Shown one piece after another: positions 1 through 64,000 of a stretch of 64,000 bases of DNA. The stretch is from Maritalea porphyrae (lineage in GTDB: Bacteria; Pseudomonadota; Alphaproteobacteria; Rhizobiales; Devosiaceae). Where the stretch lies: positions 186,001 through 250,000 of the forward strand of contig NZ_JAPWGX010000002.1 in assembly GCF_027213965.1 (NCBI RefSeq), written 5' to 3'. Position 1 is the first letter of the stretch. Every line of letters starts with the position of its first letter. A program made the translations under genes and the position numbers. The notes under the pieces are model-generated. The model searched no databases. It saw only the letters and a program-made list of their open reading frames with translations, and was not told where the DNA came from.

Positions 1-778
1 AATGTTCGGCGGCCAAGAATTTGCCTGTTCGGCCTGCCCCGGTCATGACCTCATCATAGATCAGGATCACACCAAATTCGTCACAAATATCGCGAACGCG
101 TTGATAATAGCTGTCCGGCGCAACCAATGCCCCTGTGGACGCACCGCCCACTGGTTCCATAATAAACGCTAGGACCGTGTTTTCACCCTCGGCCAATATC
201 TTTTCGCGCAAAAGCTCGGCGTATTTTAGGCCGCGCGCTTCTTCGGTTAAATTGTCACGATCCAAATAGGTGACCGGGGCTGCGGTTTTGGGCATGCCGC
301 GCATCATAGGTGCGAATGGCTCACGCAACGGATCATAGCCTGTCAGGTCCAAGGCACCAAGCGTACAGCCATGATAGGATGGAAAGCGAGAAATGATCTT
401 GTAGCGGCTCGCTTGCCCCCTGGTCAGGGCATATTGGCGTGCAAGTTTTGTCGCACTCTCCACCGCTTCTGAGCCACCCGAGACGAAAAATACTCGATCC
501 AATCCTTCTGGGGTCATGGCAACTGTTTTGGCCGCCAAATCTTCGGAAGGGTGAGTGCGGAAATGCAGCCGATAGCCAAATGTCGCTTTGTCCATTTGTG
601 CTTTGATTTTTGCCAGCACACGTGGGTTTGAGTGGCCAATATTTGACACCATAGCCCCGGAAGAGCCGTCTATATATCGTTTGCCACTTTCATCAAACAA
701 ATAGATCCCTTCGCCACGATCCAAGAAAGGGCGCGGATTACGAGATTGATAAAACAGATATGAAGGCGCATCACTCAC
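1..778 (-). CDS. Class III aminotransferase (PLP), partial at window edge
   Basis: Reading the minus strand from a GTG at 778 gives about 259 N-terminal residues of a class III (omega-type) pyridoxal-phosphate aminotransferase. The 3' end lies outside the window. Visible family features are the N-terminal [17 protein letters not shown] block, the SGSEA-like cofactor phosphate region ([12 protein letters not shown]), and [11 protein letters not shown] near the cut, which carries the Asp that contacts the PLP ring nitrogen. The Schiff-base Lys is beyond the edge. The GTG start overlaps the TGA of the upstream ABC ATPase gene (GTGA), so translation is probably coupled. Its place at the end of an amino-acid importer operon suggests it transaminates the imported amine or amino acid; the substrate cannot be told. 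Confidence 0.9.
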
Positions 779-1545
779 TTTGCACCTGCGAGATGTTTTC
801 GAAGGAATTCACGCGTGCGTTTTTGTTTCGGATTTTTGAAGATCACTTCTGGTGGCCCCTCTTCGACCACGACCCCTTGGTCCATAAAAAGAACCCGGTC
901 GCACACAGAGGATGCAAAATCCATTTCGTGGGTTACGATGATCATCGTCATGTGTTTTTCGGCGAGCTTTTTCATGACCAAGTTCACCTCTTCCACCAAC
1001 TCTGGGTCCAGCGCCGAGGTCGCCTCATCAAACAACATAAGCTTGGGCTTCATCGCCAACGCACGCGCAATAGCAACCCGTTGTTTCTGCCCTCCGGAGA
1101 GTTGTGATGGGTAATAATCGATCCGCTCCAGCAAACCGACCTCATCGAGTTGTTCTTCGGCGAGTTTATTCGCCTCTGCCTTTGAAAGGCCCTTCAACAT
1201 GATGGGTGCCATGGTGACATTTTCACGGGCCGTCATATGCGGGAATAAATTGAAATGCTGGAACACCATGCCCACTTGCTGGCGCATCTCGTTGATGTGC
1301 TTTTCATACTTGCGGTAAGGCAGGTTTTTGTTCACCTGCACACCATCAAGCCACACCTCACCCCCGGTCAAAGGATCAAGGTCGTTTATAGCCCGCAACA
1401 AGGTTGATTTTCCAGATCCAGAAGAGCCAATGATGCCAACAATTTGGCCGCGGTCAACGGTCAGGCTGATGTCTTTGAGAACCTCTAAATCGCCATAAGA
1501 CTTCTGAGCGTGGCGGATTTCGACGAATTTTGTCTGTTCGTTCAT
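775..1545 (-). CDS. Polar amino-acid ABC transporter ATP-binding protein
   Basis: A 256-aa ATPase of the GlnQ/HisP family that energises amino-acid import at the inner membrane. Walker A is GSSGSGKST (residues 40-48). The Q-loop region reads FQHFNLFPH, the ABC signature is LSGGQKQR, and Walker B is [13 protein letters not shown], followed by the switch His in IVTHEMDF. Length is usual for the family. It is the fourth gene of a minus-strand operon (binding protein, two permeases, ATPase, aminotransferase). Its stop overlaps the GTG start of the aminotransferase by four bases. Substrate specificity is not visible. Confidence 0.95.
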
Positions 1546-1559
1546 GGTGGCTTCCTAAC

Positions 1560-2216
1560 TCAACGGGAGATGGCAATGCGGCGTTCAATCTTGCGCTGCA
1601 CCCATTCCATTGAAAGGTTGATGATGTAGTAAAGGGCCGCCGCTGCCAGATAGAACTCAAACGGGCGATATGTCTTGCCGATCATGCGTTGCGCGGAAAG
1701 CGTCAACTCACTTACGCCGATCACTGAAACCAACGCGCTGTCTTTTAATAAAGCGATCATATTGTTGCCAATTGGGGGAATAACATCGCGGACAGCTTGA
1801 GGAATAACCACTTTGCGCAAGGCTTGCCCTCGGCTCAAACCTAGCGTACGCGCGGCCTCCATTTGCCCTTTGTCTACTGCAAGAATAGCGGTCTGGATTA
1901 ACTCAGAGTTATAGACAGCAAAGTGTAATCCAAGCCCAATGACCCCGGCAACGAATGCGGGGAGATCAATACCGATCTGTACGAGCCCAAAGTAGATCAA
2001 AAAAAGCTGAAGTAGGAGCGGCGTGCCCATGAAAACCCACTCGATTAGGCGAAAGGGTTGTTTGATCAGCCATGGTGCATAGAGCGCGATTACGGCGAAG
2101 AAGATGCCAACAAAAAAGCTCAATAGTGCAGCGGCAACCGTGATGCCGATGGTCCATAGACAGCCCAACAAGAGCACATCCATGTATTTTGGCAGAATAG
2201 AAAAATCCAGTCCCAT
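1560..2216 (-). CDS. Amino-acid ABC transporter permease (HisM/GlnP type)
   Basis: A 218-aa integral membrane permease with about five hydrophobic segments. It has the EAA loop of His/Glu/Gln/Arg-type permeases (EAARTLGLSRGQALRKVVIPQA), through which it contacts the ATPase. The start ATG follows an AGGAT-like ribosome site. It is 14 bases upstream of the ATPase gene and 19 bases downstream of a second, related permease, so the two probably form the heterodimeric channel of one importer. Confidence 0.93.
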   Translation of the reverse strand: MGLDFSILPKYMDVLLLGCLWTIGITVAAALLSFFVGIFFAVIALYAPWLIKQPFRLIEWVFMGTPLLLQLFLIYFGLVQIGIDLPAFVAGVIGLGLHFAVYNSELIQTAILAVDKGQMEAARTLGLSRGQALRKVVIPQAVRDVIPPIGNNMIALLKDSALVSVIGVSELTLSAQRMIGKTYRPFEFYLAAAALYYIINLSMEWVQRKIERRIAISR

Positions 2217-2235
2217 CCGTTTATCCTTTTTCAGA

Positions 2236-2883
2236 TCAAGTGATCTGCACTTTGCGGTCCAACCAAGTTACACCTCGGCCGGCCACATAGATGATGATCA
2301 TGTAAAGAACGCCTGCGAGCAGGAACATTTCAAAGGGTTTGTACGTTGAGCCGATATAGCGCTGCGCGGTATAGGTGAGTTCAACGACAGAAATTGCGGC
2401 CACCAACGCAGTCGCCTTTATGAGCGCATTGATATTTACGCCGAGCGGGCGCACCATCAACCTAAGGGACTGTGGCAAGATCACTTTGTACATGGTCTGC
2501 CAGCGGCTCAATCCAAGCGTTCGTGCAGCTTCAGTTTGGCCCTTGTCGATGGAAATAATGGCGCCACGGATCGTTTCGGTCATATAGGCGCCAGCATTGA
2601 TGCCAAGGCCAATCACGCCGGCTTGAAATGCATCTAACTGAATGCCAATTTGCGGACCTCCAAAATATAAAATGAAGAGCTGTATTAGAGCTGGGGTACC
2701 GCGGAATACACTGACATAGGCAGCACCAATTGCGCGCAGCACAACAAAGCGAGACAATCGTGCAAACGTCCCAAGTGCTCCAAGCGTCAAACCCAAAATA
2801 GCCGTGAGGACAGACAGAAGGATGGTCACCCATGCTGCTTCAAGAAAAAATGGATAGACCTTTTGCATCAGCTCAAAATCCAT
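2236..2883 (-). CDS. Amino-acid ABC transporter permease (HisQ/GlnP type)
   Basis: A 215-aa inner-membrane permease, paralogous to the next gene downstream. It carries the family's EAA motif (EAARTLGLSRWQTMYKVILPQS) and about five membrane segments. The start ATG is preceded by a GGATAGG-type site. A 224-base gap with a hairpin separates it from the binding-protein gene upstream. This spacing is commonly seen where the binding protein is made in excess over the membrane parts. Confidence 0.93.
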   Translation of the reverse strand: MDFELMQKVYPFFLEAAWVTILLSVLTAILGLTLGALGTFARLSRFVVLRAIGAAYVSVFRGTPALIQLFILYFGGPQIGIQLDAFQAGVIGLGINAGAYMTETIRGAIISIDKGQTEAARTLGLSRWQTMYKVILPQSLRLMVRPLGVNINALIKATALVAAISVVELTYTAQRYIGSTYKPFEMFLLAGVLYMIIIYVAGRGVTWLDRKVQIT

Positions 2884-3070
2884 AACCTATCCTTTCGTTG
2901 ATTGGGGCAACTGCCACCAATGCGCCGCCATAACTCGCGCCAAAACACATGTGCATCATGAAAGAGCAACCTGATTGAGCTATTGTTCATTGTAAATGAT
3001 CGCGCAAGCCATTTGCAGCAGCAATATAGTACCGATTCAATTGCGCCCGCGACGCATCTACAAACGATGT

Positions 3071-3091
3071 CCCGCCGCAAACTGCGACGGG
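3071..3091 (-). terminator. Intercistronic hairpin after binding-protein gene
   Basis: Nine-base arms (CCCGCCGCA / TGCGACGGG) around a 3-base loop. On the transcribed minus strand the single mismatch becomes a G-U pair, so the stem is complete. There is no T-run after it. It lies 17 bases past the stop of the binding-protein gene and before the permease genes. Its likely role is partial attenuation or 3' end protection rather than full termination. Confidence 0.5.
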
Positions 3092-3107
3092 AGTTTTGCC
3101 AATAGAG

Positions 3108-3884
3108 TTAGCGGATGTCCGCACCGATCCATTTTTCGGCCAGCGCGAGGTAGGTTCCGTCTTCCATCATGGAATCCAAAGCCTTTTGCATTGCTTCTGC
3201 CAACGCTGGGTTTCCTTCACGGATGGCAATACCTGCACCAAACGGTTTTGTTTCAGGATCGTCAAACATTGCAAATTGCTGACCCTTTGCAGACATTGCA
3301 AGAATGGCGGCAATCGAATCGTTCACGATTGCATCAACTCGGCCGTTTTCCAGCTCAAGCAGTAATTCAGGCAGACCTTTGTAAGTGCTTATGCTGTAGC
3401 CCTTAGCGCGTGCCCAATCTTCGTGGGTTTCGCCAAGTGTTAGCCCAACTTTTTTACCATCCAAATCCGCAAGACTTTTGATATCAGAACCCGGTTTTGT
3501 GAAGATCGCGCGTTTGTCAGAATAGTATGGTCCAACAAAATCAACGACTTCATCACGCTCGGCGGTGATGGTCATTGAACCAACGATCGCATCATATTTA
3601 TTTGCCAAAAGACCGCCAATAATACCGTCCCATGCCGTGGTGACGATTTCAGCTTCTAGGCCCATACGTTTTGCGATTTCTGTGCCAACAGCTGGATCAA
3701 AGCCAACAACTTGGTTCTCTTCGTTCACGAAGTTGAACGGAGGGTATGCGCCAGACATTGCGATGCGAATGACACCCTTTTCTTTTAGCGTATCCAGCTC
3801 TTCTGCAACAACTGGGGTCATCCCCATTGCGGCAAAACCAACTGCGGCTACTGCAAATTTCAAAAATGTACGACGAAAGGTCAT
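3108..3884 (-). CDS. Amino-acid ABC transporter substrate-binding protein (SBP_bac_3)
   Basis: A 258-aa periplasmic binding protein of family 3. Typical blocks are GVIRIAMSGAYPPFNFVNEE, GFDPAVGTEIAKRMG, WDGIIGGLLANKYDAIVGSMTIT and the DEVVDFVGPYY hinge region. The signal peptide contains RRTFLKF, which fits a twin-arginine motif and suggests Tat rather than Sec export, followed by a hydrophobic stretch and a cut near VVAEE. First gene of the five-gene operon running to the window's left edge. Divergent from the LysR gene, which probably controls it. Ligand unknown. Confidence 0.93.
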   Translation of the reverse strand: MTFRRTFLKFAVAAVGFAAMGMTPVVAEELDTLKEKGVIRIAMSGAYPPFNFVNEENQVVGFDPAVGTEIAKRMGLEAEIVTTAWDGIIGGLLANKYDAIVGSMTITAERDEVVDFVGPYYSDKRAIFTKPGSDIKSLADLDGKKVGLTLGETHEDWARAKGYSISTYKGLPELLLELENGRVDAIVNDSIAAILAMSAKGQQFAMFDDPETKPFGAGIAIREGNPALAEAMQKALDSMMEDGTYLALAEKWIGADIR

Positions 3885-3969
3885 GTTTTCTCTCCCTTGT
3901 TGATTTCACATTTGGCCGGCATTTGCCTACCCGATGTGTCGAATTTCAAAAAAGACACTTGCATGACGA

Positions 3970-3979
3970 GCGATATCGC
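3970..3979. promoter_or_regulatory. Palindrome in divergent SBP/LysR promoter region
   Basis: GCGATATCGC is a perfect 10-base palindrome in the 134-base gap between the binding-protein gene (minus) and the LysR gene (plus). LysR proteins usually bind dyads in such divergent gaps. That this is the binding site is inference. Confidence 0.3.
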
Positions 3980-4018
3980 GCAAATAAATATATAACATCT
4001 TCAATATAGGTGAGATTT

Positions 4019-4993
4019 ATGCATAACCCGTCACATCACCGCTTCCCCTGGAACCTAGACTGGAACCTGTTGCGTACGTTCATGGTTGTTGTTGAGCAGC
4101 GTGGGATATCTAAAGCGGCCCATTTCTTGGGCCTAAAACAACCAACAATTTCATTTGCGCTGAAACGATTGGAGCAGGTCACTGAACAAACTCTGATCAT
4201 TCGCAAGCCCAATGAGTTTACCGTCACCCGGGCGGGGCAAGTTCTTTATACTGAATGCGCAACAATATTCGGCGCGGTGTCCCAATTGCCATCGCTTATG
4301 GATGTCGACAACACGGAACTTCGCGGGCATTTGTCCATTGCCATCACCAGCCATGTGATCTCTGAGCATTTTGATGACTTTTTGGATCAGTTTTCCAACG
4401 CGCACCCCAACGTCACCTACTCATTTTCAGTCAGCGAAAGTGACGAGGTTGAGACCATGATTGCACAAAACCGCGCAAGTTTTGGCATTTGCCTGTTGTC
4501 AAAAATGCCAAAGAGCCTGGACGCCTTGGTTATTTATCGAGAGTACTTCGGGCTATATTGTGGTGCCCGCCACCCGCTTTTTAGTGTGAAGGATATTGAC
4601 CCCAAGGCACTTGAAGGCGAGCCGTTTGTTGCCTTCCAAACCGAAGCCGAAGGTGGACCGCTTGAAGCGATTTCCCATCTACGTGCACGGCTGGGATTGG
4701 CCAACACTTGGCGAGGTGTTTCCTCTAGCCTGAATGAAATTCGGCGCATGATCATGTCAAACATTGGTGTGGGCGCCCTGCCCTTGCATGTGGCAGAGAT
4801 GGACGTTGCCGCCGGGCACCTGCGCCAACTCCCCCCATATGACGACCTGCCGATGATTGACATTTACCTGATTAACAACCCTGCCCGCCGAAAATCCGAC
4901 GCGGAGGCAATATTTCTTTCAGCGGTCGCAAAGGAGTTTTCAGCGATCGATATCTCAGAACGGACATACGCAACTACGCGTGCCAACAGTTAG
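4019..4993 (+). CDS. LysR-family transcriptional regulator
   Basis: A 324-aa regulator with an N-terminal winged HTH (WNLLRTFMVVVEQRGISKAA then LKQPTISFALKRLE) and a periplasmic-binding-like effector domain from about residue 95. The ATG at 4019 is preferred over the in-frame GTG at 4010 because AGGTGAG just before it is a good ribosome site. It is transcribed away from the amino-acid importer operon, the usual arrangement for a LysR protein controlling its divergent neighbour. Effector unknown. Confidence 0.92.
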   Translation: MHNPSHHRFPWNLDWNLLRTFMVVVEQRGISKAAHFLGLKQPTISFALKRLEQVTEQTLIIRKPNEFTVTRAGQVLYTECATIFGAVSQLPSLMDVDNTELRGHLSIAITSHVISEHFDDFLDQFSNAHPNVTYSFSVSESDEVETMIAQNRASFGICLLSKMPKSLDALVIYREYFGLYCGARHPLFSVKDIDPKALEGEPFVAFQTEAEGGPLEAISHLRARLGLANTWRGVSSSLNEIRRMIMSNIGVGALPLHVAEMDVAAGHLRQLPPYDDLPMIDIYLINNPARRKSDAEAIFLSAVAKEFSAIDISERTYATTRANS

Positions 4994-5175
4994 CTTGCGA
5001 TCGACCAGCGTGCGCCAGAAGCTGCTCCGAAGCATCTAAATCCAGTAAGGACGTGGGTGTGCGGCAATTTCTTAGGTGAAACACAATCGTTTCGTCCGGC
5101 CACACAACAAAAACACATTCACTATTTCATTATGCAAAAGCCATACTAAAGTCTGTCAAATTTTAGGAGGTTGTT

Positions 5176-6330
5176 TTGCGTCATTGGTTGTTGTTTACGC
5201 CCATATTAGTTGCTGCACTTGGGTATGGTTTTTCTTTTCCACTACTTGCAATAGTTCTAGACAACAATGGCGTTAACTCTGGAACAATTGGCTTAATTTC
5301 CGCCATGCCAGCCCTTGGATGGCTCATTGTCCAGCCGTTTTTGCCTTTCCTTCAAACCAAGTTCTCGACAAAAACACTGCTTTTGTTGTTTTTGAGTGTG
5401 GCAGCAATTTCTATTCTTGGATTCGCGCTTACTAGTGACCTTGCGGCATGGTTCGCCCTTCGCTTTATATTTGGCGGCAGTCTTGGGCTTTTTTTCCGCG
5501 TTGGCGAGTATTGGGTAAACGTTGTTACTAAGACAAAGAACCGCGGGAGGATTACTGGTGCATATTCATTCTCGTTCTTCTTTGGCATTGCGCTTGGAAG
5601 TCTTATACAACCTGAAATCGGGCAAAGTGGTTTCTTTCCATTTCTTTCAGTTTCTGCAGCACTCGTATTGGGTGGATTGTTGATCCTGCCCACGAAAGAC
5701 GAAACGGTTTCTGAACCCGTTTCAGTCGAAGATCATTCCAATGGCATGATCCCGTCCCGGTTGTTGCTTTTGTTACCTTTGGCCGCTTTTGGCGTCATTG
5801 TTTATGGCGTTTTTGAGGACATTCCTGCCTATTTAATTTCAGTTTACGCGCTGCGCGTTGGTTTTGAAGCCGATATTGCGGCCTACACACTTACAGCGTT
5901 TGCGCTTGGCGGTTTGGTTTTTCCGATGCCTATCGGCATTCTTTCAGACAGAATCGGTCGACAACCAACGCTAACAATTTGTGCTGTCATAGGTGCAATG
6001 GGAGCGGTAGCACTCCCTTTCGCTCTTTCCAGCGCGACCGCATTTTTGTTGGTGCTGTTCGTTTGGGGAGGTTGCGTATCCTGTATCTATAGCGTCACCA
6101 TTTCTATGATTGGCGATCGCTATAAAGGCAAAGACCTTGCCAATGCTAATGCGGGATTTGGAATGTTCTACGCACTTGCAGCGCTTATCGGGCCGATCTT
6201 AAACGGATTTTCTATGCAGGCATGGGAACCACATGGCCTCTTTGTTCCCAGTTTCATACTTTTCACCATATTGTCGGTTTTTAGTCTTACTTGGAAATTG
6301 GGCGCGCCGAAAAACCAGGTCCCTGCATGA
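5176..6330 (+). CDS. MFS transporter
   Basis: A 384-aa major facilitator protein with about 12 hydrophobic segments. The start is a TTG with a perfect AGGAGG six bases ahead. The first half has FRVGEYWVNVVTKTKNRGRITGAY-like residues, as in YcaD-related exporters. The second half carries the conserved loop PIGILSDRIGRQPT. Substrate unknown. It stands between the LysR gene and the LuxR-type cluster and may be the first gene of the accessory block; no overlap links it to the regulators. Confidence 0.88.
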   Translation: MRHWLLFTPILVAALGYGFSFPLLAIVLDNNGVNSGTIGLISAMPALGWLIVQPFLPFLQTKFSTKTLLLLFLSVAAISILGFALTSDLAAWFALRFIFGGSLGLFFRVGEYWVNVVTKTKNRGRITGAYSFSFFFGIALGSLIQPEIGQSGFFPFLSVSAALVLGGLLILPTKDETVSEPVSVEDHSNGMIPSRLLLLLPLAAFGVIVYGVFEDIPAYLISVYALRVGFEADIAAYTLTAFALGGLVFPMPIGILSDRIGRQPTLTICAVIGAMGAVALPFALSSATAFLLVLFVWGGCVSCIYSVTISMIGDRYKGKDLANANAGFGMFYALAALIGPILNGFSMQAWEPHGLFVPSFILFTILSVFSLTWKLGAPKNQVPA

Positions 6331-6390
6331 ACAAACTGCATGGTCCAACAAATAGCATGCATCAATATGTGATCTTTTTTGGTGTACTAA

Positions 6391-6603
6391 ATGTCTGAAG
6401 AACTATGTGGGCTATCGTTAAGAGAAAAGGAATGCTTGGAGCTTCTTGCTGTCGGTCTTCGCCCTGCTAACATTGGAGTGCAATTGCAGATCAGCCGCCG
6501 TACAGTTGAAAGTTACATAGAGTCCGCAAAGCTAAAGCTAAATGCAAGGACACGCGATCAAGCGATAGCGATCGCAATTCAGGCCAGAATTATCCAGCCG
6601 TGA
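6391..6603 (+). CDS. Stand-alone LuxR-type (GerE) HTH protein, 70 aa
   Basis: Almost the whole protein is a GerE/LuxR DNA-binding domain: LSLREKECLELLAVGLRPA, then IGVQLQISRRTVESYIE, then AKLKLNARTRDQAIAIAI. No sensor domain precedes it. It ends 110 bases before three larger LuxR-type paralogs whose HTH parts match it in order (RDxAxAxA near the C-terminus). It could act as a DNA-binding partner or competitor of those proteins. Its ribosome site is weak (GGTG). It may be a remnant of a full-length paralog, but its own start and stop are intact. Confidence 0.75.
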   Translation: MSEELCGLSLREKECLELLAVGLRPANIGVQLQISRRTVESYIESAKLKLNARTRDQAIAIAIQARIIQP

Positions 6604-6613
6604 ACCCAATTTG

Positions 6614-6631
6614 GCACTTTTTACGGTATTG
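6614..6631 (+). repeat. 18-base motif, copy 1
   Basis: GCACTTTTTACGGTATTG, 82 bases before the start of the next LuxR-type gene. It matches copies at 8308 and 9165 under the consensus GCACTTWTTACGGWATTG. All three sit just after the stop of one cluster gene and 58-95 bases before the next start, as promoter or operator elements would. Here and at 9165 it is preceded by TTG, giving TTGGCAC. The role is inferred. Confidence 0.6.
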
Positions 6632-6712
6632 CGTCATGCCTTGGGTGCTACAAAAATTGCACCAAAAGTCATGGCGAATTCGCATAGATATATTTTGGGG
6701 GAAATTGCTGAA

Positions 6713-7483
6713 ATGAACGCTCGAAATACCTTCTTAGACATTGCCTATCAAACTCGAGAGACAACCTGTTTGGACACGCATTGGAAGCGATGCCAATTTG
6801 CTTTTGAAGAGCTGGGAATAGACGGGATCGGATATGGCATCATTCCGTTTCGCTCAGAAGTGTTTTTGCAAGGATCAAGCAACGCTATGATGTTCCGTCA
6901 CAGCTACCCCAAAGGCTGGGCGGACGATACGGGGCCGCAAAGACTGCTTGATGATGATGTTACAATCCCCTTGCTTGCATCGGGACGTGACGATTTGATC
7001 TGGGTTGATACAGAGGAATTATTGGACCAAGCGGAGATCCCCGACCAAGAGCGAAAACGCTTTGTCGTGCAAAACGAAATCGACCGGGCATATGAGATGA
7101 ACCAAGGGGTGACGATCGCTTTGGATATCGACCAAATCAACGGGGTTACCTCCGGCATGGGATTGAGGAATTCATCCATGACCGAATCCGAATTCGGCGC
7201 ATATTGGTCGACGCATCAGCACCAACTCAAGGCCATATGCTCTGTCCTTGATACAGGTATCCGCAAAGACCATCTGCCATCCTATGTTGGGCTAACGACG
7301 ACCGAGCGTGATTGCCTTAGCCTTGCAGCCTCTGGGCGGCAGTTTGCTGAGATTGAGTATTTGATGCGATTGAGCGAAGACCAAGTCAAAAAAGCATTCA
7401 CCCGATGCCGAAGAAAACTGCAGGCAAAAACGCGCGATCACGCGGTAGCCAAGGCGCTGGTTCTGGGGTTGATCAACCCATGA
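6713..7483 (+). CDS. LuxR-family regulator, autoinducer-binding-like domain plus HTH (paralog B)
   Basis: A 256-aa protein. The N-terminal ~180 residues resemble the autoinducer-binding domain of LuxR/TraR proteins: an aromatic stretch FRHSYPKGWADD, an acidic DDD where D70-P71 would be, a Trp in LIWVD, and the glycine-rich SGMGLRNSS segment. The C-terminal 64 residues are a GerE-type HTH with an unusual recognition region (LSEDQVKKAF). ATG 6713 is preferred over an in-frame TTG at 6611: it has GGGGGA ten bases ahead and matches the start and length of paralog C. No LuxI-type synthase is in the window, so it would be a LuxR solo. The ligand is unknown. Confidence 0.85.
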   Translation: MNARNTFLDIAYQTRETTCLDTHWKRCQFAFEELGIDGIGYGIIPFRSEVFLQGSSNAMMFRHSYPKGWADDTGPQRLLDDDVTIPLLASGRDDLIWVDTEELLDQAEIPDQERKRFVVQNEIDRAYEMNQGVTIALDIDQINGVTSGMGLRNSSMTESEFGAYWSTHQHQLKAICSVLDTGIRKDHLPSYVGLTTTERDCLSLAASGRQFAEIEYLMRLSEDQVKKAFTRCRRKLQAKTRDHAVAKALVLGLINP

Positions 7484-7534
7484 TCTACGACATATCGACG
7501 AGTGCGGGCATTTGGGCAGTGAGAAGTTGCTGAG

Positions 7535-8305
7535 ATGAATTTTCACAATTCGATAATTGAATTATCTGACTTTGTTCGAGGGGATCATAGTCTGGACAGC
7601 GTTTGGCGCAAATGCTCAGAAACATTTGCTGAAGTTGGCATCGACGGGATCGGATATGGCATTATTCCATTTCGCTCCGAGGTATTTTTACAAGGATCAA
7701 GCAACGCTGTCATGTTTCGTCATAGCTACCCCCAAGGGTGGGCGGACGACACGGGCCCGCAAGGATTGCTAGACAATGATATCACCGCATCGTTGCTTGT
7801 ATCTGGGCGTGATGACATGACGTGGGTAGATTCTGACGATTTGTTGGAAACCGCAAACATTCCCACGGAAGACAGACGGCGCTTTGCCACTCAGGACGCG
7901 ATTGACCGTGCGTACAAGATGAACCAAGGAGTAACGGTGGCCTTGGATATAGATAACACCCACGGCGTTACTTCCGGCATGGGCTTAAGGAATTCGACCA
8001 TGTCCGACTTGGAGTTTGTTACATTTTGGAACATTCATAGAGGCTATCTCAAAGCAATTTGTTCTATACTCGACACGAGTATCCGCAAAGACCATCTGCC
8101 ATCCTACGTTGGCCTAACAACAACCGAGCGGGATTGCCTGAATTTTGCGGAGTCTGGACGACAGTTTGCTGAGATTGAGTATTTGATGCGGCTGAGTGAA
8201 GACCAAGTGAAAAAAACATTCTCCCGCTGCCGAAAAAAGCTGCAAGCAAAAACGCGCGATCACGCGGTGGCCAAGGCATTGGTTCTGGGGTTGATCACCC
8301 CCTAG
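7535..8305 (+). CDS. LuxR-family regulator, autoinducer-binding-like domain plus HTH (paralog C)
   Basis: A 256-aa close paralog of the gene just upstream, aligning end to end without gaps. Long blocks are identical, such as GIDGIGYGIIPFRSEVFLQ, SYVGLTTTERDCL and AEIEYLMRLSEDQVKK. Divergence is concentrated in residues 1-34, the middle of the sensor domain (about 95-125) and around 155-175, so ligand choice may have changed while DNA recognition stayed the same. It starts 51 bases after paralog B without its own copy of the 18-base motif, so the two are probably co-transcribed. A recent tandem duplication. Confidence 0.85.
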   Translation: MNFHNSIIELSDFVRGDHSLDSVWRKCSETFAEVGIDGIGYGIIPFRSEVFLQGSSNAVMFRHSYPQGWADDTGPQGLLDNDITASLLVSGRDDMTWVDSDDLLETANIPTEDRRRFATQDAIDRAYKMNQGVTVALDIDNTHGVTSGMGLRNSTMSDLEFVTFWNIHRGYLKAICSILDTSIRKDHLPSYVGLTTTERDCLNFAESGRQFAEIEYLMRLSEDQVKKTFSRCRKKLQAKTRDHAVAKALVLGLITP

Positions 8306-8307
8306 AT

Positions 8308-8325
8308 GCACTTATTACGGTATTG
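8308..8325 (+). repeat. 18-base motif, copy 2
   Basis: GCACTTATTACGGTATTG, three bases after the stop of paralog C and 56 bases before the TTG start of paralog D. It differs from copy 1 at one position. It lacks the TTGG extension of the other two copies, so the 18-base core rather than a -35-like TTGGCA is what is conserved. Confidence 0.6.
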
Positions 8326-8381
8326 GTAAGAATGGTGAAAAGAATAGAATGGTGCCGCCCTTACCAAGGAAATGAATTGCT

Positions 8382-9161
8382 TTGAGAGAAACTGCACAAC
8401 ACATAGTCTTAGCACTGTCAGATTCTTTGCGCGGCACAACTACATCCGGCCAGGCTTGGACATTATGTCTTCATGCTTATGAGAAGCTCGGTGTTGACGG
8501 TATTGGCTATGGTTACATTCCCCTAGAAACCGAATTTAACCATCGCACTGCGACAGATGTAACAATATTTAGGCACAGCCACCCTAAAACCTGGGCTGAT
8601 GCCATAGGTGATCGAGATTTATTGGACGCCGACTTTACATTGCCGCCCCTTCTAAAAGGGGAAAGCGAAATTCGTTGGCATCATGAGCCTGCGCATCTTT
8701 TGCAAGCCGAAATTGAGCAAAATCGGACAGATTATCAAACACAATGGGAAATCGATCGGCAGCATGGAATGCACGTCGGCATTACACTGCTGCTCGGGCG
8801 CATGTCTGGACAAAATGGTCTTGTCTCTTCTGGCATTGGCCTGAGAACGAGTACAATTGCAGAGCAAGATTTTGAGAAATATTGGGAGCACCATGGTGAT
8901 TATCTTAAACAAATCAGCGCTCTGTTGGATGCCCAGTTCCGCGTGCAAGCACCAAATGCACTGATCAAGCTCGACCAGTTTGAGATCGATTGTCTAAATT
9001 TTGCGGCTGCAGGATTGTACAATCAAGAAATCGCATTTCGCCTCAGAAAAAGTGAGGACCAGATTAAGAAATGCTTTGCCCGCAGCCGAAAGAAGCTGTC
9101 GGCCCTTACTCGAGATCACGCCGTTGCCAAAGCACTGTCTATAGGCCTGCTTGCGCCGTAG
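8382..9161 (+). CDS. LuxR-family regulator, autoinducer-binding-like domain plus HTH (paralog D)
   Basis: A 259-aa, more distant member of the same family (GVDGIGYGYIPLETEF, FRHSHPKTWADAIGD, SSGIGLRTSTI). The C-terminal HTH ends KLSALTRDHAVAKALSIGLLAP, close to B and C. The start is a TTG with AAGGA ten bases ahead; a nearby ATG at 8372 is out of frame. It has a longer acidic/His-rich middle (about residues 85-125) than B and C. It directly precedes the lipoprotein/Slam operon on the same strand, which suggests it or its paralogs control that operon; not demonstrated. Confidence 0.83.
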   Translation: MRETAQHIVLALSDSLRGTTTSGQAWTLCLHAYEKLGVDGIGYGYIPLETEFNHRTATDVTIFRHSHPKTWADAIGDRDLLDADFTLPPLLKGESEIRWHHEPAHLLQAEIEQNRTDYQTQWEIDRQHGMHVGITLLLGRMSGQNGLVSSGIGLRTSTIAEQDFEKYWEHHGDYLKQISALLDAQFRVQAPNALIKLDQFEIDCLNFAAAGLYNQEIAFRLRKSEDQIKKCFARSRKKLSALTRDHAVAKALSIGLLAP

Positions 9162-9164
9162 TTG

Positions 9165-9182
9165 GCACTTTTTACGGAATTG
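9165..9182 (+). repeat. 18-base motif, copy 3 (before lipoprotein operon)
   Basis: GCACTTTTTACGGAATTG, differing from copy 1 at one position, three bases after the stop of paralog D and 78 bases before the first lipoprotein gene. This is the only copy in front of a non-regulator gene. It is the main sequence hint that the LuxR-type proteins and the surface-lipoprotein operon share control. Confidence 0.6.
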
Positions 9183-9259
9183 AACTTCCTTTGAATTTTC
9201 GTGATTAATCCTTTGTAAACATTCAAACATGGTGGCCTTGGCCGCTAAGCGTTTGATTT

Positions 9260-9652
9260 ATGCAAAGTATTGGGGACGGTGTGGTTTTAAGATCGATACG
9301 AGGTGGCATGGCAATTGGTGCCAGCTGCATTCTTCTAACCGCATGTGTGACAACTACGTCAAATGTCGCAAATGGAGCTGCTGTTGTTTATCCAGCAACC
9401 TGTGGGGACATTCCAAAAACTGTGAGGAGCAACGGGGCTCCTCTGTCCCAAGCGATCATAGATGAACTTGCTTCATTCTGGCCACCTGAGCACATGGACA
9501 CCCTCAAAAGATTGCAAAAGGTCTTAGATGGTCGCGGTTCGCCCCGTGACATTGGTTTTGCCCAAAAGTGCTTTGACGTGACGACAGGTCATACACCCCA
9601 ACAAGAACTAAACAAAGAACAAGCGCCGGTCGGTTTACTTGGGATGCAATAA
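9260..9652 (+). CDS. Small putative lipoprotein, unknown function
   Basis: A 130-aa protein whose signal peptide (basic RSIRGG, hydrophobic MAIGASCIL) ends in a lipobox LLTAC with the Cys at about residue 29. A later in-frame ATG at 9308 would leave almost no basic region, so 9260 is preferred. The mature part has two more Cys (ATCGD and QKCFD) that could form a disulphide, and no recognisable domain. First gene of an operon with a TbpB-like lipoprotein (29 bases downstream by that gene's chosen start), a Slam-like protein and a barrel. It may be an accessory or second cargo of that export system; inference only. Confidence 0.7.
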   Translation: MQSIGDGVVLRSIRGGMAIGASCILLTACVTTTSNVANGAAVVYPATCGDIPKTVRSNGAPLSQAIIDELASFWPPEHMDTLKRLQKVLDGRGSPRDIGFAQKCFDVTTGHTPQQELNKEQAPVGLLGMQ

Positions 9653-9680
9653 ATCACAACTATTTTTCTGGAGATCATAC

Positions 9681-10643
9681 GTGAAAAAAACTCTGACAAT
9701 TGCCGGTTTGCTCGGTGCTACTGTAATGCTTTCTGGCTGTACGGCTCTGAGTGGGCTTTTTGGTGTGGCCGATGTTGGTTCGGGTGGCAACAATTCTGCA
9801 GCCGTCGTTGATATCGATGGAAATGGTTCCGTATCTGCAGGCGAACGTGCCATGACAGCATATGCAGCGACATATGCGCAAGATGGCTCACCATCCAACG
9901 TCCTAAGCGCACAGCAAAGAGCTGCAGGCATTTCGGGTTTTGCAACAGGCAGTAATGGACTTGTTAGTGCGGCTGCAGGTGCCAACGGCTATACAACGGC
10001 AAGCGTTCATGTTTCAGACGATAAAAAAACGCTAACGATTACTGTTGACGGCAAAAAACACACCATTTCGGGCAACGGCGTTTCGCACGTGGAAAAAATC
10101 AACGGCAAAGACTATCAGGCCTTGGCGTTTGGCTATGGCGACTTATCAAATTCCACAAATGGGACAGATGTTGCTTCAATTCTAAACGGCGATTTTGCTT
10201 CACTTGCATTTCTCTTTAAAAACGCAAAAGGCAACGGTCAGAATTACAGCATTCAAACCAATGAGGGCTACACGATGATTGCGACGGGATTGGAGACCCC
10301 CGTAGACAAACTTCCGTCGCAAAAAGCATCTTATGGTGGAGACTTTTACATCATAACCAACAACGGTGGCGGCGGTTTCGGCAACTTTGATGCCATCGCA
10401 GATTTTGGTAACAAGACCATTACAGCGGATACGTCTTACGAAGGCACCAAAAATGGCGGTTTCACCGGCACTATAGCGGGTAATAAGTTTAGCGGCGCCG
10501 TCACGTCCATTTCAGATAGGGATTATGAAGGCGATGTGGTTGGGGCTTTCTATGGTCCAAACGCTGAAGAAATTGCCGGTGCCAGCGTTGGCACGATGAA
10601 CAATGTAGACGCATCCGCGTTCTTCATCGGCAATAAGAAATAA
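9681..10643 (+). CDS. TbpB-like surface lipoprotein (putative Slam cargo) with EF-hand loop
   Basis: A 320-aa lipoprotein with signal MKKTLTIAGLLGATVML and lipobox LSGC (Cys20). The GTG start at 9681 is chosen over an in-frame ATG at 9639 because it gives a clean signal peptide after a GGAG site. Residues 44-55 (DIDGNGSVSAGE) fit a canonical EF-hand calcium loop. The C-terminal ~110 residues look like the eight-stranded barrel of transferrin-binding-protein-B/fHbp-type proteins: SYGGDFYI, then GGFTGTIAGNKFSG, then GDVVGAFYGPNAEEIAG, the family's most characteristic segment. Such lipoproteins are known substrates of Slam translocators, and a Slam-like gene is next. The ligand is unknown; haem, metal or a host factor are possible by analogy. 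Confidence 0.82.
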   Translation: MKKTLTIAGLLGATVMLSGCTALSGLFGVADVGSGGNNSAAVVDIDGNGSVSAGERAMTAYAATYAQDGSPSNVLSAQQRAAGISGFATGSNGLVSAAAGANGYTTASVHVSDDKKTLTITVDGKKHTISGNGVSHVEKINGKDYQALAFGYGDLSNSTNGTDVASILNGDFASLAFLFKNAKGNGQNYSIQTNEGYTMIATGLETPVDKLPSQKASYGGDFYIITNNGGGGFGNFDAIADFGNKTITADTSYEGTKNGGFTGTIAGNKFSGAVTSISDRDYEGDVVGAFYGPNAEEIAGASVGTMNNVDASAFFIGNKK

Positions 10644-10666
10644 GCCCATCTTAGCAAAAAGAAGTC

Positions 10667-10692
10667 GTCCGTCATCAAAACCGATGGCGGAC
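10667..10692 (+). terminator. Intercistronic hairpin between lipoprotein and Slam-like genes
   Basis: Arms GTCCGTCATC and GATGGCGGAC pair over ten bases (one G-U) around a 6-base loop. No T-run follows. It covers the first possible ATG of the Slam-like gene (10684), which argues for translation starting further down. It may lower expression of the export protein relative to its cargo. Confidence 0.45.
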
Positions 10693-10701
10693 GCAACAGG
10701 T

Positions 10702-11988
10702 ATGTTTATGTGGGTTATATTACGCTTTTTCGTTGCACTCGTTGTTGTTGGAAGTGGCTGCATAACTGCATTCGCACAGGGTTATTCGGATATGGCCCAT
10801 GCTATAGAAAACAAGGACTGGGTAACTGCGTCCAATTTGGCTATTACGTTAGATGAGGAAGCAAAAACCGGCAGCTTCTTTTTTCTATATGTGACAGCAA
10901 CCAAGTTCTCCGTGGAAGACAACTGCGCCGAGGCAATTCCCATTATCGACGCGCTAAAACAGGCAAAGCCTAGTTTTGCCCCGCTGCATGAACTGGGTTA
11001 CATCTGCAATACCAAATTGGGAAGAAGCGCTGCGGCTAAATCTGACCTACAAAAACTCGTAGCCATTTTGCCGAACGGGCAAGAACGCGATTTGATCCGA
11101 GGTATGCTTGAAGCTGAGCGTACTCGATCCAAAGTTTCGGTCGGTGTTTATGGAAGTGTGACGCCTTCGTCCAATGCAAATAAGCAAACAAGTGTAGGGT
11201 ACATCAATGGTCTCGAAGTCACTTCGGGTTCGAAGGCCTCCAAGGGTGTCAATGCAACCATTGGGGCAACATTCACCAAGGTTCTAAATCAGACGCGGAC
11301 CTCCTCCTTTGCCGGAGTTGTTAGAACCGAAATTGGGTATTCCACAGTAGATCAGGTGATTTCCCCCAGGTTGGCGCTTGAAACACCCCTTGCACTTTCA
11401 ATGACTGAAAATGCATCAGCAGTGCTCACGCCATTCATTGACCTTCACTTTCTTGGCACAAAGCATTCGCATACTAAAATTGGAACAAAAGGGATCGTTC
11501 GCCAAAAACTTGATGACAACAATTCAATGGCGTACCAAGCTGAGATTTCTAGAAACAATTATGTCGACGCGCACTACTTCAATGGATTTTACTTTCACGG
11601 TAGTGTGAGTTGGGAAAGAAATCTGAGCAAAACGACATCGCTTACACTAAGCACAGGACTAAACTCAGTTCTGACTGATCGTGTTGCAAGACAATCGCAC
11701 AAAATTGAAGCGAAAGCCCGCCTGGAACACAGTACTGAGAACGGTTTGACTTTTGGCGCGGAGGCATCGGCAGGGGTTCGTTTTCATAATCAACCGGCTC
11801 CACTTACAACCGCTGGAAACCAGACTGATCAGTTTCTTAGAACCCAATTGGAACTGAGCCACAAAGACATCACTTTCGGCGCTTTTCGCCCAGTTCTTGC
11901 CTATACCTTTCAAGTGCAAGAATCCGACAACATATTCTATAAACATGAAAGTCATGATTTAGGCATCTCACTAAGGGCCAACTTCTAA
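10702..11988 (+). CDS. Slam-like outer-membrane protein (DUF560; type XI secretion)
   Basis: About 428 aa. A signal peptide (MWVILRFFVALVVVGSG, cut near AFAQG) is followed by a helical, TPR-like part to about residue 145 (ENKDWVTASNLAITLDEEA, FAPLHELGYICNTKLGRS). The remaining ~285 residues alternate polar and aromatic/hydrophobic positions like a barrel and end in LGISLRANF, with the terminal Phe typical of BAM substrates. TPR plus ~14-strand barrel is the layout of Slam (surface lipoprotein assembly modulator), which moves lipoproteins such as TbpB to the cell surface. The preceding gene encodes a TbpB-like lipoprotein, which supports this. It is shorter than Neisseria Slam1. The start is uncertain (ATGs at 10684, 10702, 10708). 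Confidence 0.78.
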   Translation: MFMWVILRFFVALVVVGSGCITAFAQGYSDMAHAIENKDWVTASNLAITLDEEAKTGSFFFLYVTATKFSVEDNCAEAIPIIDALKQAKPSFAPLHELGYICNTKLGRSAAAKSDLQKLVAILPNGQERDLIRGMLEAERTRSKVSVGVYGSVTPSSNANKQTSVGYINGLEVTSGSKASKGVNATIGATFTKVLNQTRTSSFAGVVRTEIGYSTVDQVISPRLALETPLALSMTENASAVLTPFIDLHFLGTKHSHTKIGTKGIVRQKLDDNNSMAYQAEISRNNYVDAHYFNGFYFHGSVSWERNLSKTTSLTLSTGLNSVLTDRVARQSHKIEAKARLEHSTENGLTFGAEASAGVRFHNQPAPLTTAGNQTDQFLRTQLELSHKDITFGAFRPVLAYTFQVQESDNIFYKHESHDLGISLRANF

Positions 11989-12909
11989 ATGAGACGACTT
12001 TGGAAACGGCGTGCGCTCATTTGTTGGCTCGTTCTCTTCAGCTCCGCACAAGGCGCAATAGCTGGGTCTTGGTCGTTCTATTCTGAAACGGCGTTGGAAT
12101 ACGCGCAGGCAACTTTTCAACACGACGCGTCTATGTTCAATCCCATATTGGGCAGCCCAACCAGTTCTCTCATCTATCCCGGGCAGTTGCACTCGTCTGC
12201 CAAATTAGGTTTCAGACAAAAGAGCGGTGAAGGAAGTGAAATTGAGGTAAGCATCAAAGCTGCATTCCGGGCACATTCCGAGTTCATAGATAACGATTAC
12301 CTTGCTGATCAAGTGCTTTTTTCACAAACAACTAGCCGCACACAGGTGCCGACAAATGTCGAAATTGCAGCAAAATTTCGCTCTGCGCCTATAGCCCGCA
12401 TCGGTAATGCGACGACGCTTTCTTTAGCCATTGAGACAAAAGTTGGGCATGACATACGGGAAAACAGAGGCCTGATATGCGGAGGTGTATGCCAATCGCT
12501 TCCTTTTGTTACGGACACACAGCCAGTCATAACGCATCGCACAACGAGGACGTCAATCCGGCTGGGCCCAAGCCTGTCAACGCGACTTGGTGAGCGAACG
12601 ACCTTTGATATGAGCGCATTGGTCGGGCCGAGCCTAGCTATTATTGACGACACACACCACTTGCGTACAAACCAAGGCTCGCCACTACAAATTCAATATA
12701 CTCTGTTTGGACTTGAGATGGGGACGGTGTTTGCATTTGAGCATGAATTTTCTGAATTCTTGAGTGTACAAGTTGGAATTACAGCGAACGCGGCGCATCT
12801 GTTTGGGCAAGCCCAGTTCTCACCAAACAATGAGCGATCACCTTTACTCGCCGGCTCCGCAATATTTGAAGAAGCAAGCTTGTTTGCCCGTTTCGGAGGT
12901 GAATTTTGA
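11989..12909 (+). CDS. Putative outer-membrane beta-barrel protein
   Basis: A 306-aa protein with signal peptide (MRRLWKRRALICWLVLF, cut near AIAGS) and alternating strand pattern throughout, ending FARFGGEF with a terminal Phe. The ATG directly follows the stop of the Slam-like gene (TAAATG), so it is surely co-translated. A PTSSLIYPG segment near residue 56 recalls surface turns of small outer-membrane barrels, but no family can be named. A pair of Cys (ICGGVC, about residues 165-170) is unusual for a barrel. It may be a receptor or assembly partner for the exported lipoprotein; inferred from position only. Confidence 0.65.
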   Translation: MRRLWKRRALICWLVLFSSAQGAIAGSWSFYSETALEYAQATFQHDASMFNPILGSPTSSLIYPGQLHSSAKLGFRQKSGEGSEIEVSIKAAFRAHSEFIDNDYLADQVLFSQTTSRTQVPTNVEIAAKFRSAPIARIGNATTLSLAIETKVGHDIRENRGLICGGVCQSLPFVTDTQPVITHRTTRTSIRLGPSLSTRLGERTTFDMSALVGPSLAIIDDTHHLRTNQGSPLQIQYTLFGLEMGTVFAFEHEFSEFLSVQVGITANAAHLFGQAQFSPNNERSPLLAGSAIFEEASLFARFGGEF

Positions 12910-13009
12910 TAGGTCCAACAGTGCCAACGCGTAACGACGGCCGGCGGAACACTTTGTGTGGCGGAATGCTGATGCTGAGCGATCAGCAAAACTGCGGTTG
13001 GTCTAAGAA

Positions 13010-13441
13010 ATGAATTCAACGATGGCGCCTAGATTTTCGATCGAGGCAACAAACAATTTTGAGCAGAATGCCTCTCCTCCTTTGGCGCTTGAAAAGGGCG
13101 GTTTCTTCGTCATCGACTTTGATCATCAAACACCGCTCGCGCTTACACCGGTGCCTGATTGGCTGATCGCTGCAACGTTTACGATGGAATTTGATGCAAC
13201 TCTAACCAATAGTGAACTTCAGCTGCTCAAGCAGCTTTTGTGCTCGAAGTCGTTGCGCGAGATCAGTGCTGAAGACGGTGTCTCCTACGAAACGCGTCGC
13301 AATCAACTAAAAAAAGTCCTTGAGAAGTCGAACCTCAATCGTCAGGTCACTCTGTTGTTGGTCATGTCAAACTTGCTGGTCAAGGCGCTCTTTTTTGAGC
13401 ATAAAACCTGTTCGCCGTCTTGTACGCATGCTAGAGACTGA
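13010..13441 (+). CDS. Short HTH (LuxR-like) protein, unknown
   Basis: A 143-aa protein. Residues about 65-120 read as a GerE-like HTH: LTNSELQLLKQLLCSKSLREIS, then VSYETRRNQLKKVLEKSNL. The N-terminal 60 residues (PPLALEKGGFFVIDFDHQTPLAL) look like the tail of a larger sensor or transcription-factor domain, so it may be a truncated relative of longer regulators. ATGs at 13010 and 13022 are both possible, with a weak ribosome site. It lies 100 bases after the barrel gene, on the same strand, and may regulate that operon. Confidence 0.6.
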   Translation: MNSTMAPRFSIEATNNFEQNASPPLALEKGGFFVIDFDHQTPLALTPVPDWLIAATFTMEFDATLTNSELQLLKQLLCSKSLREISAEDGVSYETRRNQLKKVLEKSNLNRQVTLLLVMSNLLVKALFFEHKTCSPSCTHARD

Positions 13442-13625
13442 TGAGATAAACAGATCTGTGATCGTATTTTTTTCGACTGTTTTTGCGATTGAGACGAAGT
13501 CGATTGTAGAGTGAGGAATGGGCGTTCCTTACGTCGTAACCTGCACCTCTAAACTTTGAAGCTGGCGATCGGTTTTTCAACTTAATATTCCGCCAATTCA
13601 CTTCAGCGAAGGTTGAAGAAAGTTA

Positions 13626-13715
13626 TGGCGGAGAGACAGGGATTCGAACCCTGGAGACGGTTACCCGCCTACACGCGTTCCAGGCGTGCGCCTTCGACCA
13701 CTCGGCCACCTCTCC
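13626..13715 (-). tRNA. tRNA-Ser (GGA)
   Basis: The minus strand folds as a class II tRNA. Acceptor GGAGAGG pairs with TCTCTCC, discriminator G is followed by encoded CCA, the D region reads TGGCCGAGTGG, and the T arm is GGGTTCGAATCCC. The anticodon stem CACGC/GCGTG encloses CTGGAAC, giving anticodon GGA. The long variable arm fits serine. It marks the right edge of the accessory-looking block. Confidence 0.95.
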
Positions 13716-13882
13716 GCAAGCAAATGCGCACCAAATCAGGTGGCAAACACAGTTGCATTGGCGCGCACTATACTGATCGCGAAACTGATCGCAAGTGTTC
13801 ACTTATGCGTTGAGTGCTTGAATCGCATTTTTTGCGTGACTAGTATCACCAAACCGAACAAAGAAACCAACTGGATTGTCTT

Positions 13883-14218
13883 ATGCGAATGATTACGCGC
13901 CTCATTGGCTCGCTGTTTTTGGCCCTTATGCTGATCATGATTGTCATGGACGGCGCAAAAGTGCTCTCATCTAACGAATTGGTGTTCACGCCATTGGGGC
14001 AGATTTGGTTTGAGATCGATCGGGCACTTGACACATTGACCCTCAACACTTTGCAAGCAATCATCCAGCGTTATGTACATCCAATCGTATGGGATCCAAT
14101 CATTGTCACCATTTTGGGGGCGCCTGCATGGCTGATCTGCGCCATTCTTGGGGTGTTTTTTCTTTTTCTTGGGCGAACGCGTACTCGAGAACGCTATAAG
14201 CATATTGACGAACTATAA
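13883..14218 (+). CDS. Small membrane protein, unknown
   Basis: A 111-aa protein with two clear membrane segments, about residues 5-24 (LIGSLFLALMLIMIVMDG) and 75-98 (ILGAPAWLICAILGVFFLF), and a basic tail RTRTRERYK. The middle part FTPLGQIWFEIDRALDTLTLNTLQ is moderately conserved-looking but not assignable. The stop is ten bases before msrA, and the msrA ribosome site overlaps the stop, so the two are probably one operon. Confidence 0.7.
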   Translation: MRMITRLIGSLFLALMLIMIVMDGAKVLSSNELVFTPLGQIWFEIDRALDTLTLNTLQAIIQRYVHPIVWDPIIVTILGAPAWLICAILGVFFLFLGRTRTRERYKHIDEL

Positions 14219-14228
14219 GGTGACAACA

Positions 14229-14813
14229 ATGGACATTAAAATCGCACAGATGAGCCATTTCGTAAACGGCAACCCTATTTCGGGGCCTTATCCATCGCAA
14301 AATCAAACCATATACTTAGCATTGGGCTGCTTTTGGGGAGCCGAACGGTTGTTTTGGCGCCTTAACGGTGTATTTGTGACGGCAGTTGGCTATCAAGGCG
14401 GACACAAAGACAATCCCAGCTACCAAGAAGTTTGCACCGGACAAAGCGGGCATGCGGAAGCCGTTCTGGTCAACTATGATCCAAGTATAATTTCCCTTCA
14501 AGAAATCTTGATGCACTTTTGGCAAGAACATGATCCAACCCAAGGCAATCGCCAAGGCAACGATGTGGGCAGCCAATATCGGAGTGCTATCTATTTCACT
14601 TCGCCTGAACAAGAAAAAGTGGTGCGCGCGAGCTATGAGGCTTATGCCAGCTCACTCAAAGACAGCGGCTATGGTCCAATAACAACCGAGATCAAACCTG
14701 CAGAAGAGTTTTATTTTGCCGAGGAGTACCACCAACAATATTTGGCAAAAAACCCCAATGGCTATTGCGGCCTGAAGGGAACTGGGGTCAGTTGCACAAT
14801 TGGTGGTGCGTAA
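14229..14813 (+). CDS. msrA: Peptide-methionine (S)-S-oxide reductase MsrA
   Basis: A 194-aa enzyme that reduces the S epimer of methionine sulfoxide in oxidised proteins. The catalytic Cys34 lies in GCFWGAE. The substrate-binding GGHKDNPSYQEVCTG and GHAEAVLVNYDP and the later YRSAIY and AEEYHQQYL blocks are present. A resolving Cys is available in the tail (NGYCGL or GVSC). The ATG at 14229 has AAGGTG ahead and gives the usual length; the frame stays open upstream but no better start exists. Confidence 0.96.
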   Translation: MDIKIAQMSHFVNGNPISGPYPSQNQTIYLALGCFWGAERLFWRLNGVFVTAVGYQGGHKDNPSYQEVCTGQSGHAEAVLVNYDPSIISLQEILMHFWQEHDPTQGNRQGNDVGSQYRSAIYFTSPEQEKVVRASYEAYASSLKDSGYGPITTEIKPAEEFYFAEEYHQQYLAKNPNGYCGLKGTGVSCTIGGA

Positions 14814-14818
14814 CAATT

Positions 14819-15175
14819 ATGCTCACGCGCGTACAATTTGAAGTTTATTGCTTTTCGCTACCCAAAGTAACCCATGTGGTGCAATGGGGGAATGCCTCTG
14901 TCTTCAAAATTGGTGGCAAGATATTTGCGATCTACAGCCGCTGGGATGATGCGGATCAGGATATCATCAGTTTCAAATGCTCGGATCAGTCTTTTGCCAT
15001 TTTGCCGACGCAAGAAGGCATTAGACCGGCTAAATATCTTGCGCGGGCAAAGTGGGTGCAGATTTCGCACAAAGCGAATTGGGATGAAGAGACCTGCCAA
15101 GCCTATATCAAACAAGCCTATGACATTATTACCGCCAAATTGACAAAGAAGACGCGCGAAGAACTCGAAATCTAG
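14819..15175 (+). CDS. MmcQ/YjbR-family protein
   Basis: A 118-aa protein of the MmcQ/YjbR fold: VVQWGNASVFKIGGKIFAIYSRWD, then FKCSDQSFAILPTQEGIRPAKYLARAKWV. Members have a double-wing DNA-binding-like fold, but the biological role is not established. It starts six bases after msrA and is likely co-transcribed. The chosen ATG removes 18 residues of out-of-family upstream sequence. Confidence 0.85.
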   Translation: MLTRVQFEVYCFSLPKVTHVVQWGNASVFKIGGKIFAIYSRWDDADQDIISFKCSDQSFAILPTQEGIRPAKYLARAKWVQISHKANWDEETCQAYIKQAYDIITAKLTKKTREELEI

Positions 15176-15246
15176 TCAACTTTGCTGCACCAGTTGCCAA
15201 GCGCAATTGATTTTGTCTAAATGGCTCAACAACAACGGAGTTTATC

Positions 15247-15819
15247 GTGCGCTATTTGGTTTTAACGGCCTCGTTCTTGCTTTTGGCAGTTTTGGCGGGT
15301 TGCGCGACGTTGAGCAAATCGCAGTGCCAAACAGGCGATTGGCAATCTGTGGGTGAGGCCGATGGTCGGGCGGGACATTCAACGGCACGCTTTAGCGAGC
15401 ACAATGAAGCTTGTTCAAAGCATGGAATAAGCGTTGATCGCAGCCTATATAACAAAGGCCATGCCGCCGGGCTCAAATTCTATTGCACCCCAAACAATGC
15501 AGCGAAAGTGGGTTTGGCCGGTCGCTCCTATAATGGCGTGTGCACTGGGGAAATGGGCATCAGTTTTTTGCGTATTTATCGCGAGGCCAACGACGTCCAC
15601 TCAATAGACAAAGACATAGAGTCATTGCAAAATCAAATTGAAACCCTAACCGAAAAGCTGGCTCAACCGGATATCACCCAAGCAGACCGCGACGATATTG
15701 TGTCAGATATCCGCTTCTTGAATTACGACGTATCGCGAAAAATGCGCGATCGGGCAAGAGAGGATGCTGAGCTGCGCCAAGTTTTGCTGGAAGAGCAAAA
15801 TAGACTCTCCCGCCTTTAA
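15247..15819 (+). CDS. DUF2799 lipoprotein
   Basis: A 190-aa envelope lipoprotein with GTG start. The signal MRYLVLTASFLLLAVLAGC has lipobox LAGC at Cys19. The mature part CQTGDWQSVGEADGRAG and RFSEHNEACSKHGI match the DUF2799 family, with repeated Cys that could pair. Residues about 120-185 (IDKDIESLQNQIETLTEKL, RKMRDRAREDAELRQ) are strongly heptad-patterned and should form a coiled coil. Function unknown. Confidence 0.85.
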   Translation: MRYLVLTASFLLLAVLAGCATLSKSQCQTGDWQSVGEADGRAGHSTARFSEHNEACSKHGISVDRSLYNKGHAAGLKFYCTPNNAAKVGLAGRSYNGVCTGEMGISFLRIYREANDVHSIDKDIESLQNQIETLTEKLAQPDITQADRDDIVSDIRFLNYDVSRKMRDRAREDAELRQVLLEEQNRLSRL

Positions 15820-15822
15820 ACC

Positions 15823-15846
15823 AAAAAGGCGGCCATTGGCCGCCTT
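15823..15846 (-). terminator. Rho-independent terminator of peroxiredoxin gene (probably bidirectional)
   Basis: Perfect 9-bp stem AAGGCGGCC/GGCCGCCTT with a 3-base loop (15826-15846). On the minus strand it is followed by five T residues and lies 31 bases after the peroxiredoxin stop. The DUF2799 gene converges on it from the left, so it may serve both. Confidence 0.85.
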
Positions 15847-15876
15847 AATGATCAGTAGTTTGCGTTAGCTGAATTC

Positions 15877-16512
15877 TTATGACGTCGGTTGTTTCACAAT
15901 CCGCAAATATGGCTTCATTTCATTCCAGCCTTCTGGGAACTTCTTAGCTGCATCTTCATTTGAAAGAGCTGGTACGATGATTACATCGTCACCGTCTTTC
16001 CAATTCACTGGCGTTGCCACTTGGTGTTTAGCAGTCAGCTGCAATGAATCGATAACGCGCAGCACTTCATCAAAGTTCCGGCCCGTTGAGGCTGGGTACT
16101 CGATCTTAAGTTTGATTTTTTTGTCTGGCCCGACAACAAAAACGGACCGCACGGTCAAGGTGTTGTCAGCAGACGGGTGGATCATCGAGTAAAGTGTTGC
16201 CACTTTTCGTTCTGGGTCAGCAATCAGCGGGAAGTTGAGCGCTGTGCCTTGTGTTTCTTCAATGTCGCCTACCCAGGCCTTGTGATCTTCAATTGGATCA
16301 ACAGAAAGGCCGAGCACTTTGACCCCACGCTTATCGAACTCAGGCTTTAGTTTGGAGGTGTAACCCAACTCAGTGGTGCACACTGGCGTAAAGTTTTTCG
16401 GGTGCGAGAACAAAACTGCCCAGCTACCCTCAATATAGTCATGAAAATTGATGTGGCCTTCAGTGGTATCTGCTTCAAAATTGGGGGCTTCGTCGCCAAT
16501 TAGCAATCCCAT
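15877..16512 (-). CDS. 1-Cys peroxiredoxin (Prx6 family)
   Basis: A 211-aa cytosolic peroxidase that reduces hydrogen peroxide and organic hydroperoxides. The peroxidatic Cys45 is in FTPVCTTE. Length and the C-terminal extension (WKDGDDVIIVPALSNEDAAKKFP) are typical of the Prx6/1-Cys group rather than AhpC. No other conserved Cys that could resolve is visible. Monocistronic with its own terminator; a GGA-type ribosome site precedes the ATG. Confidence 0.95.
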   Translation of the reverse strand: MGLLIGDEAPNFEADTTEGHINFHDYIEGSWAVLFSHPKNFTPVCTTELGYTSKLKPEFDKRGVKVLGLSVDPIEDHKAWVGDIEETQGTALNFPLIADPERKVATLYSMIHPSADNTLTVRSVFVVGPDKKIKLKIEYPASTGRNFDEVLRVIDSLQLTAKHQVATPVNWKDGDDVIIVPALSNEDAAKKFPEGWNEMKPYLRIVKQPTS

Positions 16513-16655
16513 GATATTATTCCTTTGTGAGATTTTGTATTACATTCAATATGGGGTGTCGTAACCCAAAAGAGAATGCCCAAAGAGGAAAACTTTTTGC
16601 CAAAAGTGCAAATGCAACGAAAGGTTATGCTCCGAATTTTGTGTGGAGAGAAATT

Positions 16656-16856
16656 TCAGGAAAGCAAGTGCAGCAGATCACGCAGAATGTATTCTTCGTG
16701 CAGCAAAAACACGAATGGTGGCGTGATCGAAAACACCAGCGCGATTTGCCAGCGCACAGACTTAAAGCGGGCAATTGCGTATGCCAAAAGCATCGCAGCC
16801 GCCATGAACAATAGTTCTGCATTGTGAACGGTCAAAAACCTAAGCAGTTCTTGCAT
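16656..16856 (-). CDS. Possible small membrane protein, 66 aa
   Basis: The only plausible coding frame in the 460-base stretch between the peroxiredoxin and SulP genes. The 66 residues form two hydrophobic segments (LLFMAAAMLLAYAIARF and ALVFSITPPFVFLL) followed by an acidic/His tail (HEEYILRDLLHLL). No clear ribosome site and no recognised family. Nothing else was recognised in 16513-16655 or 16857-16930. Confidence 0.4.
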   Translation of the reverse strand: MQELLRFLTVHNAELLFMAAAMLLAYAIARFKSVRWQIALVFSITPPFVFLLHEEYILRDLLHLLS

Positions 16857-16930
16857 TTTACATAACCCAATCTGCCCCCAATTGTTTCAGGCAACAGGGT
16901 ACGCGCTTAGGTTTGTTTTGGCGTGAAACT

Positions 16931-16963
16931 GCTGGATTGCCTTTTATTCAAAGGCAATCCAGC
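16931..16963 (-). terminator. Strong hairpin downstream of sulP
   Basis: Perfect 14-bp stem (GCTGGATTGCCTTT and its complement) around a 5-base loop, ten bases past the SulP stop codon on the minus strand. It lacks a T-run, so it may stabilise the 3' end or stop transcription inefficiently. Confidence 0.6.
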
Positions 16964-16972
16964 AAACTCGCT

Positions 16973-18580
16973 TTAGTGCCCGGCATCCAGACGACCGGTT
17001 TGCAGGTCATAATCTGTAGCAACAGCATATTCTGGATCATCTTCTGCTGGCTCAACCAATTGCCCAGCTTTCTTAAGCAGATTTTTGCAATCGTTTGAAA
17101 GATGGCGCAATTTTAGCTTGGTGCCATTGGCTTCATATTTTGCGGCCAAAGCTTCAATAGCCTGCAACCCAGAGTGATCGACCACGCGTGACCCTGCAAA
17201 ATCGATAATCACTGTTTCTGGGTCTTCTTTGGGATCGAACAAGAGAGAAAAACTCTCAATGGAACCAAAGAACAATGGGCCTTCAAGCTTGTAGATTTTT
17301 TCTTTATCGCCTTCGTGATACCCGGGTGTCGTGGCGTGCATACGCGTTGATGCGTTCCACGCGTAAACCAGCGCGGCTACGATTACACCGACCACCACAG
17401 CAGTGGCCAAATCTGTTGCGACAGTGACCACAGTCACAAGCACAATCACAAATGCATCTGCACGCGGAATGCGCATCATGATTTGAATGGAGCGCCAAGC
17501 AAATGTGCCGATCACCACCATAAACATTACGCCGACGAGTGCAGCCAATGGAATTTGCTCAATTAGGCTTGAGGCAAAAAGGATAAAGGCAAGCAAGAAC
17601 AGCGCGGCTGAAATGCCTGACCAGCGCGTGCGACCGCCAGATTTCACATTGATCATAGACTGCCCGATCATGGCACAGCCGCCCATGCCACCAAAGAATC
17701 CCGTGATAAGATTGGCCAAACCCTGGGCAACGCTTTCCTTGGACGCACCACCCTTTGTTTCGGTAATTTCTGCCACAAGGTTTAAGGTGAGCAAAGATTC
17801 AATCAGGCCGATCGCTGCAAGAATAACAGCGTATGGCAAAATGATCTGCAATGTTTCAAAATTCAAAGGCACCATTGGGATATGGAACTGGGGCAAGCCC
17901 CCTTTAATGGATGCCAAATCGCCAACGCGGGGGACGTCCAAGTTTAGAAAGATCACCGCCAGCGATACAACGCCAATTGCGAGCAAGGGTGCTGGGATAA
18001 ACTTAATATATTTGCCGCCCCAGTGGATGATCATCATCGTCACAACGGTCAGGAATAGCATGAGATATAAGGGCATCCCTGTCATCCATTCACCGCCCGC
18101 AACACCATGTCCCCCGCCGGTCGCTGAACCAGGCACTTGGAACTGACTCAATTGAGCGAGAAAAATCACGATAGCTAGGCCGTTCACAAACCCCAGCATA
18201 ACAGGATGGGGGACCATGCGGATGAATTTGCCCCAGCGCATAATACCAACGAAAATCTGAATGATACCCATTAACACGACCGTTGCGAACAAATATTCAA
18301 TGCCATGCTGAGCCACCAAGGAAACCATAACAACCGCAAGCGCGCCGGTTGCGCCTGAAATCATACCCGGACGCCCGCCAAGTATGGCGGTAACCAAGCC
18401 AACGATGAAAGCGGCGTAAAGCCCCACCAGCGGATGAACCCCTGCCACAAATGCAAAAGCAACGGCTTCGGGCACCAATGCCAAAGCAACGGTTAGTCCA
18501 GCAAGAATATCGATGCGAAGCTGGGCGGGTGACGGCGCGACAAAACCATCGGCTGAAGCGGATAGAAAACGATTGAACAA
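16973..18580 (-). CDS. SulP-family inorganic anion transporter with STAS domain
   Basis: A 535-aa inner-membrane anion transporter of the SLC26/SulP family. It opens with [38 protein letters not shown], typical of the family, and has about 12 hydrophobic segments to residue ~410. The cytosolic C-terminal STAS domain ([11 protein letters not shown] ... [23 protein letters not shown]) follows. Substrate (sulfate, bicarbonate or other) cannot be read from sequence. No carbonic anhydrase or sulfate-assimilation genes are adjacent. It is transcribed alone. Confidence 0.93.
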
Positions 18581-18686
18581 AATGAATGGACTCTCTGATC
18601 TGTTTGGCAGGCCATGCCTGACGAAAAACCCCTATGTTTGCGCGGTTTAACGTAGTTTGATGTCACAAGCAAGATAAGGGTGCGAT

Positions 18687-19517
18687 CTAGCGCCGATGAC
18701 GGTTTGTTTCGCGCATCGAACGCCCCATGATGCTTTCAAGCCACCGAACGATCAGCGACAATGAAATGGTCATCACCAAATATAGGAATGCAACAACGTT
18801 GTATGTTTCAAAAAACTTGAATGTAGAGGCCGAATAAACCTTCCCTAATTGCGTTATATCTTGCACACCCAACACCGACACTAGCGCGCTATCTTTGATC
18901 ATCGCCACCAGTTCATTGCCCATTGGCGGCAAGATTAATTTGAAAGCTTGAGGGGCGACGACAAAACGAAAGGTGTGCCACCGGCCCAACCCCAGTGCCT
19001 TTGCTGCTTCAACTTGACCCCGGTCAACTGCTTCAATGCCGGCACGAAAAATTTCAGCAATAAAAGCGGAATAGGAAATTGTGAGCGCAATGATCGCCCG
19101 CCATGTGAAATCGAAGCCGCGCACGGTCATCTTTCCAAATAACCCCAATTCAATCAACGGGTTCATTCCCCAGTTGAAAAAACCGACAAACCATGGGGCA
19201 CCCACAAACGCTATGTAAAACAGCAACACCAGCATGGGAATGCCGCGCACAATTTCTATGTAAAATGTGGCCACTTCACGCAAAACACGAAGTGGGGAAA
19301 CGCGCGCCAAAACAACAATAGTGGCCAAACAGACGCTGAGCGTAAAGGCAACAAGTGTCACATAAAGCGTAGTGGAAACGCCACGGCTCAGCGCGAAGAA
19401 GATCGTCTGATAGCCCTGATCCGCAATGATGGACCACAGCACCACAACAGCGCACAAAATGGCAGCGAGCAACCAAAAGGGGATCTCGCGTTTGGCTGTC
19501 GTTTGCATAGGGGTCAT
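18687..19517 (-). CDS. Amino-acid ABC transporter permease
   Basis: About 276 aa, an inner-membrane permease of the His/Glu/Gln type with the loop EAAKALGLGRWHTFRFVVAPQA. It is longer than HisM-type permeases, with an extra N-terminal segment and a longer periplasmic insert (VGFFNWGMNPLIELGLFGKM). An in-frame ATG at 19559 lies inside a hairpin, so ATG 19517 or 19508 is more likely; none has a good ribosome site. It follows the binding-protein gene. No ATP-binding gene is next to it, so it must borrow an ATPase encoded elsewhere. Confidence 0.88.
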   Translation of the reverse strand: MTPMQTTAKREIPFWLLAAILCAVVVLWSIIADQGYQTIFFALSRGVSTTLYVTLVAFTLSVCLATIVVLARVSPLRVLREVATFYIEIVRGIPMLVLLFYIAFVGAPWFVGFFNWGMNPLIELGLFGKMTVRGFDFTWRAIIALTISYSAFIAEIFRAGIEAVDRGQVEAAKALGLGRWHTFRFVVAPQAFKLILPPMGNELVAMIKDSALVSVLGVQDITQLGKVYSASTFKFFETYNVVAFLYLVMTISLSLIVRWLESIMGRSMRETNRHRR

Positions 19518-19547
19518 TAGGGGGACAAACTCTGGGCTGGTAGGATG

Positions 19548-19570
19548 GGTGCCCACCAATGGTGGGCACC
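19548..19570 (-). terminator. Intercistronic hairpin between binding protein and permease
   Basis: Perfect 10-bp stem GGTGCCCACC/GGTGGGCACC with a 3-base loop, nine bases past the binding-protein stop. No T-run. Same placement as the hairpins at 3071 and 59728; likely keeps binding-protein output above permease output. Confidence 0.6.
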
Positions 19571-19578
19571 AATTACGC

Positions 19579-20376
19579 TTATTGGTTGGCTTTATACTCG
19601 TAGAACCACTTCTGGTTCAGTTTTTCGAGCGTTCCATCTTCGCGCATAGATTTCAGGGCCGCATTAATTGGTGCAACAAGGTCGGAACCCGGTGTAAAGA
19701 TAAAGCCAAAATCTTCGGTGCCCAAAGCGTCACCAACAATTTTGAAAGCTCCTGGATTTGCGCCCATATAGCCTTGTGCAGATGTGCTATCCATCAATAC
19801 AGTATCGACGTCGCCAACTTTAAGAGCTTGCACACTTGCACCAAACGTCTCAAACAATTTGATCCGCGGGTTGGCTTCATCACCATCAAGCATGTCGTAT
19901 ACAGCCACATAGAAGTTGGTTGTGCCCGGTTGCGCCCCGACCAGCAGATCTGCATTTGCGGCAAAACTTGAAGCGTCGGTAAACTGGGTTTCGTTAGCAC
20001 GCACCAGCAGGAACTGTTGCGAAGTCATATAGGGCTCCGAGAAGTCAATTTGCGTTGCCCGTTCGTCCGTAATTGTTATTCCATCCATACCCACATCGAA
20101 CTGGCCATCGCGCACAGCTTGTATCATGGTGTCCCAACTTGAAATCTGCCAGTCAACTTTTGCATTCAACCGCAAAGCGATTTCATTGAAGGCATCATAC
20201 TCCCAACCAATGCCTTCCCCCGTTTTCGGGTCTGCAAAATTGAGCGGCGTATAGGCGTTTTCGGTTACGGCGACGATAGTGCGCCCGCCTAAATCTGGCA
20301 GGCTTTCAGCGGCTGCAATTGTAGTGGCGCCCAAAAGTGCTGCAAAGGTCGCAGCCATTAAACTTGCAATTTTCAT
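19579..20376 (-). CDS. Amino-acid ABC transporter substrate-binding protein (SBP_bac_3)
   Basis: A 265-aa periplasmic binding protein with Sec signal ([17 protein letters not shown], cut near IAAAES). Family blocks are [57 protein letters not shown] and QIDFSEPYM. It forms an operon with the permease downstream and is divergent from the polyamine operon 222 bases away. The neighbourhood invites a guess of arginine or polyamine-related uptake, but nothing in the sequence proves the ligand. Confidence 0.92.
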
Positions 20377-20613
20377 AATTCACTCCCCAATATCGCAATT
20401 CGTATTATTGAAATGTTGGCCAAAACTGTATGGTGAGATGCAGCGCTTGAAAAGGCCTATTGCGTTTTATACAAAGGTGCAATGTTGCAAATGAATGGCA
20501 GAAACCATAATTGAGATTGACAATTTGGCCGCTTGCCTATTCTTGGCGTTGAAGTTGGTGAACAGCGAATTGCTGTGGCACTATTACATTCGGATTGATT
20601 GGAGATTTTCGAA

Positions 20614-22500
20614 TTGGAAACAAGATTGGGTGCCGAAATCTACGGCATTGATCGTTGGGGACACAAGATCCTCACAGTTCTGCCAAATGGTGACGCTGGG
20701 CTCGTTGACGTGATGAACCCCAAGGCACTTCCTGTAAGCATTCCCTCGATCGTGAACGATTTGGCGGAACGCGGAATTCATTCGCCAATTTTGCTGCGCG
20801 TTAATTCCTTTTTGCAAAACAGTCTTATCGAACTCAATCAAGGGTTTGCAAAAGCCATAGATGGTTACAAATATGGCGGCGATTACCGCGGTGTGTTTCC
20901 AATCAAGGTCAACCAACAAGCAGAAGTAGTTGAACGGATCGTTGAGACCGGACGCCAATTTAGCTATGGGCTAGAAGTTGGCTCAAAGCCTGAGTTATTA
21001 ATTGCGCTGTCGCAAAACCTAGCCAAAGACAGTTTGCTGATTTGCAACGGCGTGAAGGATGAAGAATTTATCCGCTTAGCGATCCTATCCTGCAAAATCG
21101 GCTTTAACACGATTATTGTTTTGGAAAGCCCGAAAGAGTTGGATTTGGTCATCCGGGTATCCAAAGCACTTGGCGAGAAGCCACGACTTGGTGCGCGCAT
21201 TAAGCTCACGCACCAGATCACTGGGTATTGGGCAGAGAGCTCGGGCGATCGCTCAACCTTTGGCATGACCACCGATAATGTGGTTGCGGTAACTGAGCGA
21301 TTGAAGGCAGAGGGCATGGAAGATTGCCTGATCCTACAGCATTCGCACTTGGGCTCTCAGATATCCGATATCAATGATGTACGACGCATTGTGCAAGAAG
21401 CTTGTCGCTTTTACACGGAGCTCAAATCGCTTGGCATGCCCCTCAAGTTTCTCGACCTTGGCGGTGGCCTTGGCATCGATTACACGGGTGAAAAACAATC
21501 GAACGAAAACTCCGTCAACTATAGTTTGCCAGAATATTGCGAAGCTATCGTTGAAACGGTCAAATATGCGATGGATGAAGCCAAGATTGAACATCCTAAT
21601 ATCGTGACCGAAAGCGGGCGTGGCGTTGTTGCACTGTCGTCAATGTTGATTTTTGATGTATTGGACGCCACCCTATACGATAGCGCAACCTTGCCGGAAA
21701 CCGGCGAAAATGCACATCATTTGATCAAAGACCTTTTGGCCATTCAGGGCTATTTGTCCACAAAACGTCTGCAAGAATGCGTGAACGATGCGATTTATTA
21801 TCGGGATGAAGTGCGGGCTTTGTTCCGGCGCGGCAACATGGATATTAAGTCGCTCGCCCAAGCTGAAACCGTTTTCAGATATTTGGTTGCCCAATTTAAG
21901 ACACTGGCGGCTGATGCTGAAACGTCCGCACAACTTGAAGAGCAACTGGGCAGTTTCGCCGATATTTATCACGGCAATTTCTCGCTTTTCCAATCTCTTC
22001 CTGATGTTTGGGCTATTGATCAATTGCACCCAATTATGCCGTTGCAACGGCTAAACGAAACACCGCATCGCCAGGCCATGCTGTCCGATATCACATGTGA
22101 TTCAGATGGTAAGATCGACCGATTTGTGCTTGCTGACGGAATATCAAAAACCCTGCCCGTGCATGACCTAAAAGAAAACGAAGACTACTACATCGGCGTA
22201 TTCTTTGTTGGCGCATACCAAGAAACACTGGGTGATTTGCACAATCTTTTCGGCGACACGAATGTTGTCACCGTGGCGTTGGGCAATGATGGGAACTTTG
22301 ACCTGCTGCATGAAGTTGAGGGTGATACCATTTCTGAGGTTCTGGAGTATGTGGAATATGAGGCCCAGACATGCCTTGCAACATTCCGCAAACGTGTTGA
22401 CAACGCTGTAAGTGAAAAGAAGTTGTCGATTTCAGAACGTCGAGTGCTCATTGCAGCTTACAAAGACAGCTTGAGTGGCTACACTTACTTCGAAAAATAG
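20614..22500 (+). CDS. speA: Biosynthetic arginine decarboxylase SpeA
   Basis: A 628-aa PLP enzyme (alanine-racemase fold) converting arginine to agmatine. The PLP Lys is in GVFPIKVNQQ; GLEVGSKPELL, HSHLGSQI, FLDLGGGLGIDY and VTESGRG are family blocks. The active-site Cys region lies near ITCDSDGKID. The frame opens at TTG 20599, but TTG 20614 is preferred since GGAG lies nine bases before it and nothing precedes the first. First gene of a four-gene operon whose products carry arginine through to spermidine; the next frame follows without a gap. Confidence 0.95.
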   Translation: METRLGAEIYGIDRWGHKILTVLPNGDAGLVDVMNPKALPVSIPSIVNDLAERGIHSPILLRVNSFLQNSLIELNQGFAKAIDGYKYGGDYRGVFPIKVNQQAEVVERIVETGRQFSYGLEVGSKPELLIALSQNLAKDSLLICNGVKDEEFIRLAILSCKIGFNTIIVLESPKELDLVIRVSKALGEKPRLGARIKLTHQITGYWAESSGDRSTFGMTTDNVVAVTERLKAEGMEDCLILQHSHLGSQISDINDVRRIVQEACRFYTELKSLGMPLKFLDLGGGLGIDYTGEKQSNENSVNYSLPEYCEAIVETVKYAMDEAKIEHPNIVTESGRGVVALSSMLIFDVLDATLYDSATLPETGENAHHLIKDLLAIQGYLSTKRLQECVNDAIYYRDEVRALFRRGNMDIKSLAQAETVFRYLVAQFKTLAADAETSAQLEEQLGSFADIYHGNFSLFQSLPDVWAIDQLHPIMPLQRLNETPHRQAMLSDITCDSDGKIDRFVLADGISKTLPVHDLKENEDYYIGVFFVGAYQETLGDLHNLFGDTNVVTVALGNDGNFDLLHEVEGDTISEVLEYVEYEAQTCLATFRKRVDNAVSEKKLSISERRVLIAAYKDSLSGYTYFEK

Positions 22501-22542
22501 TTGAACTTTAAAACCACCCTCAACCTAAAAAGGGGAACTTTG

Positions 22543-23754
22543 ATGGGCAAGACACTTGTCATTGGCGCCGGGGGCGTTGGATCTGTTGCTGTTCACAAGA
22601 TGGCAATGAATAGCGATATTTTTACCGACATCACATTGGCAAGTCGCCGCAAATTTAAATGCGACGACATAGCCAAATCAGTAAAAGAACGCACTGGGGT
22701 TGAGATCAAAACCGCTGAAATCGATGCAATGGATGTGGAAGCCACCGCTGCCTTGATCAAACAAGTGGGGGCGGACCTGGTGGTCAACCTCGCTTTGCCC
22801 TACCAAGACCTTGCAATCATGGATGCATGCTTAAAGGCTGGTGCAAACTACCTTGATACGGCAAACTATGAGCCTGAAGATGAGGCAAAGTTTGAATATC
22901 ATTGGCAATGGGCTTATCAAGACAAATTCAAAGAAGCGGGACTGACAGCTATTTTGGGCTCTGGGTTTGATCCCGGTGTAACATCTGTGTTCGCGACTTG
23001 GTTGCGCAAACACAAGCTTGATAGCATTCGCCAAATCGATATTTTGGACTGTAATGGCGGGGACAATGGCAAAGCCTTTGCGACCAACTTTAACCCAGAG
23101 ATCAATATTCGCGAAGTGACAGCGCCCGCGCGGCACTGGGAGAATGGTGTATGGGTGGAAAGCCCAGCCATGACGCACAATTACAAATTCGACTTCCCAG
23201 TTGTTGGGGAGAAGAACATGTATTTGATGTATCATGAAGAGCTTGAAAGCCTTAAAACGCACTTCCCAGAAATTCAGCGCGCGCGTTTTTGGATGACCTT
23301 TGGTGATGCTTACATCAATCATGTGACCGTTTTACAAAACATCGGTATGACGTCGATCGAACCAGTGATGCATGACGGCAAAGAAATCATTCCTTTGCAG
23401 TTCCTTGCTTCAGTGTTGCCCGATCCAAGCGATTTGGGCGAATTGACCAAGGGCAAGACCTGTATCGGTGATATTGCAACAGGTAATGCCAAAGATGGTG
23501 CGGGCGAAAAGACCTATTACATCTACAACATTTGCGATCACGAGGAGTGCTACGCAGAAGTTGGCTCGCAAGCTGTTGCCTATACAACGGGTGTGCCTGC
23601 CATGATCGGCGCGGCGCAATTCCTAAAAGACAATTGGGCACAACCCGGCGTTTGGAACATGGAGCAGCTTGATCCTGATGATTTCATGGACATGCTCAAC
23701 AACCATGGCCTGCCTTGGGAAGTAAAAGAGCTGGACGGCCCCGTCCAATTCTAA
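22543..23754 (+). CDS. Carboxynorspermidine/carboxyspermidine dehydrogenase (LYS1-like)
   Basis: A 403-aa NADP-type oxidoreductase of the saccharopine-dehydrogenase family with N-terminal Rossmann motif VIGAGGVGSVAVHKMA. In the known alternative polyamine route this enzyme condenses aspartate semialdehyde with putrescine (or diaminopropane) to carboxyspermidine (or carboxynorspermidine). FDPGVTSVFATW and SQAVAYTTGVPAMIGAA fit that subgroup rather than lysine degradation. ATG 22543 has AAGGGGA ahead; the open frame reaches back to the speA stop. Its decarboxylase partner follows by 17 bases. Confidence 0.9.
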   Translation: MGKTLVIGAGGVGSVAVHKMAMNSDIFTDITLASRRKFKCDDIAKSVKERTGVEIKTAEIDAMDVEATAALIKQVGADLVVNLALPYQDLAIMDACLKAGANYLDTANYEPEDEAKFEYHWQWAYQDKFKEAGLTAILGSGFDPGVTSVFATWLRKHKLDSIRQIDILDCNGGDNGKAFATNFNPEINIREVTAPARHWENGVWVESPAMTHNYKFDFPVVGEKNMYLMYHEELESLKTHFPEIQRARFWMTFGDAYINHVTVLQNIGMTSIEPVMHDGKEIIPLQFLASVLPDPSDLGELTKGKTCIGDIATGNAKDGAGEKTYYIYNICDHEECYAEVGSQAVAYTTGVPAMIGAAQFLKDNWAQPGVWNMEQLDPDDFMDMLNNHGLPWEVKELDGPVQF

Positions 23755-23771
23755 ACAATAAAGGCGAAGAG

Positions 23772-24956
23772 ATGAGCGATTTTGGGTTGCCACAAAGCGG
23801 CGATGAAGGCGACTTTGGCAAATTCGACCTTAGGTCTGTCCCCTCGCCTTGTTTTGTTGTGGACGAGGTTGCAATTGAACGCAACCTCGCCATTTTGGCC
23901 GCTGTGAAAGCGCAGTCTGGGGCAAAAGTGCTGTTGGCATTGAAGGCATTTTCTATGTTCTCACTCGCGCCACTTGTGCGCACATATTTGGACGGCACCT
24001 GTGCTTCCGGACTGTTTGAAGCCCAGCTTGCCAACCGGCATTATGGCGGATCACTGACCACATTTTGCGCGGGTTACAAGCCACAGGATTTGCCTGAAAT
24101 CATCAAGCTGAGTGACCATCTCATCTTCAACTCTGTTGGGCAAAAGGATCGTTTTTCTTCGATTGTTGAGACGATGCGTGCTGCAGGCGAACAGGTTTCA
24201 ATTGGGCTACGAATTAACCCTGAGCATTCTGAGGGGCACACAGAGAAGTACGACCCTTGCGCGCCTTGCTCCCGTTTGGGCATTCCCGTTTCCCAATTGC
24301 GCACGTCTGATTTTGTGGACGTTGAGGGCATTCACATGCACACATTGTGTGAGCAAGGTTTTGAACCGCTTGAGCGCACTTGGGCCGCGATCTTACCCAA
24401 AATTGAACCCTACTTGGCAAATCTCAAATGGATCAATTTTGGTGGGGGGCATCACATCACGCGCCCCGACTATAATCGCGACGGGCTGATTGAGTTCATC
24501 AAAGATATCCGAACCAAACATCAAGTTGACGTATACCTTGAACCGGGCGAAGCCAGCGCCATTGATGCGGGCATCTTGGTGGGTGAAGTCTTAGACTTAC
24601 CCAAAAACGACAAGCAGTTGGCCATCACAGACATATCGGCGACCTGCCATATGCCTGATGTAATTGAAGCACCTTATCGTCCAGCGATGTTGGGAGAAAC
24701 CAATAAAGGCACAAGCTTTTTGTTGGGTGGACCTTCGTGTCTTGCGGGCGACATTATTGGCGAATATCAACCAGCGGCCCCATTTGAAATTGGGGATCGT
24801 TTTGCCTTTTTGGACCAAGCCCATTATTCGATGGTAAAAACAAACACCTTTAACGGCGTTCCATTACCCGCGATTGCAATTTGGAATTCGCAAACCAACC
24901 AAACCCGCCTCATCAAGCAGTTTGGCTATGATGATTTTGAACAGCGACTTTCTTAG
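23772..24956 (+). CDS. nspC: Carboxynorspermidine decarboxylase NspC
   Basis: A 394-aa PLP decarboxylase of the alanine-racemase fold that releases CO2 from carboxyspermidine/carboxynorspermidine to give spermidine/norspermidine. PLP Lys is in VLLALKAFSMF; GLRINPEHSE, WINFGGGHHIT and VYLEPGEA are characteristic, and the catalytic Cys lies in ISATCHMPDVIEAPYRP. The start follows an AAGGCGAAGAG site. It ends 11 bases before speB. With the preceding dehydrogenase it replaces the usual SpeD/SpeE spermidine route, which is absent here. Confidence 0.93.
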   Translation: MSDFGLPQSGDEGDFGKFDLRSVPSPCFVVDEVAIERNLAILAAVKAQSGAKVLLALKAFSMFSLAPLVRTYLDGTCASGLFEAQLANRHYGGSLTTFCAGYKPQDLPEIIKLSDHLIFNSVGQKDRFSSIVETMRAAGEQVSIGLRINPEHSEGHTEKYDPCAPCSRLGIPVSQLRTSDFVDVEGIHMHTLCEQGFEPLERTWAAILPKIEPYLANLKWINFGGGHHITRPDYNRDGLIEFIKDIRTKHQVDVYLEPGEASAIDAGILVGEVLDLPKNDKQLAITDISATCHMPDVIEAPYRPAMLGETNKGTSFLLGGPSCLAGDIIGEYQPAAPFEIGDRFAFLDQAHYSMVKTNTFNGVPLPAIAIWNSQTNQTRLIKQFGYDDFEQRLS

Positions 24957-24967
24957 AAAAGAGCAAA

Positions 24968-25819
24968 ATGGCTGACTTCCTTGACAGTGAACTCACCGGC
25001 GCCGAGCGCAATATTGTTGGTGCAAAATTCGTAATTGTCCCCATGCCACTTGAACGCACAGTTTCCTACGGTTCAGGCACCGCTGGTGGGCCTGATGCAA
25101 TTATTGAAGCTTCCAACGAGCTAGAACGCATTTGCCCTGAGGGGGAACCTTGTAGCAAAGGTATTGCCACTGTTGATGCGGTTCTTTGCGAGGGTGATTT
25201 GCCCGACGTAATGGAGCGGTTGGCACGGCAAACGCAAACCATCGTTACGCAGGGCAAAATTCCGGTAACATTGGGGGGCGAACATTCCCTCACTTATGGT
25301 GCAGTGAAAGGCGTTTCTGAAGGGCTCGGCCGCAAAGTTGGCATCGTTCAAATCGACGCCCATGCGGATTTGCGAATTGCTTATCAGGGCGAAGAACACT
25401 CTCACGCATCCGTTATGCATTTGTTGTGTGAAGATGGCCATTCACTTGCCCAATATGGCGTGCGTGCCCTGTGCCAACAAGAGGTAGACAGTCGCGCCAG
25501 AAATGGGGTTACCTTTATCGATGGGGAAGAGTTAGTTACTAAGAATATCAATTCAATTGAATTGCCTGAGGGCTTCCCAGAAGATATTTACATTAGCTTT
25601 GATGTTGATGGGCTAGACCCATCCATTATGCCCGCAACTGGCACGCCTGTGCCAGGTGGATTGGGTTACTATCAAGCACTGAACATCGTGCGTTCGGCCC
25701 TTGTTGGACGCCGCTGCGTTGGCATGGACATTGTTGAATTAGCACCAAACCGTGATAGCCAAGCCTGGGATTTCACTACGGCACAGATCGTCTATCGCAT
25801 TATGGGCATGGTTGCATAA
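24968..25819 (+). CDS. speB: Agmatinase-type ureohydrolase SpeB
   Basis: A 283-aa binuclear Mn ureohydrolase cleaving agmatine to putrescine and urea. Metal ligands are visible in GGEHSLTYG (His), QIDAHADLR (Asp-His-Asp) and SFDVDGLDPS (two Asp). The speA context favours agmatinase over arginase or guanidinobutyrase. Last gene of the operon; it supplies putrescine to the dehydrogenase/NspC pair encoded just upstream. Confidence 0.93.
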   Translation: MADFLDSELTGAERNIVGAKFVIVPMPLERTVSYGSGTAGGPDAIIEASNELERICPEGEPCSKGIATVDAVLCEGDLPDVMERLARQTQTIVTQGKIPVTLGGEHSLTYGAVKGVSEGLGRKVGIVQIDAHADLRIAYQGEEHSHASVMHLLCEDGHSLAQYGVRALCQQEVDSRARNGVTFIDGEELVTKNINSIELPEGFPEDIYISFDVDGLDPSIMPATGTPVPGGLGYYQALNIVRSALVGRRCVGMDIVELAPNRDSQAWDFTTAQIVYRIMGMVA

Positions 25820-25852
25820 ACCGCCTCACGGTGCTAACCCATTTTGAGATAT

Positions 25853-26269
25853 CTAGCTGGCGAAAATACCGTCAAAGTCGGCAAAACCTTTGACCTCAAT
25901 CGGGTTACCCGAAGGGTCAAAGAAGAACATGGTGCTTTGCTCGCCTGGTTCGCCTGCAAACCGTGTGGTGGGTTCTATGACAAATTCTAGGCCGGCACTC
26001 TGAAGCTTCTGTGCCAGATTGTCCCAATCGGTTTTGGGCAAGATCATCCCCAAATGAGGCATAGGCACCATATGTTCACCCACTTTTCCCGTGTTCGCCA
26101 CCGGAAAAGGGGTGCCCAAATGCAATGAAATCTGGTGTCCGAAGAAATCAAAGTCGACCCATGTGTTTGTGCTGCGCCCTTCTTTGCAGCCCAGAAGGTC
26201 GCCATAAAAGGCGCGCGCTTCATCCAAGTCTGTCACATGATAGGCAAGATGAAAGCGCGACTTTGACAT
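25853..26269 (-). CDS. VOC-family (glyoxalase/dioxygenase fold) protein
   Basis: A 138-aa vicinal-oxygen-chelate protein: FHLAYHVTDLDEARAFYGDLLGC at the N-terminus with a metal-type His, HQISLH in the middle, and TMFFFDPSGNPIEVKGF at the end. Reaction unknown. The ATG at 26269 sits one base after the lepA stop (TAGCATG), so it is co-translated with lepA. An in-frame ATG 12 bases upstream would overlap lepA and is less likely. Confidence 0.85.
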   Translation of the reverse strand: MSKSRFHLAYHVTDLDEARAFYGDLLGCKEGRSTNTWVDFDFFGHQISLHLGTPFPVANTGKVGEHMVPMPHLGMILPKTDWDNLAQKLQSAGLEFVIEPTTRFAGEPGEQSTMFFFDPSGNPIEVKGFADFDGIFAS

Positions 26270-26270
26270 G

Positions 26271-28073
26271 CTAGTTATCACCCATCTTCAGCGCTTTGAT
26301 AAAGGCTTCTTGAGGGATTTCAACTTTACCGAATTGGCGCATTTTCTTCTTACCCGCCTTTTGCTTATCCAAAAGCTTGCGCTTACGGGTCGCATCACCA
26401 CCATAGCACTTTGCGGTCACGTCTTTACGCAGCGCTGAGATGGTTTCTCGGGCAATCACCTTGCCGCCAATAGCCGCCTGAATTGGAATTTTGAACAAAT
26501 GCTGCGGGATCAACTCTTTGAGTTTTTCGCACATCACACGGCCACGAGATTCAGCGGCAACTCTGTGAACCAACATGGACAATGCATCCACTGGCTCACC
26601 ATTTACCAGCACAGACATTTTTACCAAATCGCCAGCGCGGTAATCAGAGATTTGATAATCAAAACTCGCATAACCTTTGGAGATCGATTTCAAGCGGTCA
26701 TAGAAATCGAATACGACTTCGTTGAGCGGTAAATCATATTGTACCATCGCCCGTGTACCGACGTAGGTGAGATCAGTTTGAATGCCGCGGCGATCCTGGC
26801 AAAGCTTTAAGATCGGCCCAAGATATTCATCTGGCGTCAAAATATTGGCTTTGATCCAAGGCTCGCGGATTTCTTCAACCTTCATCACATCTGGCATGTC
26901 TGCGGGATTATGCAGTTTCATTTCGCTTCCATCGCGCATCCCAAGTTCATAAACAACACTTGGTGCGGTGGCGATGAGATCAAGGTCAAATTCGCGGCTG
27001 AGGCGCTCTTGAATAATCTCAAGGTGCAATAGACCCAAAAACCCACAACGGAAACCAAAGCCAAGCGCAGCCGATGTTTCCATTTCATAGGAAAAACTCG
27101 CATCGTTCAGGCGCAATCGGCCCATCGCGGCACGCAAATCTTCAAAGTCGTTTGCATCCACGGGGAACAAACCACAGAACACAACAGGCTGTGCGGGCCG
27201 GAAACCGGTGAGCGCCTCTGCGCAAGGTTTCTTCGCGTCGGTGATCGTATCACCCACGTTGGTGTCCGCGACTTCTTTGATTGAGGCTGTGATGAACCCG
27301 ATTTCGCCCGGGCCGAGTTCGCCAATATCGACCAATTTTGGTGTAAACACGCCTACCCGATCCAACTCATAGATCGCGCCCGTATTCATCATTTTGACTT
27401 TTTGGCCCTTTTTGATCACGCCATCAATGACGCGGATCAAAACAATCACGCCTAAATAGGAATCGTACCAGCTATCCACCAGCATCGCCTTCAGCGGCGC
27501 GTCTCGATCACCTGTTGGTGCGGGCAAGCGCGTCACAACTGCTTCGAGTACCTTATCGATGCCAATACCGGTCTTTGCCGAAATTTCAACGGCGTCTGAA
27601 GCATCCAACCCAATCACATCTTCAATTTGCTGCTTTACCCGATCAGGTTCTGCGGCAGGCAAATCGATTTTATTGAGCACAGGGACAATTTCATGGTCAA
27701 CTTCCATTGCTTGATAAACGTTGGCCAGAGTTTGCGCTTCCACACCTTGGGACGCATCCACAACCAAAAGTGAACCTTCACAAGCTGCTAGTGATCGGTT
27801 GACCTCATAAGCGAAGTCGACGTGTCCTGGCGTGTCGATCAAGTTGAGCACATATGTCTCGCCGTCATTGGCCTTATAGCTTAGACGAACGGTTTGCGCT
27901 TTAATCGTGATTCCGCGCTCGCGCTCGATATCCATGCTATCGAGCACCTGCTGCTGCATTTCACGCTCAGCGAGCCCACCGGTGTTTTGAATCAACCGGT
28001 CGGCCAAAGTGGATTTGCCGTGGTCAATATGCGCCACGATCGAAAAGTTGCGAATGTGTTTCAAGTCAGTCAT
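26271..28073 (-). CDS. lepA: Elongation factor 4 (LepA)
   Basis: A 600-aa ribosome-associated GTPase. G-motifs are AHIDHGKST, the ITIKAQTV switch I region, DTPGHVDF and NKIDLP. EF-G-like domains follow, then the LepA-specific C-terminal domain ending [21 protein letters not shown]. The start [19 protein letters not shown] gives the family length; the 27 upstream residues in frame are not LepA-like. A VOC gene follows directly. Confidence 0.97.
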
Positions 28074-28233
28074 AGCGCGCTGATTATCAGCTTTATGCGG
28101 ACACGAAAAGAGAAATTGCACGCCCTTGTGATTTTGCTTGAATGCCGGCGGCAAACTACCCTACCGTTGACGCTTGACTTGCTCCCTACTGGAAGGTTTA
28201 GGGAAGGAATGCGACAGTTTGGTGGAGGACAGA

Positions 28234-28650
28234 GTGAACAAGCAGCTCCCAATTGCAATCTTAGGGATTTTGGCCGTGATCGCAGTATTAGTGCTTTGGC
28301 CAAAAGCAACGCAATTGCCGCAAGAGGAAACAACGTTGATCCCGGACGGTTTCGTCATCCCCTCACTAAACGCGACGCAAAAACTTGGCCAGTCAAATTT
28401 CAACAAAAGCTGCGCAAGCTGTCACGGTGACTATGGACTTGGCAGCGCAAACGGCCCCCCCCTCATGCACCGCATTTATGAACCCAACCACCATGGGGAT
28501 GGCGCATTTTTTCTGGCCGCGCTGAACGGCGTGCGCGCTCATCATTGGAAATTTGGCGACATGCCACCTGTCGACGGCATTACAGAAACTGAAATTGCCC
28601 CCATTGTTGCTTATGTTCGGGCGCTGCAACAAGCCAATGGTGTTTTTTAA
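28234..28650 (+). CDS. Class I c-type cytochrome, membrane-anchored
   Basis: A 138-aa protein with an uncleaved-looking N-terminal membrane segment (LPIAILGILAVIAVLVLW) and a periplasmic cytochrome c domain. The haem motif is CASCHG, with a likely Met axial ligand in KFGDMPPVDG. The GTG start has GGAGG five bases ahead, better than the in-frame start at 28174. Divergent from lepA. Partner oxidase unknown; no other respiratory gene is adjacent. Confidence 0.88.
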   Translation: MNKQLPIAILGILAVIAVLVLWPKATQLPQEETTLIPDGFVIPSLNATQKLGQSNFNKSCASCHGDYGLGSANGPPLMHRIYEPNHHGDGAFFLAALNGVRAHHWKFGDMPPVDGITETEIAPIVAYVRALQQANGVF

Positions 28651-28687
28651 ACCGGCCGTTTTGTTCGCTTGGTTCTTCGAGTTTGAT

Positions 28688-28714
28688 CACAAGTCGGCAG
28701 CGGCGCGACTTGTG
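28688..28714 (+). terminator. Hairpin downstream of cytochrome c gene
   Basis: Nine-base arms CACAAGTCG/CGACTTGTG around a 9-base loop, 38 bases past the cytochrome stop. Only CTTT follows, so termination is likely but not certain. Confidence 0.45.
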
Positions 28715-28894
28715 GCTTTGGCGTAAGGGCATCAGCAACTTGTTGACCAGAACTTCACACGGTCTATCGACCCTTCAAAAAACAGAGTAGGCGAACGCGA
28801 CAATTCGCTCGACATATTTGTTGATCCGCGCGTCCGCATGTCCCAATGTGAGTAGGTGAATTTTCTATATTCTCCGCACCAAGGGAAAACGAGC

Positions 28895-29881
28895 ATGTTA
28901 CGACGCGTATTGGGCTGGCAAAAACGCCATTTTGACGATTTGAGCGAAGCTGAAATATTGGCGCTTGCTATATCTTCTGAGGAAGATGATGCGCGCATTT
29001 ATGCCGCTTATGCTCAAATGCTGCGCGAAGAGTTTCCGGCCTCCGCTGCTGTGTTTGAGGGGATGGTCGCGGAGGAAAACGAACACAGACATTTGCTTAT
29101 TGCAGCGTTCGAAAAAAAGTTTGGCAAAAACATCCCACTGGTCCGGCGCGAACATGTTCGTGGGTTTTTGGAGCGCAAACCATTGTGGTTGATGAAGAAT
29201 CTGCCGTTGGAGACCATTCGCCAACAAGCGTGGGAAATGGAAGAAGCTGCTCAAAACTTTTATCTGGAGGCGGTAAAGCGCACAAAAGACTCTAATATTC
29301 GCAAGTTGCTGGGCGATCTCGCCATTGCCGAACAGCACCATAAGCGTGCTGCGAACGAGCTAGAAGCGGCGCACTTGCACGAGGATGCGGTTACCGAAGA
29401 GAAAGAACAAGCCCACCGCAAGTTTTTGCTCACTTATGTGCAGCCGGGGCTTGCCGGTCTTATGGATGGATCCGTTTCAACCTTGGCACCGATATTTGCG
29501 GCAGCATTTGCCACCCACAGCACATGGCAGACATTTCTTGTTGGCTTGGCTGCCTCGCTTGGGGCCGGCATTTCTATGGGTTTCACTGAAGCTGCATCTG
29601 ATGATGGTAAACTGACCGGACGCGGATCACCCATTAAGCGCGGTTTTGCAGCCGGCATTATGACCACCCTTGGTGGATTGGGCCACGCCCTACCCTATTT
29701 GATTACTGATTTCTGGACGGCCACGGCCACAGCAGTTGCTGTTGTTTTTGTTGAATTATGGGCGATTGCTTGGATACAAAACAAATATATGGACACCCCG
29801 TTTTGGCGCGCAGTCATGCAGGTTGTTTTCGGTGGCTCCTTGGTGTTTGCCGTGGGTATCTTAATTGGAAATGCAGGTTAG
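28895..29881 (+). CDS. mbfA: MbfA-type membrane-bound ferritin / iron exporter
   Basis: A 328-aa protein joining a rubrerythrin/ferritin-like domain (about residues 15-155) to a VIT1-like membrane domain. The diiron ligands appear as EEDDARIYAAY, AEENEHRH, WEMEEAAQNFY and AEQHHKR (ExxH). The membrane part starts at YVQPGLAGLMDGSVSTLAPIFAAA. In rhizobial bacteria MbfA exports ferrous iron and protects against iron and peroxide stress, usually under Irr control; no Irr-type box was recognised upstream here. ATG 28895 follows AAGGGA. Confidence 0.93.
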   Translation: MLRRVLGWQKRHFDDLSEAEILALAISSEEDDARIYAAYAQMLREEFPASAAVFEGMVAEENEHRHLLIAAFEKKFGKNIPLVRREHVRGFLERKPLWLMKNLPLETIRQQAWEMEEAAQNFYLEAVKRTKDSNIRKLLGDLAIAEQHHKRAANELEAAHLHEDAVTEEKEQAHRKFLLTYVQPGLAGLMDGSVSTLAPIFAAAFATHSTWQTFLVGLAASLGAGISMGFTEAASDDGKLTGRGSPIKRGFAAGIMTTLGGLGHALPYLITDFWTATATAVAVVFVELWAIAWIQNKYMDTPFWRAVMQVVFGGSLVFAVGILIGNAG

Positions 29882-29895
29882 GTTTCTAATAGATC

Positions 29896-30756
29896 ATGAA
29901 CAGTAAAAAAGAACGGCATACGCTACCGTTGCTGCCGGCAAAGCTGATCTCGGTCGGAAAATACAGTATTTCTTACTGTGATGTGGGCCCCAAGGATCAG
30001 CCCGCAATCGTTTTGTGCCACGGGTTGGCTTCAAGCGGCCGGCAGTTTTCTGAAGATGCTTTGTTTTTTGTCGAACATGGCTATCGGGTGATCTTGCCGG
30101 ACCTGCGCGGGCATGGCCGATCAAGTGTGCCGGAAAAGCTAATACAAGATGACTTTTCTATTCCGAATATGGCCAGCGATCTAATTGCCATTTTGGATGA
30201 TGCGGGCATTGATGCTGTACACTATGTCGGCAATTCGCTTGGTGGAATATTGGCTTTGCATCTGCTGCCCACTCATTCAGATCGGTTTATAACGTTCACA
30301 ACATTTGGCACTTCTTATGCGTTGGCGACGCCTAGTTTTCCGGCTGATGCTGTGCCGCGGATTTATGATTTCATCGGCTCTGAGTGGGTAGAAAAAATTA
30401 TTGCGCGCAGCACGTCAAAGCGCCGCTCGGCACAAGAACTGGTGCATGAACTGCTTGATGACTATGATATTAATGTGGTCAGTTATGTCGCCAAAAGTGT
30501 TGGCAACTATGACTTCATTCAAAACGGCAAACAGTTTGAAAAACCCATCATGATGTTGCGTGGAGGCGAAGATGTTTTGGTCAATGCGGCGTTGATGACC
30601 ACCATGCGTGAGATGAGGCAGCAGAAAAACTTCGCCTGCTTTGACATTCCAAAAGGTGGACATTGCGCCAATTTGGATGCGCAAGATGAAGTGCGGATCG
30701 CACTGCTTGGTTTCTTTGCGCTGCACGGTTCCAAACGCACCATTGGAGATGAGTAG
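29896..30756 (+). CDS. Alpha/beta hydrolase (tandem copy 1)
   Basis: A 286-aa serine hydrolase fold protein: oxyanion region LCHGLASSG, nucleophile elbow VGNSLGG, acid in GGEDVLV, and His in GGHCAN. No signal peptide. Its closest visible relative is the next gene, with which it shares order and motifs. The substrate is unknown. It begins 14 bases after mbfA and may be co-transcribed with it. Confidence 0.88.
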   Translation: MNSKKERHTLPLLPAKLISVGKYSISYCDVGPKDQPAIVLCHGLASSGRQFSEDALFFVEHGYRVILPDLRGHGRSSVPEKLIQDDFSIPNMASDLIAILDDAGIDAVHYVGNSLGGILALHLLPTHSDRFITFTTFGTSYALATPSFPADAVPRIYDFIGSEWVEKIIARSTSKRRSAQELVHELLDDYDINVVSYVAKSVGNYDFIQNGKQFEKPIMMLRGGEDVLVNAALMTTMREMRQQKNFACFDIPKGGHCANLDAQDEVRIALLGFFALHGSKRTIGDE

Positions 30757-31567
30757 TCGATTGGCAGCAGGTAAGCGGAAATTTGTTGAATACAATGGCA
30801 AAAAGCTGAGCTACTTGGACGTTGGCGAAACTGGCGCGCCTGCCTTGTTGCTATGCCACGGGCTGGCTGCAAATGGCGCACAATTCGCCGCTGATGCGAT
30901 TTACTTCTCAGAAAATGGTTATCGCGTCGTCGTGCCTGATCTATTTGGTCACGGTTACTCACATCCCACGCAAATGGTTGATCTCAAGGACTGTTCAATT
31001 TCTGCGTTAGGGAAGGACATTATAGCGATTATTGACCATGCGGAAATCGACGAAGTTGCTTTTGTTGGCAATTCGCTTGGCGGATTGGTAGGGCTAGGCC
31101 TTATGAAAAGTTACAAGCATCGACTTTCGTGCTTTGCTAGTTTTGGGACAACTTATTCACTTCAGACACCTAAACTCGCCATTTGGATGTTGCCAAAGAT
31201 CTATCAACTATTGGGCAAAAGACTAGTTGCAGCATTGGGCGCACTTGGTGTTTCAAAGAAATCAGAAACACGCGACAAAGTCCGACAAATGTTTGGTGAG
31301 TGTGACTTAAGTACAGTGATTAAGATCGCCGTTCAAATTGGCAATTATGACCTCATCAAACATGCAGTTGATTTTGACAAGCCCATTCTATTTTTGCGCG
31401 GTCTAGCAGACAATTCCATCAACCCAACGCTTGGGCCAACACTGACGGCCATGCAAGCCACCTCCCATTTCAAACTCGTGGACCTACCCGATGCAGGTCA
31501 TTGCGCGAACCTTGATTCACCAGAAATGTTCCGCTCGGAACTCCTTCGGTTTTTACAAGCTATTTAG
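30749..31567 (+). CDS. Alpha/beta hydrolase (tandem copy 2)
   Basis: A 272-aa paralog of the preceding hydrolase (LCHGLAANGAQF, VGNSLGGLVGLG, then DAGHCANLDSPE). The ATG at 30749 overlaps the upstream stop by eight bases; a TTG at 30761 is an alternative. The in-frame region further upstream belongs to the other gene. The pair probably arose by tandem duplication and may act on related esters. It converges on the PPOX-fold gene with a 4-base tail overlap. Confidence 0.85.
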   Translation: MSSRLAAGKRKFVEYNGKKLSYLDVGETGAPALLLCHGLAANGAQFAADAIYFSENGYRVVVPDLFGHGYSHPTQMVDLKDCSISALGKDIIAIIDHAEIDEVAFVGNSLGGLVGLGLMKSYKHRLSCFASFGTTYSLQTPKLAIWMLPKIYQLLGKRLVAALGALGVSKKSETRDKVRQMFGECDLSTVIKIAVQIGNYDLIKHAVDFDKPILFLRGLADNSINPTLGPTLTAMQATSHFKLVDLPDAGHCANLDSPEMFRSELLRFLQAI

Positions 31568-32115
31568 CCTCCCAGTTTCCATCCGAATTCGCTTCGGACC
31601 AAATGGAAAGGTTTCAACCCAAATGGTTCTGGTACAACGTTTTGTGAAAAATCCAGCACCTCGATCTCTTTGACATTGAGTTTTATCAAGAGGTAATCAT
31701 CTCCTTTCGGACCAGAAGGAAAGAATAGACGCCAATAGGGTTTCCAATGTTGAGCCCGTAAAGCAATGTCATCAACCAGTTCAGCGCTTGCTTTTACCAA
31801 CAGATTTGAATTGTCCTTTTGGTTAGAAAACGCCAATGTCACCTGGCTGTCCTTTTTGATTTGCTCAACCTTGCGCGATTTTGGGCTGGTGCCAATCCAA
31901 AAGACGAAGCCATCTTTTTCAAACAACGGCTCAATCAGTCGTGCGTCAGGAAAGCGATCACCTTGCGAGACCAAAAACGCATATTTTGACCTCTCGATTT
32001 GACGATAAGCGCTGGCAAGCGCCTGTTCCACGCTGTTTTGAAATCCGGCCCGCTTGCGATGTTTGTAATTGGAAACGAACCAGTTCAGCAAATGGCGCTT
32101 AAGCTTTTTTAACAC
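31564..32115 (-). CDS. Pyridoxamine 5'-phosphate oxidase-fold protein
   Basis: A 183-aa protein whose middle part (DARLIEPLFEKDGFVFWIGTSPKSRKVEQIKKDSQVTLAFSNQ, split here over strands) has the flavin/split-barrel pattern of general-stress PPOX-like proteins. The N-terminal 30 residues are basic (KKLKRHLLNWF, KHRKRAGF). Cofactor and reaction unknown. Confidence 0.72.
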   Translation of the reverse strand: MLKKLKRHLLNWFVSNYKHRKRAGFQNSVEQALASAYRQIERSKYAFLVSQGDRFPDARLIEPLFEKDGFVFWIGTSPKSRKVEQIKKDSQVTLAFSNQKDNSNLLVKASAELVDDIALRAQHWKPYWRLFFPSGPKGDDYLLIKLNVKEIEVLDFSQNVVPEPFGLKPFHLVRSEFGWKLGG

Positions 32116-32199
32116 GCCTCACACTCCCCCAAATAACAATTCAATATGCCAACAACATGTGGATTGGGCGGTGAATTGACAAGTCATTTGTGGATCAAC

Positions 32200-32613
32200 T
32201 CAAACTGGCGTCAGCTTTTTTGACTGCGCTACGCCAACGATTGCTAATACCGCCATCAGGAGGAATAGTGTCCATTGCTCCATCACCCACAAGCCGCCAA
32301 ACCGGTTAAGCCCCGACACAACGAACAATATGGCGATGCCCAAATATAGAACGATGATGGTGAGTGAGAACTGAACGGCTGTCTGGGAGTGGGTAGCGGC
32401 CCACCATAATACCCCACCGCCGACCAACAGCAGCAATGTAATCTGGTTCCACATCACCTCGGCAAGGCCTTTGGTCAATGCAGGTGCATCCGATGCATAT
32501 AGGGGATCCATAATTTGGCCGGTACCGATAAATACGTGCAGCGCCGTTGTTGCAAAAGATATCAGGGCAGCGGCCATAAGCCACATATTTGTCGTTTTGA
32601 AAAAGCTGGTCAT
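32200..32613 (-). CDS. Four-helix membrane protein, likely TetR-regulated
   Basis: A 137-aa protein with four hydrophobic segments (about residues 8-28, 55-75, 80-103, 108-128). No family recognised beyond a small integral membrane protein. The ATG at 32613 has GGAG eight bases ahead and is better than the upstream ATG. It is divergent from a TetR gene, and the gap contains two copies of one operator-like palindrome, so its expression is probably repressed by that protein. Confidence 0.75.
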   Translation of the reverse strand: MTSFFKTTNMWLMAAALISFATTALHVFIGTGQIMDPLYASDAPALTKGLAEVMWNQITLLLLVGGGVLWWAATHSQTAVQFSLTIIVLYLGIAILFVVSGLNRFGGLWVMEQWTLFLLMAVLAIVGVAQSKKLTPV

Positions 32614-32635
32614 TTGGTTGGCTCCTTGGCATAAC

Positions 32636-32649
32636 ATACGCTCACGTAT
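32636..32649. promoter_or_regulatory. TetR-type operator, copy 1
   Basis: ATACGCTCACGTAT: inverted arms ATACG/CGTAT separated by four bases, 22 bases before the membrane-protein start. An almost identical copy lies 39 bases away. Confidence 0.75.
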
Positions 32650-32674
32650 CTAAAGCGAGGCGGCGTAAAATACA

Positions 32675-32688
32675 ATACGCTAACGTAT
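32675..32688. promoter_or_regulatory. TetR-type operator, copy 2
   Basis: ATACGCTAACGTAT: same arms as copy 1, one base different in the centre, 28 bases before the TetR start. Two matching dyads in one divergent gap are the classical layout for autoregulation plus control of the neighbour. Confidence 0.75.
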
Positions 32689-32716
32689 GTTAAATTGACG
32701 CAGGGGGCAAAGCTGA

Positions 32717-33289
32717 ATGGGCCGGAAAGCAAAACACGACAAGACAGATTGGTTATTGGCAGCGTTCAAAACCCTAGGAGAAGAAGGTATCGACGGCGTG
32801 AAAGTCGAACGAATTGCCAAAAAGCTTAACACCACTAAAGGCTCCTTTTATTGGCACTTTGCGGACAGACCAGCTTTGCTTACACAAATGCTAGAGTTCT
32901 GGGAACAAGAAGGCACACATGAGATCATCAATGCCTTAGATGACCAAGGAAATTCAGCGAGCGAAAAGCTGAGGGCGCTTGCGCGCCTCTCCACCGCAAC
33001 ACAAATACATGGCCTAGATTCAATAGCTGTTGAAGGCGCGCTAAGGGCATGGGCCGGGCAAGAGCCTTGGGTTGGAGACCGGATCAGAGCGACTGAACGC
33101 GCTCGCATTGAATATGTTGCACATTTGCTTGAACAAATGGGATACGATAATCCAAGCGCTAAAGAAATCGCTCATCAGCTTTATTTGATGTTGCTTGGCT
33201 TATACTCCATCATGCGGCACGATCCACATCCTGGGCACAGCCAAGCCTTTATTGCATTTGCGGATCAATTGGCAGACAAAAGCCGCTGA
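32717..33289 (+). CDS. TetR-family transcriptional regulator
   Basis: A 190-aa regulator. The N-terminal HTH reads WLLAAFKTLGEEGIDGVKVERIAKKLNTTKGSFYWHF (broken here by the reader into HTH helices 1-3), matching the TetR N-domain, followed by an all-helical ligand domain without recognisable specificity. It starts 28 bases after one of two matching dyads. Its 3' end overlaps the convergent DUF2306 gene by 25 bases. Confidence 0.92.
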   Translation: MGRKAKHDKTDWLLAAFKTLGEEGIDGVKVERIAKKLNTTKGSFYWHFADRPALLTQMLEFWEQEGTHEIINALDDQGNSASEKLRALARLSTATQIHGLDSIAVEGALRAWAGQEPWVGDRIRATERARIEYVAHLLEQMGYDNPSAKEIAHQLYLMLLGLYSIMRHDPHPGHSQAFIAFADQLADKSR

Positions 33290-33777
33290 ATGCTTTTTTT
33301 CCAAAAAGGCTCCCAGCGATAATAAGCACCAACACCCAAAACAATCGCTGCGACAAGGGCCATAGGAAACCACTCCAAATCTCTAGTTCCAAACATGTAT
33401 GCAAGCACGCGGTCAGGCAGTAGCGCGAAGGCAAATGGGATGCACAGCGCGCCCCAATACATCGAGCGCATCGATGCACGATGGGCTGCAATTCGCCCTG
33501 CACGTGCGTGCCGAATTCCGCTGAAAAGGCCGATAAAAGTTACCGGCACAAAAATGTGAATAGGGCTGAAAATCCAAATCATGCGCAACTGATGAATGAA
33601 AGTTGCACTTGTGGCGGTAGCCAGCATCAAAAGAACCCAAACCCAACCCACTTGCTTGTGATGTTTTGTCCCCTTTTTGCTGAGCAGCATATAGAGGCCC
33701 AAAAACAGACAACTGACTGCACAAATCATATGGATTTGAACGGCGATTGGCGTTTCAAAAAATATTGATAATTTCAA
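33265..33777 (-). CDS. DUF2306-like membrane protein
   Basis: A 170-aa protein with four to five hydrophobic segments and the conserved-looking KHHKQVGWVWVLLM and HIFVPVTFIGLFSGIRHAR followed by HRASMRSMYWGAL. This His-rich pattern fits the DUF2306/YozB-like group. Role unknown. Tail-to-tail overlap with the TetR gene. Confidence 0.75.
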   Translation of the reverse strand: MKLSIFFETPIAVQIHMICAVSCLFLGLYMLLSKKGTKHHKQVGWVWVLLMLATATSATFIHQLRMIWIFSPIHIFVPVTFIGLFSGIRHARAGRIAAHRASMRSMYWGALCIPFAFALLPDRVLAYMFGTRDLEWFPMALVAAIVLGVGAYYRWEPFWKKSIQRLLSAN

Positions 33778-33887
33778 CTAGATGTTCCCTATCCAAGCCA
33801 AATGGCACTGTGCCACTTGCAATTGCAGGGTTATCCCGGCAAAAGTCTGCACAACAATCTTGAGTTCGCGAATGAAAGGGTTAGTTC

Positions 33888-34661
33888 GTGATTGGCAACG
33901 CCATACAATTGACGCTTCGCGAAATGCGACAGATGTTTTCGTCTCCCAAGACGTTAGGGGCCATGCTCATATTGGGCGTCATACTTGGCCTTGTTGGCCC
34001 TTTTGCCACATTTGACTATTTCGCGCCCGTGCCGCGTATTGCCTACTGGATCGGCATGGTTTTTGTTGGCTATGGCGCCGGCATGTTTGGCGGCGGCGTG
34101 ATGGTCAACACAATCAATCAAAAATGGAAGTCGCCAAATGTCTGGCTAGTCATTCTTGCATCGGGCGTTGGCTCAGGTATTCCAGTTTCAATTGTTGTTT
34201 ATGTCGCCAACGCTGCAATTTTGGGTGATTGGGATATCAAAGGCTTTTCCGGCCTGATGACTGTCGTTTACTGCATCTTGATTTCGATTTGTGTGGCTGC
34301 GTTACACGTTTTGTTTTTGCGCGAAAGCCGGCCCAGCGCGCCCAAATCAATTGACATTTTGGCGCGTTTACAAATTCAAAATCGCGGCCCTTTGCTCTAT
34401 TTGTCCATGCAAGACCATTATGTGAATGTGGTTACATCACGCGGTCAGGAATTGCTTTTGATGCGCATGAGTGATGCGATTAAAGAAGCCGAAGGTGTTG
34501 ACGGGTTGAAAATCCATCGCTCACATTGGGTGGCTGTGAACGGCATCAAGCGGGTTGAACGGCAAAACTCAAACTATCTCATTGAAATGCTAGACGGCCA
34601 AAAGCTGCCCATCAGCCGCGGGCAAGTGCAGGCGGCAAAGGACGCCGGAATCATCACCTAG
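33888..34661 (+). CDS. Membrane-bound LytTR-type regulator
   Basis: A 257-aa protein with GTG start (AAAGGG seven bases ahead). Four membrane segments occupy about residues 20-145. The C-terminal ~95 residues are a LytTR DNA-binding domain: QDHYVNVVTSRGQELLLMRMSDAIKE and KIHRSHWVAVNGIKRVERQNSNY. With the sensor and DNA-binding parts in one chain and no kinase nearby, it is a one-component membrane regulator. Signal and targets unknown. Confidence 0.9.
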   Translation: MIGNAIQLTLREMRQMFSSPKTLGAMLILGVILGLVGPFATFDYFAPVPRIAYWIGMVFVGYGAGMFGGGVMVNTINQKWKSPNVWLVILASGVGSGIPVSIVVYVANAAILGDWDIKGFSGLMTVVYCILISICVAALHVLFLRESRPSAPKSIDILARLQIQNRGPLLYLSMQDHYVNVVTSRGQELLLMRMSDAIKEAEGVDGLKIHRSHWVAVNGIKRVERQNSNYLIEMLDGQKLPISRGQVQAAKDAGIIT

Positions 34662-34666
34662 ACGGC

Positions 34667-35680
34667 TCAGTCGGTCGGACTGCGGGCTTGATTGAGCAGA
34701 CGTTGCTCTTCGCGCAGCTTTTTCATCCGCAGCTTGTTTTGTTCGGCGAATTTTTGGGCTTGGTCACCAATATGTTGCTGTCCGCGCTCCTCAGCCAATC
34801 GGATTTGCTTTTCGCGCTCAGCAGCTCGGGCGCGGCTTTTCTCGCTGATTTTGTCCGCACAGTGATGACATTGTTGACCTTCGATATAGTCTGCATGCTG
34901 CATATCTTCAGGCGTTAATGGGAATCGACAAGCTCGACATAGAGCAAGCTCCCCCTCCACCAGACCGTGGCCAACGGAAACGCGTTCATCAAACACAAAA
35001 CACTCACCATTCCACATGCTGGTCTCTTCTGGGGTCTCTTCCAAATACTTCAAAATACCGCCTTTGAGGTGATAGACTTCCTCAAAGCCCTTGGCGAGCA
35101 TATAGGAGGACGCTTTTTCACAACGAATGCCTCCGGTGCAAAACATGGCGACTTTTTTATTTTTCGTCGGGTCGAGGTTCTTTTCAACGAAATCTTTGAA
35201 CTGCGTGAAATTATCGGTCTTAGGGTCCAACGCCCCTTCAAAAGTACCAATTGCCACTTCATAATCGTTGCGCGTATCCAGAACGATTGTTTCTTCATCA
35301 GAAATGATGTAGTTCCAATCGTTTGGCTCCACATAGGTGCCCACCAATTTGGTCGGATCAGCTTCTGGTGCGCGCAAGGTCACGATTTCTTTTTTCAGTT
35401 TCACCTTCATGCGCATAAACGGCATCTCACTCGCACGTGAGAACTTGACCTCGCCACCAGCAAGGCGCCCTTTGAACAAATTGCCACGGGCAAAATAGTC
35501 CATCAAAGCATCAATATCTTCAGGGCTGCCCGCGACAGTTCCATTGATACCTTCCTCTGCTAAAAGCAGAGCGCCTTTAATACCGTGTTGAACACAAAAA
35601 TCATAAATTGGATCGCGAAGCTCGCGATAATCGGGGAGCGCCACAAATTTATATAGCGCTACAACCTTAAACTCAGACAT
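34667..35680 (-). CDS. trhO: tRNA uridine(34) hydroxylase TrhO (YceA), rhodanese domain
   Basis: A 337-aa enzyme that hydroxylates uridine 34 of certain tRNAs. An N-terminal domain ([30 protein letters not shown]) precedes a rhodanese domain with active-site Cys in [14 protein letters not shown] zinc-like C-terminal cluster follows ([10 protein letters not shown] and GQQCHHC), then a basic coiled tail. Order and length match the YceA family. Monocistronic. Confidence 0.94.
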
Positions 35681-35854
35681 TTTTCAAACCTTGATCCTGT
35701 GCAAGCTGACGAAGGGGTGTAGCAAAACTGAAGGAAAAGGCCAAGTCTTTAGCGCCATCAAGAAAGATCAATTTTTGCACTTGCCTTGGACCTACTCCAA
35801 TATTGTACCTACAATCCAACAAGGTTTTTACAATTAAGCACGTTGGAGACACAC

Positions 35855-36892
35855 ATGCCTTATCGAGCCAGTGACACTAGATACGACCAAATGCAATATC
35901 GCCGTACGGGCAGATCGGGTCTTAAACTTCCAGCAATCAGCCTAGGCCTCTGGCAGAATTTTGGCGGCACTCGGGATTATCCAAGTGCTTTTGAAATACT
36001 GAGTTACGCTTTTGATCAAGGGGTGACCCATTTCGATTTGGCCAACAATTATGGCCCGCCTGCTGGATCATCGGAAGAACTGTTCGGGCAGATCATGGCA
36101 AGGGACTTTGCCCCCTATCGCGACGAAATGATCATCTCTTCCAAGGCAGGCTATGACATGTGGCCTGGACCATACGGCGAATTTGGTTCTCGCAAATATC
36201 TAATCGCCAGTTGTGATCAAAGCTTGAAACGGTGTGGGGTCGAGTATTTCGACATATTCTATTCACATCGTTTTGACCCAGAAACACCATTGGAAGAAAC
36301 AATGGGGGCGCTCGCCACCCTCTATAATCAAGGCAAAGCCCTCTATGTAGGCGTTTCTTCTTACCCAAAACAAGAAACGATCGAAGCACATCGAATTCTA
36401 AAAGAAATGGGTGTGCCCCTTACCATCCATCAGCCTAGCTATTCGATGCTGAACCGTTGGATTGAAGACGACGGAACATTGGACACACTTGGCGAATTGG
36501 GTATCGGTTGCATTGCTTTTTCACCTCTTGCCCAAGGGGTGTTGAGTGGCAAATACTCCAAGAACAAGACAACAGGCACTCGGGCGACTGAACCCGGTTC
36601 ATCCCTATTTGGTCGCCATCTGGAACCTGGCGTTTTGGCCGCGGTTGATGCTTTGCAAGACTTGGCAGATCAACGAGGGCAGACGCTTGTTCAATTAGCC
36701 CTTGCATGGGTGCTGCGCCGCTCTGAAATGACATCAGCATTGATTGGTGTGCGCACTCTTGAACAACTCAAAGACAATTTGGGTGCCCTGAAAAACCTTG
36801 AGCTTTCAACTGAAGAATTGAAGGTGATTGACGCTGCATGCAAAGATGGCATGATGGACTTACATCCACAACCTGGCGGCTGGCTGCGATAG
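35855..36892 (+). CDS. Aldo/keto reductase (YghZ / L-glyceraldehyde-3-phosphate reductase type)
   Basis: A 345-aa NADPH-dependent reductase. MQYRRTGRSGLKLPAISLG opens the fold, FDLANNYGPP carries the catalytic Asp/Tyr, SSKAGYDMWPGPYGE the Lys, and YSHRFDPETPLEE the His. Length and these blocks match YghZ, which reduces L-glyceraldehyde 3-phosphate and methylglyoxal. GGAG lies seven bases before the ATG. The first GNAT gene follows by 32 bases. Confidence 0.92.
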   Translation: MPYRASDTRYDQMQYRRTGRSGLKLPAISLGLWQNFGGTRDYPSAFEILSYAFDQGVTHFDLANNYGPPAGSSEELFGQIMARDFAPYRDEMIISSKAGYDMWPGPYGEFGSRKYLIASCDQSLKRCGVEYFDIFYSHRFDPETPLEETMGALATLYNQGKALYVGVSSYPKQETIEAHRILKEMGVPLTIHQPSYSMLNRWIEDDGTLDTLGELGIGCIAFSPLAQGVLSGKYSKNKTTGTRATEPGSSLFGRHLEPGVLAAVDALQDLADQRGQTLVQLALAWVLRRSEMTSALIGVRTLEQLKDNLGALKNLELSTEELKVIDAACKDGMMDLHPQPGGWLR

Positions 36893-36924
36893 GATTGCCG
36901 CCTATTCAGAAGAAGAGAACTGCA

Positions 36925-37416
36925 ATGGAGTTTCGTGTCGCACGGTCAGATGAACTCGGCAAGATCGCCAATTTGTATCATCAAGTGTGGCACGAAACTC
37001 AAGCGCCGCACCAACACCAAGACATCGCGAGTTTTCGTGACATTTCTTTTATGCAAGAGCGAATTGATGCTTTCTATCCCAACATCATTATTGCGTTAGA
37101 CGAAGGAAACTTAGTTGCACTCGTCATAGCCAAAGAAGCACGCCTTTCTCAGCTTTTCGTTGCAAATACCGTCCGGGGGATGGGTGTGGGCCAAAGACTA
37201 TTGGAGTTAGGTGAAGCAAAACTGGTCGCCGAAGGCGCTTTAAGAGCCACGCTCAATTGCTTAGTTGGAAACGATGGCGCACGACGTTTTTATGAACGAA
37301 ACGGTTGGCAAGTTAGCGAAACGCAAAGCAAAACTGCGCAGACCCATAGCGGCAGTGTGACGATAAAAGCTTGGGAAATGGAAAAACAACTAGACGTTTT
37401 TGATCATTTCACTTGA
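36925..37416 (+). CDS. GNAT-family N-acetyltransferase
   Basis: A 163-aa acetyltransferase. The acetyl-CoA motif A is QLFVANTVRGMGVGQRLLELGEAK, followed by ARRFYERNGW. Acceptor unknown. An AAGAAGAG site precedes the ATG. Its 3' end overlaps by 27 bases with another GNAT gene on the opposite strand; both share the LLELGEA/LMELGEA motif but differ elsewhere. Confidence 0.88.
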   Translation: MEFRVARSDELGKIANLYHQVWHETQAPHQHQDIASFRDISFMQERIDAFYPNIIIALDEGNLVALVIAKEARLSQLFVANTVRGMGVGQRLLELGEAKLVAEGALRATLNCLVGNDGARRFYERNGWQVSETQSKTAQTHSGSVTIKAWEMEKQLDVFDHFT

Positions 37417-37848
37417 TTGCCGCCAACCTGTTTTGTCGTAAATCTCACGGCCTGCGTCCGATGCATGCAATACAATTAGTGTTGCGCCGCGTTTTTTGAG
37501 CTCGGCTTCGCCTAATTCCATCAAGCGACTGGCAATACCTTGGCGACGGCAATGGTGCTCAACATAGACGTTGGAGATATAGCCGCGCAAATGTTCCTTT
37601 GGATGCAACACGTGAGGTGCCCAATCGATAATGGCCAAGCCAATACCGCCGGCGGGTTTTCCGTTTTCTTCAAGAACGAACCCAAAATACTCCCCACTAT
37701 GCAATCGCGGATTAAGCCATTTGCGAAATTCAACAATCATCGCTTCGATTTTGTCCAATGGCTCGCCAATGTCACGAAACATTTCAAAGCGATGATGACA
37801 GATCAAATCCAAATCAGAGGTGCGAATTTCGCGTTCTATTAGGCTCAT
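37390..37848 (-). CDS. GNAT-family N-acetyltransferase
   Basis: A 152-aa acetyltransferase with motif A in ISNVYVEHHCRRQGIASRLMELGEAEL and the C-terminal GREIYDKTGW. The ATG overlaps the fumarase stop as ATGA, indicating translational coupling to a central metabolic gene, though a functional link is not obvious. Converges on the GNAT gene of the plus strand. Confidence 0.88.
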   Translation of the reverse strand: MSLIEREIRTSDLDLICHHRFEMFRDIGEPLDKIEAMIVEFRKWLNPRLHSGEYFGFVLEENGKPAGGIGLAIIDWAPHVLHPKEHLRGYISNVYVEHHCRRQGIASRLMELGEAELKKRGATLIVLHASDAGREIYDKTGWRQSSEMIKNV

Positions 37849-39368
37849 GCTGGCTCCGGAAGTTTGCCGATCTTTTTGCGCCAAATGGCTGGTGCGATAT
37901 TGTGTACACTTTCGCCAGTCGCGTCTACTGCAACTGTTACTGGCATGTTTTCCACTTCAAATTCGTAAATAGCTTCCATACCAAGCTCTTCAAATGCCAC
38001 AACGCGTGAAGATCTAATCGCCTTGGAAATCAAATAGGCAGCCCCGCCTGTTGCCATCAAGTATGCCGCTTTATGTTTTTTGATCGCTTCAAGTCCAGCT
38101 TCACCGCGTTCGGCTTTGCCGATCATCGCCACAAGTCCGGTTTTGTCGAGCATCATTTCGGTGAATTTGTCCATGCGCGTGGCTGTCGTTGGGCCAGCTG
38201 GTCCAACCGCCTCGGTGCCAACCGGGTCAACTGGACCTACGTAATAAATGACACGATCCGTGAAATCGACGCCTTCAGGCAACCCCTCCCCACTTTCATA
38301 AAGCGATTGAATGCGTTTGTGCGCAGCATCTCGCCCAGTCAATATTTTACCGTTTAGCAGCAAACGATCGCCTTGTTTCCAAGTGGCAACTTCTTCTTTG
38401 CTCAGGTTTCCAAGATCTACAGATTTGGCTTCTTTTGAAGGTTTCCAGCCAATATCTGGCCACGCGCTTAAAGGGGGCGGCGTTAAGTCTGCGGCCCCTG
38501 TTCCATCAAGCGTGAAATGTACATGACGGTTTGCCGCGCAGTTTGGTGCCAAGCCAACCGGTTTTGAGGCGGCGTGGGTTGGCATATCCAAAACCTTCAC
38601 GTCAACAACGGTGGTCAATCCACCTAGTCCTTGCGCACCAATGCCTAGCGCGTTCACTTTTTCGAACAACTCAAGGCGCAACTCTTCGGCCGTTGAATTG
38701 GGGCCTCTGTCCATAAGCTCTTGGATGTTAACTGGAGCCATAAGTGATTTCTTGGCCATATACATGGCCTTTTCCGGTGTACCACCAATGCCAATTCCGA
38801 GCACGCCCGGAGGACACCAACCAGCGCCCAGCGTTGGTACCGTTTTGAGCACCCATTCAACAATATCATCCGAGGGGTTAAGCATAGCCAGTTTGGCTTT
38901 ATTCTCGGAACCGCCGCCTTTTGCTGCAACGGTGACTTCCACCTTGTCGCCGGCAACCATTTCATAGTGAATGACCGCTGGCGCATTATCGCCTGAGTTG
39001 TTTCGCTTGCCCGCAGGGTCCATTAGAATCGACGCGCGAAGCAAATTGTCGTCCACACCTGTATAGGCCTGACGCACGCCTTCATTGACCATTTCTTCGA
39101 TGGTCATATCTGTATCCCAGCGCACATCTTGGCCAATCTCTAGAAACACGACAGCAATGCCTGTGTCTTGGCAAATCGGCCGATGTCCCTCTGCGCACAT
39201 GCGTGAGTTGGTTAGGATTTGCGCAATCGCATCTTTGGCCGCAGGATTTTCTTCACGCTCATAGGCTTTGGCCACAGCTTCCACATAATCAAGTGGATGA
39301 TAATAAGAAATGAACTGAAAACCATCTGCGATGGATTGGATGAAGTCTTCTTTTTTAATGGCTGGCAT
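37845..39368 (-). CDS. Fumarate hydratase class I
   Basis: A 507-aa [4Fe-4S] fumarase with fused alpha and beta parts. Cys ligands are expected in ICQDTGIAVVF, in GLAPNCAANRH and in the KGGGSENKA region's neighbourhood. The beta part includes YYVGPVDPVGTEAVGPAGPTTATRMDKF. The start MPAIKKEDFIQSIADGFQFISYY fits the family and removes 22 upstream residues. It interconverts fumarate and malate in the TCA cycle. A GNAT gene is coupled to its end. Confidence 0.95.
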   Translation of the reverse strand: MPAIKKEDFIQSIADGFQFISYYHPLDYVEAVAKAYEREENPAAKDAIAQILTNSRMCAEGHRPICQDTGIAVVFLEIGQDVRWDTDMTIEEMVNEGVRQAYTGVDDNLLRASILMDPAGKRNNSGDNAPAVIHYEMVAGDKVEVTVAAKGGGSENKAKLAMLNPSDDIVEWVLKTVPTLGAGWCPPGVLGIGIGGTPEKAMYMAKKSLMAPVNIQELMDRGPNSTAEELRLELFEKVNALGIGAQGLGGLTTVVDVKVLDMPTHAASKPVGLAPNCAANRHVHFTLDGTGAADLTPPPLSAWPDIGWKPSKEAKSVDLGNLSKEEVATWKQGDRLLLNGKILTGRDAAHKRIQSLYESGEGLPEGVDFTDRVIYYVGPVDPVGTEAVGPAGPTTATRMDKFTEMMLDKTGLVAMIGKAERGEAGLEAIKKHKAAYLMATGGAAYLISKAIRSSRVVAFEELGMEAIYEFEVENMPVTVAVDATGESVHNIAPAIWRKKIGKLPEPA

Positions 39369-39458
39369 GCTGGAACCCTTACGACCAAGGAGAGAATGTT
39401 CTTCGCTTGTCCCATGAGACGGGTTAATTTTCAACCAAACCTTTGGCCAATATGTGCA

Positions 39459-40679
39459 CTATTGCGCAGTTTGGCGGACTGTGGAAAGCGCGAGATAGAT
39501 CAAGCAAAAATAGACAACCGTCATGACATCATAGCCAATCGACATATCTGTGGCGCCGAAAACGAAAAGAGCGCAGGGCAACAAAAACAACACAAAACGG
39601 GCTGATGAATTGCGCTCACCGGGCGCTATGTTCCAAGTCCAGATTAGTGGTGCCAGCAAAAATGTTAGCCAAGCAAGGACACCAACTAGACCGCCACCTA
39701 CGGCAAAGTTTAGGAAGTCATTGTGTAAATGCCGATAGGCCAATAGACTTGATGTTCGCGCAGTGGGTGATAAAGCATCGTTGGCAGCGGAAACAATGTT
39801 TGGCCAACCATAGCCAAAAATTGGCTGATCAAGAAATGCGCGCCAACCAGCGACATACATATCCAATCGAACGTCCACGGCCTCTCCTGCAGAATTGCCG
39901 GCCATCACATCCGAAACGGTTTTGCCAAGTTGGAAAAGCCGATCAGACATCAAGACCAAACCAATTAGGGACACACAAGCAAGAACAAAAACCAAAAGTG
40001 CAATCCGAATTGTGCCGACTCGCCTTGCAAAGTCAGCCAACAAAAAGCCAACTGCAGCGAGCATAAATACAGGCAACGCTAGAAATGCGCCGCGTGAACC
40101 GCTCAATAGACAAATGATGACCCCCAAAAAAGGCCCTAAGAGAAAAAGAAAACGCAAGTTGCCAGTAAATGTGCGAACGCCAACCAAGCACACAAACCCG
40201 GTGACCAAGGCGTAACGGGCGATAATATTGGCGTTACTGGCGTATCCCTCAGCGCGTGGCAATCCCAATGCTGTTGTTTGAAACAGCACAAGTGCAAGCG
40301 TTACCAACAGCCCCAATAGAGCAAAACCCGAAACCAGTTGCCAAAGATCGCGGTGTTCGAGTTTGCGGCCAAGCACAAACAAAGGGGCCGCGAGCAAAAC
40401 GGCCAAGAAGTTGATGGAATGAAGTCCGGCAACCGGATCACCCGTAGCGGCGATAAACGCCAATGCGAGGGCAAAATAGGTCGCAAAAAAGGTCGCAATC
40501 AACGGTTGTCGCAGAATTTCGGCAAACCGCACTTCTCGAAAAACGAACGGTATGCTGATCAGCAAAACAAGTTGCACGAGTGTAGCGCTTATAGAGCCCA
40601 ACGGTCCCATAAGAACAAGTAGGAAAAACAGCACCAATGCCAAAGTGGGGTTTTCGCGCGCTGTTTTTCCTATACTCAT
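39459..40679 (-). CDS. O-antigen ligase/polymerase-like (Wzy_C) membrane protein
   Basis: A 406-aa protein with about ten to twelve membrane segments. The large periplasmic loop holds the Wzy_C signature region (LDMYVAGWRAFLDQPIFGYG ... YRHLHNDFLNFAVGGG), which in WaaL proteins contains catalytic Arg/His residues. It probably joins or polymerises surface sugars; the exact reaction is unknown and no glycosyltransferase genes are near. It starts four bases after pheT, an unusual place for an envelope gene. The start gives a clean first membrane segment. Confidence 0.82.
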   Translation of the reverse strand: MSIGKTARENPTLALVLFFLLVLMGPLGSISATLVQLVLLISIPFVFREVRFAEILRQPLIATFFATYFALALAFIAATGDPVAGLHSINFLAVLLAAPLFVLGRKLEHRDLWQLVSGFALLGLLVTLALVLFQTTALGLPRAEGYASNANIIARYALVTGFVCLVGVRTFTGNLRFLFLLGPFLGVIICLLSGSRGAFLALPVFMLAAVGFLLADFARRVGTIRIALLVFVLACVSLIGLVLMSDRLFQLGKTVSDVMAGNSAGEAVDVRLDMYVAGWRAFLDQPIFGYGWPNIVSAANDALSPTARTSSLLAYRHLHNDFLNFAVGGGLVGVLAWLTFLLAPLIWTWNIAPGERNSSARFVLFLLPCALFVFGATDMSIGYDVMTVVYFCLIYLALSTVRQTAQ

Positions 40680-40683
40680 GTTC

Positions 40684-43110
40684 CTATCCGCGCAGCGCGG
40701 CTCCAGTCGCTTTTTCAACGGCCGCAATAATCTTCTTACTAACGGCTTCAATGTCTTCATCGGTAAGTGTTTTTTGGCGCGGCTGAAGTGTGACTTCAAT
40801 CGCCACGGATTTTTTACCCTCGCCAATGTGTTCACCCTCAAACACATCGAAAATCATTGTTGATTGAATAAGCTTTTTGTCCGCAGAGTTTGCGGCTTTA
40901 ACAAATTTGTTGGCTTCAACGGCACCGTCGACCAAGAACGCAAAGTCTCTGCGGACTGGTTGCAGGTCGGAAATTTCCAACGCACCTTTGGCTTTGCTAG
41001 CTTTTTTGCGCGGAGCCGGGATGGCGTCAAGGTTCAATTCGAACGCCACAATTGGGCCCTGCAAATCCAGTTCGGTGATAAGCGCGGGGTGCAATTCGCC
41101 AAACCAACCCAAAATCATTTTGGGGCCAAGTTGCAAACGTCCTGCGCGGCCGGGATGCGCCCAATCGGCTGGTTCTGCGACCACTTGCACGTTGTTAACG
41201 TCCATGCCCAACGCATCAAGCGCAGCAAGCGCATCGGCTTTGACATCAAAAACATCGACTTTATTTGCTTTACCTTGCCAATCACGCCCCACTTGGGCGA
41301 ATTTGGCGGTGCCAGATCTAACGCCTGTTGCATAGTTCAATTGACCGTCGATGTTGTCGTTTTTAAACACTTGGCCAACTTCAAACAAAGATACATCCGC
41401 AAAGCCACGGTTTGCATTTCGCCCCACAGCTGCCAACAGACCGGGCAACAAAGACGGACGCATGTCTGTTAGGTCCGACGCGATTGGGTTTTCAAGTTTC
41501 AACTCGTCAACGCCACCGCCAAACAGAGTCGCTTCTTTTTCCGAAATGAAAGACCATGTAACCGCTTCGTGGAACCCTCGCGCCGCCAAGGTGCGACGTG
41601 CAAGACGGCGTCGGTTTTGGATCGTTGTCAGCATTTTTGGTGCGACACCTGACAAGCGTGGCAGAGGATCAACCGGCACTTTATCTACGCCAACAATGCG
41701 CATAACCTCTTCGACAATGTCCGCTTTACCTTCGATGTCTGGACGGAATGACGGCACATTGACCTTCACTGTATCGCCCGATCCCGCGACCCAAAATCCA
41801 AGGCGAGATAGAATTGCCTTGGCTTCGGCAAACGGCACTTTAAGGCCGGTCAGTCGAGTGATTTCAGCCAATGGAAAATCGATAATTTTTTCAGGTGAAC
41901 GCACTTCGCCAGTAACAACAGGCTCATGCACTTCGCCGCCGCAAATCTCTAAGATCATTTTGGTGGCCAGCTCCAGGCCTGGGTTAACAAACTCTGGATC
42001 AGCATGACGCTCCAAACGGTAGCGGGCGTCCGAAACAATGCCAGTTTTGCGTCCGGTTTGTGCAATCAACAATGGCTCCCACCATGCGCATTCCATAAAT
42101 ATGTTCGTGGTTTCAGCTGTACAGCCGCTTTCCTCACCACCCATGATACCGCCGATACAAAGCGGTCCATTGTCATCGGCCAAAATGCACATGGTTTCAT
42201 CGAGTTGATAGGTCTTACCGTCAAGAGCAACAATCTCTTCGCCACTCTTAGCATTTCGTGCATGAAACTGGCCGCTAATTTTGTCAGCATCATAGGCGTG
42301 TAGTGGGCGCCCCCGATCATAGGAAATATAATTGGTAATATCTGCCAGCGCATTGATGGGACGAAGGCCAACCGCGATCAGGCGCTTTTGCAACCATTCA
42401 GGAGATGGACCGTTTTTGACGCCCTTAAACAATCGACCTGCAAACATTTTACAAGCTTGTGGCTCGTCTTCGCCAAAACGAAAATCGACTGAAACATCGC
42501 CCGGGCCCGCCAATGTAGCAGGTACTGATTTAACGGCACCGTCTTTTAGCTCGCCAATACCTGCTGCAGCCAAGTCGCGCGCAATGCCATAAACACCCGT
42601 CGCGTCGCCACGGTTTGGGGTAATCGCAATATCAACAACAACATCATCAATACCTGCGTAGTCGACATATTTGGTGCCAACTGGAGCATCTTCTGGCAGA
42701 TCGATAATGCCGTCGTGTTCGTCCGAGAGCATTAGCTCACGCTCAGAACACAACATGCCATTGCTTTCTTCACCGCGAATATTGCCTTTGGTCAAAGTGA
42801 AATCAACGCCCGGCACATAGGTGCCAACCGCTGCAAAAACGCCCTTAAGCCCGGTGCGTGCGTTTGGTGCGCCGCACACGACTTTCACTGGTTCACCAGA
42901 TCCAGTATTGACCAAACACACCCGCAACTTATCAGCATTTGGATGCTTTTCGGCGCTGATGACTTCGCAGACCGTAAAGTCATTCAGCACATTGGCTTGG
43001 TCTTCAACCTCTTCGACCTCAAGGCCGATCATGGTGAGGGTTTCAATGATCTCATCGTTCGACGCTTTTGTGTCCAGATGATCTTTGAGCCAATCAATTG
43101 TGAATTTCAT
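40684..43110 (-). CDS. pheT: Phenylalanyl-tRNA synthetase beta subunit
   Basis: An 808-aa subunit with an N-terminal tRNA-binding (EMAP-like) domain (DFTVCEVISAEKHPNADKL), B3/B4 editing region, B5, catalytic-like core and C-terminal FDX-ACB anticodon-binding domain (LQPVRRDFAFLVDG ... IEVTLQPRQKTLTDEDIE). With PheS it forms the alpha2beta2 enzyme that charges tRNA-Phe. Here it is separated from pheS by an exonuclease-ASCH fusion gene and follows that gene by only four bases. Confidence 0.97.
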   Translation of the reverse strand: MKFTIDWLKDHLDTKASNDEIIETLTMIGLEVEEVEDQANVLNDFTVCEVISAEKHPNADKLRVCLVNTGSGEPVKVVCGAPNARTGLKGVFAAVGTYVPGVDFTLTKGNIRGEESNGMLCSERELMLSDEHDGIIDLPEDAPVGTKYVDYAGIDDVVVDIAITPNRGDATGVYGIARDLAAAGIGELKDGAVKSVPATLAGPGDVSVDFRFGEDEPQACKMFAGRLFKGVKNGPSPEWLQKRLIAVGLRPINALADITNYISYDRGRPLHAYDADKISGQFHARNAKSGEEIVALDGKTYQLDETMCILADDNGPLCIGGIMGGEESGCTAETTNIFMECAWWEPLLIAQTGRKTGIVSDARYRLERHADPEFVNPGLELATKMILEICGGEVHEPVVTGEVRSPEKIIDFPLAEITRLTGLKVPFAEAKAILSRLGFWVAGSGDTVKVNVPSFRPDIEGKADIVEEVMRIVGVDKVPVDPLPRLSGVAPKMLTTIQNRRRLARRTLAARGFHEAVTWSFISEKEATLFGGGVDELKLENPIASDLTDMRPSLLPGLLAAVGRNANRGFADVSLFEVGQVFKNDNIDGQLNYATGVRSGTAKFAQVGRDWQGKANKVDVFDVKADALAALDALGMDVNNVQVVAEPADWAHPGRAGRLQLGPKMILGWFGELHPALITELDLQGPIVAFELNLDAIPAPRKKASKAKGALEISDLQPVRRDFAFLVDGAVEANKFVKAANSADKKLIQSTMIFDVFEGEHIGEGKKSVAIEVTLQPRQKTLTDEDIEAVSKKIIAAVEKATGAALRG

Positions 43111-43114
43111 CGGT

Positions 43115-44131
43115 CTACTCTTTTGTTGTCTCTTGTTCGAACGTTTCTACTACTTCAAAACGTTCGCAAACCAGTTTCATATCAGGTGAATACCCGCCGT
43201 TGCGGGTGAAAAAATCTATATGTGCATTGCGCCAATACTCAAACGACAGGTCGCCCTCGCCCTCGGCACGCGCAAAATCTTCGTCTATTTCGTCAAAGCG
43301 TTTTACTTCTAAGGACGTGGATTTAATGATGCATTTTGGCTGACCTTGCCAATTTGGGACGATGAATTGCTCGCCCACTTTCGGCAGCGGCTCGCCTTCC
43401 TCCTCATAGATCGCTAACGATCCGCAGGTTGCCGTCTTTTTGCCCAAAACGATTAGATCCACTAGTTCATCGCGCAGATTTTGGCCATCACCAAACTCTG
43501 CGATCTCGAGATCACGATATTTGGCGGCTAAACCACCAACGATAAAAAAGCGCTTTAACAAATGCGCAAAGCCACGCGCATCATCAATTGCAAAGTGCGT
43601 GTGTGGCTGATTTCCGATCCATGTGTCTGGCACACGCCGTGTGGTCCAATTATGGTGCGGCGTATTCGCGATTGTGCCCGCTAGCGAATAGATATCGACA
43701 CAGCCGCCGGCAAAAATCCGCTTTTGCTTGCCCGGCCCACCAAACACGCGCGTGTTGGCAAACTGATCCAAATAATGGTCCATATAGGTTCCATCAAAAA
43801 TCAACGGTGCAGAGGCGAACGCCATGCGTGCCTTAAAACCTTCCAGCCACGCAACATAGTCAGCCATTGCATCTTCGGGCGCTTTTGGATTGGTTGTGGC
43901 CGCAGCATATGCTTCGGGCTCGGTCTTCCACCACTCCATTGTTTCGGGATCAGGCACTCGATCTGAGCGCGGCTCAAGCACCGTTTCAAACTCGCCCAAC
44001 ACATCGCCACGACGATTCATAGCCACGCTCGCAAAACTCAGCATGGAGTTACGCAATGGGCTTGGGCCATCTGTTTCAATGTCTGTGACGATATAGACGG
44101 TTTCGTCTATATCGCTCGACGTTGTTGTCAC
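43115..44131 (-). CDS. DEDDh-type 3'-5' exonuclease fused to ASCH domain
   Basis: A 338-aa two-domain protein. Residues ~10-200 form a DnaQ-like exonuclease: DIETDG (Asp17, Glu19), a middle Asp in [13 protein letters not shown], and HFAIDDARG with the His-x4-Asp ending. Residues ~205-330 form an ASCH domain: [11 protein letters not shown], then [21 protein letters not shown]. Related single-domain ASCH proteins bind or cut RNA or act on modified nucleosides, so an RNA-processing enzyme is a fair guess. The GTG start overlaps the pheS stop (GTGA) and pheT follows by four bases, so it is made together with the synthetase. Confidence 0.85.
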
Positions 44132-45240
44132 GATGACAAGCCCCCAAACAATGTTGGGAGATCAAGTGGGCGGAAGCCATAGTGTTCCATCCAACGTTTG
44201 TCGGCGTCAAAGAAGTCACGCAGGTCTGGCATGCCATATTTCAGCATCGCGATCCTGTCGATCCCCATGCCCCAAGCAAAGCCTTGGTAAATATCTGGAT
44301 CAAGGCCGCAATTGCGGATGACGTTGGGGTGCACCATGCCGCAACCCAAAATCTCTAGCCAGTCATTGCCTTCGCCAATTTTCACTTCATTGCCCGAACG
44401 ATCACACTGCACGTCCACTTCCATGGACGGCTCGGTGAAGGGGAAGAAGGATGGGCGGAAGCGCGTTTTGACGTTATCGACTTCAAAATAGGCTTTTAGG
44501 AATTCTTCCAGTACCCAACGCAATTGGCCAATGTGTGATGATTTATCAATCACCAAGCCTTCAAGCTGGTGGAACATTGGGGTGTGTGTCTGATCACTGT
44601 CGCAACGATATGTGCGACCCGGAATCACCACGCGAATTGGCGGTTCTTGGTTTTCCATGGTGCGAATTTGCACAGGGGACGTGTGCGTGCGCAGTACCAT
44701 TTTATTGCCATTGCTTTCTTCGCCCTCGGCCACAGGCTTGGCTTTCATGAAAAACGTATCGTGCATTTCACGAGCCGGGTGCCCCTCAGGGAAATTCAGC
44801 GCGGTGAAGTTGTAATAGTCGCTTTCAATGTCTGGGCCTTCGGCGATTGCAAAACCCATGTCAGAAAAAATTGCGGTAATTTCATCCAGAGTTTGAGACA
44901 CAGGGTGAATGGAGCCGCGCTGCATCGGACCTGCTTGAAGTGGCAGGGTCACATCGACCTTTTCTGACGTCAAACGCGCTTCAAGCGCCGCCTTTTTTAG
45001 CGTTGCCGATTTGGCTTCAATCAATGCTGCCATATCGTTTTTGAGGCCGTTGATTGCAGGGCCTGCAGTTTGGCGTTCCTCAGGGGACATTTTGCCCAAA
45101 GACTTCAGCTGACCTGAGACGGAGCCTTTTTTGCCCAAAGCTGCAACGCGCACAGCGTCTAGCGCTTTCTCGTCACTTGCATTTTCAATGTCAGCGGTAA
45201 TTTGCTCGCGCAATGTATCAAGTGAGATTACGTCGTTCAT
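44128..45240 (-). CDS. pheS: Phenylalanyl-tRNA synthetase alpha subunit
   Basis: A 370-aa class II synthetase subunit. An N-terminal coiled arm (residues ~1-95) precedes the catalytic core with [49 protein letters not shown] and [10 protein letters not shown]. Activates phenylalanine with PheT. Starts 168 bases after rplT; no leader peptide rich in Phe codons was found, though a large hairpin lies in that gap. Confidence 0.97.
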
Positions 45241-45336
45241 TTTGGACCTCTTGTCCCCTCAAATGCATCAAGGTGGGCGTTATTGGCCCATCGGTTATGT
45301 TGATTGTAGATTCGGTGTGCACCATACAAACGCACA

Positions 45337-45374
45337 AAGCCCTGTGCCACCCCTTTAAGGAAGGCACAAGGCTT
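45337..45374 (-). terminator. Hairpin between rplT and pheS
   Basis: Twelve-base arms AAGCCCTGTGCC/GGCACAAGGCTT (one mismatch that becomes G-U on the transcribed strand) with a 14-base loop, 35 bases after the rplT stop. Few T residues follow. It may end the rpmI-rplT transcript or attenuate pheST. Confidence 0.55.
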
Positions 45375-45408
45375 TTAATTCGGCCTCAGATAGAATGAGG
45401 TAAAAGCT

Positions 45409-45810
45409 TTAAGCTGAAACCCGCTCGTGGGTTACAACGTCAACTTCTTTGAGGTAGTCAAGAGCGGCTCTTGATGCGTCAACCAAAGCTTTGAAGCTTT
45501 CAGGGTTACGCACTGCCAAGTCAGCCAATACTTTACGATCTACCGCAATCTCAGCCTTGCTGAGGCCGTCGATAAATCGACCGTATGTTAGGCCGTGCTC
45601 ACGCACTGCAGCATTGATCCGCTGAATCCACAAAGCACGGAAATTCCGCTTTCTTGCTTTACGGTCGCGATATGCATATTGACCAGCTTTTTCAACTGCC
45701 TGTTTAGCAATACGGATCGTATTTTTACGACGGCCGTAATAGCCTTTTGCAGCTTTGATTGTTTTCTTATGACGGGCGTGGGAGGTTACGCCTCTTTTTA
45801 CACGTGACAT
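45409..45810 (-). CDS. rplT: 50S ribosomal protein L20
   Basis: A 133-aa large-subunit assembly protein. [26 protein letters not shown] is the classic basic N-terminus, and [24 protein letters not shown] the RNA-binding core. The C-terminal tail is slightly longer than in E. coli, as usual in this class of bacteria. Operon with rpmI, 25 bases upstream. Confidence 0.98.
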
Positions 45811-45835
45811 GGATCTGTATCCTTAAAAGTCGTTA

Positions 45836-46033
45836 TTAGGCGTAAGGCAGGAATTTTTTCACCGTACGGGCATCTTGAGCACACATGGCGCTCGTACCGC
45901 GATTTTGGCGAATATATTTGCCGTTATGGCTGATCAAACGGTGACGTTTGCCTGCTGCTGCTGCCATGACTTTACCAGTACCAGTCACTTTAAAACGCTT
46001 CTTCGCGCCAGACTTTGTCTTCAGTTTGGGCAT
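45836..46033 (-). CDS. rpmI: 50S ribosomal protein L35
   Basis: A 65-aa basic protein, [20 protein letters not shown] start and [22 protein letters not shown] end. The in-frame extension of 18 residues upstream is not L35-like. Pairs with rplT. Unlike E. coli, infC is separated from it by a VOC gene and a terminator. Confidence 0.97.
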
Positions 46034-46197
46034 TTTGCTCGTCCTTTTCTTTGCCTTCAGGTTTAACCCCCAAGGCGGGTTCAGCATTATGGATCAACTC
46101 GGCATACCCTTCGGCCGGCCGACCCGCTTGAAGTTCAGGGTTATAATCGCACGATTATCAATATGCAAGCATTGAATCGCCGGATTCTGCGTACATG

Positions 46198-46533
46198 TTA
46201 CTCGTCGTGCTGGTCGATGAGAATATCGTTGCCATCAGGGTCCGTGAACGCTGCCATTTTTGGATAGTCCTGTCCGCCCATTTGCATGGAGTATTCGATG
46301 CCCAGCGCATCCAATTTCTTGTGGATGGGTTTAATATTTTTTGGATTGAACGTCAGTATGTTCTTTTCGAACATGCCTTGGAATATGCCAATTCTTGCAT
46401 CCCCATTGGCCAACACGAGCCAATTCTGTTCTTCCACACCAGCGACCACTTCAAAGCCGAGACCTTGATAGAATTCTTTTGACTTTTTGATGTCTTTTAC
46501 GTTCAGGCTAACTGAAAATCGTCCTAGTTCCAT
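46198..46533 (-). CDS. VOC-family (glyoxalase-like) protein
   Basis: A 111-aa single-fold VOC protein (FSVSLNVKDIKKSKEFYQGLGFEV at the start, FTDPDGNDILIDQH at the end). Function unknown. It sits between infC and rpmI, downstream of the infC terminator, with a GGAG-rich site before its ATG, so it likely has its own promoter. Confidence 0.85.
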   Translation of the reverse strand: MELGRFSVSLNVKDIKKSKEFYQGLGFEVVAGVEEQNWLVLANGDARIGIFQGMFEKNILTFNPKNIKPIHKKLDALGIEYSMQMGGQDYPKMAAFTDPDGNDILIDQHDE

Positions 46534-46576
46534 TTGTCTCGCCTCCTCTTTTTAAAGACATGTATATAGCACATAC

Positions 46577-46599
46577 AAAAACGGGCCCGAAGGCCCGTT
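46577..46599 (-). terminator. Rho-independent terminator of infC
   Basis: Perfect 8-bp stem AACGGGCC/GGCCCGTT with a CGAA/TTCG tetraloop, followed on the minus strand by TTTT, 25 bases past the infC stop. It uncouples infC from rpmI-rplT. Confidence 0.9.
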
Positions 46600-46623
46600 C
46601 AAACACTCAAATCTGCGCCCGAA

Positions 46624-47169
46624 TTATTTCTGGGCAGTTGGCGACAAAATCATAATCATTTGCCGGCCTTCAGTTTTGGGTTGAGCTTCAACCTTTGAGA
46701 TTTCGGTCACTTGATCGCGCACTTTGTGCAACAGCTGCAGGCCAAGCTGTTGGTGAGCCATTTCACGGCCACGGAAACGCATGGTCACCTTAACCTTGTC
46801 TCCACCTTCCAAGAACTTCACCACATTGCGCATTTTGACTTCAAAATCGTGCGTATCGGTATTTGGACGCATCTTGATTTCTTTGACGTCAATAATTTTT
46901 TGCTTTTTGCGCGCTTCGGCCGCCTTCTTTTGGGCTGCGTACTTGTATTTACCCAAGTCCAAAATTTTACAAACCGGCGGTTTCGCGTTGGGCGATATCT
47001 CCACAAGGTCCAAACCAGCTTCGCGCGCGCGTTCCATCGCGTCACGAGTACTTATCGTGCCGTGGTTTGTGCCTTCTTCATCGATGAGTTGAACATCTGG
47101 GGAGGTAATTTCTCGATTTGAGCGTGGCCCATCTTTTTGGGGCTGCACGGGTCTTTGGGGACGACGAAT
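46624..47169 (-). CDS. infC: Translation initiation factor IF-3 (apparent ATT start)
   Basis: A 181-aa factor by the proposed start. The N-domain has [12 protein letters not shown] and [24 protein letters not shown]; the C-domain has [20 protein letters not shown] and [11 protein letters not shown]. The frame has an ATG at 47214 without a ribosome site. At 47169 an ATT codon follows GAAGGA at nine bases and gives IRRPQRPV..., a length close to E. coli IF-3 (180 aa). IF-3 genes with AUU starts are known to be autoregulated, as IF-3 rejects non-canonical starts. Flanked by a hydrolase gene (divergent) and its own terminator. Confidence 0.95.
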
Positions 47170-47333
47170 GGTGACTTTTCCTTCTTTTGTGAAACCTAGG
47201 TGATTTATGCGCATAAAATCTGGTCAAATGGATCTAAAGTCAACCGCCAAACAGAAGAATTGAGCGCTGATTGCGAAATAGTTGCTGCTCTTCTATCAAA
47301 TAGAGCAGTTTTAGTGAGATTCGGTGACCACAA

Positions 47334-48107
47334 GTGCAGATTTTATCCCAACATCTAACCCTAGGCGAGGCGAACACCCGTCGCCAGTTGGCGATATTGC
47401 ATCGTACAGGCAATGGTCCGGGTCTTTTTTGGCTCGGTGGCTACAATTCGGATATGCAAGGCAGCAAGGCTGTGGCGCTTGACCAATTCGGCGCGCAAAA
47501 CGATCTTCCCGTCACCCGTTTTGATTATATGGCGCACGGTCAATCAACCGGCGATTTCATGCATGCAACAATAAGCACGTGGCTTGAAGACGCGATTGCC
47601 GTATTTGAAAACTTCACAGACGGCCCACAAATCCTTGTGGGCTCGTCTATGGGGGGATGGCTTTCTATGTTGCTCAACCAACATCTGCGAGCGCGCAATA
47701 TTAATTCGGTCACGGCAATGGTTTTGATTGCGCCCGCCATTGACATGACCCGAGAACTGGTGCCGAACCGTTTCACCCAAAAACAGCTGCAAGAGTTAAA
47801 GCGAGTTGGTTATTTAGAGGTGCCAAGTGCTTATGCTGACGCGCCCTACATCTACACCCAAAAGCTACTTGATGACGGCGCACAGCATTTGCTTTTTGGC
47901 ACGCAGATTGAAACGGGATGCCCAGTGCATATTCTCCAAGGGCAGCAAGATCCTGACGTGCCACCGGCCCACGCGCAACGCTTGTTGCAGCATCTTATGT
48001 TGGATGAAGCTCACCTAACCCTAGTGCCGGACGGTGACCACCGTCTGTCGCGACCTCAAGACTTGGAAATGCTTAGACGATTGCTTAGCTCTCTTGTTCA
48101 AGAATAG
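47334..48107 (+). CDS. Alpha/beta hydrolase
   Basis: A 257-aa serine hydrolase with GTG start. FDYMAHGQSTGDF, nucleophile elbow VGSSMGGW, acid in GQQDPDVPP and His in DGDHRLS are all present. Similar to proteins annotated as palmitoyl-thioesterase-like, but the substrate cannot be named. Divergent from infC; its 3' end overlaps the convergent SDR gene by 23 bases. Confidence 0.88.
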   Translation: MQILSQHLTLGEANTRRQLAILHRTGNGPGLFWLGGYNSDMQGSKAVALDQFGAQNDLPVTRFDYMAHGQSTGDFMHATISTWLEDAIAVFENFTDGPQILVGSSMGGWLSMLLNQHLRARNINSVTAMVLIAPAIDMTRELVPNRFTQKQLQELKRVGYLEVPSAYADAPYIYTQKLLDDGAQHLLFGTQIETGCPVHILQGQQDPDVPPAHAQRLLQHLMLDEAHLTLVPDGDHRLSRPQDLEMLRRLLSSLVQE

Positions 48108-48936
48108 AGGCAAGCCCTTCACGGTATGTTGGGAAGTTTAACTTCAGACCTAAATCCTTCTTTAGCCGCGCGTTGCCGCAGCGTTTGTTGTCCCCATAAA
48201 ATGAGCGCGCCATTGGCGTCATATCCGCCGTTTCAAAGGGCTCTTCGGGAGGCGGAGGCAAATCAATCATCTTCGCCGCAAACTCAATCACCAGATTTGG
48301 CGGTGCAGGTTCATCGTCAGCGCCGTTAAATACACCTGTGGCTTTTAGTTGAGCAGCTCTAATGACGATTTGGGCGATGTCTTCAACATGTATTCGATTG
48401 AATACTTGCCCCGGCTTTACGATGCGCCGCGATTTTTCAGCACGAATTTTGTCAAAAGTGGAGCGGCCCGGGCCATAAATCCCAGCTAAACGGAAAGTCG
48501 CGAATCCAACTCGGTTTGCACTTGCTTGTTTTTGCCATTCTTGTTCAGCGCTTACGCGCCATTGGCCACGTTTAGAGACTGGCTTGGGTTCAGTTTGCTC
48601 TGAAATCCAAGCCCCATCAAAATCGCCATAAACCCCGACAGTTGAAAGATAGCCAAGCCATTGAAGATTATTTGCGAGTTTAAAGAAATTTGGGATCGCA
48701 CTTAGTACCGGATCCCCCTCTTGTGATGGGGAGGCTGAAATGACCACGTGGGTTGCAGTTGCCAAGTGTTCGGCCAATTCGTTTGTCAGTTCACCATCAA
48801 AAATGATAACATCTACACCTTGGGACACGAGCTTTGCCCGTTTCTCGGCACTACGGGTGGTACCTACGACTTCGCCGGGCCATTGTTTTGCAATAGCAAG
48901 ACCTGAATAGCCAATGCCGAAAATCACGAGCTTCAT
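48085..48936 (-). CDS. NAD(P)-binding epimerase-like protein (extended SDR)
   Basis: A 283-aa Rossmann protein of the YeeZ-like extended SDR group: MKLVIFGIGYSGLAIAKQWPG, ISASPSQEGDP, YLSTVGVYGDFDGAW and FRLAGIYGPGRS. It lacks the usual YxxxK pair in the normal place, so catalysis is doubtful. The ATG overlaps the queG stop (ATGA). Function unknown. Confidence 0.87.
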   Translation of the reverse strand: MKLVIFGIGYSGLAIAKQWPGEVVGTTRSAEKRAKLVSQGVDVIIFDGELTNELAEHLATATHVVISASPSQEGDPVLSAIPNFFKLANNLQWLGYLSTVGVYGDFDGAWISEQTEPKPVSKRGQWRVSAEQEWQKQASANRVGFATFRLAGIYGPGRSTFDKIRAEKSRRIVKPGQVFNRIHVEDIAQIVIRAAQLKATGVFNGADDEPAPPNLVIEFAAKMIDLPPPPEEPFETADMTPMARSFYGDNKRCGNARLKKDLGLKLNFPTYREGLASILEQES

Positions 48937-50066
48937 TTTACATCTCCCTGCCACTCGGCCATCACGGTCTCATCGGTTTCAGTTTTTTTTGCCGATTGAG
49001 CACAACTTACGAATTCATTTGATGTTACGTGCTGGCTTAAAGCCCAAACCGCAGCGCCGCGCACAATTGGATTATCTTCGTTTAGATGGGCTTTTATGTC
49101 GCCAACCACATCATGTCCTTTTGCGTTGCCAAGAGCGATCAACACATTGCGCAAAAATGCATCGCGACCCAACCTTTTTACCGGTGACCCAGCAAAATGG
49201 GTTCGAAATGCTACATCATCGAACTTGGCTAAGTCCACAAGATCCGGCGCGCGCAAGTCTTCACGCATTTGCAGCTTAATGTCGGCAGTGGTTTTGGCAA
49301 ACTTATTCCACGGGCACACTGCCAAACAATCATCGCACCCATAAATGCGATTGCCAATTGGTTTGCGAAACTCAACCGGAATAACGCCCCTAAATTCATT
49401 GGTGAGGTAAGCGATACATTTGCGCGCATCCAGTTTGTAGGGTTCTGGAAAAGCGTTGGTTGGGCAAATGTCCAAGCAGCGGGTGCAGGAACCACAGTGA
49501 TCTGTCTCAACCTCATCAATTGACAGCTCAGCGTCTGTCAGGATCGTGCCTAGAAACAACCAACAGCCTTCTTGCTTTGAAACAAGCACTGTGTGTTTGC
49601 CTTGCCACCCGATCCCGGCTTGCTGGGCCAGTGGCTTCTCCATTAAAGGGGCCGTATCGACGAAAACCTTAACGTTGCACGCAGCTTGGCGGCTCAACAT
49701 CCCGGCCAGCTCTTTCAGCTTGCCTTTAATGATGTCATGATAATCACGGTTACGGGCATAAACTGAAATGATGCCCTTATCTGTTTCCCCCAACATATCC
49801 ATCGGGTTTGTGTCAGGCGTATAATTGTATGCCAACACAATCGCTGACTTTGCTTCAGGCCAAAGAGCGTTTGGCGACACACGGCGCTCAAATGTCTCTG
49901 CCATCCAGTCCATATCGCCATGCCAATTTTTCGCGATCGCGTTTTGCAAATTGGTTTGCCAGTCGGCCGGCACTTTTGCTGAGGCTATGCCAAATTGCAC
50001 AAACCCCAGTTTTTGTGCACGTTTTTTAAGTTCGGCAACAATTTTGGATGATGGGGCAGGACTCAA
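48933..50066 (-). CDS. queG: Epoxyqueuosine reductase QueG
   Basis: A 377-aa cobalamin- and iron-sulfur-dependent enzyme for the last step of queuosine synthesis in tRNA. The catalytic Asp lies in FVDTAPLMEK. Two [4Fe-4S] motifs are CGSCTRCLDICPT and CDDCLAVCPWN. A HEAT-like C-terminus follows (AFLRNVLIALGNAKGHDVV). The start is TTG, overlapping the GST stop as TTGA. The GST, queG and SDR genes form one coupled run. Confidence 0.95.
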   Translation of the reverse strand: MSPAPSSKIVAELKKRAQKLGFVQFGIASAKVPADWQTNLQNAIAKNWHGDMDWMAETFERRVSPNALWPEAKSAIVLAYNYTPDTNPMDMLGETDKGIISVYARNRDYHDIIKGKLKELAGMLSRQAACNVKVFVDTAPLMEKPLAQQAGIGWQGKHTVLVSKQEGCWLFLGTILTDAELSIDEVETDHCGSCTRCLDICPTNAFPEPYKLDARKCIAYLTNEFRGVIPVEFRKPIGNRIYGCDDCLAVCPWNKFAKTTADIKLQMREDLRAPDLVDLAKFDDVAFRTHFAGSPVKRLGRDAFLRNVLIALGNAKGHDVVGDIKAHLNEDNPIVRGAAVWALSQHVTSNEFVSCAQSAKKTETDETVMAEWQGDVK

Positions 50067-50740
50067 AAATCAATGTCCGCATAGGTTGCAGATGCGGGCA
50101 TGCCAACAACGCGATCAAGCAACAAGGATCTGAACGCTGGGCGCGATTTTAGACGTTGGTACCAATCTTTCACTTCTGGGGCGGTCGCCCATGGCACTTC
50201 TGCCAAATAGTCAAGCGAAGACAGTTGAGCGGCAAACGCGAAGTCAGCCATGGTCATTTCGTCACCGGCAAGCCAACGACGCGTGGCCAGTAAATAATTG
50301 AAGTAGGCCAAATGTTCGGTCAAGTTCGCCCGCGCAGCACGCAGAACCGTTGTGTCCGGGCTTCCACCAGGTCGATCATTCTTGATGAATTTCTCTTCAA
50401 TGATATAGCGAGACACATCGTCGGAAAACTTGGTCAGCGCCCAATCCATCAGGCGGCGTGTTTCTGCCCGCATCCTTGGATCAGTCGGCAACAAAATTGG
50501 CTGGGTGCCGAATTGCTCTTCGATAAAATAAATAACTGCACTGGCGCCCACCAAGGTCAACTGATCATCGACATTTAGAACAGGCACGTCACCTGCTGGA
50601 CTTACATCCAAAAAATCTTGTTCACGACGCCATGCTTTTATATGCACCAGTTCGATTTCTTTGCCGTATTCAGCACACATGAGGCGTACCAAACGGCATG
50701 TTGGGTCGAGCGTATAATGTAGCAATTTCGGTACAAACAT
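50063..50740 (-). CDS. Glutathione S-transferase family protein
   Basis: A 225-aa protein with N-terminal thioredoxin-like half (LLHYTLDPTCRLVRLMCAEYG, DVPVLNVDDQLTLVGASAVIYFIEE) and C-terminal helical half (WLAGDEMTMADFAFAAQLS). The ATG at 50740 starts the fold; 44 residues upstream in frame are unrelated. Substrate unknown. Divergent from uppP; coupled to queG. Confidence 0.92.
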   Translation of the reverse strand: MFVPKLLHYTLDPTCRLVRLMCAEYGKEIELVHIKAWRREQDFLDVSPAGDVPVLNVDDQLTLVGASAVIYFIEEQFGTQPILLPTDPRMRAETRRLMDWALTKFSDDVSRYIIEEKFIKNDRPGGSPDTTVLRAARANLTEHLAYFNYLLATRRWLAGDEMTMADFAFAAQLSSLDYLAEVPWATAPEVKDWYQRLKSRPAFRSLLLDRVVGMPASATYADIDF

Positions 50741-50857
50741 TTTTCGACCCCTTTTTGGCTTTACTCGAGATTGGTACGGATTAAGAGTGGCGTTAGAACA
50801 AAGATAACATCTTAACGTTAATTTGCGCCAAATTTTCACCAATTGATAGGAGAACTC

Positions 50858-51670
50858 ATGGCCGCCGATCAAGGCATTTTTGTGCCCCTGATACTTGGAA
50901 TTGTCGAAGGGTTAACAGAGTTTCTACCTGTCTCCTCAACTGCCCACATTTTATTGTTGGGTGATTGGTTGGGATTTGAAAACCCGGGGCAGTCATTTGA
51001 AGTGCTTATTCAGTTGGGTGCAATTTTGGCTATCGTTACGATTTATTTCAAAAAACTGCTGGACCTGTTGCTCGATGCTTTGCGTGGCAAAGCATACGCC
51101 CTTCGGTTTGCCGCTGGGGTTTTGTTGGCGTCTTTTCCTGCTGCAATTGCTGGGGTTTTGTTGCATGGCTACATAAAAACCGTCCTCTACAATACGCCCC
51201 TAATCATCTGCTCGATGTTGATCACGGGTGGGATCATTTTATTGATCGTTGATCGGATGAAGCTGACGCCCAAATACGACGACATTTATGAATATCCATT
51301 GCCCTTATGTTTTGGCATTGGCATTTTTCAGATGCTGGCCCTTGTTCCAGGTGTTTCTCGCTCTGGTGCGACCATTGTGGGGTCAATGCTCATGGGCACG
51401 GACAAACGCAGCGCGGCTGAATTCACGTTCTTTATCGCATTGCCGATAATGACCGGCGCGTTTGGTTATGATCTTTATAAGAACATTGACGTCATCACGC
51501 TGGACGCGGGTCTCAACATCGCCGTGGGATTTGCGGCCGCCTTCATTGTGGGAGCGATTGTTGTGCGCTACCTGCTCGACTTTGTATCCAAATATGGATT
51601 TGCGGTATTTGGCTGGTGGCGCATTATTGTTGGTATCGTTGGTTTGTTTGCGCTTGGCCTAATTGGCTAA
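50858..51670 (+). CDS. uppP: Undecaprenyl-diphosphatase UppP
   Basis: A 270-aa inner-membrane phosphatase that recycles undecaprenyl pyrophosphate for wall and surface polymer synthesis; overproduction is known to give bacitracin resistance. The two active-site motifs are visible: EGLTEFLPVSSTAH and PGVSRSGAT. About eight membrane segments. AGGAG lies six bases before ATG 50858, which is preferred over TTG 50843. A strong dyad spans the stop codon. Confidence 0.96.
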   Translation: MAADQGIFVPLILGIVEGLTEFLPVSSTAHILLLGDWLGFENPGQSFEVLIQLGAILAIVTIYFKKLLDLLLDALRGKAYALRFAAGVLLASFPAAIAGVLLHGYIKTVLYNTPLIICSMLITGGIILLIVDRMKLTPKYDDIYEYPLPLCFGIGIFQMLALVPGVSRSGATIVGSMLMGTDKRSAAEFTFFIALPIMTGAFGYDLYKNIDVITLDAGLNIAVGFAAAFIVGAIVVRYLLDFVSKYGFAVFGWWRIIVGIVGLFALGLIG

Positions 51671-51678
51671 GCGCAAAC
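51646..51678. terminator. Dyad spanning the uppP stop, between convergent genes
   Basis: Fourteen-base arms GTTTGCGCTTGGCC/GGCTAAGCGCAAAC with one mismatch and a 5-base loop. It covers the TAA of uppP and lies ten bases from the convergent NDUFA9-like gene's end. It probably acts as a bidirectional 3' end, though no T-run follows. Confidence 0.6.
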
Positions 51679-51687
51679 CAATGCCGT

Positions 51688-52662
51688 CTAATTGGTGCTT
51701 GGCATATTTTCTTCGTACTGCCCATTTTTGCAGAAACGCCACAAATATGTGGGAAGAATTGCAGCCATGGTGGTGGCTTCAACACCAAAGGCACTCAACG
51801 TACGCTTTTGCTTTTTCGCTTCATCAGACACTACATTATCATTTTGCAGCAAAGTGACTTGATCTGCCGTCAGCCAAGGGTTTGGCAATATTTGCAGAAC
51901 AGAGCCGACAAATTTTGCGAATGGGGTGGGGATAGGCAACAAAAGGTTGTTGCGACCCGTTTCTGCCAACAAACGATCGAGCAATTGCCGCATTGTTTCA
52001 ACTTGCGGACCGCCGATTTCGTAAATCTTACCGCCTTTTACGCCGCCGTTTGCCGCAACAGCAAACGCCTCAGCCACATCACCAACGTAGATTGGCTGCA
52101 TTTTGGTTGCGCCACCCACCAATGGAAGAATTGGAGAAAGGCGCGCAATTGCACCGAACAGATTGAAGAAGCCATCATCAAGGCCAAAGATTATTGACGG
52201 GCGTATAATAATCGCATTTGGGAATTCTTTAAGCACCGCTTCTTCGCCCAAAGCCTTTGAGCGTGCATAGTCGCTTTCAGATTCTTTGTTGGCTCCAATG
52301 GCAGACATGTGCACAAGGGTTTCAACGCCGGCAACCTTTGCAGCTTCTGCAACGTTTTTTGCGCCCAAATGCTGCACCGCATCAAAGCGTTGTTTGCCAC
52401 CTTCAAATAGAATGCCCGTGAGATTAATCACGATATCGGCTCCACGGACCGCACGAATAACTGATTCAGGGTAACGCACATTGGCTTGGATTGGCACAAT
52501 TTGGCCGACACCACCCAGCGGTTTAACATCGCCTGCCAAATCAGGCCGACGCACTGCAACGCGAATACGGTGCCCTTGCTTTGCAAGTTCTTGCACCAGT
52601 TGGCGCCCCACAAAACCTGAACCACCAAAAATTGTGATCAATTTGCCCGCGTTGTCGCTCAT
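51688..52662 (-). CDS. Complex I NDUFA9-like NAD(P)H-binding protein
   Basis: A 324-aa atypical SDR: ITIFGGSGFVGRQLVQELAKQG, DIVINLTGILFE, HMSAIGANKESESDYARSK, and the NDUFA9-like middle IIRPSIIFGLDDGFFNLFGAIARL. In mitochondria and some alphaproteobacteria this protein associates with complex I; in bacteria the role is not settled. The uppP / NDUFA9-like / tRNA-Leu order is familiar from Hyphomicrobiales (from memory). Confidence 0.9.
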   Translation of the reverse strand: MSDNAGKLITIFGGSGFVGRQLVQELAKQGHRIRVAVRRPDLAGDVKPLGGVGQIVPIQANVRYPESVIRAVRGADIVINLTGILFEGGKQRFDAVQHLGAKNVAEAAKVAGVETLVHMSAIGANKESESDYARSKALGEEAVLKEFPNAIIIRPSIIFGLDDGFFNLFGAIARLSPILPLVGGATKMQPIYVGDVAEAFAVAANGGVKGGKIYEIGGPQVETMRQLLDRLLAETGRNNLLLPIPTPFAKFVGSVLQILPNPWLTADQVTLLQNDNVVSDEAKKQKRTLSAFGVEATTMAAILPTYLWRFCKNGQYEENMPSTN

Positions 52663-52856
52663 GTTTTTTGAACCTTTTAATCCATTGCGCGATTAAACAA
52701 TTGAAGCCCTGCTTCTGTTGTGCCCTGTTTAGCTTGATCCTATTGGCTTTGTCGAGACTTAGAGCCGCGAATAATTGCCGCAAACAAGACCATAAAAACA
52801 ACAAACCGTGGACAATTGACAAATCAGCTAACGCTCAATAGAGATTTTGCTGTGTT

Positions 52857-52943
52857 GCCCTGGTGGCGGAATTGGTAGACGCGCTAGCTTCAGGTGCTAG
52901 TTTTCGCAAGGAAGTGGAAGTTCGAGTCTTCTCCAGGGCACCA
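52857..52943 (+). tRNA. tRNA-Leu (CAG)
   Basis: Class II tRNA: acceptor GCCCTGG/CCAGGGC, discriminator A, encoded CCA. D region TGGCGGAATTGG. The anticodon stem CTAGC/GCTAG encloses TTCAGGT, giving CAG. The variable arm is long, and the T arm GTTCGAGTC is normal. Confidence 0.95.
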
Positions 52944-52979
52944 AGTCTTTTTGCACCGATCTGCGCCGAATTTCAGCTG

Positions 52980-54338
52980 TTAGCCACTCATCACTGTAGG
53001 CAGCCAAAGCACCAACATGGGGAACGCTACGAGCAGCGACACCCGCACAAGCTCCACAAAGAAAAACGGCAAGACGCCCTTGAAGGTTTCGCGCATGGGA
53101 ATATCATCCGCAATTGAGGATATTACAAAGACGTTTAGGCCCACAGGCGGGGTGATCAATCCTAATTCCACCACAATTAGCGCCAACAGACCGAACCAGA
53201 TTTTCAGATCATCGCTGCTCATCCCAAAGCCAGAACCAAACGCGGCTTGATAAGCACCGCCGTTCAGTTCAAGCAGCACGGGCCAAAAGAACGGGATTGC
53301 CAGCAAGATCATTGAAAGTGAATCCATCAGGCAGCCCAAAACAATCAGGCTCAGCAGTAGAATTGAGAGTACAACCAGCGGTGGCAATCCCGATGTCGCC
53401 ATCCATTCAGCTACCGCTTGGGGCACGCCTGCGCGCGACATGAAAATCTTGAGCATTTCAGCACCCAGCAAAATCAAATAGATCATGCCTGTGGTTTTGG
53501 CGGTTTCTTCCAATGCTTCGCGCATTTGGCTAGCGCCCAGTTTCTTGCGAAGTGCGCCATAGGCCCACACAAGAACAACACCAACCGCTGCGGCAGGGGT
53601 TGGGTTGAACCATCCCAAATACATACCGCCTATGACAAGACCAAAAATCAAGACGACGGGCAGAACGCCTTTTGTCGCGCTCACCCATTCTTTTGCTGAA
53701 ACGCGGTCAGCCCTTGGGGCAGCATTTGGGAAAATGCGCGAATATATGCTGATCGTTACAATGAACAAAACAACTGCGAGGATGCCGGGCACCAATGCCG
53801 CTTTAAACATGGTGACAATGTTGGCTTCAACAATGATCGAATAGATAATCAACACAACCGAAGGGGGAATGAGAATCCCCAGCACCCCACCAGCGGCCAG
53901 CGTGCCCGTTGCCAACGCGCCAGAATAGTTTTGCTTGCGCAATTCGGGCAAGGCGACTTTGCCCATGGTCGAAGCGGTAGCCAAAGAGGACCCACAAACG
54001 GCGCCAAACCCGGCGCAAGCGGCAACTGCCGCCATAGCGGAGCCACCACGAAAACGACCAAACCAAGCTTTTGCAGCCCGAAAGAGATCATGGCTTAATC
54101 CAGCCCGCGTGGCCAATGCGCCCATAAGCACAAACATGGGCAAGACCGAAAGGTCATAAATGGAGAATTGCCCGTACGCCAGTGTTTTAAGTTGGCTCAT
54201 AAAAATGTCGACGCCACTGAGCAATGTAACGCCAATTCCACCAACCAAAATCATGGCGTAGGCAATGGGCATGCGCAAAATGATTAAGCCGATCAGCGTA
54301 GCCATGCCGGCGAAACCAAGTAGAAGCGGGTCAGTCAT
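52980..54338 (-). CDS. TRAP transporter large permease (DctM)
   Basis: A 452-aa inner-membrane protein of the DctM family with about 12 hydrophobic segments. Family blocks: GFGAVCGSSLATASTMGKVALPEL and GVLGILIPPSVVLIIYSIIVEANI, then LGLITPPVGLNVFVI near the end. It couples substrate uptake to sodium or proton flow. The ATG at 54338 overlaps the dctQ stop by eight bases. No binding-protein gene is in this operon; the only TRAP binding protein of the region is at 58744. Confidence 0.93.
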   Translation of the reverse strand: MTDPLLLGFAGMATLIGLIILRMPIAYAMILVGGIGVTLLSGVDIFMSQLKTLAYGQFSIYDLSVLPMFVLMGALATRAGLSHDLFRAAKAWFGRFRGGSAMAAVAACAGFGAVCGSSLATASTMGKVALPELRKQNYSGALATGTLAAGGVLGILIPPSVVLIIYSIIVEANIVTMFKAALVPGILAVVLFIVTISIYSRIFPNAAPRADRVSAKEWVSATKGVLPVVLIFGLVIGGMYLGWFNPTPAAAVGVVLVWAYGALRKKLGASQMREALEETAKTTGMIYLILLGAEMLKIFMSRAGVPQAVAEWMATSGLPPLVVLSILLLSLIVLGCLMDSLSMILLAIPFFWPVLLELNGGAYQAAFGSGFGMSSDDLKIWFGLLALIVVELGLITPPVGLNVFVISSIADDIPMRETFKGVLPFFFVELVRVSLLVAFPMLVLWLPTVMSG

Positions 54339-54864
54339 TAGCGCTAATCGTCCAAAGGTCAGCAAGGTTTTTTCGCAATGTCATTAGTGCTGACAACGCC
54401 AAGAGCAGCAAAGAGGCAAGGATGGGTACAAAAGCGAACCAATGGGGAAGTCGCAAAATTGAAGTGGTGTATCCATAGGCGAATTGGTCAAGCATGCCAT
54501 AGCTCATGCGCCAGAGCAGAATAAGCGCGAAGGCCAGTGCCACAAAGTCGGCTGCAAGGCGCAACACAGCAACCATCTTCGGCGATGCCCGAGCGGTGAA
54601 AATATCAGCGGAAACATTTGCCGTTGTCAGCTGGCAATAGGGCAAAAAGGCAAAGGCGGCGATGGCCACACCCATTTCCGTCAGTTCCAGATCACCGGGA
54701 ATGGGTCGCCAAATGGTGGCCAGAACTGCGGAGCAGAAGTTGACCAACACAACAGCCAGTAGAATTACACCGCCGAACATTGCCCAACCGTGCACCGCTT
54801 TTTGCCAAACAGAGGGCGATTGAGGTGTGCTGCTTGTTACATTGTGGGGGGTGGTGAAACTCAT
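54331..54864 (-). CDS. TRAP transporter small permease (DctQ)
   Basis: A 177-aa four-helix partner of DctM (VILLAVVLVNFCSAVLATIW, then ELTEMGVAIAAFAFLPYCQLTTANVSADIFT). The E-x-A-F-LP-Y-x-Q pattern is typical of DctQ. An inverted repeat lies 60-75 bases upstream. It is downstream of the 5-oxoprolinase-like gene and its terminator, so it likely has its own promoter. Confidence 0.88.
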   Translation of the reverse strand: MSFTTPHNVTSSTPQSPSVWQKAVHGWAMFGGVILLAVVLVNFCSAVLATIWRPIPGDLELTEMGVAIAAFAFLPYCQLTTANVSADIFTARASPKMVAVLRLAADFVALAFALILLWRMSYGMLDQFAYGYTTSILRLPHWFAFVPILASLLLLALSALMTLRKNLADLWTISAND

Positions 54865-54923
54865 TTTGCCTGTTGCCGTATCAAGTGCAAGTGCTGTCTA
54901 AAATACCTGTTGCTCTTTCATAC

Positions 54924-54939
54924 CTCAATTCAAATTGAG
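54924..54939. promoter_or_regulatory. Inverted repeat upstream of dctQM
   Basis: CTCAATT-CA-AATTGAG, a perfect 7-base inverted repeat with a 2-base centre, 60-75 bases before the dctQ start. Operator-like; the protein that would bind is unknown. Confidence 0.45.
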
Positions 54940-54963
54940 ATGCTACGAGTTTGCGGCAGCACG

Positions 54964-54990
54964 AAAAAACCCGGACCAAAAGGCCCGGGC
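54964..54990 (-). terminator. Rho-independent terminator of the 5-oxoprolinase-like gene
   Basis: On the minus strand GCCCGGGCC-TTTT-GGTCCGGG (one mismatch) is followed by six T residues. It lies 30 bases past the stop of the hydantoinase fusion gene and separates it from the downstream dctQM operon. Confidence 0.88.
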
Positions 54991-55019
54991 AAAGTTCGCG
55001 AAACACCCTTTTTAGGGAT

Positions 55020-58000
55020 CTATTGGCCGTAGCCACCGCCAGATGGGGTTTGAATGATCACCCCTTCCCCTGCTTTGCATTCGATCTGGGAACGGCCATC
55101 TACGCTTTCCTTTTCACCGTCGACGCCCAGCTTGAAGTTGGCGCCAACTTGACCATCGCCTCCGCCATTCAGCCCCTTAGGCAGCACGATGCGATGCCCA
55201 CACAGGAAGGAAACATCCATTGGTTTGAGGAAACAGATTTGACGATGCACACCGTCGCCCCCTGTGAACTGACCGCTGCCACCTGTACTGCGACGAATAT
55301 GGAAGTCTTCAAGCACCACCGGATATCTTGTCTCGAGCACTTCAGGGTCTGTTAAGCGCGTGTTGGTCATGTGCGAATGCACGGCGTGAGCGCCATTGAA
55401 ATTGGGACCAGCGCCCGTACCGCCGCAAATGGTCTCATAATATTGATATTGCACATTGCCAAAGTTGAAATTGTTCATGGTGCCTTGCGCGCCCGCCATT
55501 GCCCCCATTGCAGCAAACAAGCAATCAGTGACGGCTTGGGAGACTTCCACATTGCCCGCAACTACAGCGGCGGGATATTGAGGGGTGAGCATAGAGCGCT
55601 CAGGCAGTCTGATTTCAATTGGGCGCATGCAGCCCGCGTTCATAGGTATGTTTTCATCGACCATACATCGGAAGGCATAAAGAATGGCCGCACGTGTTAT
55701 GGGTTCTGGCGCATTGAAGTTGTCAGATTGTTGATCGCTGGTACCGGTGAAATCTACAACAGCTTTGCCTTGTGTCTCGTCCACTGAAATCGAGACTGCA
55801 ATTTTGCACCCTTGATCAAACTCGACCTCGGCGGCGCCATCTTTTAGGTTGGATATGGCACTGCGCACACAAGTTTCTGCGTAATCTTGCACGAACCCCA
55901 TATAGGCGTTGACCACTTCAAGGCCATAGTTTGCCACCATATTGAGCAGTTCGGCGACGCCCTTTTCGTTGGCCGCGATTTGTGCTTTCAGATCTGCAAT
56001 ATTTTGCGCCGGATTGCGGCAAGGGTATTGGCCACCCGTTAAGGCGCTTTGGATGAAGGACTGTTGGAACTCACCTTGTTTAACCAAGATTTGGTTGTCC
56101 AGAATAACGCCTTCTTCTTCAATTGAAGTGGCCAATGGGGTCATCGACCCCGGCGCAATGCCGCCAACATCAGCATGATGTCCGCGTGAGGCGACGAAGA
56201 ACAAGGGCTTGTTATCCCCTTTGGAGAAGACAGGCGTGACCACCGTGATATCCGGTAGGTGCGTGCCACCATTGTAAGGGGCATTGGTGACAAAGACATC
56301 GCCCGCCTTCATTTGAGGATGAGCTTGAATAACACTAGCGACAGAGCGATCCATGGACCCCAAATGCACTGGTGTGTGTGGGGCATTGGCAATTAGGGCA
56401 CCTTGATTGTCAAAAATCGCACAAGAGAAATCCAAGCGTTCTTTGATGTTTGTTGAGCGCGCGGTATTTTGCAAACGCAGCCCCATTTGCTCCGCGATGG
56501 ACATGAAGAGATTGTTGAATATCTCTAGCATAACGGGGTCTGCCGTTTTGGCGGATATGAGTTCGCTGGCATGGGCTAACGTTCGCGCCATGATAATCAA
56601 TCCATTGTTGTTGACCGTTGCGTTCCACCCTGGCTCTACAATGATGGTACCAATAGCTTCAACGATAATGGCTGGTCCGGCCAATTGCTGATCTGAGCGC
56701 AAAGCTTCGCGTTTATAGACGCCCGCTTGTTGCCACTCACCGTCAGAGAAAAACTTAGTTTGATCGAACACTTCTGGTGCTGTGTCGATTTTGTCCAACA
56801 TTGGTTCATCATGTTTAGAGCGACCACCTGCGGCTTCCACTTCTATAAACTCGATCACAATTTCAGCTTCTGGTTCAATAAAACCAAATCGCTCCTTGTG
56901 CACTGCCTCAAATTCGGTACGCATTTCAATTTCAGAGGTTAAATCAACCTCAATGGTTGAATCTGTGCCGCGATATTTAAGGTGCGCGGTGTTGCGCACC
57001 GTGCAGACGCGGTCTTCAATGCCCTGTTCAGCTAATTGTTGCAGCATGTCGCGACGCAATTGTTTGGCGACATATTTTGTTTCATCGAGAGATTTGACAT
57101 TGAGGGCTTTTCCGACAGCCCTTTGGGTCGCCGCTTTAATGTCGGCCAAGCCCATGCCATAGGCCGAAAGAATGCCCGAAAATGGATGCACAAGCACAGT
57201 GCGCATGCCCAACCGATCAGCAACAGCGCATGCATGTTGCCCGCCTGCCCCACCAAAACAGGTCAGTGCATATTTTGAAATGTCATATCCGCGCTGTACA
57301 GAAATCTTTTTGACCGCGTTTGCCATGTTCTCAACAGCGATTTTAAGGAAACCTTCGGCGGCCTCTTCAGGACTTTGCAAACCTGCTTGTTTGGCGATTA
57401 CGCTAAACTTTTCGCGCACCGCGTCTTGGTCCAGCGGTTGGTTTTGTTCCGGGCCAAATATTGGAGGGAAATACTGAGGTTGTACTTTGTTGAGCATTAC
57501 GTTCGCATCGGTTACCGCCAAGGGCCCACCACGACGATAGCTTGCGGGCCCCGGATTTGCGCCAGCGGAATGGGGACCAACGGTAAAGCGCCGTCCATCA
57601 AACTCGAGAATAGAACCGCCGCCGGCCGCAACAGTGTGAATTTTCATCATAGGGGCGCGCATGCGCACGCCCGCGACTTCTGTTTCAAAATCCTTTTCAA
57701 ATTCGCCGTTGAAATGGGCCACGTCTGTTGACGTGCCGCCCATATCAAAACCGATGATTTTGTCAAAGCCGGCAAGTTTGCTGGTTTCCACTGCACCAAC
57801 AATGCCGCCAGCGGGACCCGACAGGATTGCATCGCGTCCTTGGAACATGTGCGCTGCCGTTAGCCCGCCGGAGGACATCATAAACATCAATTTTAAATCT
57901 GTGTTTTCTGTGTCGAGTTCTGATGCGACCCGATCAACATAGCGGCGCAGGATTGGGGACAGATAGGCATCAACAACTGTTGTGTCGCCACGCCCAACGA

Positions 58001-58604
58001 ACTTGATCAGGGGCGAAACCTTATGACTTGCTGAAACTTGGGTGAAGCCAATTTCTTGTGCAATTAGTGCCGCTTTTCGTTCATGGTCGGGATATTGAAA
58101 CGCATGCATAAAGACGATGGCCACAGCGCGAATGCCATTGTCGAATGCAGATTGCAGAGCTGCTTTTGTGGCTTCGCTATCGAATTGTTCAACTTCTTTG
58201 CCGTCAGCTTGAATTCGACCGGGCACTTCTGCAACTTGCTCATAAAGCAATTCTGGCTTTTTGATTTCGCGGTCAAAAAGCTTCGGGCGCGCTTGATATC
58301 CGATTTCAAGCGCGTCTGCGAATCCCTTGTTGGTGAGAAAAAGAACACGATCGCCTTTTCTTTCAAGTAGGGCATTTGTTGCCACAGTTGTGCCCATTTT
58401 GACAGTAGCGATCTGTTCTGATGGAATGGGATCACCGCTTTTAAGCCCCAACATATCGCGAATACCTTGTAGCGCTGCATCCGGGTAAGCCTCTGGATTT
58501 TCAGACAAAAGTTTGTGTGGGCGCAGTTCACCGTTGGGTGTACGCGCCACGATGTCGGTGAAGGTGCCACCTCTATCAATCCAAAAATCCCAACGACCGC
58601 TCAC
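55020..58604 (-). CDS. 5-oxoprolinase / hydantoinase HyuA-HyuB fusion
   Basis: A 1194-aa ATP-dependent amidohydrolase of the OPLAH type. The N-terminal half is HyuA-like: [43 protein letters not shown] and the [17 protein letters not shown] block. From about residue 690 the HyuB-like half begins ([36 protein letters not shown]). It hydrolyses a 5-oxoproline- or hydantoin-like ring. GTG 58604 is preferred over TTG/ATG 58625/58622 since GGAGG lies eight bases before it. Between two TRAP loci, it probably degrades what they import. Confidence 0.93.
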
Positions 58605-58659
58605 GATATAATCCTCCAACATCAAAATTCACTTTGCTATTGCTTTATTGATAATTTAC

Positions 58660-58672
58660 TGACATTTTGTCA
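58660..58672. promoter_or_regulatory. Inverted repeat in the divergent hydantoinase/TRAP promoter
   Basis: TGACA-TTT-TGTCA, extended imperfectly on both sides by TTAC and GTAA. It sits midway in the 139-base gap between the hydantoinase gene and dctP. It is a likely operator for the local regulator, possibly the MarR-type protein at 62127; inferred. Confidence 0.55.
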
Positions 58673-58743
58673 ATGTAACATGACCACTTTTTTTATGTTG
58701 GCGAAATGCTAAACTCTAAGAAGGTGGATATCAGGAGGAAGAA

Positions 58744-59718
58744 ATGAATAAGATTTTTAAGGTGGCTGCGGCCGCCGCAATTATTGGTGCCAGTGCAACG
58801 TCTTTCAGCTTTGCTGAAGACTGGGATATGCCGACACCTTATCCGGATAAGACATTTCACACAGTGAACATTCAGCAATTTGCTGATGAGGTTCGTGAAG
58901 CCACTGGTGGCCAGCTGAACATCAAGCTGCATACAGCTGGTTCTTTGATCAAGCATGGTGAAATCAAAAACTCAGTGCGCAACAAGATCGTGCCAGCGGG
59001 TGAGTTTTTCTTGTCACTGCTAGCGAACGAAGATCCAGCGTTTGGCATTGATTCATTGCCATTGGTTGCCACAAGCTACCAAGACGCAGCACGTCTTTGG
59101 GAAGCGCAAAAACCTGTTGTTGAAGAGCTTTTGGCCAAGCAACGCTTAATGCCATTGTTCTCTGTGCCGTGGCCCCCACAAGGGCTGTACACCAAGAAGG
59201 AAATCAAGACAGTTGAAGACCTCAACGGTTTGAAATTCCGTTCATACAACGCGAACCTTGAAAAGTTTGCGACTATGGTTGGCGCAGCGCCAACACAAGT
59301 TGAAGCACCAGACATTGCTCAAGCCTTTGCAACTGGCCAAGTTGAAGCCATGATCACTTCACCTTCCACAGGTGCAAACTCTAAAGCTTGGGATTTCATA
59401 TCACACTATTCCCCAATCAATGCTTGGGTACCAAAGAACATCGTCGTGGTGAATTTGGCAGCATTTAAGGCTCTTGATGCGGACACGCAAGCTGCGGTTC
59501 TTAAAGCGGCAGCCGACGCAGAACAACGTGGGTGGAACATGAGCCAGCGCGAAGCGGAAGAAAAGACGCAAGTTCTCGCAGACAATGGCGTTGTCATAGT
59601 TGAGCCATCTGATGAGCTTAAATCGGGTCTTGGCAAAGTCGGTGCAGAATTGCTCCAGGATTGGCGCGCAAATTCAACACCTGCAGCAGATGCAATTGTT
59701 GACGTTTATTTCAAATAA
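58744..59718 (+). CDS. TRAP transporter substrate-binding protein (DctP)
   Basis: A 324-aa periplasmic protein with signal MNKIFKVAAAAAIIGASA, cut near FSFAED. Family blocks: EVREATGGQLNIKLHTAGSLIKHGE, LNGLKFRSYNANLEKFATMVGAAP (with the conserved ligand Arg) and DIAQAFATGQVEAMITSPS. An AGGAGG site precedes the ATG. Together with the next two genes it makes a full TRAP uptake system. The ligand is probably an organic acid or 5-oxoproline-like compound, guessed from the adjacent hydrolase. Confidence 0.94.
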   Translation: MNKIFKVAAAAAIIGASATSFSFAEDWDMPTPYPDKTFHTVNIQQFADEVREATGGQLNIKLHTAGSLIKHGEIKNSVRNKIVPAGEFFLSLLANEDPAFGIDSLPLVATSYQDAARLWEAQKPVVEELLAKQRLMPLFSVPWPPQGLYTKKEIKTVEDLNGLKFRSYNANLEKFATMVGAAPTQVEAPDIAQAFATGQVEAMITSPSTGANSKAWDFISHYSPINAWVPKNIVVVNLAAFKALDADTQAAVLKAAADAEQRGWNMSQREAEEKTQVLADNGVVIVEPSDELKSGLGKVGAELLQDWRANSTPAADAIVDVYFK

Positions 59719-59727
59719 ATAATCCGC

Positions 59728-59766
59728 AGGCGGGCGACAACTCCCTTTGTCGCCCGCTTGTTTTTT
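59728..59766 (+). terminator. Terminator-like hairpin between dctP and dctQ
   Basis: Perfect 11-bp stem GCGGGCGACAA/TTGTCGCCCGC with a 6-base loop, followed by TTG and six T residues. By sequence a good intrinsic terminator, yet dctQ and dctM follow on the same strand, so it should act as a partial attenuator giving more binding protein than permease. Confidence 0.85.
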
Positions 59767-59782
59767 GGGGAGGGGAAAACCG

Positions 59783-60322
59783 TTGCGTACAGTTTTGGAT
59801 CGCATCTATTTGGCGGCAGGCAGCTTGTCCGCCATTTGCATATTGACCATATGCGTCATCGTGACCATGCAAGTGGTCTTCAATCTAATCACCAAATTAT
59901 TGGGCACACAGTTTGCCTATACAATTCCGTCATATGCAGACTTTGCAGGCTTTTTGTTGGCTGCAGCTTCATTCTTGGCACTCAGCTATACGCTCAAGCA
60001 TGATGGGCACATACGTGTCACTCTGTTCCGCGACATGATTAAGGGGCCGATTGGTCACCTGATTGAAATCACCACACTCCTGATTTGCGCCGCTGGTGCC
60101 GTCTTCATGACCTATTCGATGTTTGGCCATTTGATGGAGTCGATTGAATATGGTGACGTTTCGACGGGCATTATTCCCATTCCTTTGTGGATACCGCAGA
60201 GCACTTTGTTGCTGGGGTTAGCCCTGTTCACCCTGGCGCTGATCGACAATACCGTGATTGCCATTTTGGGCAAAAAGCCCCCCGCGATTGATGATATTAA
60301 AGAGGAACACCTAGATGTCTGA
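59783..60322 (+). CDS. TRAP transporter small permease (DctQ)
   Basis: A 179-aa four-helix membrane protein (ILTICVIVTMQVVFNLI, PSYADFAGFLLAAASFLALSYTLKHDGHIRVTLF). The TTG start at 59783 has GGAGG nine bases ahead; an in-frame TTG at 59747 lies inside the terminator hairpin and is rejected. The stop overlaps the dctM start by eight bases. Confidence 0.88.
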   Translation: MRTVLDRIYLAAGSLSAICILTICVIVTMQVVFNLITKLLGTQFAYTIPSYADFAGFLLAAASFLALSYTLKHDGHIRVTLFRDMIKGPIGHLIEITTLLICAAGAVFMTYSMFGHLMESIEYGDVSTGIIPIPLWIPQSTLLLGLALFTLALIDNTVIAILGKKPPAIDDIKEEHLDV

Positions 60323-61616
60323 GTTGATGATGATGGTTGTTCTGGTCGGCGCGCTGTTTACGATGCTGGCAATGGGCATGTGGGTAGGGTTTGCGCTCAC
60401 TCTAACGGGCGCCTTGGGCATGGTGATGTTCACTTCAGCGCCATTGGGGCCAATTCTGGCCACAACCTTTTGGGGGCATAGCCATTCTTGGGCGCTGGCT
60501 GCATTACCGCTGTTCATTCTGATGGGCGAAATATTGCTTAGATCGCGATTGTCAGAAGACATGTTCACCGGCCTCACGCCGTGGCTTGGCAAAGTGCCAG
60601 GCAAATTGTTGCACGTAAACATTCTTGGCTGTGCGATTTTTGCTGCCGTTTCTGGCTCGTCTGCAGCCACCGCCGCCACCATCGGCAAAATGAGTGTCCC
60701 CGAGCTTAAGAAGCGTGGGTACCCGGACAGTTTGATTTTGGGCACTTTGGCGGGATCAGCTACGCTTGGCCTACTTATTCCCCCTTCGATCATTTTGATC
60801 GTCTATGGGGTTTCAACCGAGCAATCCATCGCGCGCCTGTTCATCGCTGGTATATTGCCGGGGATATTATTGGTGGGCATGTTTGCCGCCTACATCGCGG
60901 CGATTGCTTTGCTTAAGCCTGAGATTTTCCCAAAGGAAGTATTGAACTTCTCTTTCATGGAAAAGCTCAAAGCATCCAAACGCTTGTTGCCCGTTATCGC
61001 GTTGATCGCTGGCGTGATTGGCTCAATTTATGCTGGCATTGCGTCGCCAACAGATGCGGCGGCAGTTGGTGTTGTTTTGGCCCTTGTCTTGTCCTGGTCA
61101 TCTGGTTCACTAAGCTGGGACATGTTCAAACAAAGCGTGATGAATGCCACCATCACCTCATGTATGATTGCCTTCATTTTGGCCGGTGCTGCATTCCTTA
61201 CTGTTTCAATGGGGTTCACTGGTATTCCGCGCAACTTGGCGGCTTGGATTGACACCTTAAACTTAGGACCATGGGCGTTACTTGGCGCATTGACCGTTTT
61301 CTTTGTGATTTTGGGATGCTTCTTGGATGGCATTTCAGTGGTCGTTCTCACCACAGCCATCATTATGCCAATGATCGATGCAGCGGGAATTGACCCATTG
61401 TGGTTCGGCATCTATTTGGTGATCGTTGTCGAGATGAGTCAGATCACACCGCCGGTTGGGTTCAACCTGTTTGTGATCCAAGGATTAACGGGCGACAATA
61501 TCTTTAAGATTGCAAAAGCAGCGCTGCCGTTCTTCTTTTTATTATTGGCGGCGGTTGTGTTGATCACCATTTTCCCGCAAATCGTTACAGCTTTGCCCAA
61601 CCTGATGCGGGGCTAA
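60315..61616 (+). CDS. TRAP transporter large permease (DctM)
   Basis: A 433-aa DctM with about 12 membrane segments. AVSGSSAATAATIGKMSVPELKKRGY, SATLGLLIPPSIILIVYGV and MSQITPPVGFNLFVIQGLTGD are family blocks. Paralogous to the DctM at 52980 and on the opposite strand. Completes the dctPQM operon divergent from the hydantoinase gene. Confidence 0.94.
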   Translation: MSELMMMVVLVGALFTMLAMGMWVGFALTLTGALGMVMFTSAPLGPILATTFWGHSHSWALAALPLFILMGEILLRSRLSEDMFTGLTPWLGKVPGKLLHVNILGCAIFAAVSGSSAATAATIGKMSVPELKKRGYPDSLILGTLAGSATLGLLIPPSIILIVYGVSTEQSIARLFIAGILPGILLVGMFAAYIAAIALLKPEIFPKEVLNFSFMEKLKASKRLLPVIALIAGVIGSIYAGIASPTDAAAVGVVLALVLSWSSGSLSWDMFKQSVMNATITSCMIAFILAGAAFLTVSMGFTGIPRNLAAWIDTLNLGPWALLGALTVFFVILGCFLDGISVVVLTTAIIMPMIDAAGIDPLWFGIYLVIVVEMSQITPPVGFNLFVIQGLTGDNIFKIAKAALPFFFLLLAAVVLITIFPQIVTALPNLMRG

Positions 61617-61620
61617 ACAA

Positions 61621-62127
61621 CTAGAGTGAGGCCGCTGCGCGTGAGGCTTGATCATAAAGGCCAGATAGCGTCCTCATCATCGCGGCCATTTCGCTGAGCT
61701 GATCTTTGTCGACTTCGAGATGGTTGAGACTATCGAGCAAGCATTGCTCACGGATCTCACGATATTTGTCACATAGCTCAAAACCCAGCTCAGTTGTTGA
61801 GTAGAACATCTCTTTGCCGCGCTTCTCCCCTTGAATAAGCTCCGCTTTTAGAAGTTTTTTGAGCGCATAATTGACCGTGTGGCTATCATCAATGTTGAGC
61901 AAAAAGCAAATATCGGTCAGGCGTTTTTGGCGCTCACGATGATTGACATTGTGCAACACCAAAATCTCAAGCGACGACAACTCTGGATATCCGGATGCGA
62001 TCATGCATTTGGCCATCCAACGGCTAAAGCCGTTGTAAGCGATGATCAAACCATACTCAAATTCGGAAAGCTGCCAGCCTTCTGCTGAAGCCAAATGACG
62101 AGATGAAACAATCCGACGCTTTTTCAT
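61621..62127 (-). CDS. MarR-type winged-helix regulator (COG5631-like)
   Basis: A 168-aa regulator. RRIVSSRHLASAEGWQLSEFEYGLIIAYNGFSRW opens it, and the wing-helix part reads VLHNVNHRERQKRLTDICFLLNIDDSHTVNYALKKL (given in pieces: HTH residues ~55-105). This matches the MarR-like group COG5631. It ends four bases from dctM, facing it, and probably controls the TRAP/hydantoinase genes. ATG 62127 is preferred over the upstream in-frame start, which adds 16 residues of basic sequence. Confidence 0.83.
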   Translation of the reverse strand: MKKRRIVSSRHLASAEGWQLSEFEYGLIIAYNGFSRWMAKCMIASGYPELSSLEILVLHNVNHRERQKRLTDICFLLNIDDSHTVNYALKKLLKAELIQGEKRGKEMFYSTTELGFELCDKYREIREQCLLDSLNHLEVDKDQLSEMAAMMRTLSGLYDQASRAAASL

Positions 62128-62263
62128 ATACCTGCTTTTTTCGCTCTTGCGGTGAGAATTTATCCCACCTCGCATTCAAATCGCTGGTATTTTATCAACA
62201 TCAACTGGCAATTCCAAGCCCTTTTGGATCAGTATTTGCTCCACAATTGGGGCAAAAGGCCAG

Positions 62264-63421
62264 CTATTTGAAGTAGTCGCGCAGGGCCTCGAGCAGATTA
62301 TTCAGATCATCTGCGCTGTTGTAGGCGGCCACAGACACACGAACAATGGTCGTCCCCTTCCAATCAAAAACGGGAATTTCGATATTTTTTTCATTCAACA
62401 AGAATGATTTTAACGCTTTCGGATCTGATTTTGGCATGGGCATCGCCACCATTTGTGGCGCGCAAAACTGGGGTGAACTCAGTGGTTCCATTTGTGTGAA
62501 TTCGGTGACCCTTTTGGCGAACTCTTGCGCGCGCTGATTGCAAACGGCGCTCACATCATCCCAATGGTGTGTTTCGCGAAATTCAAGCGCAACGGGAACG
62601 GCCAACCAAGCCGAAGGGTCTTGGGTGCCTTGGATTTCAAAACCGTCCAAAAATGCGGTTCGATCCTCTTTGCGGTCTTTCACGTTCCAGCCGTGGCTGA
62701 TCACCAAAGGCTCTAGCTTTTGGTGCCAATCAGGGCGTGCCCACAAAAATCCGGCCCCTTTGGGGGCCAGCAGCCATTTGTGGCAGTTCCCCACGTAAAA
62801 ATCTGCACCCAGCTCGTCCAAGTCCAAGTCGATCAAACCGGGGGCGTGCGCGCCATCTATCACAGTGATAATCCCGCGCCGGCGTGCTTCGTCAATTACG
62901 CGCTTGATTGGAAACAACAGAGCCGTTGGCGAGGTAATGTGGCTGAGAAGCAAGATCTTTGTGCGCTCGTTCATTTGTGAAACCAGGTCTTCATAGAACT
63001 GATCCGCAGAGACAAGTGGCATGGTCACTTGAGCTCGCACAATTTTCGCGCCTACCTTTCGAACCAAAAACTCCCACGTATTCTCAACCGCCGCATATTC
63101 ATGGTCGGTGGTCAAAATCTCATCGCCTTCCGTCAGCGCAATAGAACGTGCGATAGCGTTAAGTCCTGTAGTGGCATTGGTCACGCGCACCAGGTTTTGA
63201 GCTGATGTGTTGAACTCTTGAGCCAACATGTTGCGTGGTTTTGAGAGATTATTGATCAGGTCTCTTTCTTGATCAAGGAATGCAACCGGTTGCTGTTCAA
63301 GACGCAGCTGCCAATCTTGGTAGTTCTGGAACACCGGCTTTGGGCACGATCCGAAAGAACCGTGATTGAGAAAAGTCAGCCCTTTGCGCAGCAAGAAATA
63401 ATCAGCAAGATTTGTCGTCAT
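62264..63421 (-). CDS. Class V aminotransferase (isopenicillin-N-epimerase-like)
   Basis: A 385-aa PLP enzyme of the class V group. FLNHGSFGSCPKPV opens the fold, VTNATTGLNAIARS is the cofactor region, VIDGAHAPGLIDLDLDELGADFYVGNCHKWLLAPKG holds the cofactor Asp-x-Ala-His and the Schiff-base Lys of CHKW (residue span about 195-230). Could be an epimerase, desulfurase or lyase. The start is one base past the stop of the upstream permease (TAGTATG), so it belongs to a peptide-transporter operon. Confidence 0.9.
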   Translation of the reverse strand: MTTNLADYFLLRKGLTFLNHGSFGSCPKPVFQNYQDWQLRLEQQPVAFLDQERDLINNLSKPRNMLAQEFNTSAQNLVRVTNATTGLNAIARSIALTEGDEILTTDHEYAAVENTWEFLVRKVGAKIVRAQVTMPLVSADQFYEDLVSQMNERTKILLLSHITSPTALLFPIKRVIDEARRRGIITVIDGAHAPGLIDLDLDELGADFYVGNCHKWLLAPKGAGFLWARPDWHQKLEPLVISHGWNVKDRKEDRTAFLDGFEIQGTQDPSAWLAVPVALEFRETHHWDDVSAVCNQRAQEFAKRVTEFTQMEPLSSPQFCAPQMVAMPMPKSDPKALKSFLLNEKNIEIPVFDWKGTTIVRVSVAAYNSADDLNNLLEALRDYFK

Positions 63422-63422
63422 A

Positions 63423-64000
63423 CTATCTACCTTTAAGCGTTGGGTCCAAGGCATCGCGCAGCCCATCGCCAAACATTGTGACAACTAAAACAGTTATGGC
63501 CAGAGCAAGAGTTGGGAACAATGCCAAATGCCAATAAAAGAACATGAAGTTAATCCCCAAATTGATCATTTGCCCCCAGCTTGGCGTCGGCGGCGGAATG
63601 CCGACCCCTAAAAAGCTAAGCCCAGCTTCAAGCATCATGGCCAAGGGAATGGCCAAAACAAAGCCCACAATAATCGGAGAAATTGAGTTTGGAATAATGT
63701 GGCGCAAGATGATGTACCAAGTGGATCCGCCCAATGCTTGAGCGGCACGTATAAACTCTTTGTTGCGGAAGGCCATCACTTGGGCGCGCACCATCAAACA
63801 TACTTGCACCCAACCAAATAGCGCGGCAATCAACACGATATTGAAATACCCCCCTTTGGTGAGCGCTGCGAGCAGCAGGGCTGCCAGCAGTGGTGGGACA
63901 ACCGAGAATATCTCAATAATGCGCATGATGAACCAATCTATTGTGCCACCGAAATAGCCAGCGATTGCCCCAAGCGGCAAACCAATTAACACGCTAAAAC
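63423..64000 (-). CDS. Dipeptide/oligopeptide ABC transporter permease (DppC type), partial
   Basis: The C-terminal ~192 residues of a DppC/OppC permease; the N-terminus lies past the right edge and the frame stays open to it. The EAA-type loop reads EFIRAAQALGGSTWYIILRHIIPNS, and LSFLGVGIPPPTPSWGQMI and the terminal GDGLRDALDPTLKGR are typical. The class V aminotransferase gene follows by one base. Confidence 0.93.
   Translation of the reverse strand, partial: FSVLIGLPLGAIAGYFGGTIDWFIMRIIEIFSVVPPLLAALLLAALTKGGYFNIVLIAALFGWVQVCLMVRAQVMAFRNKEFIRAAQALGGSTWYIILRHIIPNSISPIIVGFVLAIPLAMMLEAGLSFLGVGIPPPTPSWGQMINLGINFMFFYWHLALFPTLALAITVLVVTMFGDGLRDALDPTLKGR

Follow-up and report, generated by a model that had tools for sequence, protein, structure and literature searches.

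A type XI (Slam) surface-lipoprotein operon probably extended by an omptin-like outer-membrane protease

In known cargo lipoproteins, the C-terminal TbpB-type barrel is the part that targets the protein to Slam. Described Slam/type XI secretion systems (T11SS) with TbpB-like cargo combine a DUF560/SlipAM protein with an adjacent lipoprotein that has such an eight-strand barrel at its C-terminus (PMC5449769, PMC8406197, PMC9090332); the locus described here is alike in both respects, but differs in the presence of an omptin-like gene directly behind the Slam, in an EF-hand-like loop in the cargo linker and in the divergence of the Slam itself. Slams have already been reported from all proteobacterial clades, including alphaproteobacteria (PMC5449769, PMC12282271), so finding one here is no novelty by itself. 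The closest alphaproteobacterial comparison is with the marine ‘cluster 3’ systems of Rhodobacteraceae/Roseobacteraceae, which also have cargo of similar size (282–375 aa), lipidated there and predicted to be so here, with the same kind of barrel; their own loci, however, carry DUF1194, thymidylate synthase and glyoxalase genes, none of which was recognised alongside our operon, and their description makes no mention of omptins (PMC12282271). No published link between T11SS/Slam and omptins was found in the literature searched. Surface proteolysis of related lipoproteins is known from Neisseria, where NalP cuts and releases the TbpB/NHBA-type proteins NHBA and LbpB (PMC5472700), but NalP is a subtilisin-like autotransporter, whereas the present candidate is an omptin-like barrel encoded in the operon itself.

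The locus lies in a 64,000-nucleotide stretch of the Maritalea porphyrae genome (‘the window’, meaning the whole of the DNA analysed); the host and Pelagibacterium belong to one family, Devosiaceae. All four of the same-strand genes proposed in a preliminary description are present as open reading frames (ORFs), with the following features.

9260–9652, + strand: putative small lipoprotein, 130 aa, with an LTAC lipobox at residues 26–29
9681–10643, + strand: cargo, a TbpB/NHBA-type surface lipoprotein with handle and eight-strand barrel (Pfam and predicted fold)
9681–9740, + strand: predicted signal peptide of the cargo, with an LSGC lipobox at residues 17–20 (sequence)
9810–9845, + strand: single EF-hand-like loop, DIDGNGSVSAGE, in the N-terminal linker of the cargo (pattern match)
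10350–10625, + strand: TbpB_B_D barrel of the cargo, residues 224–315 (Pfam match and fold)
10702–11988, + strand: Slam/T11SS outer-membrane protein (SlipAM, DUF560; PF04575)
11989–12909, + strand: omptin-like outer-membrane barrel, putative protease (predicted fold and family profile)
12289–12297, + strand: D101-N-D103, aligned to OmpT Asp83/Asp85, opposite the invariant omptin DxD
12649–12657, + strand: D221-T-H223, aligned to OmpT Asp210/His212, opposite the invariant omptin DxH

The gaps between the four ORFs are 28, 58 (or 40) and 0 bases, and a consensus scan detected no terminator-like site in them. Unlike known Slam/T11SS operons, this one has no TonB-dependent receptor. The order cargo–Slam–omptin-like gene was found in three genera: in the window, in genome G024 (with three cargos) and in genome G051. 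A LuxR array was rejected as part of the operon, being missing at the G024 and G051 operons. The 130-aa lipoprotein gene is likewise missing from both, and its product, which matched no Pfam or NCBIfam family, had no relative across 151 genomes, on which ground it was rejected as a conserved component. Given the lack of a detectable relative and a codon score that improves only slightly in frame compared with out of frame, 9260–9652 is the weakest of the four ORFs, an orphan whose membership of the system is doubtful. The earlier suggestion that both extra genes mark a new variant therefore fails for the small lipoprotein, but stands for the second barrel, which is omptin-like and is found at the corresponding position in two further genera. 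The second barrel is the new part of the locus.

The cargo ORF encodes 320 aa from a GTG start that follows a GGAG site, with GDVVGAFYGPNAEEIAG close to its C-terminal end. Its match to TbpB_B_D (E 4e-10; 40.7 bits, cut-off 26) lies far outside chance expectation and bears out the initial assignment to the TbpB/fHbp-like lipoproteins, and it also matches NHBA (GNA2132) structures (E 0.0015). The predicted model (pLDDT 82) consists of a TbpB handle and barrel and agrees best with the TbpB C-lobe (Z 17.4; NHBA, Z 14.6; 26–30% identity among the TbpB/NHBA structure matches), so that its fold, as modelled, is TbpB/NHBA/fHbp-like. The predicted lipidated cysteine, residue 20 (codon 9738–9740), is invariant in 17/17 aligned cargos. 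The EF-hand-like loop, by its pattern a putative calcium site, recurs in 3/3 cargo paralogues of G024; the G051 cargo gave no match to the pattern.

The adjoining 428-aa protein, which ends in Phe and has an alternative in-frame ATG at 10684, matches PF04575 (the SlipAM barrel domain) over residues 238–428 (E 3.9e-14, 53.3 bits against a cut-off of 22), likewise far outside chance expectation, as the preliminary description had anticipated. Its N-terminal region may be TPR-like, with a sub-threshold TPR_9 match (E 0.01, 16.3 bits; cut-off 35) comparable to one in the G024 Slam. It is the sole Slam of its genome; in the G051 operon the Slam reaches 20.6, narrowly missing the Pfam cut-off of 22. 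Searches with the protein returned nothing from PDB sequences or from plasmids. In 12/12 other Devosiaceae genomes opened that hold a Slam of the window group, the gene immediately upstream of it encodes a cargo, and the same is true at two Devosiaceae loci with a second type of Slam. Since all the comparable loci opened in the family have a lipoprotein just upstream, the core formed by 9681–10643 and 10702–11988 represents a further member of an already known type of system.

The second barrel (306 aa, also with a C-terminal Phe) starts at the base immediately after the Slam stop. Neither it nor its nearest kin matches PF01278, and it matches no other Pfam family, although more distant members of its family exceed the Pfam Omptin cut-off (27.7 and 27.5 against 22.6 bits). 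Its model is a 10-strand barrel (pLDDT 90.9) that fits OmpT and Pla with Z 26–28 (OmpT 1i78: Z 27.8, rmsd 2.7, 271 residues aligned; Pla: Z 27–28). OpcA comes next at 19, and almost every other barrel scores ≤13. Identity to the solved omptins is 10–12%. A profile of the family matched omptins at 98.3% (E 1.7e-14), compared with 1.3% for the Slam barrel profile used as a control; a three-row profile of the Slam-adjacent members alone, too thin to detect omptins, gave 3.5%. A PDB search with the family profile returned only OpcA (E 0.23), and a search of viral contigs with the protein returned nothing. A second Slam or a generic porin was rejected on the strength of the 1.3% Slam score and of omptins being clearly the best fold. 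We class the barrel as omptin-like, and not as a member of PF01278, its link to omptins depending on the family profile together with the predicted fold.

D101, D103, D221 and H223, which align with the catalytic DxD and DxH pairs of omptins, are invariant in 21/21 aligned proteins from several families, and S59, L61 and R226 also fall opposite invariant omptin residues in the profile alignment. The dibasic specificity of omptins is associated with acidic S1/S1′ pockets (Glu27, Asp208, Asp97). A conserved Asp46 lies near the region of OmpT Glu27, outside the aligned stretch, but no counterpart of the S1′ residue Asp97 is evident in the family alignment; the protein also differs from omptins in two conserved cysteines (C164, C168). 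It is conceivable, if very improbable, that the protein has the omptin fold but is a non-proteolytic surface protein resembling the adhesin OpcA, a reading with which the Asp97 result, the failure to match PF01278 and the rank of OpcA as next best fold would agree. Against it, omptins fit the model much better than OpcA does, and all four catalytic residues are retained across several families. The barrel is best regarded as a putative protease.

Linkage of the omptin-like gene to Slam is sparse. The two were adjacent at only three Slam loci, and none of 20 class-level Slam loci had an omptin-like gene beside it, so that a general association of omptins with alphaproteobacterial T11SS is unsupported. 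The system is patchy, with none in the five congeners of the window genome. The Slams of the window, G024 and G051 group together in the tree (83/84), and their arrangement could therefore have arisen in a single event: an omptin-like gene may have landed beside a Slam once in an ancestor, to be inherited or moved as a unit in the absence of joint function. We consider this improbable, as protein identity across the three operons is only 25–39% and gene order rarely survives that much divergence without selection. Moreover, 11/16 genomes with a Slam encode an omptin-like protein compared with 2/135 of those without (151 genomes), a count confounded by relatedness, and co-occurrence persists outside Pelagibacterium (3/5 against 2/133, p 2e-4, relatedness not removed).

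No conserved dibasic site was found in the cargos (0/3 in G024; one site in the G051 cargo). The usual OmpT specificity thus points to no conserved position at which the cargo would be cut, and classic OmpT-style shedding at such a site is unsupported by the sequences and was rejected. This would suit an omptin-like protease that spares both cargo and ligand and instead has a protective role, such as the destruction of cationic peptides, the operon being shared through co-switched surface functions. Omptins are known to cleave cationic antimicrobial peptides (PMC11410778), and in Pelagibacterium the omptin-like relatives, where present, are solitary and lie elsewhere in the genome, away from Slam genes, some of them adjoining flagellar genes. 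Nevertheless, the gene has been kept directly 3′ of Slam in three genera despite 25–39% identity, which suggests more than shared regulation, and we judge a purely protective role rather unlikely.

On balance, the locus is probably a type XI (Slam) operon for a surface lipoprotein to which an omptin-like outer-membrane protease has been added. Domains, predicted folds, conserved catalytic residues and conserved gene order all support this computationally; lipidation, Slam-dependent display and an outward-facing omptin site are known biology of the families concerned. The cargo would be lipidated by way of its lipoprotein signal and transported to the outer membrane, where Slam would recognise the C-terminal barrel and deliver the protein to the outer leaflet, with the remainder displayed outside. 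The third protein would fold as a 10-strand omptin barrel with its catalytic site opening outward, most likely taking part in the same surface process as the cargo. We infer that it is proteolytically active and acts jointly with the cargo; the target may be the displayed cargo itself, cut for maturation or release, or a protein or peptide that the cargo has captured. More tentatively, and as a possibility short of an expectation, Slam may export the lipoprotein and the dedicated protease encoded directly behind it may process or release that cargo at the surface (‘display and cut’).

The locus shows a Slam–cargo pair in an environmental lineage, its operon carrying no TonB receptor, and points to an omptin-like family, scattered through Rhizobiales, that Pfam has missed. 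Because it carries its own candidate surface protease, the idea is testable in one locus. Were ‘display and cut’ true, some type XI secretion systems would include proteolysis as an integral step.

The four same-strand open reading frames claimed in the preliminary description are present in the window sequence, in a 3.6 Mb genome of the family Devosiaceae:

9260–9652 (+), small candidate lipoprotein, 130 aa
9681–10643 (+), TbpB/NHBA-type surface lipoprotein (cargo), start codon GTG at 9681
10702–11988 (+), Slam, the type XI secretion (T11SS) outer-membrane protein
11989–12909 (+), second, omptin-like barrel, starting at the base immediately 3′ of the Slam stop codon

Since a consensus scan found no terminator-like site in the operon gaps, expression as a single transcript is plausible. 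Immediately 5′ of the operon (6391–9161), three LuxR-type regulators (256–290 aa, autoinducer-binding domains weak) and a GerE-only protein of 70 aa are encoded in tandem; two of the three regulators (6611–7483 and 7535–8305) closely resemble each other, and the array is missing at the related operons of G024 and G051, genomes of two other genera. A helix-turn-helix protein (13010–13441) follows the operon, and longer Pelagibacterium proteins weakly similar to it (L068:287–1408, L069:4629–5756) stand directly 5′ of a second-type Slam–cargo pair. A LuxR-like regulator adjoining Slam may be recurrent in Devosiaceae.

Cargo and Slam are clearly an ordinary T11SS pair in essentials. Pfam profile searches bore out both proposed assignments (cargo, TbpB_B_D, 40.7 bits against a cut-off of 26; Slam, SlipAM/DUF560, 53.3 bits against 22), and this Slam is the only one in its genome. 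The cargo barrel matches the NHBA C-terminal domain on sequence alone (common stretch GDV-G-FYGP--EE-AG), and an AlphaFold2 model from an alignment of 17 cargos (pLDDT 82, residues 1–37 at low confidence) shows a handle and C-terminal barrel closest to TbpB C-lobes (Z 17.4), then LbpB, hemophilins, NHBA and fHbp, as expected from the TbpB/fHbp-like fold first suggested. All 12 of the other Devosiaceae genomes opened in which Slam belongs to the window's group encode a cargo-family lipoprotein directly 5′ of it, as do two loci with the second type of Slam. Slams are reported from all Proteobacteria clades and are required in other bacteria for surface display of such cargo (PMC5449769); translocation has been reconstituted (PMC9090332), and lipidated barrel cargos are reported at T11SS loci of marine Rhodobacteraceae (PMC12282271). 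In two genomes three cargo paralogues stand in a row 5′ of one Slam (L050:6651–9517, L052:9291–13061), which suggests that a single Slam serves several diverged cargos. The cargo linker holds one perfect EF-hand-type loop, DIDGNGSVSAGE, modelled at low to moderate confidence, present in 3/3 G024 cargos and missing in the G051 cargo; this candidate loop hints that calcium could stiffen the cargo tether.

The protein encoded at 11989–12909 had no Pfam or NCBIfam match. Relatives were found in 13/151 related genomes and 20/397 genomes of the order, and an alignment of 21 of them has 14 invariant columns, including D101, D103, D221, H223 and R226, a pattern that led us to suspect the omptin catalytic pairs DxD and DxH (OmpT Asp83/Asp85 and Asp210/His212; PMC11410778). 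Distant family members score 27.7 and 27.5 bits with the Pfam Omptin model, above its cut-off of 22.6. A profile–profile comparison of the family with six true Rhizobiales omptins gave a probability of 98.3% (E 1.7e-14, 242 columns), against 1.3% for Slam, another outer-membrane barrel, as control; window S59, L61, D101, D103, D221, H223 and R226 align with invariant omptin S70, L72, D112, D114, D238, H240 and R243. The structure model is a barrel of 10 strands (counted from the DSSP string; pLDDT 90.9), and in Foldseek and VIA-align the top ranks go to OmpT, Pla and plasmid OmpT (Z 26–28 over 255–278 residues), ahead of OpcA (18–19), a Legionella T4SS porin (18), a designed barrel (12.9) and other natural barrels (≤10.5). 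From the distant-member matches, profile comparison, predicted strand number and fold ranking, the second barrel is judged omptin-like, with a complete predicted catalytic set; because the Pfam model fails to detect the protein itself, we would leave it outside PF01278. Rhizobiales proteins of ~520–610 aa (L100, L102, L105, L090, L092, L094) apparently carry two fused outer-membrane barrels, one of which is an omptin or omptin-like and may come first or last; two such barrels in one chain are unusual.

The same abutting, same-strand order of cargo, Slam and omptin-like gene recurs in G024 (JAJRRG010000217.1, Alphaproteobacteria isolate Dive100_bin2.67), where three paralogous cargo genes stand in tandem, and, on a large contig, in G051. 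Compared with the window, Slam is 38% identical in G024 and 30% in G051, the second barrel 29% and 25%, and the cargos 36–39%. The suggestion that the extra genes form a variant operon therefore stands for the barrel and is not supported for the small lipoprotein: the 130-aa frame has a plausible lipobox, a marginal coding signal, no relative in 151 genomes, no Pfam or NCBIfam family and no counterpart at either other operon, so that we would regard it as accessory or unrelated. In the Slam tree the three operons group together (support 83/84; window with G024, 99/98); the tree of barrels joins the window to G024 (93/90), though on long branches, and since it pairs the G051 barrel with a solitary relative of the same genus (85/84), the two histories appear concordant only in part. 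Genes 3′ of the G024 operon (L050:12155–14301) look like those for formate-tetrahydrofolate ligase and a sarcosine oxidase subunit. They fit the reported association of T11SS with single-carbon metabolism (PMC12282271).

Slams are patchy in Devosiaceae (18/136 genomes, 4/16 genera) and were found in 0/5 of the window's congeners. Across 151 genomes an omptin-like protein occurs in 11/16 with Slam vs 2/135 without (Fisher p 2e-11), and outside Pelagibacterium in 3/5 vs 2/133 (p 2e-4), both values being inflated by relatedness. Pelagibacterium relatives are encoded elsewhere in the genome than Slam, and 5/13 genomes of that genus lack a strong one; at L063 and L065 the solitary gene adjoins flagellar genes. 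As an omptin-like gene adjoined none of 20 Slam loci drawn from the whole class, the linkage looks restricted to Devosiaceae.

From the established biology of these families, the cargo would be lipidated, sorted to the outer membrane and handed by Slam to the outer leaflet, where the omptin-like protein, its active site facing outside, would act as a putative protease on the cargo or a cargo-bound partner. Such display and cutting is favoured by two precedents: the Neisseria surface protease NalP, although different from our omptin-like candidate, releases LbpB and an NHBA fragment (PMC5472700), and secretion followed by cleavage is proposed for the T11SS cargo Pls (PMC12282271). The simplest form is disfavoured by the lack of a dibasic site common to the cargos; given also that no counterpart of the OmpT S1′-preference residue is evident in the second-barrel family, specificity, if this is a protease, probably differs from that of OmpT. 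On balance we lean slightly towards a joint function of the omptin-like protein with the cargo, and consider direct processing of the cargo by it rather unlikely. In the literature searched we found no paper tying omptins to Slam or T11SS, and neither of the T11SS surveys mentions omptins. The T11SS pair itself is known; what is new is its extension by an omptin-like putative protease.
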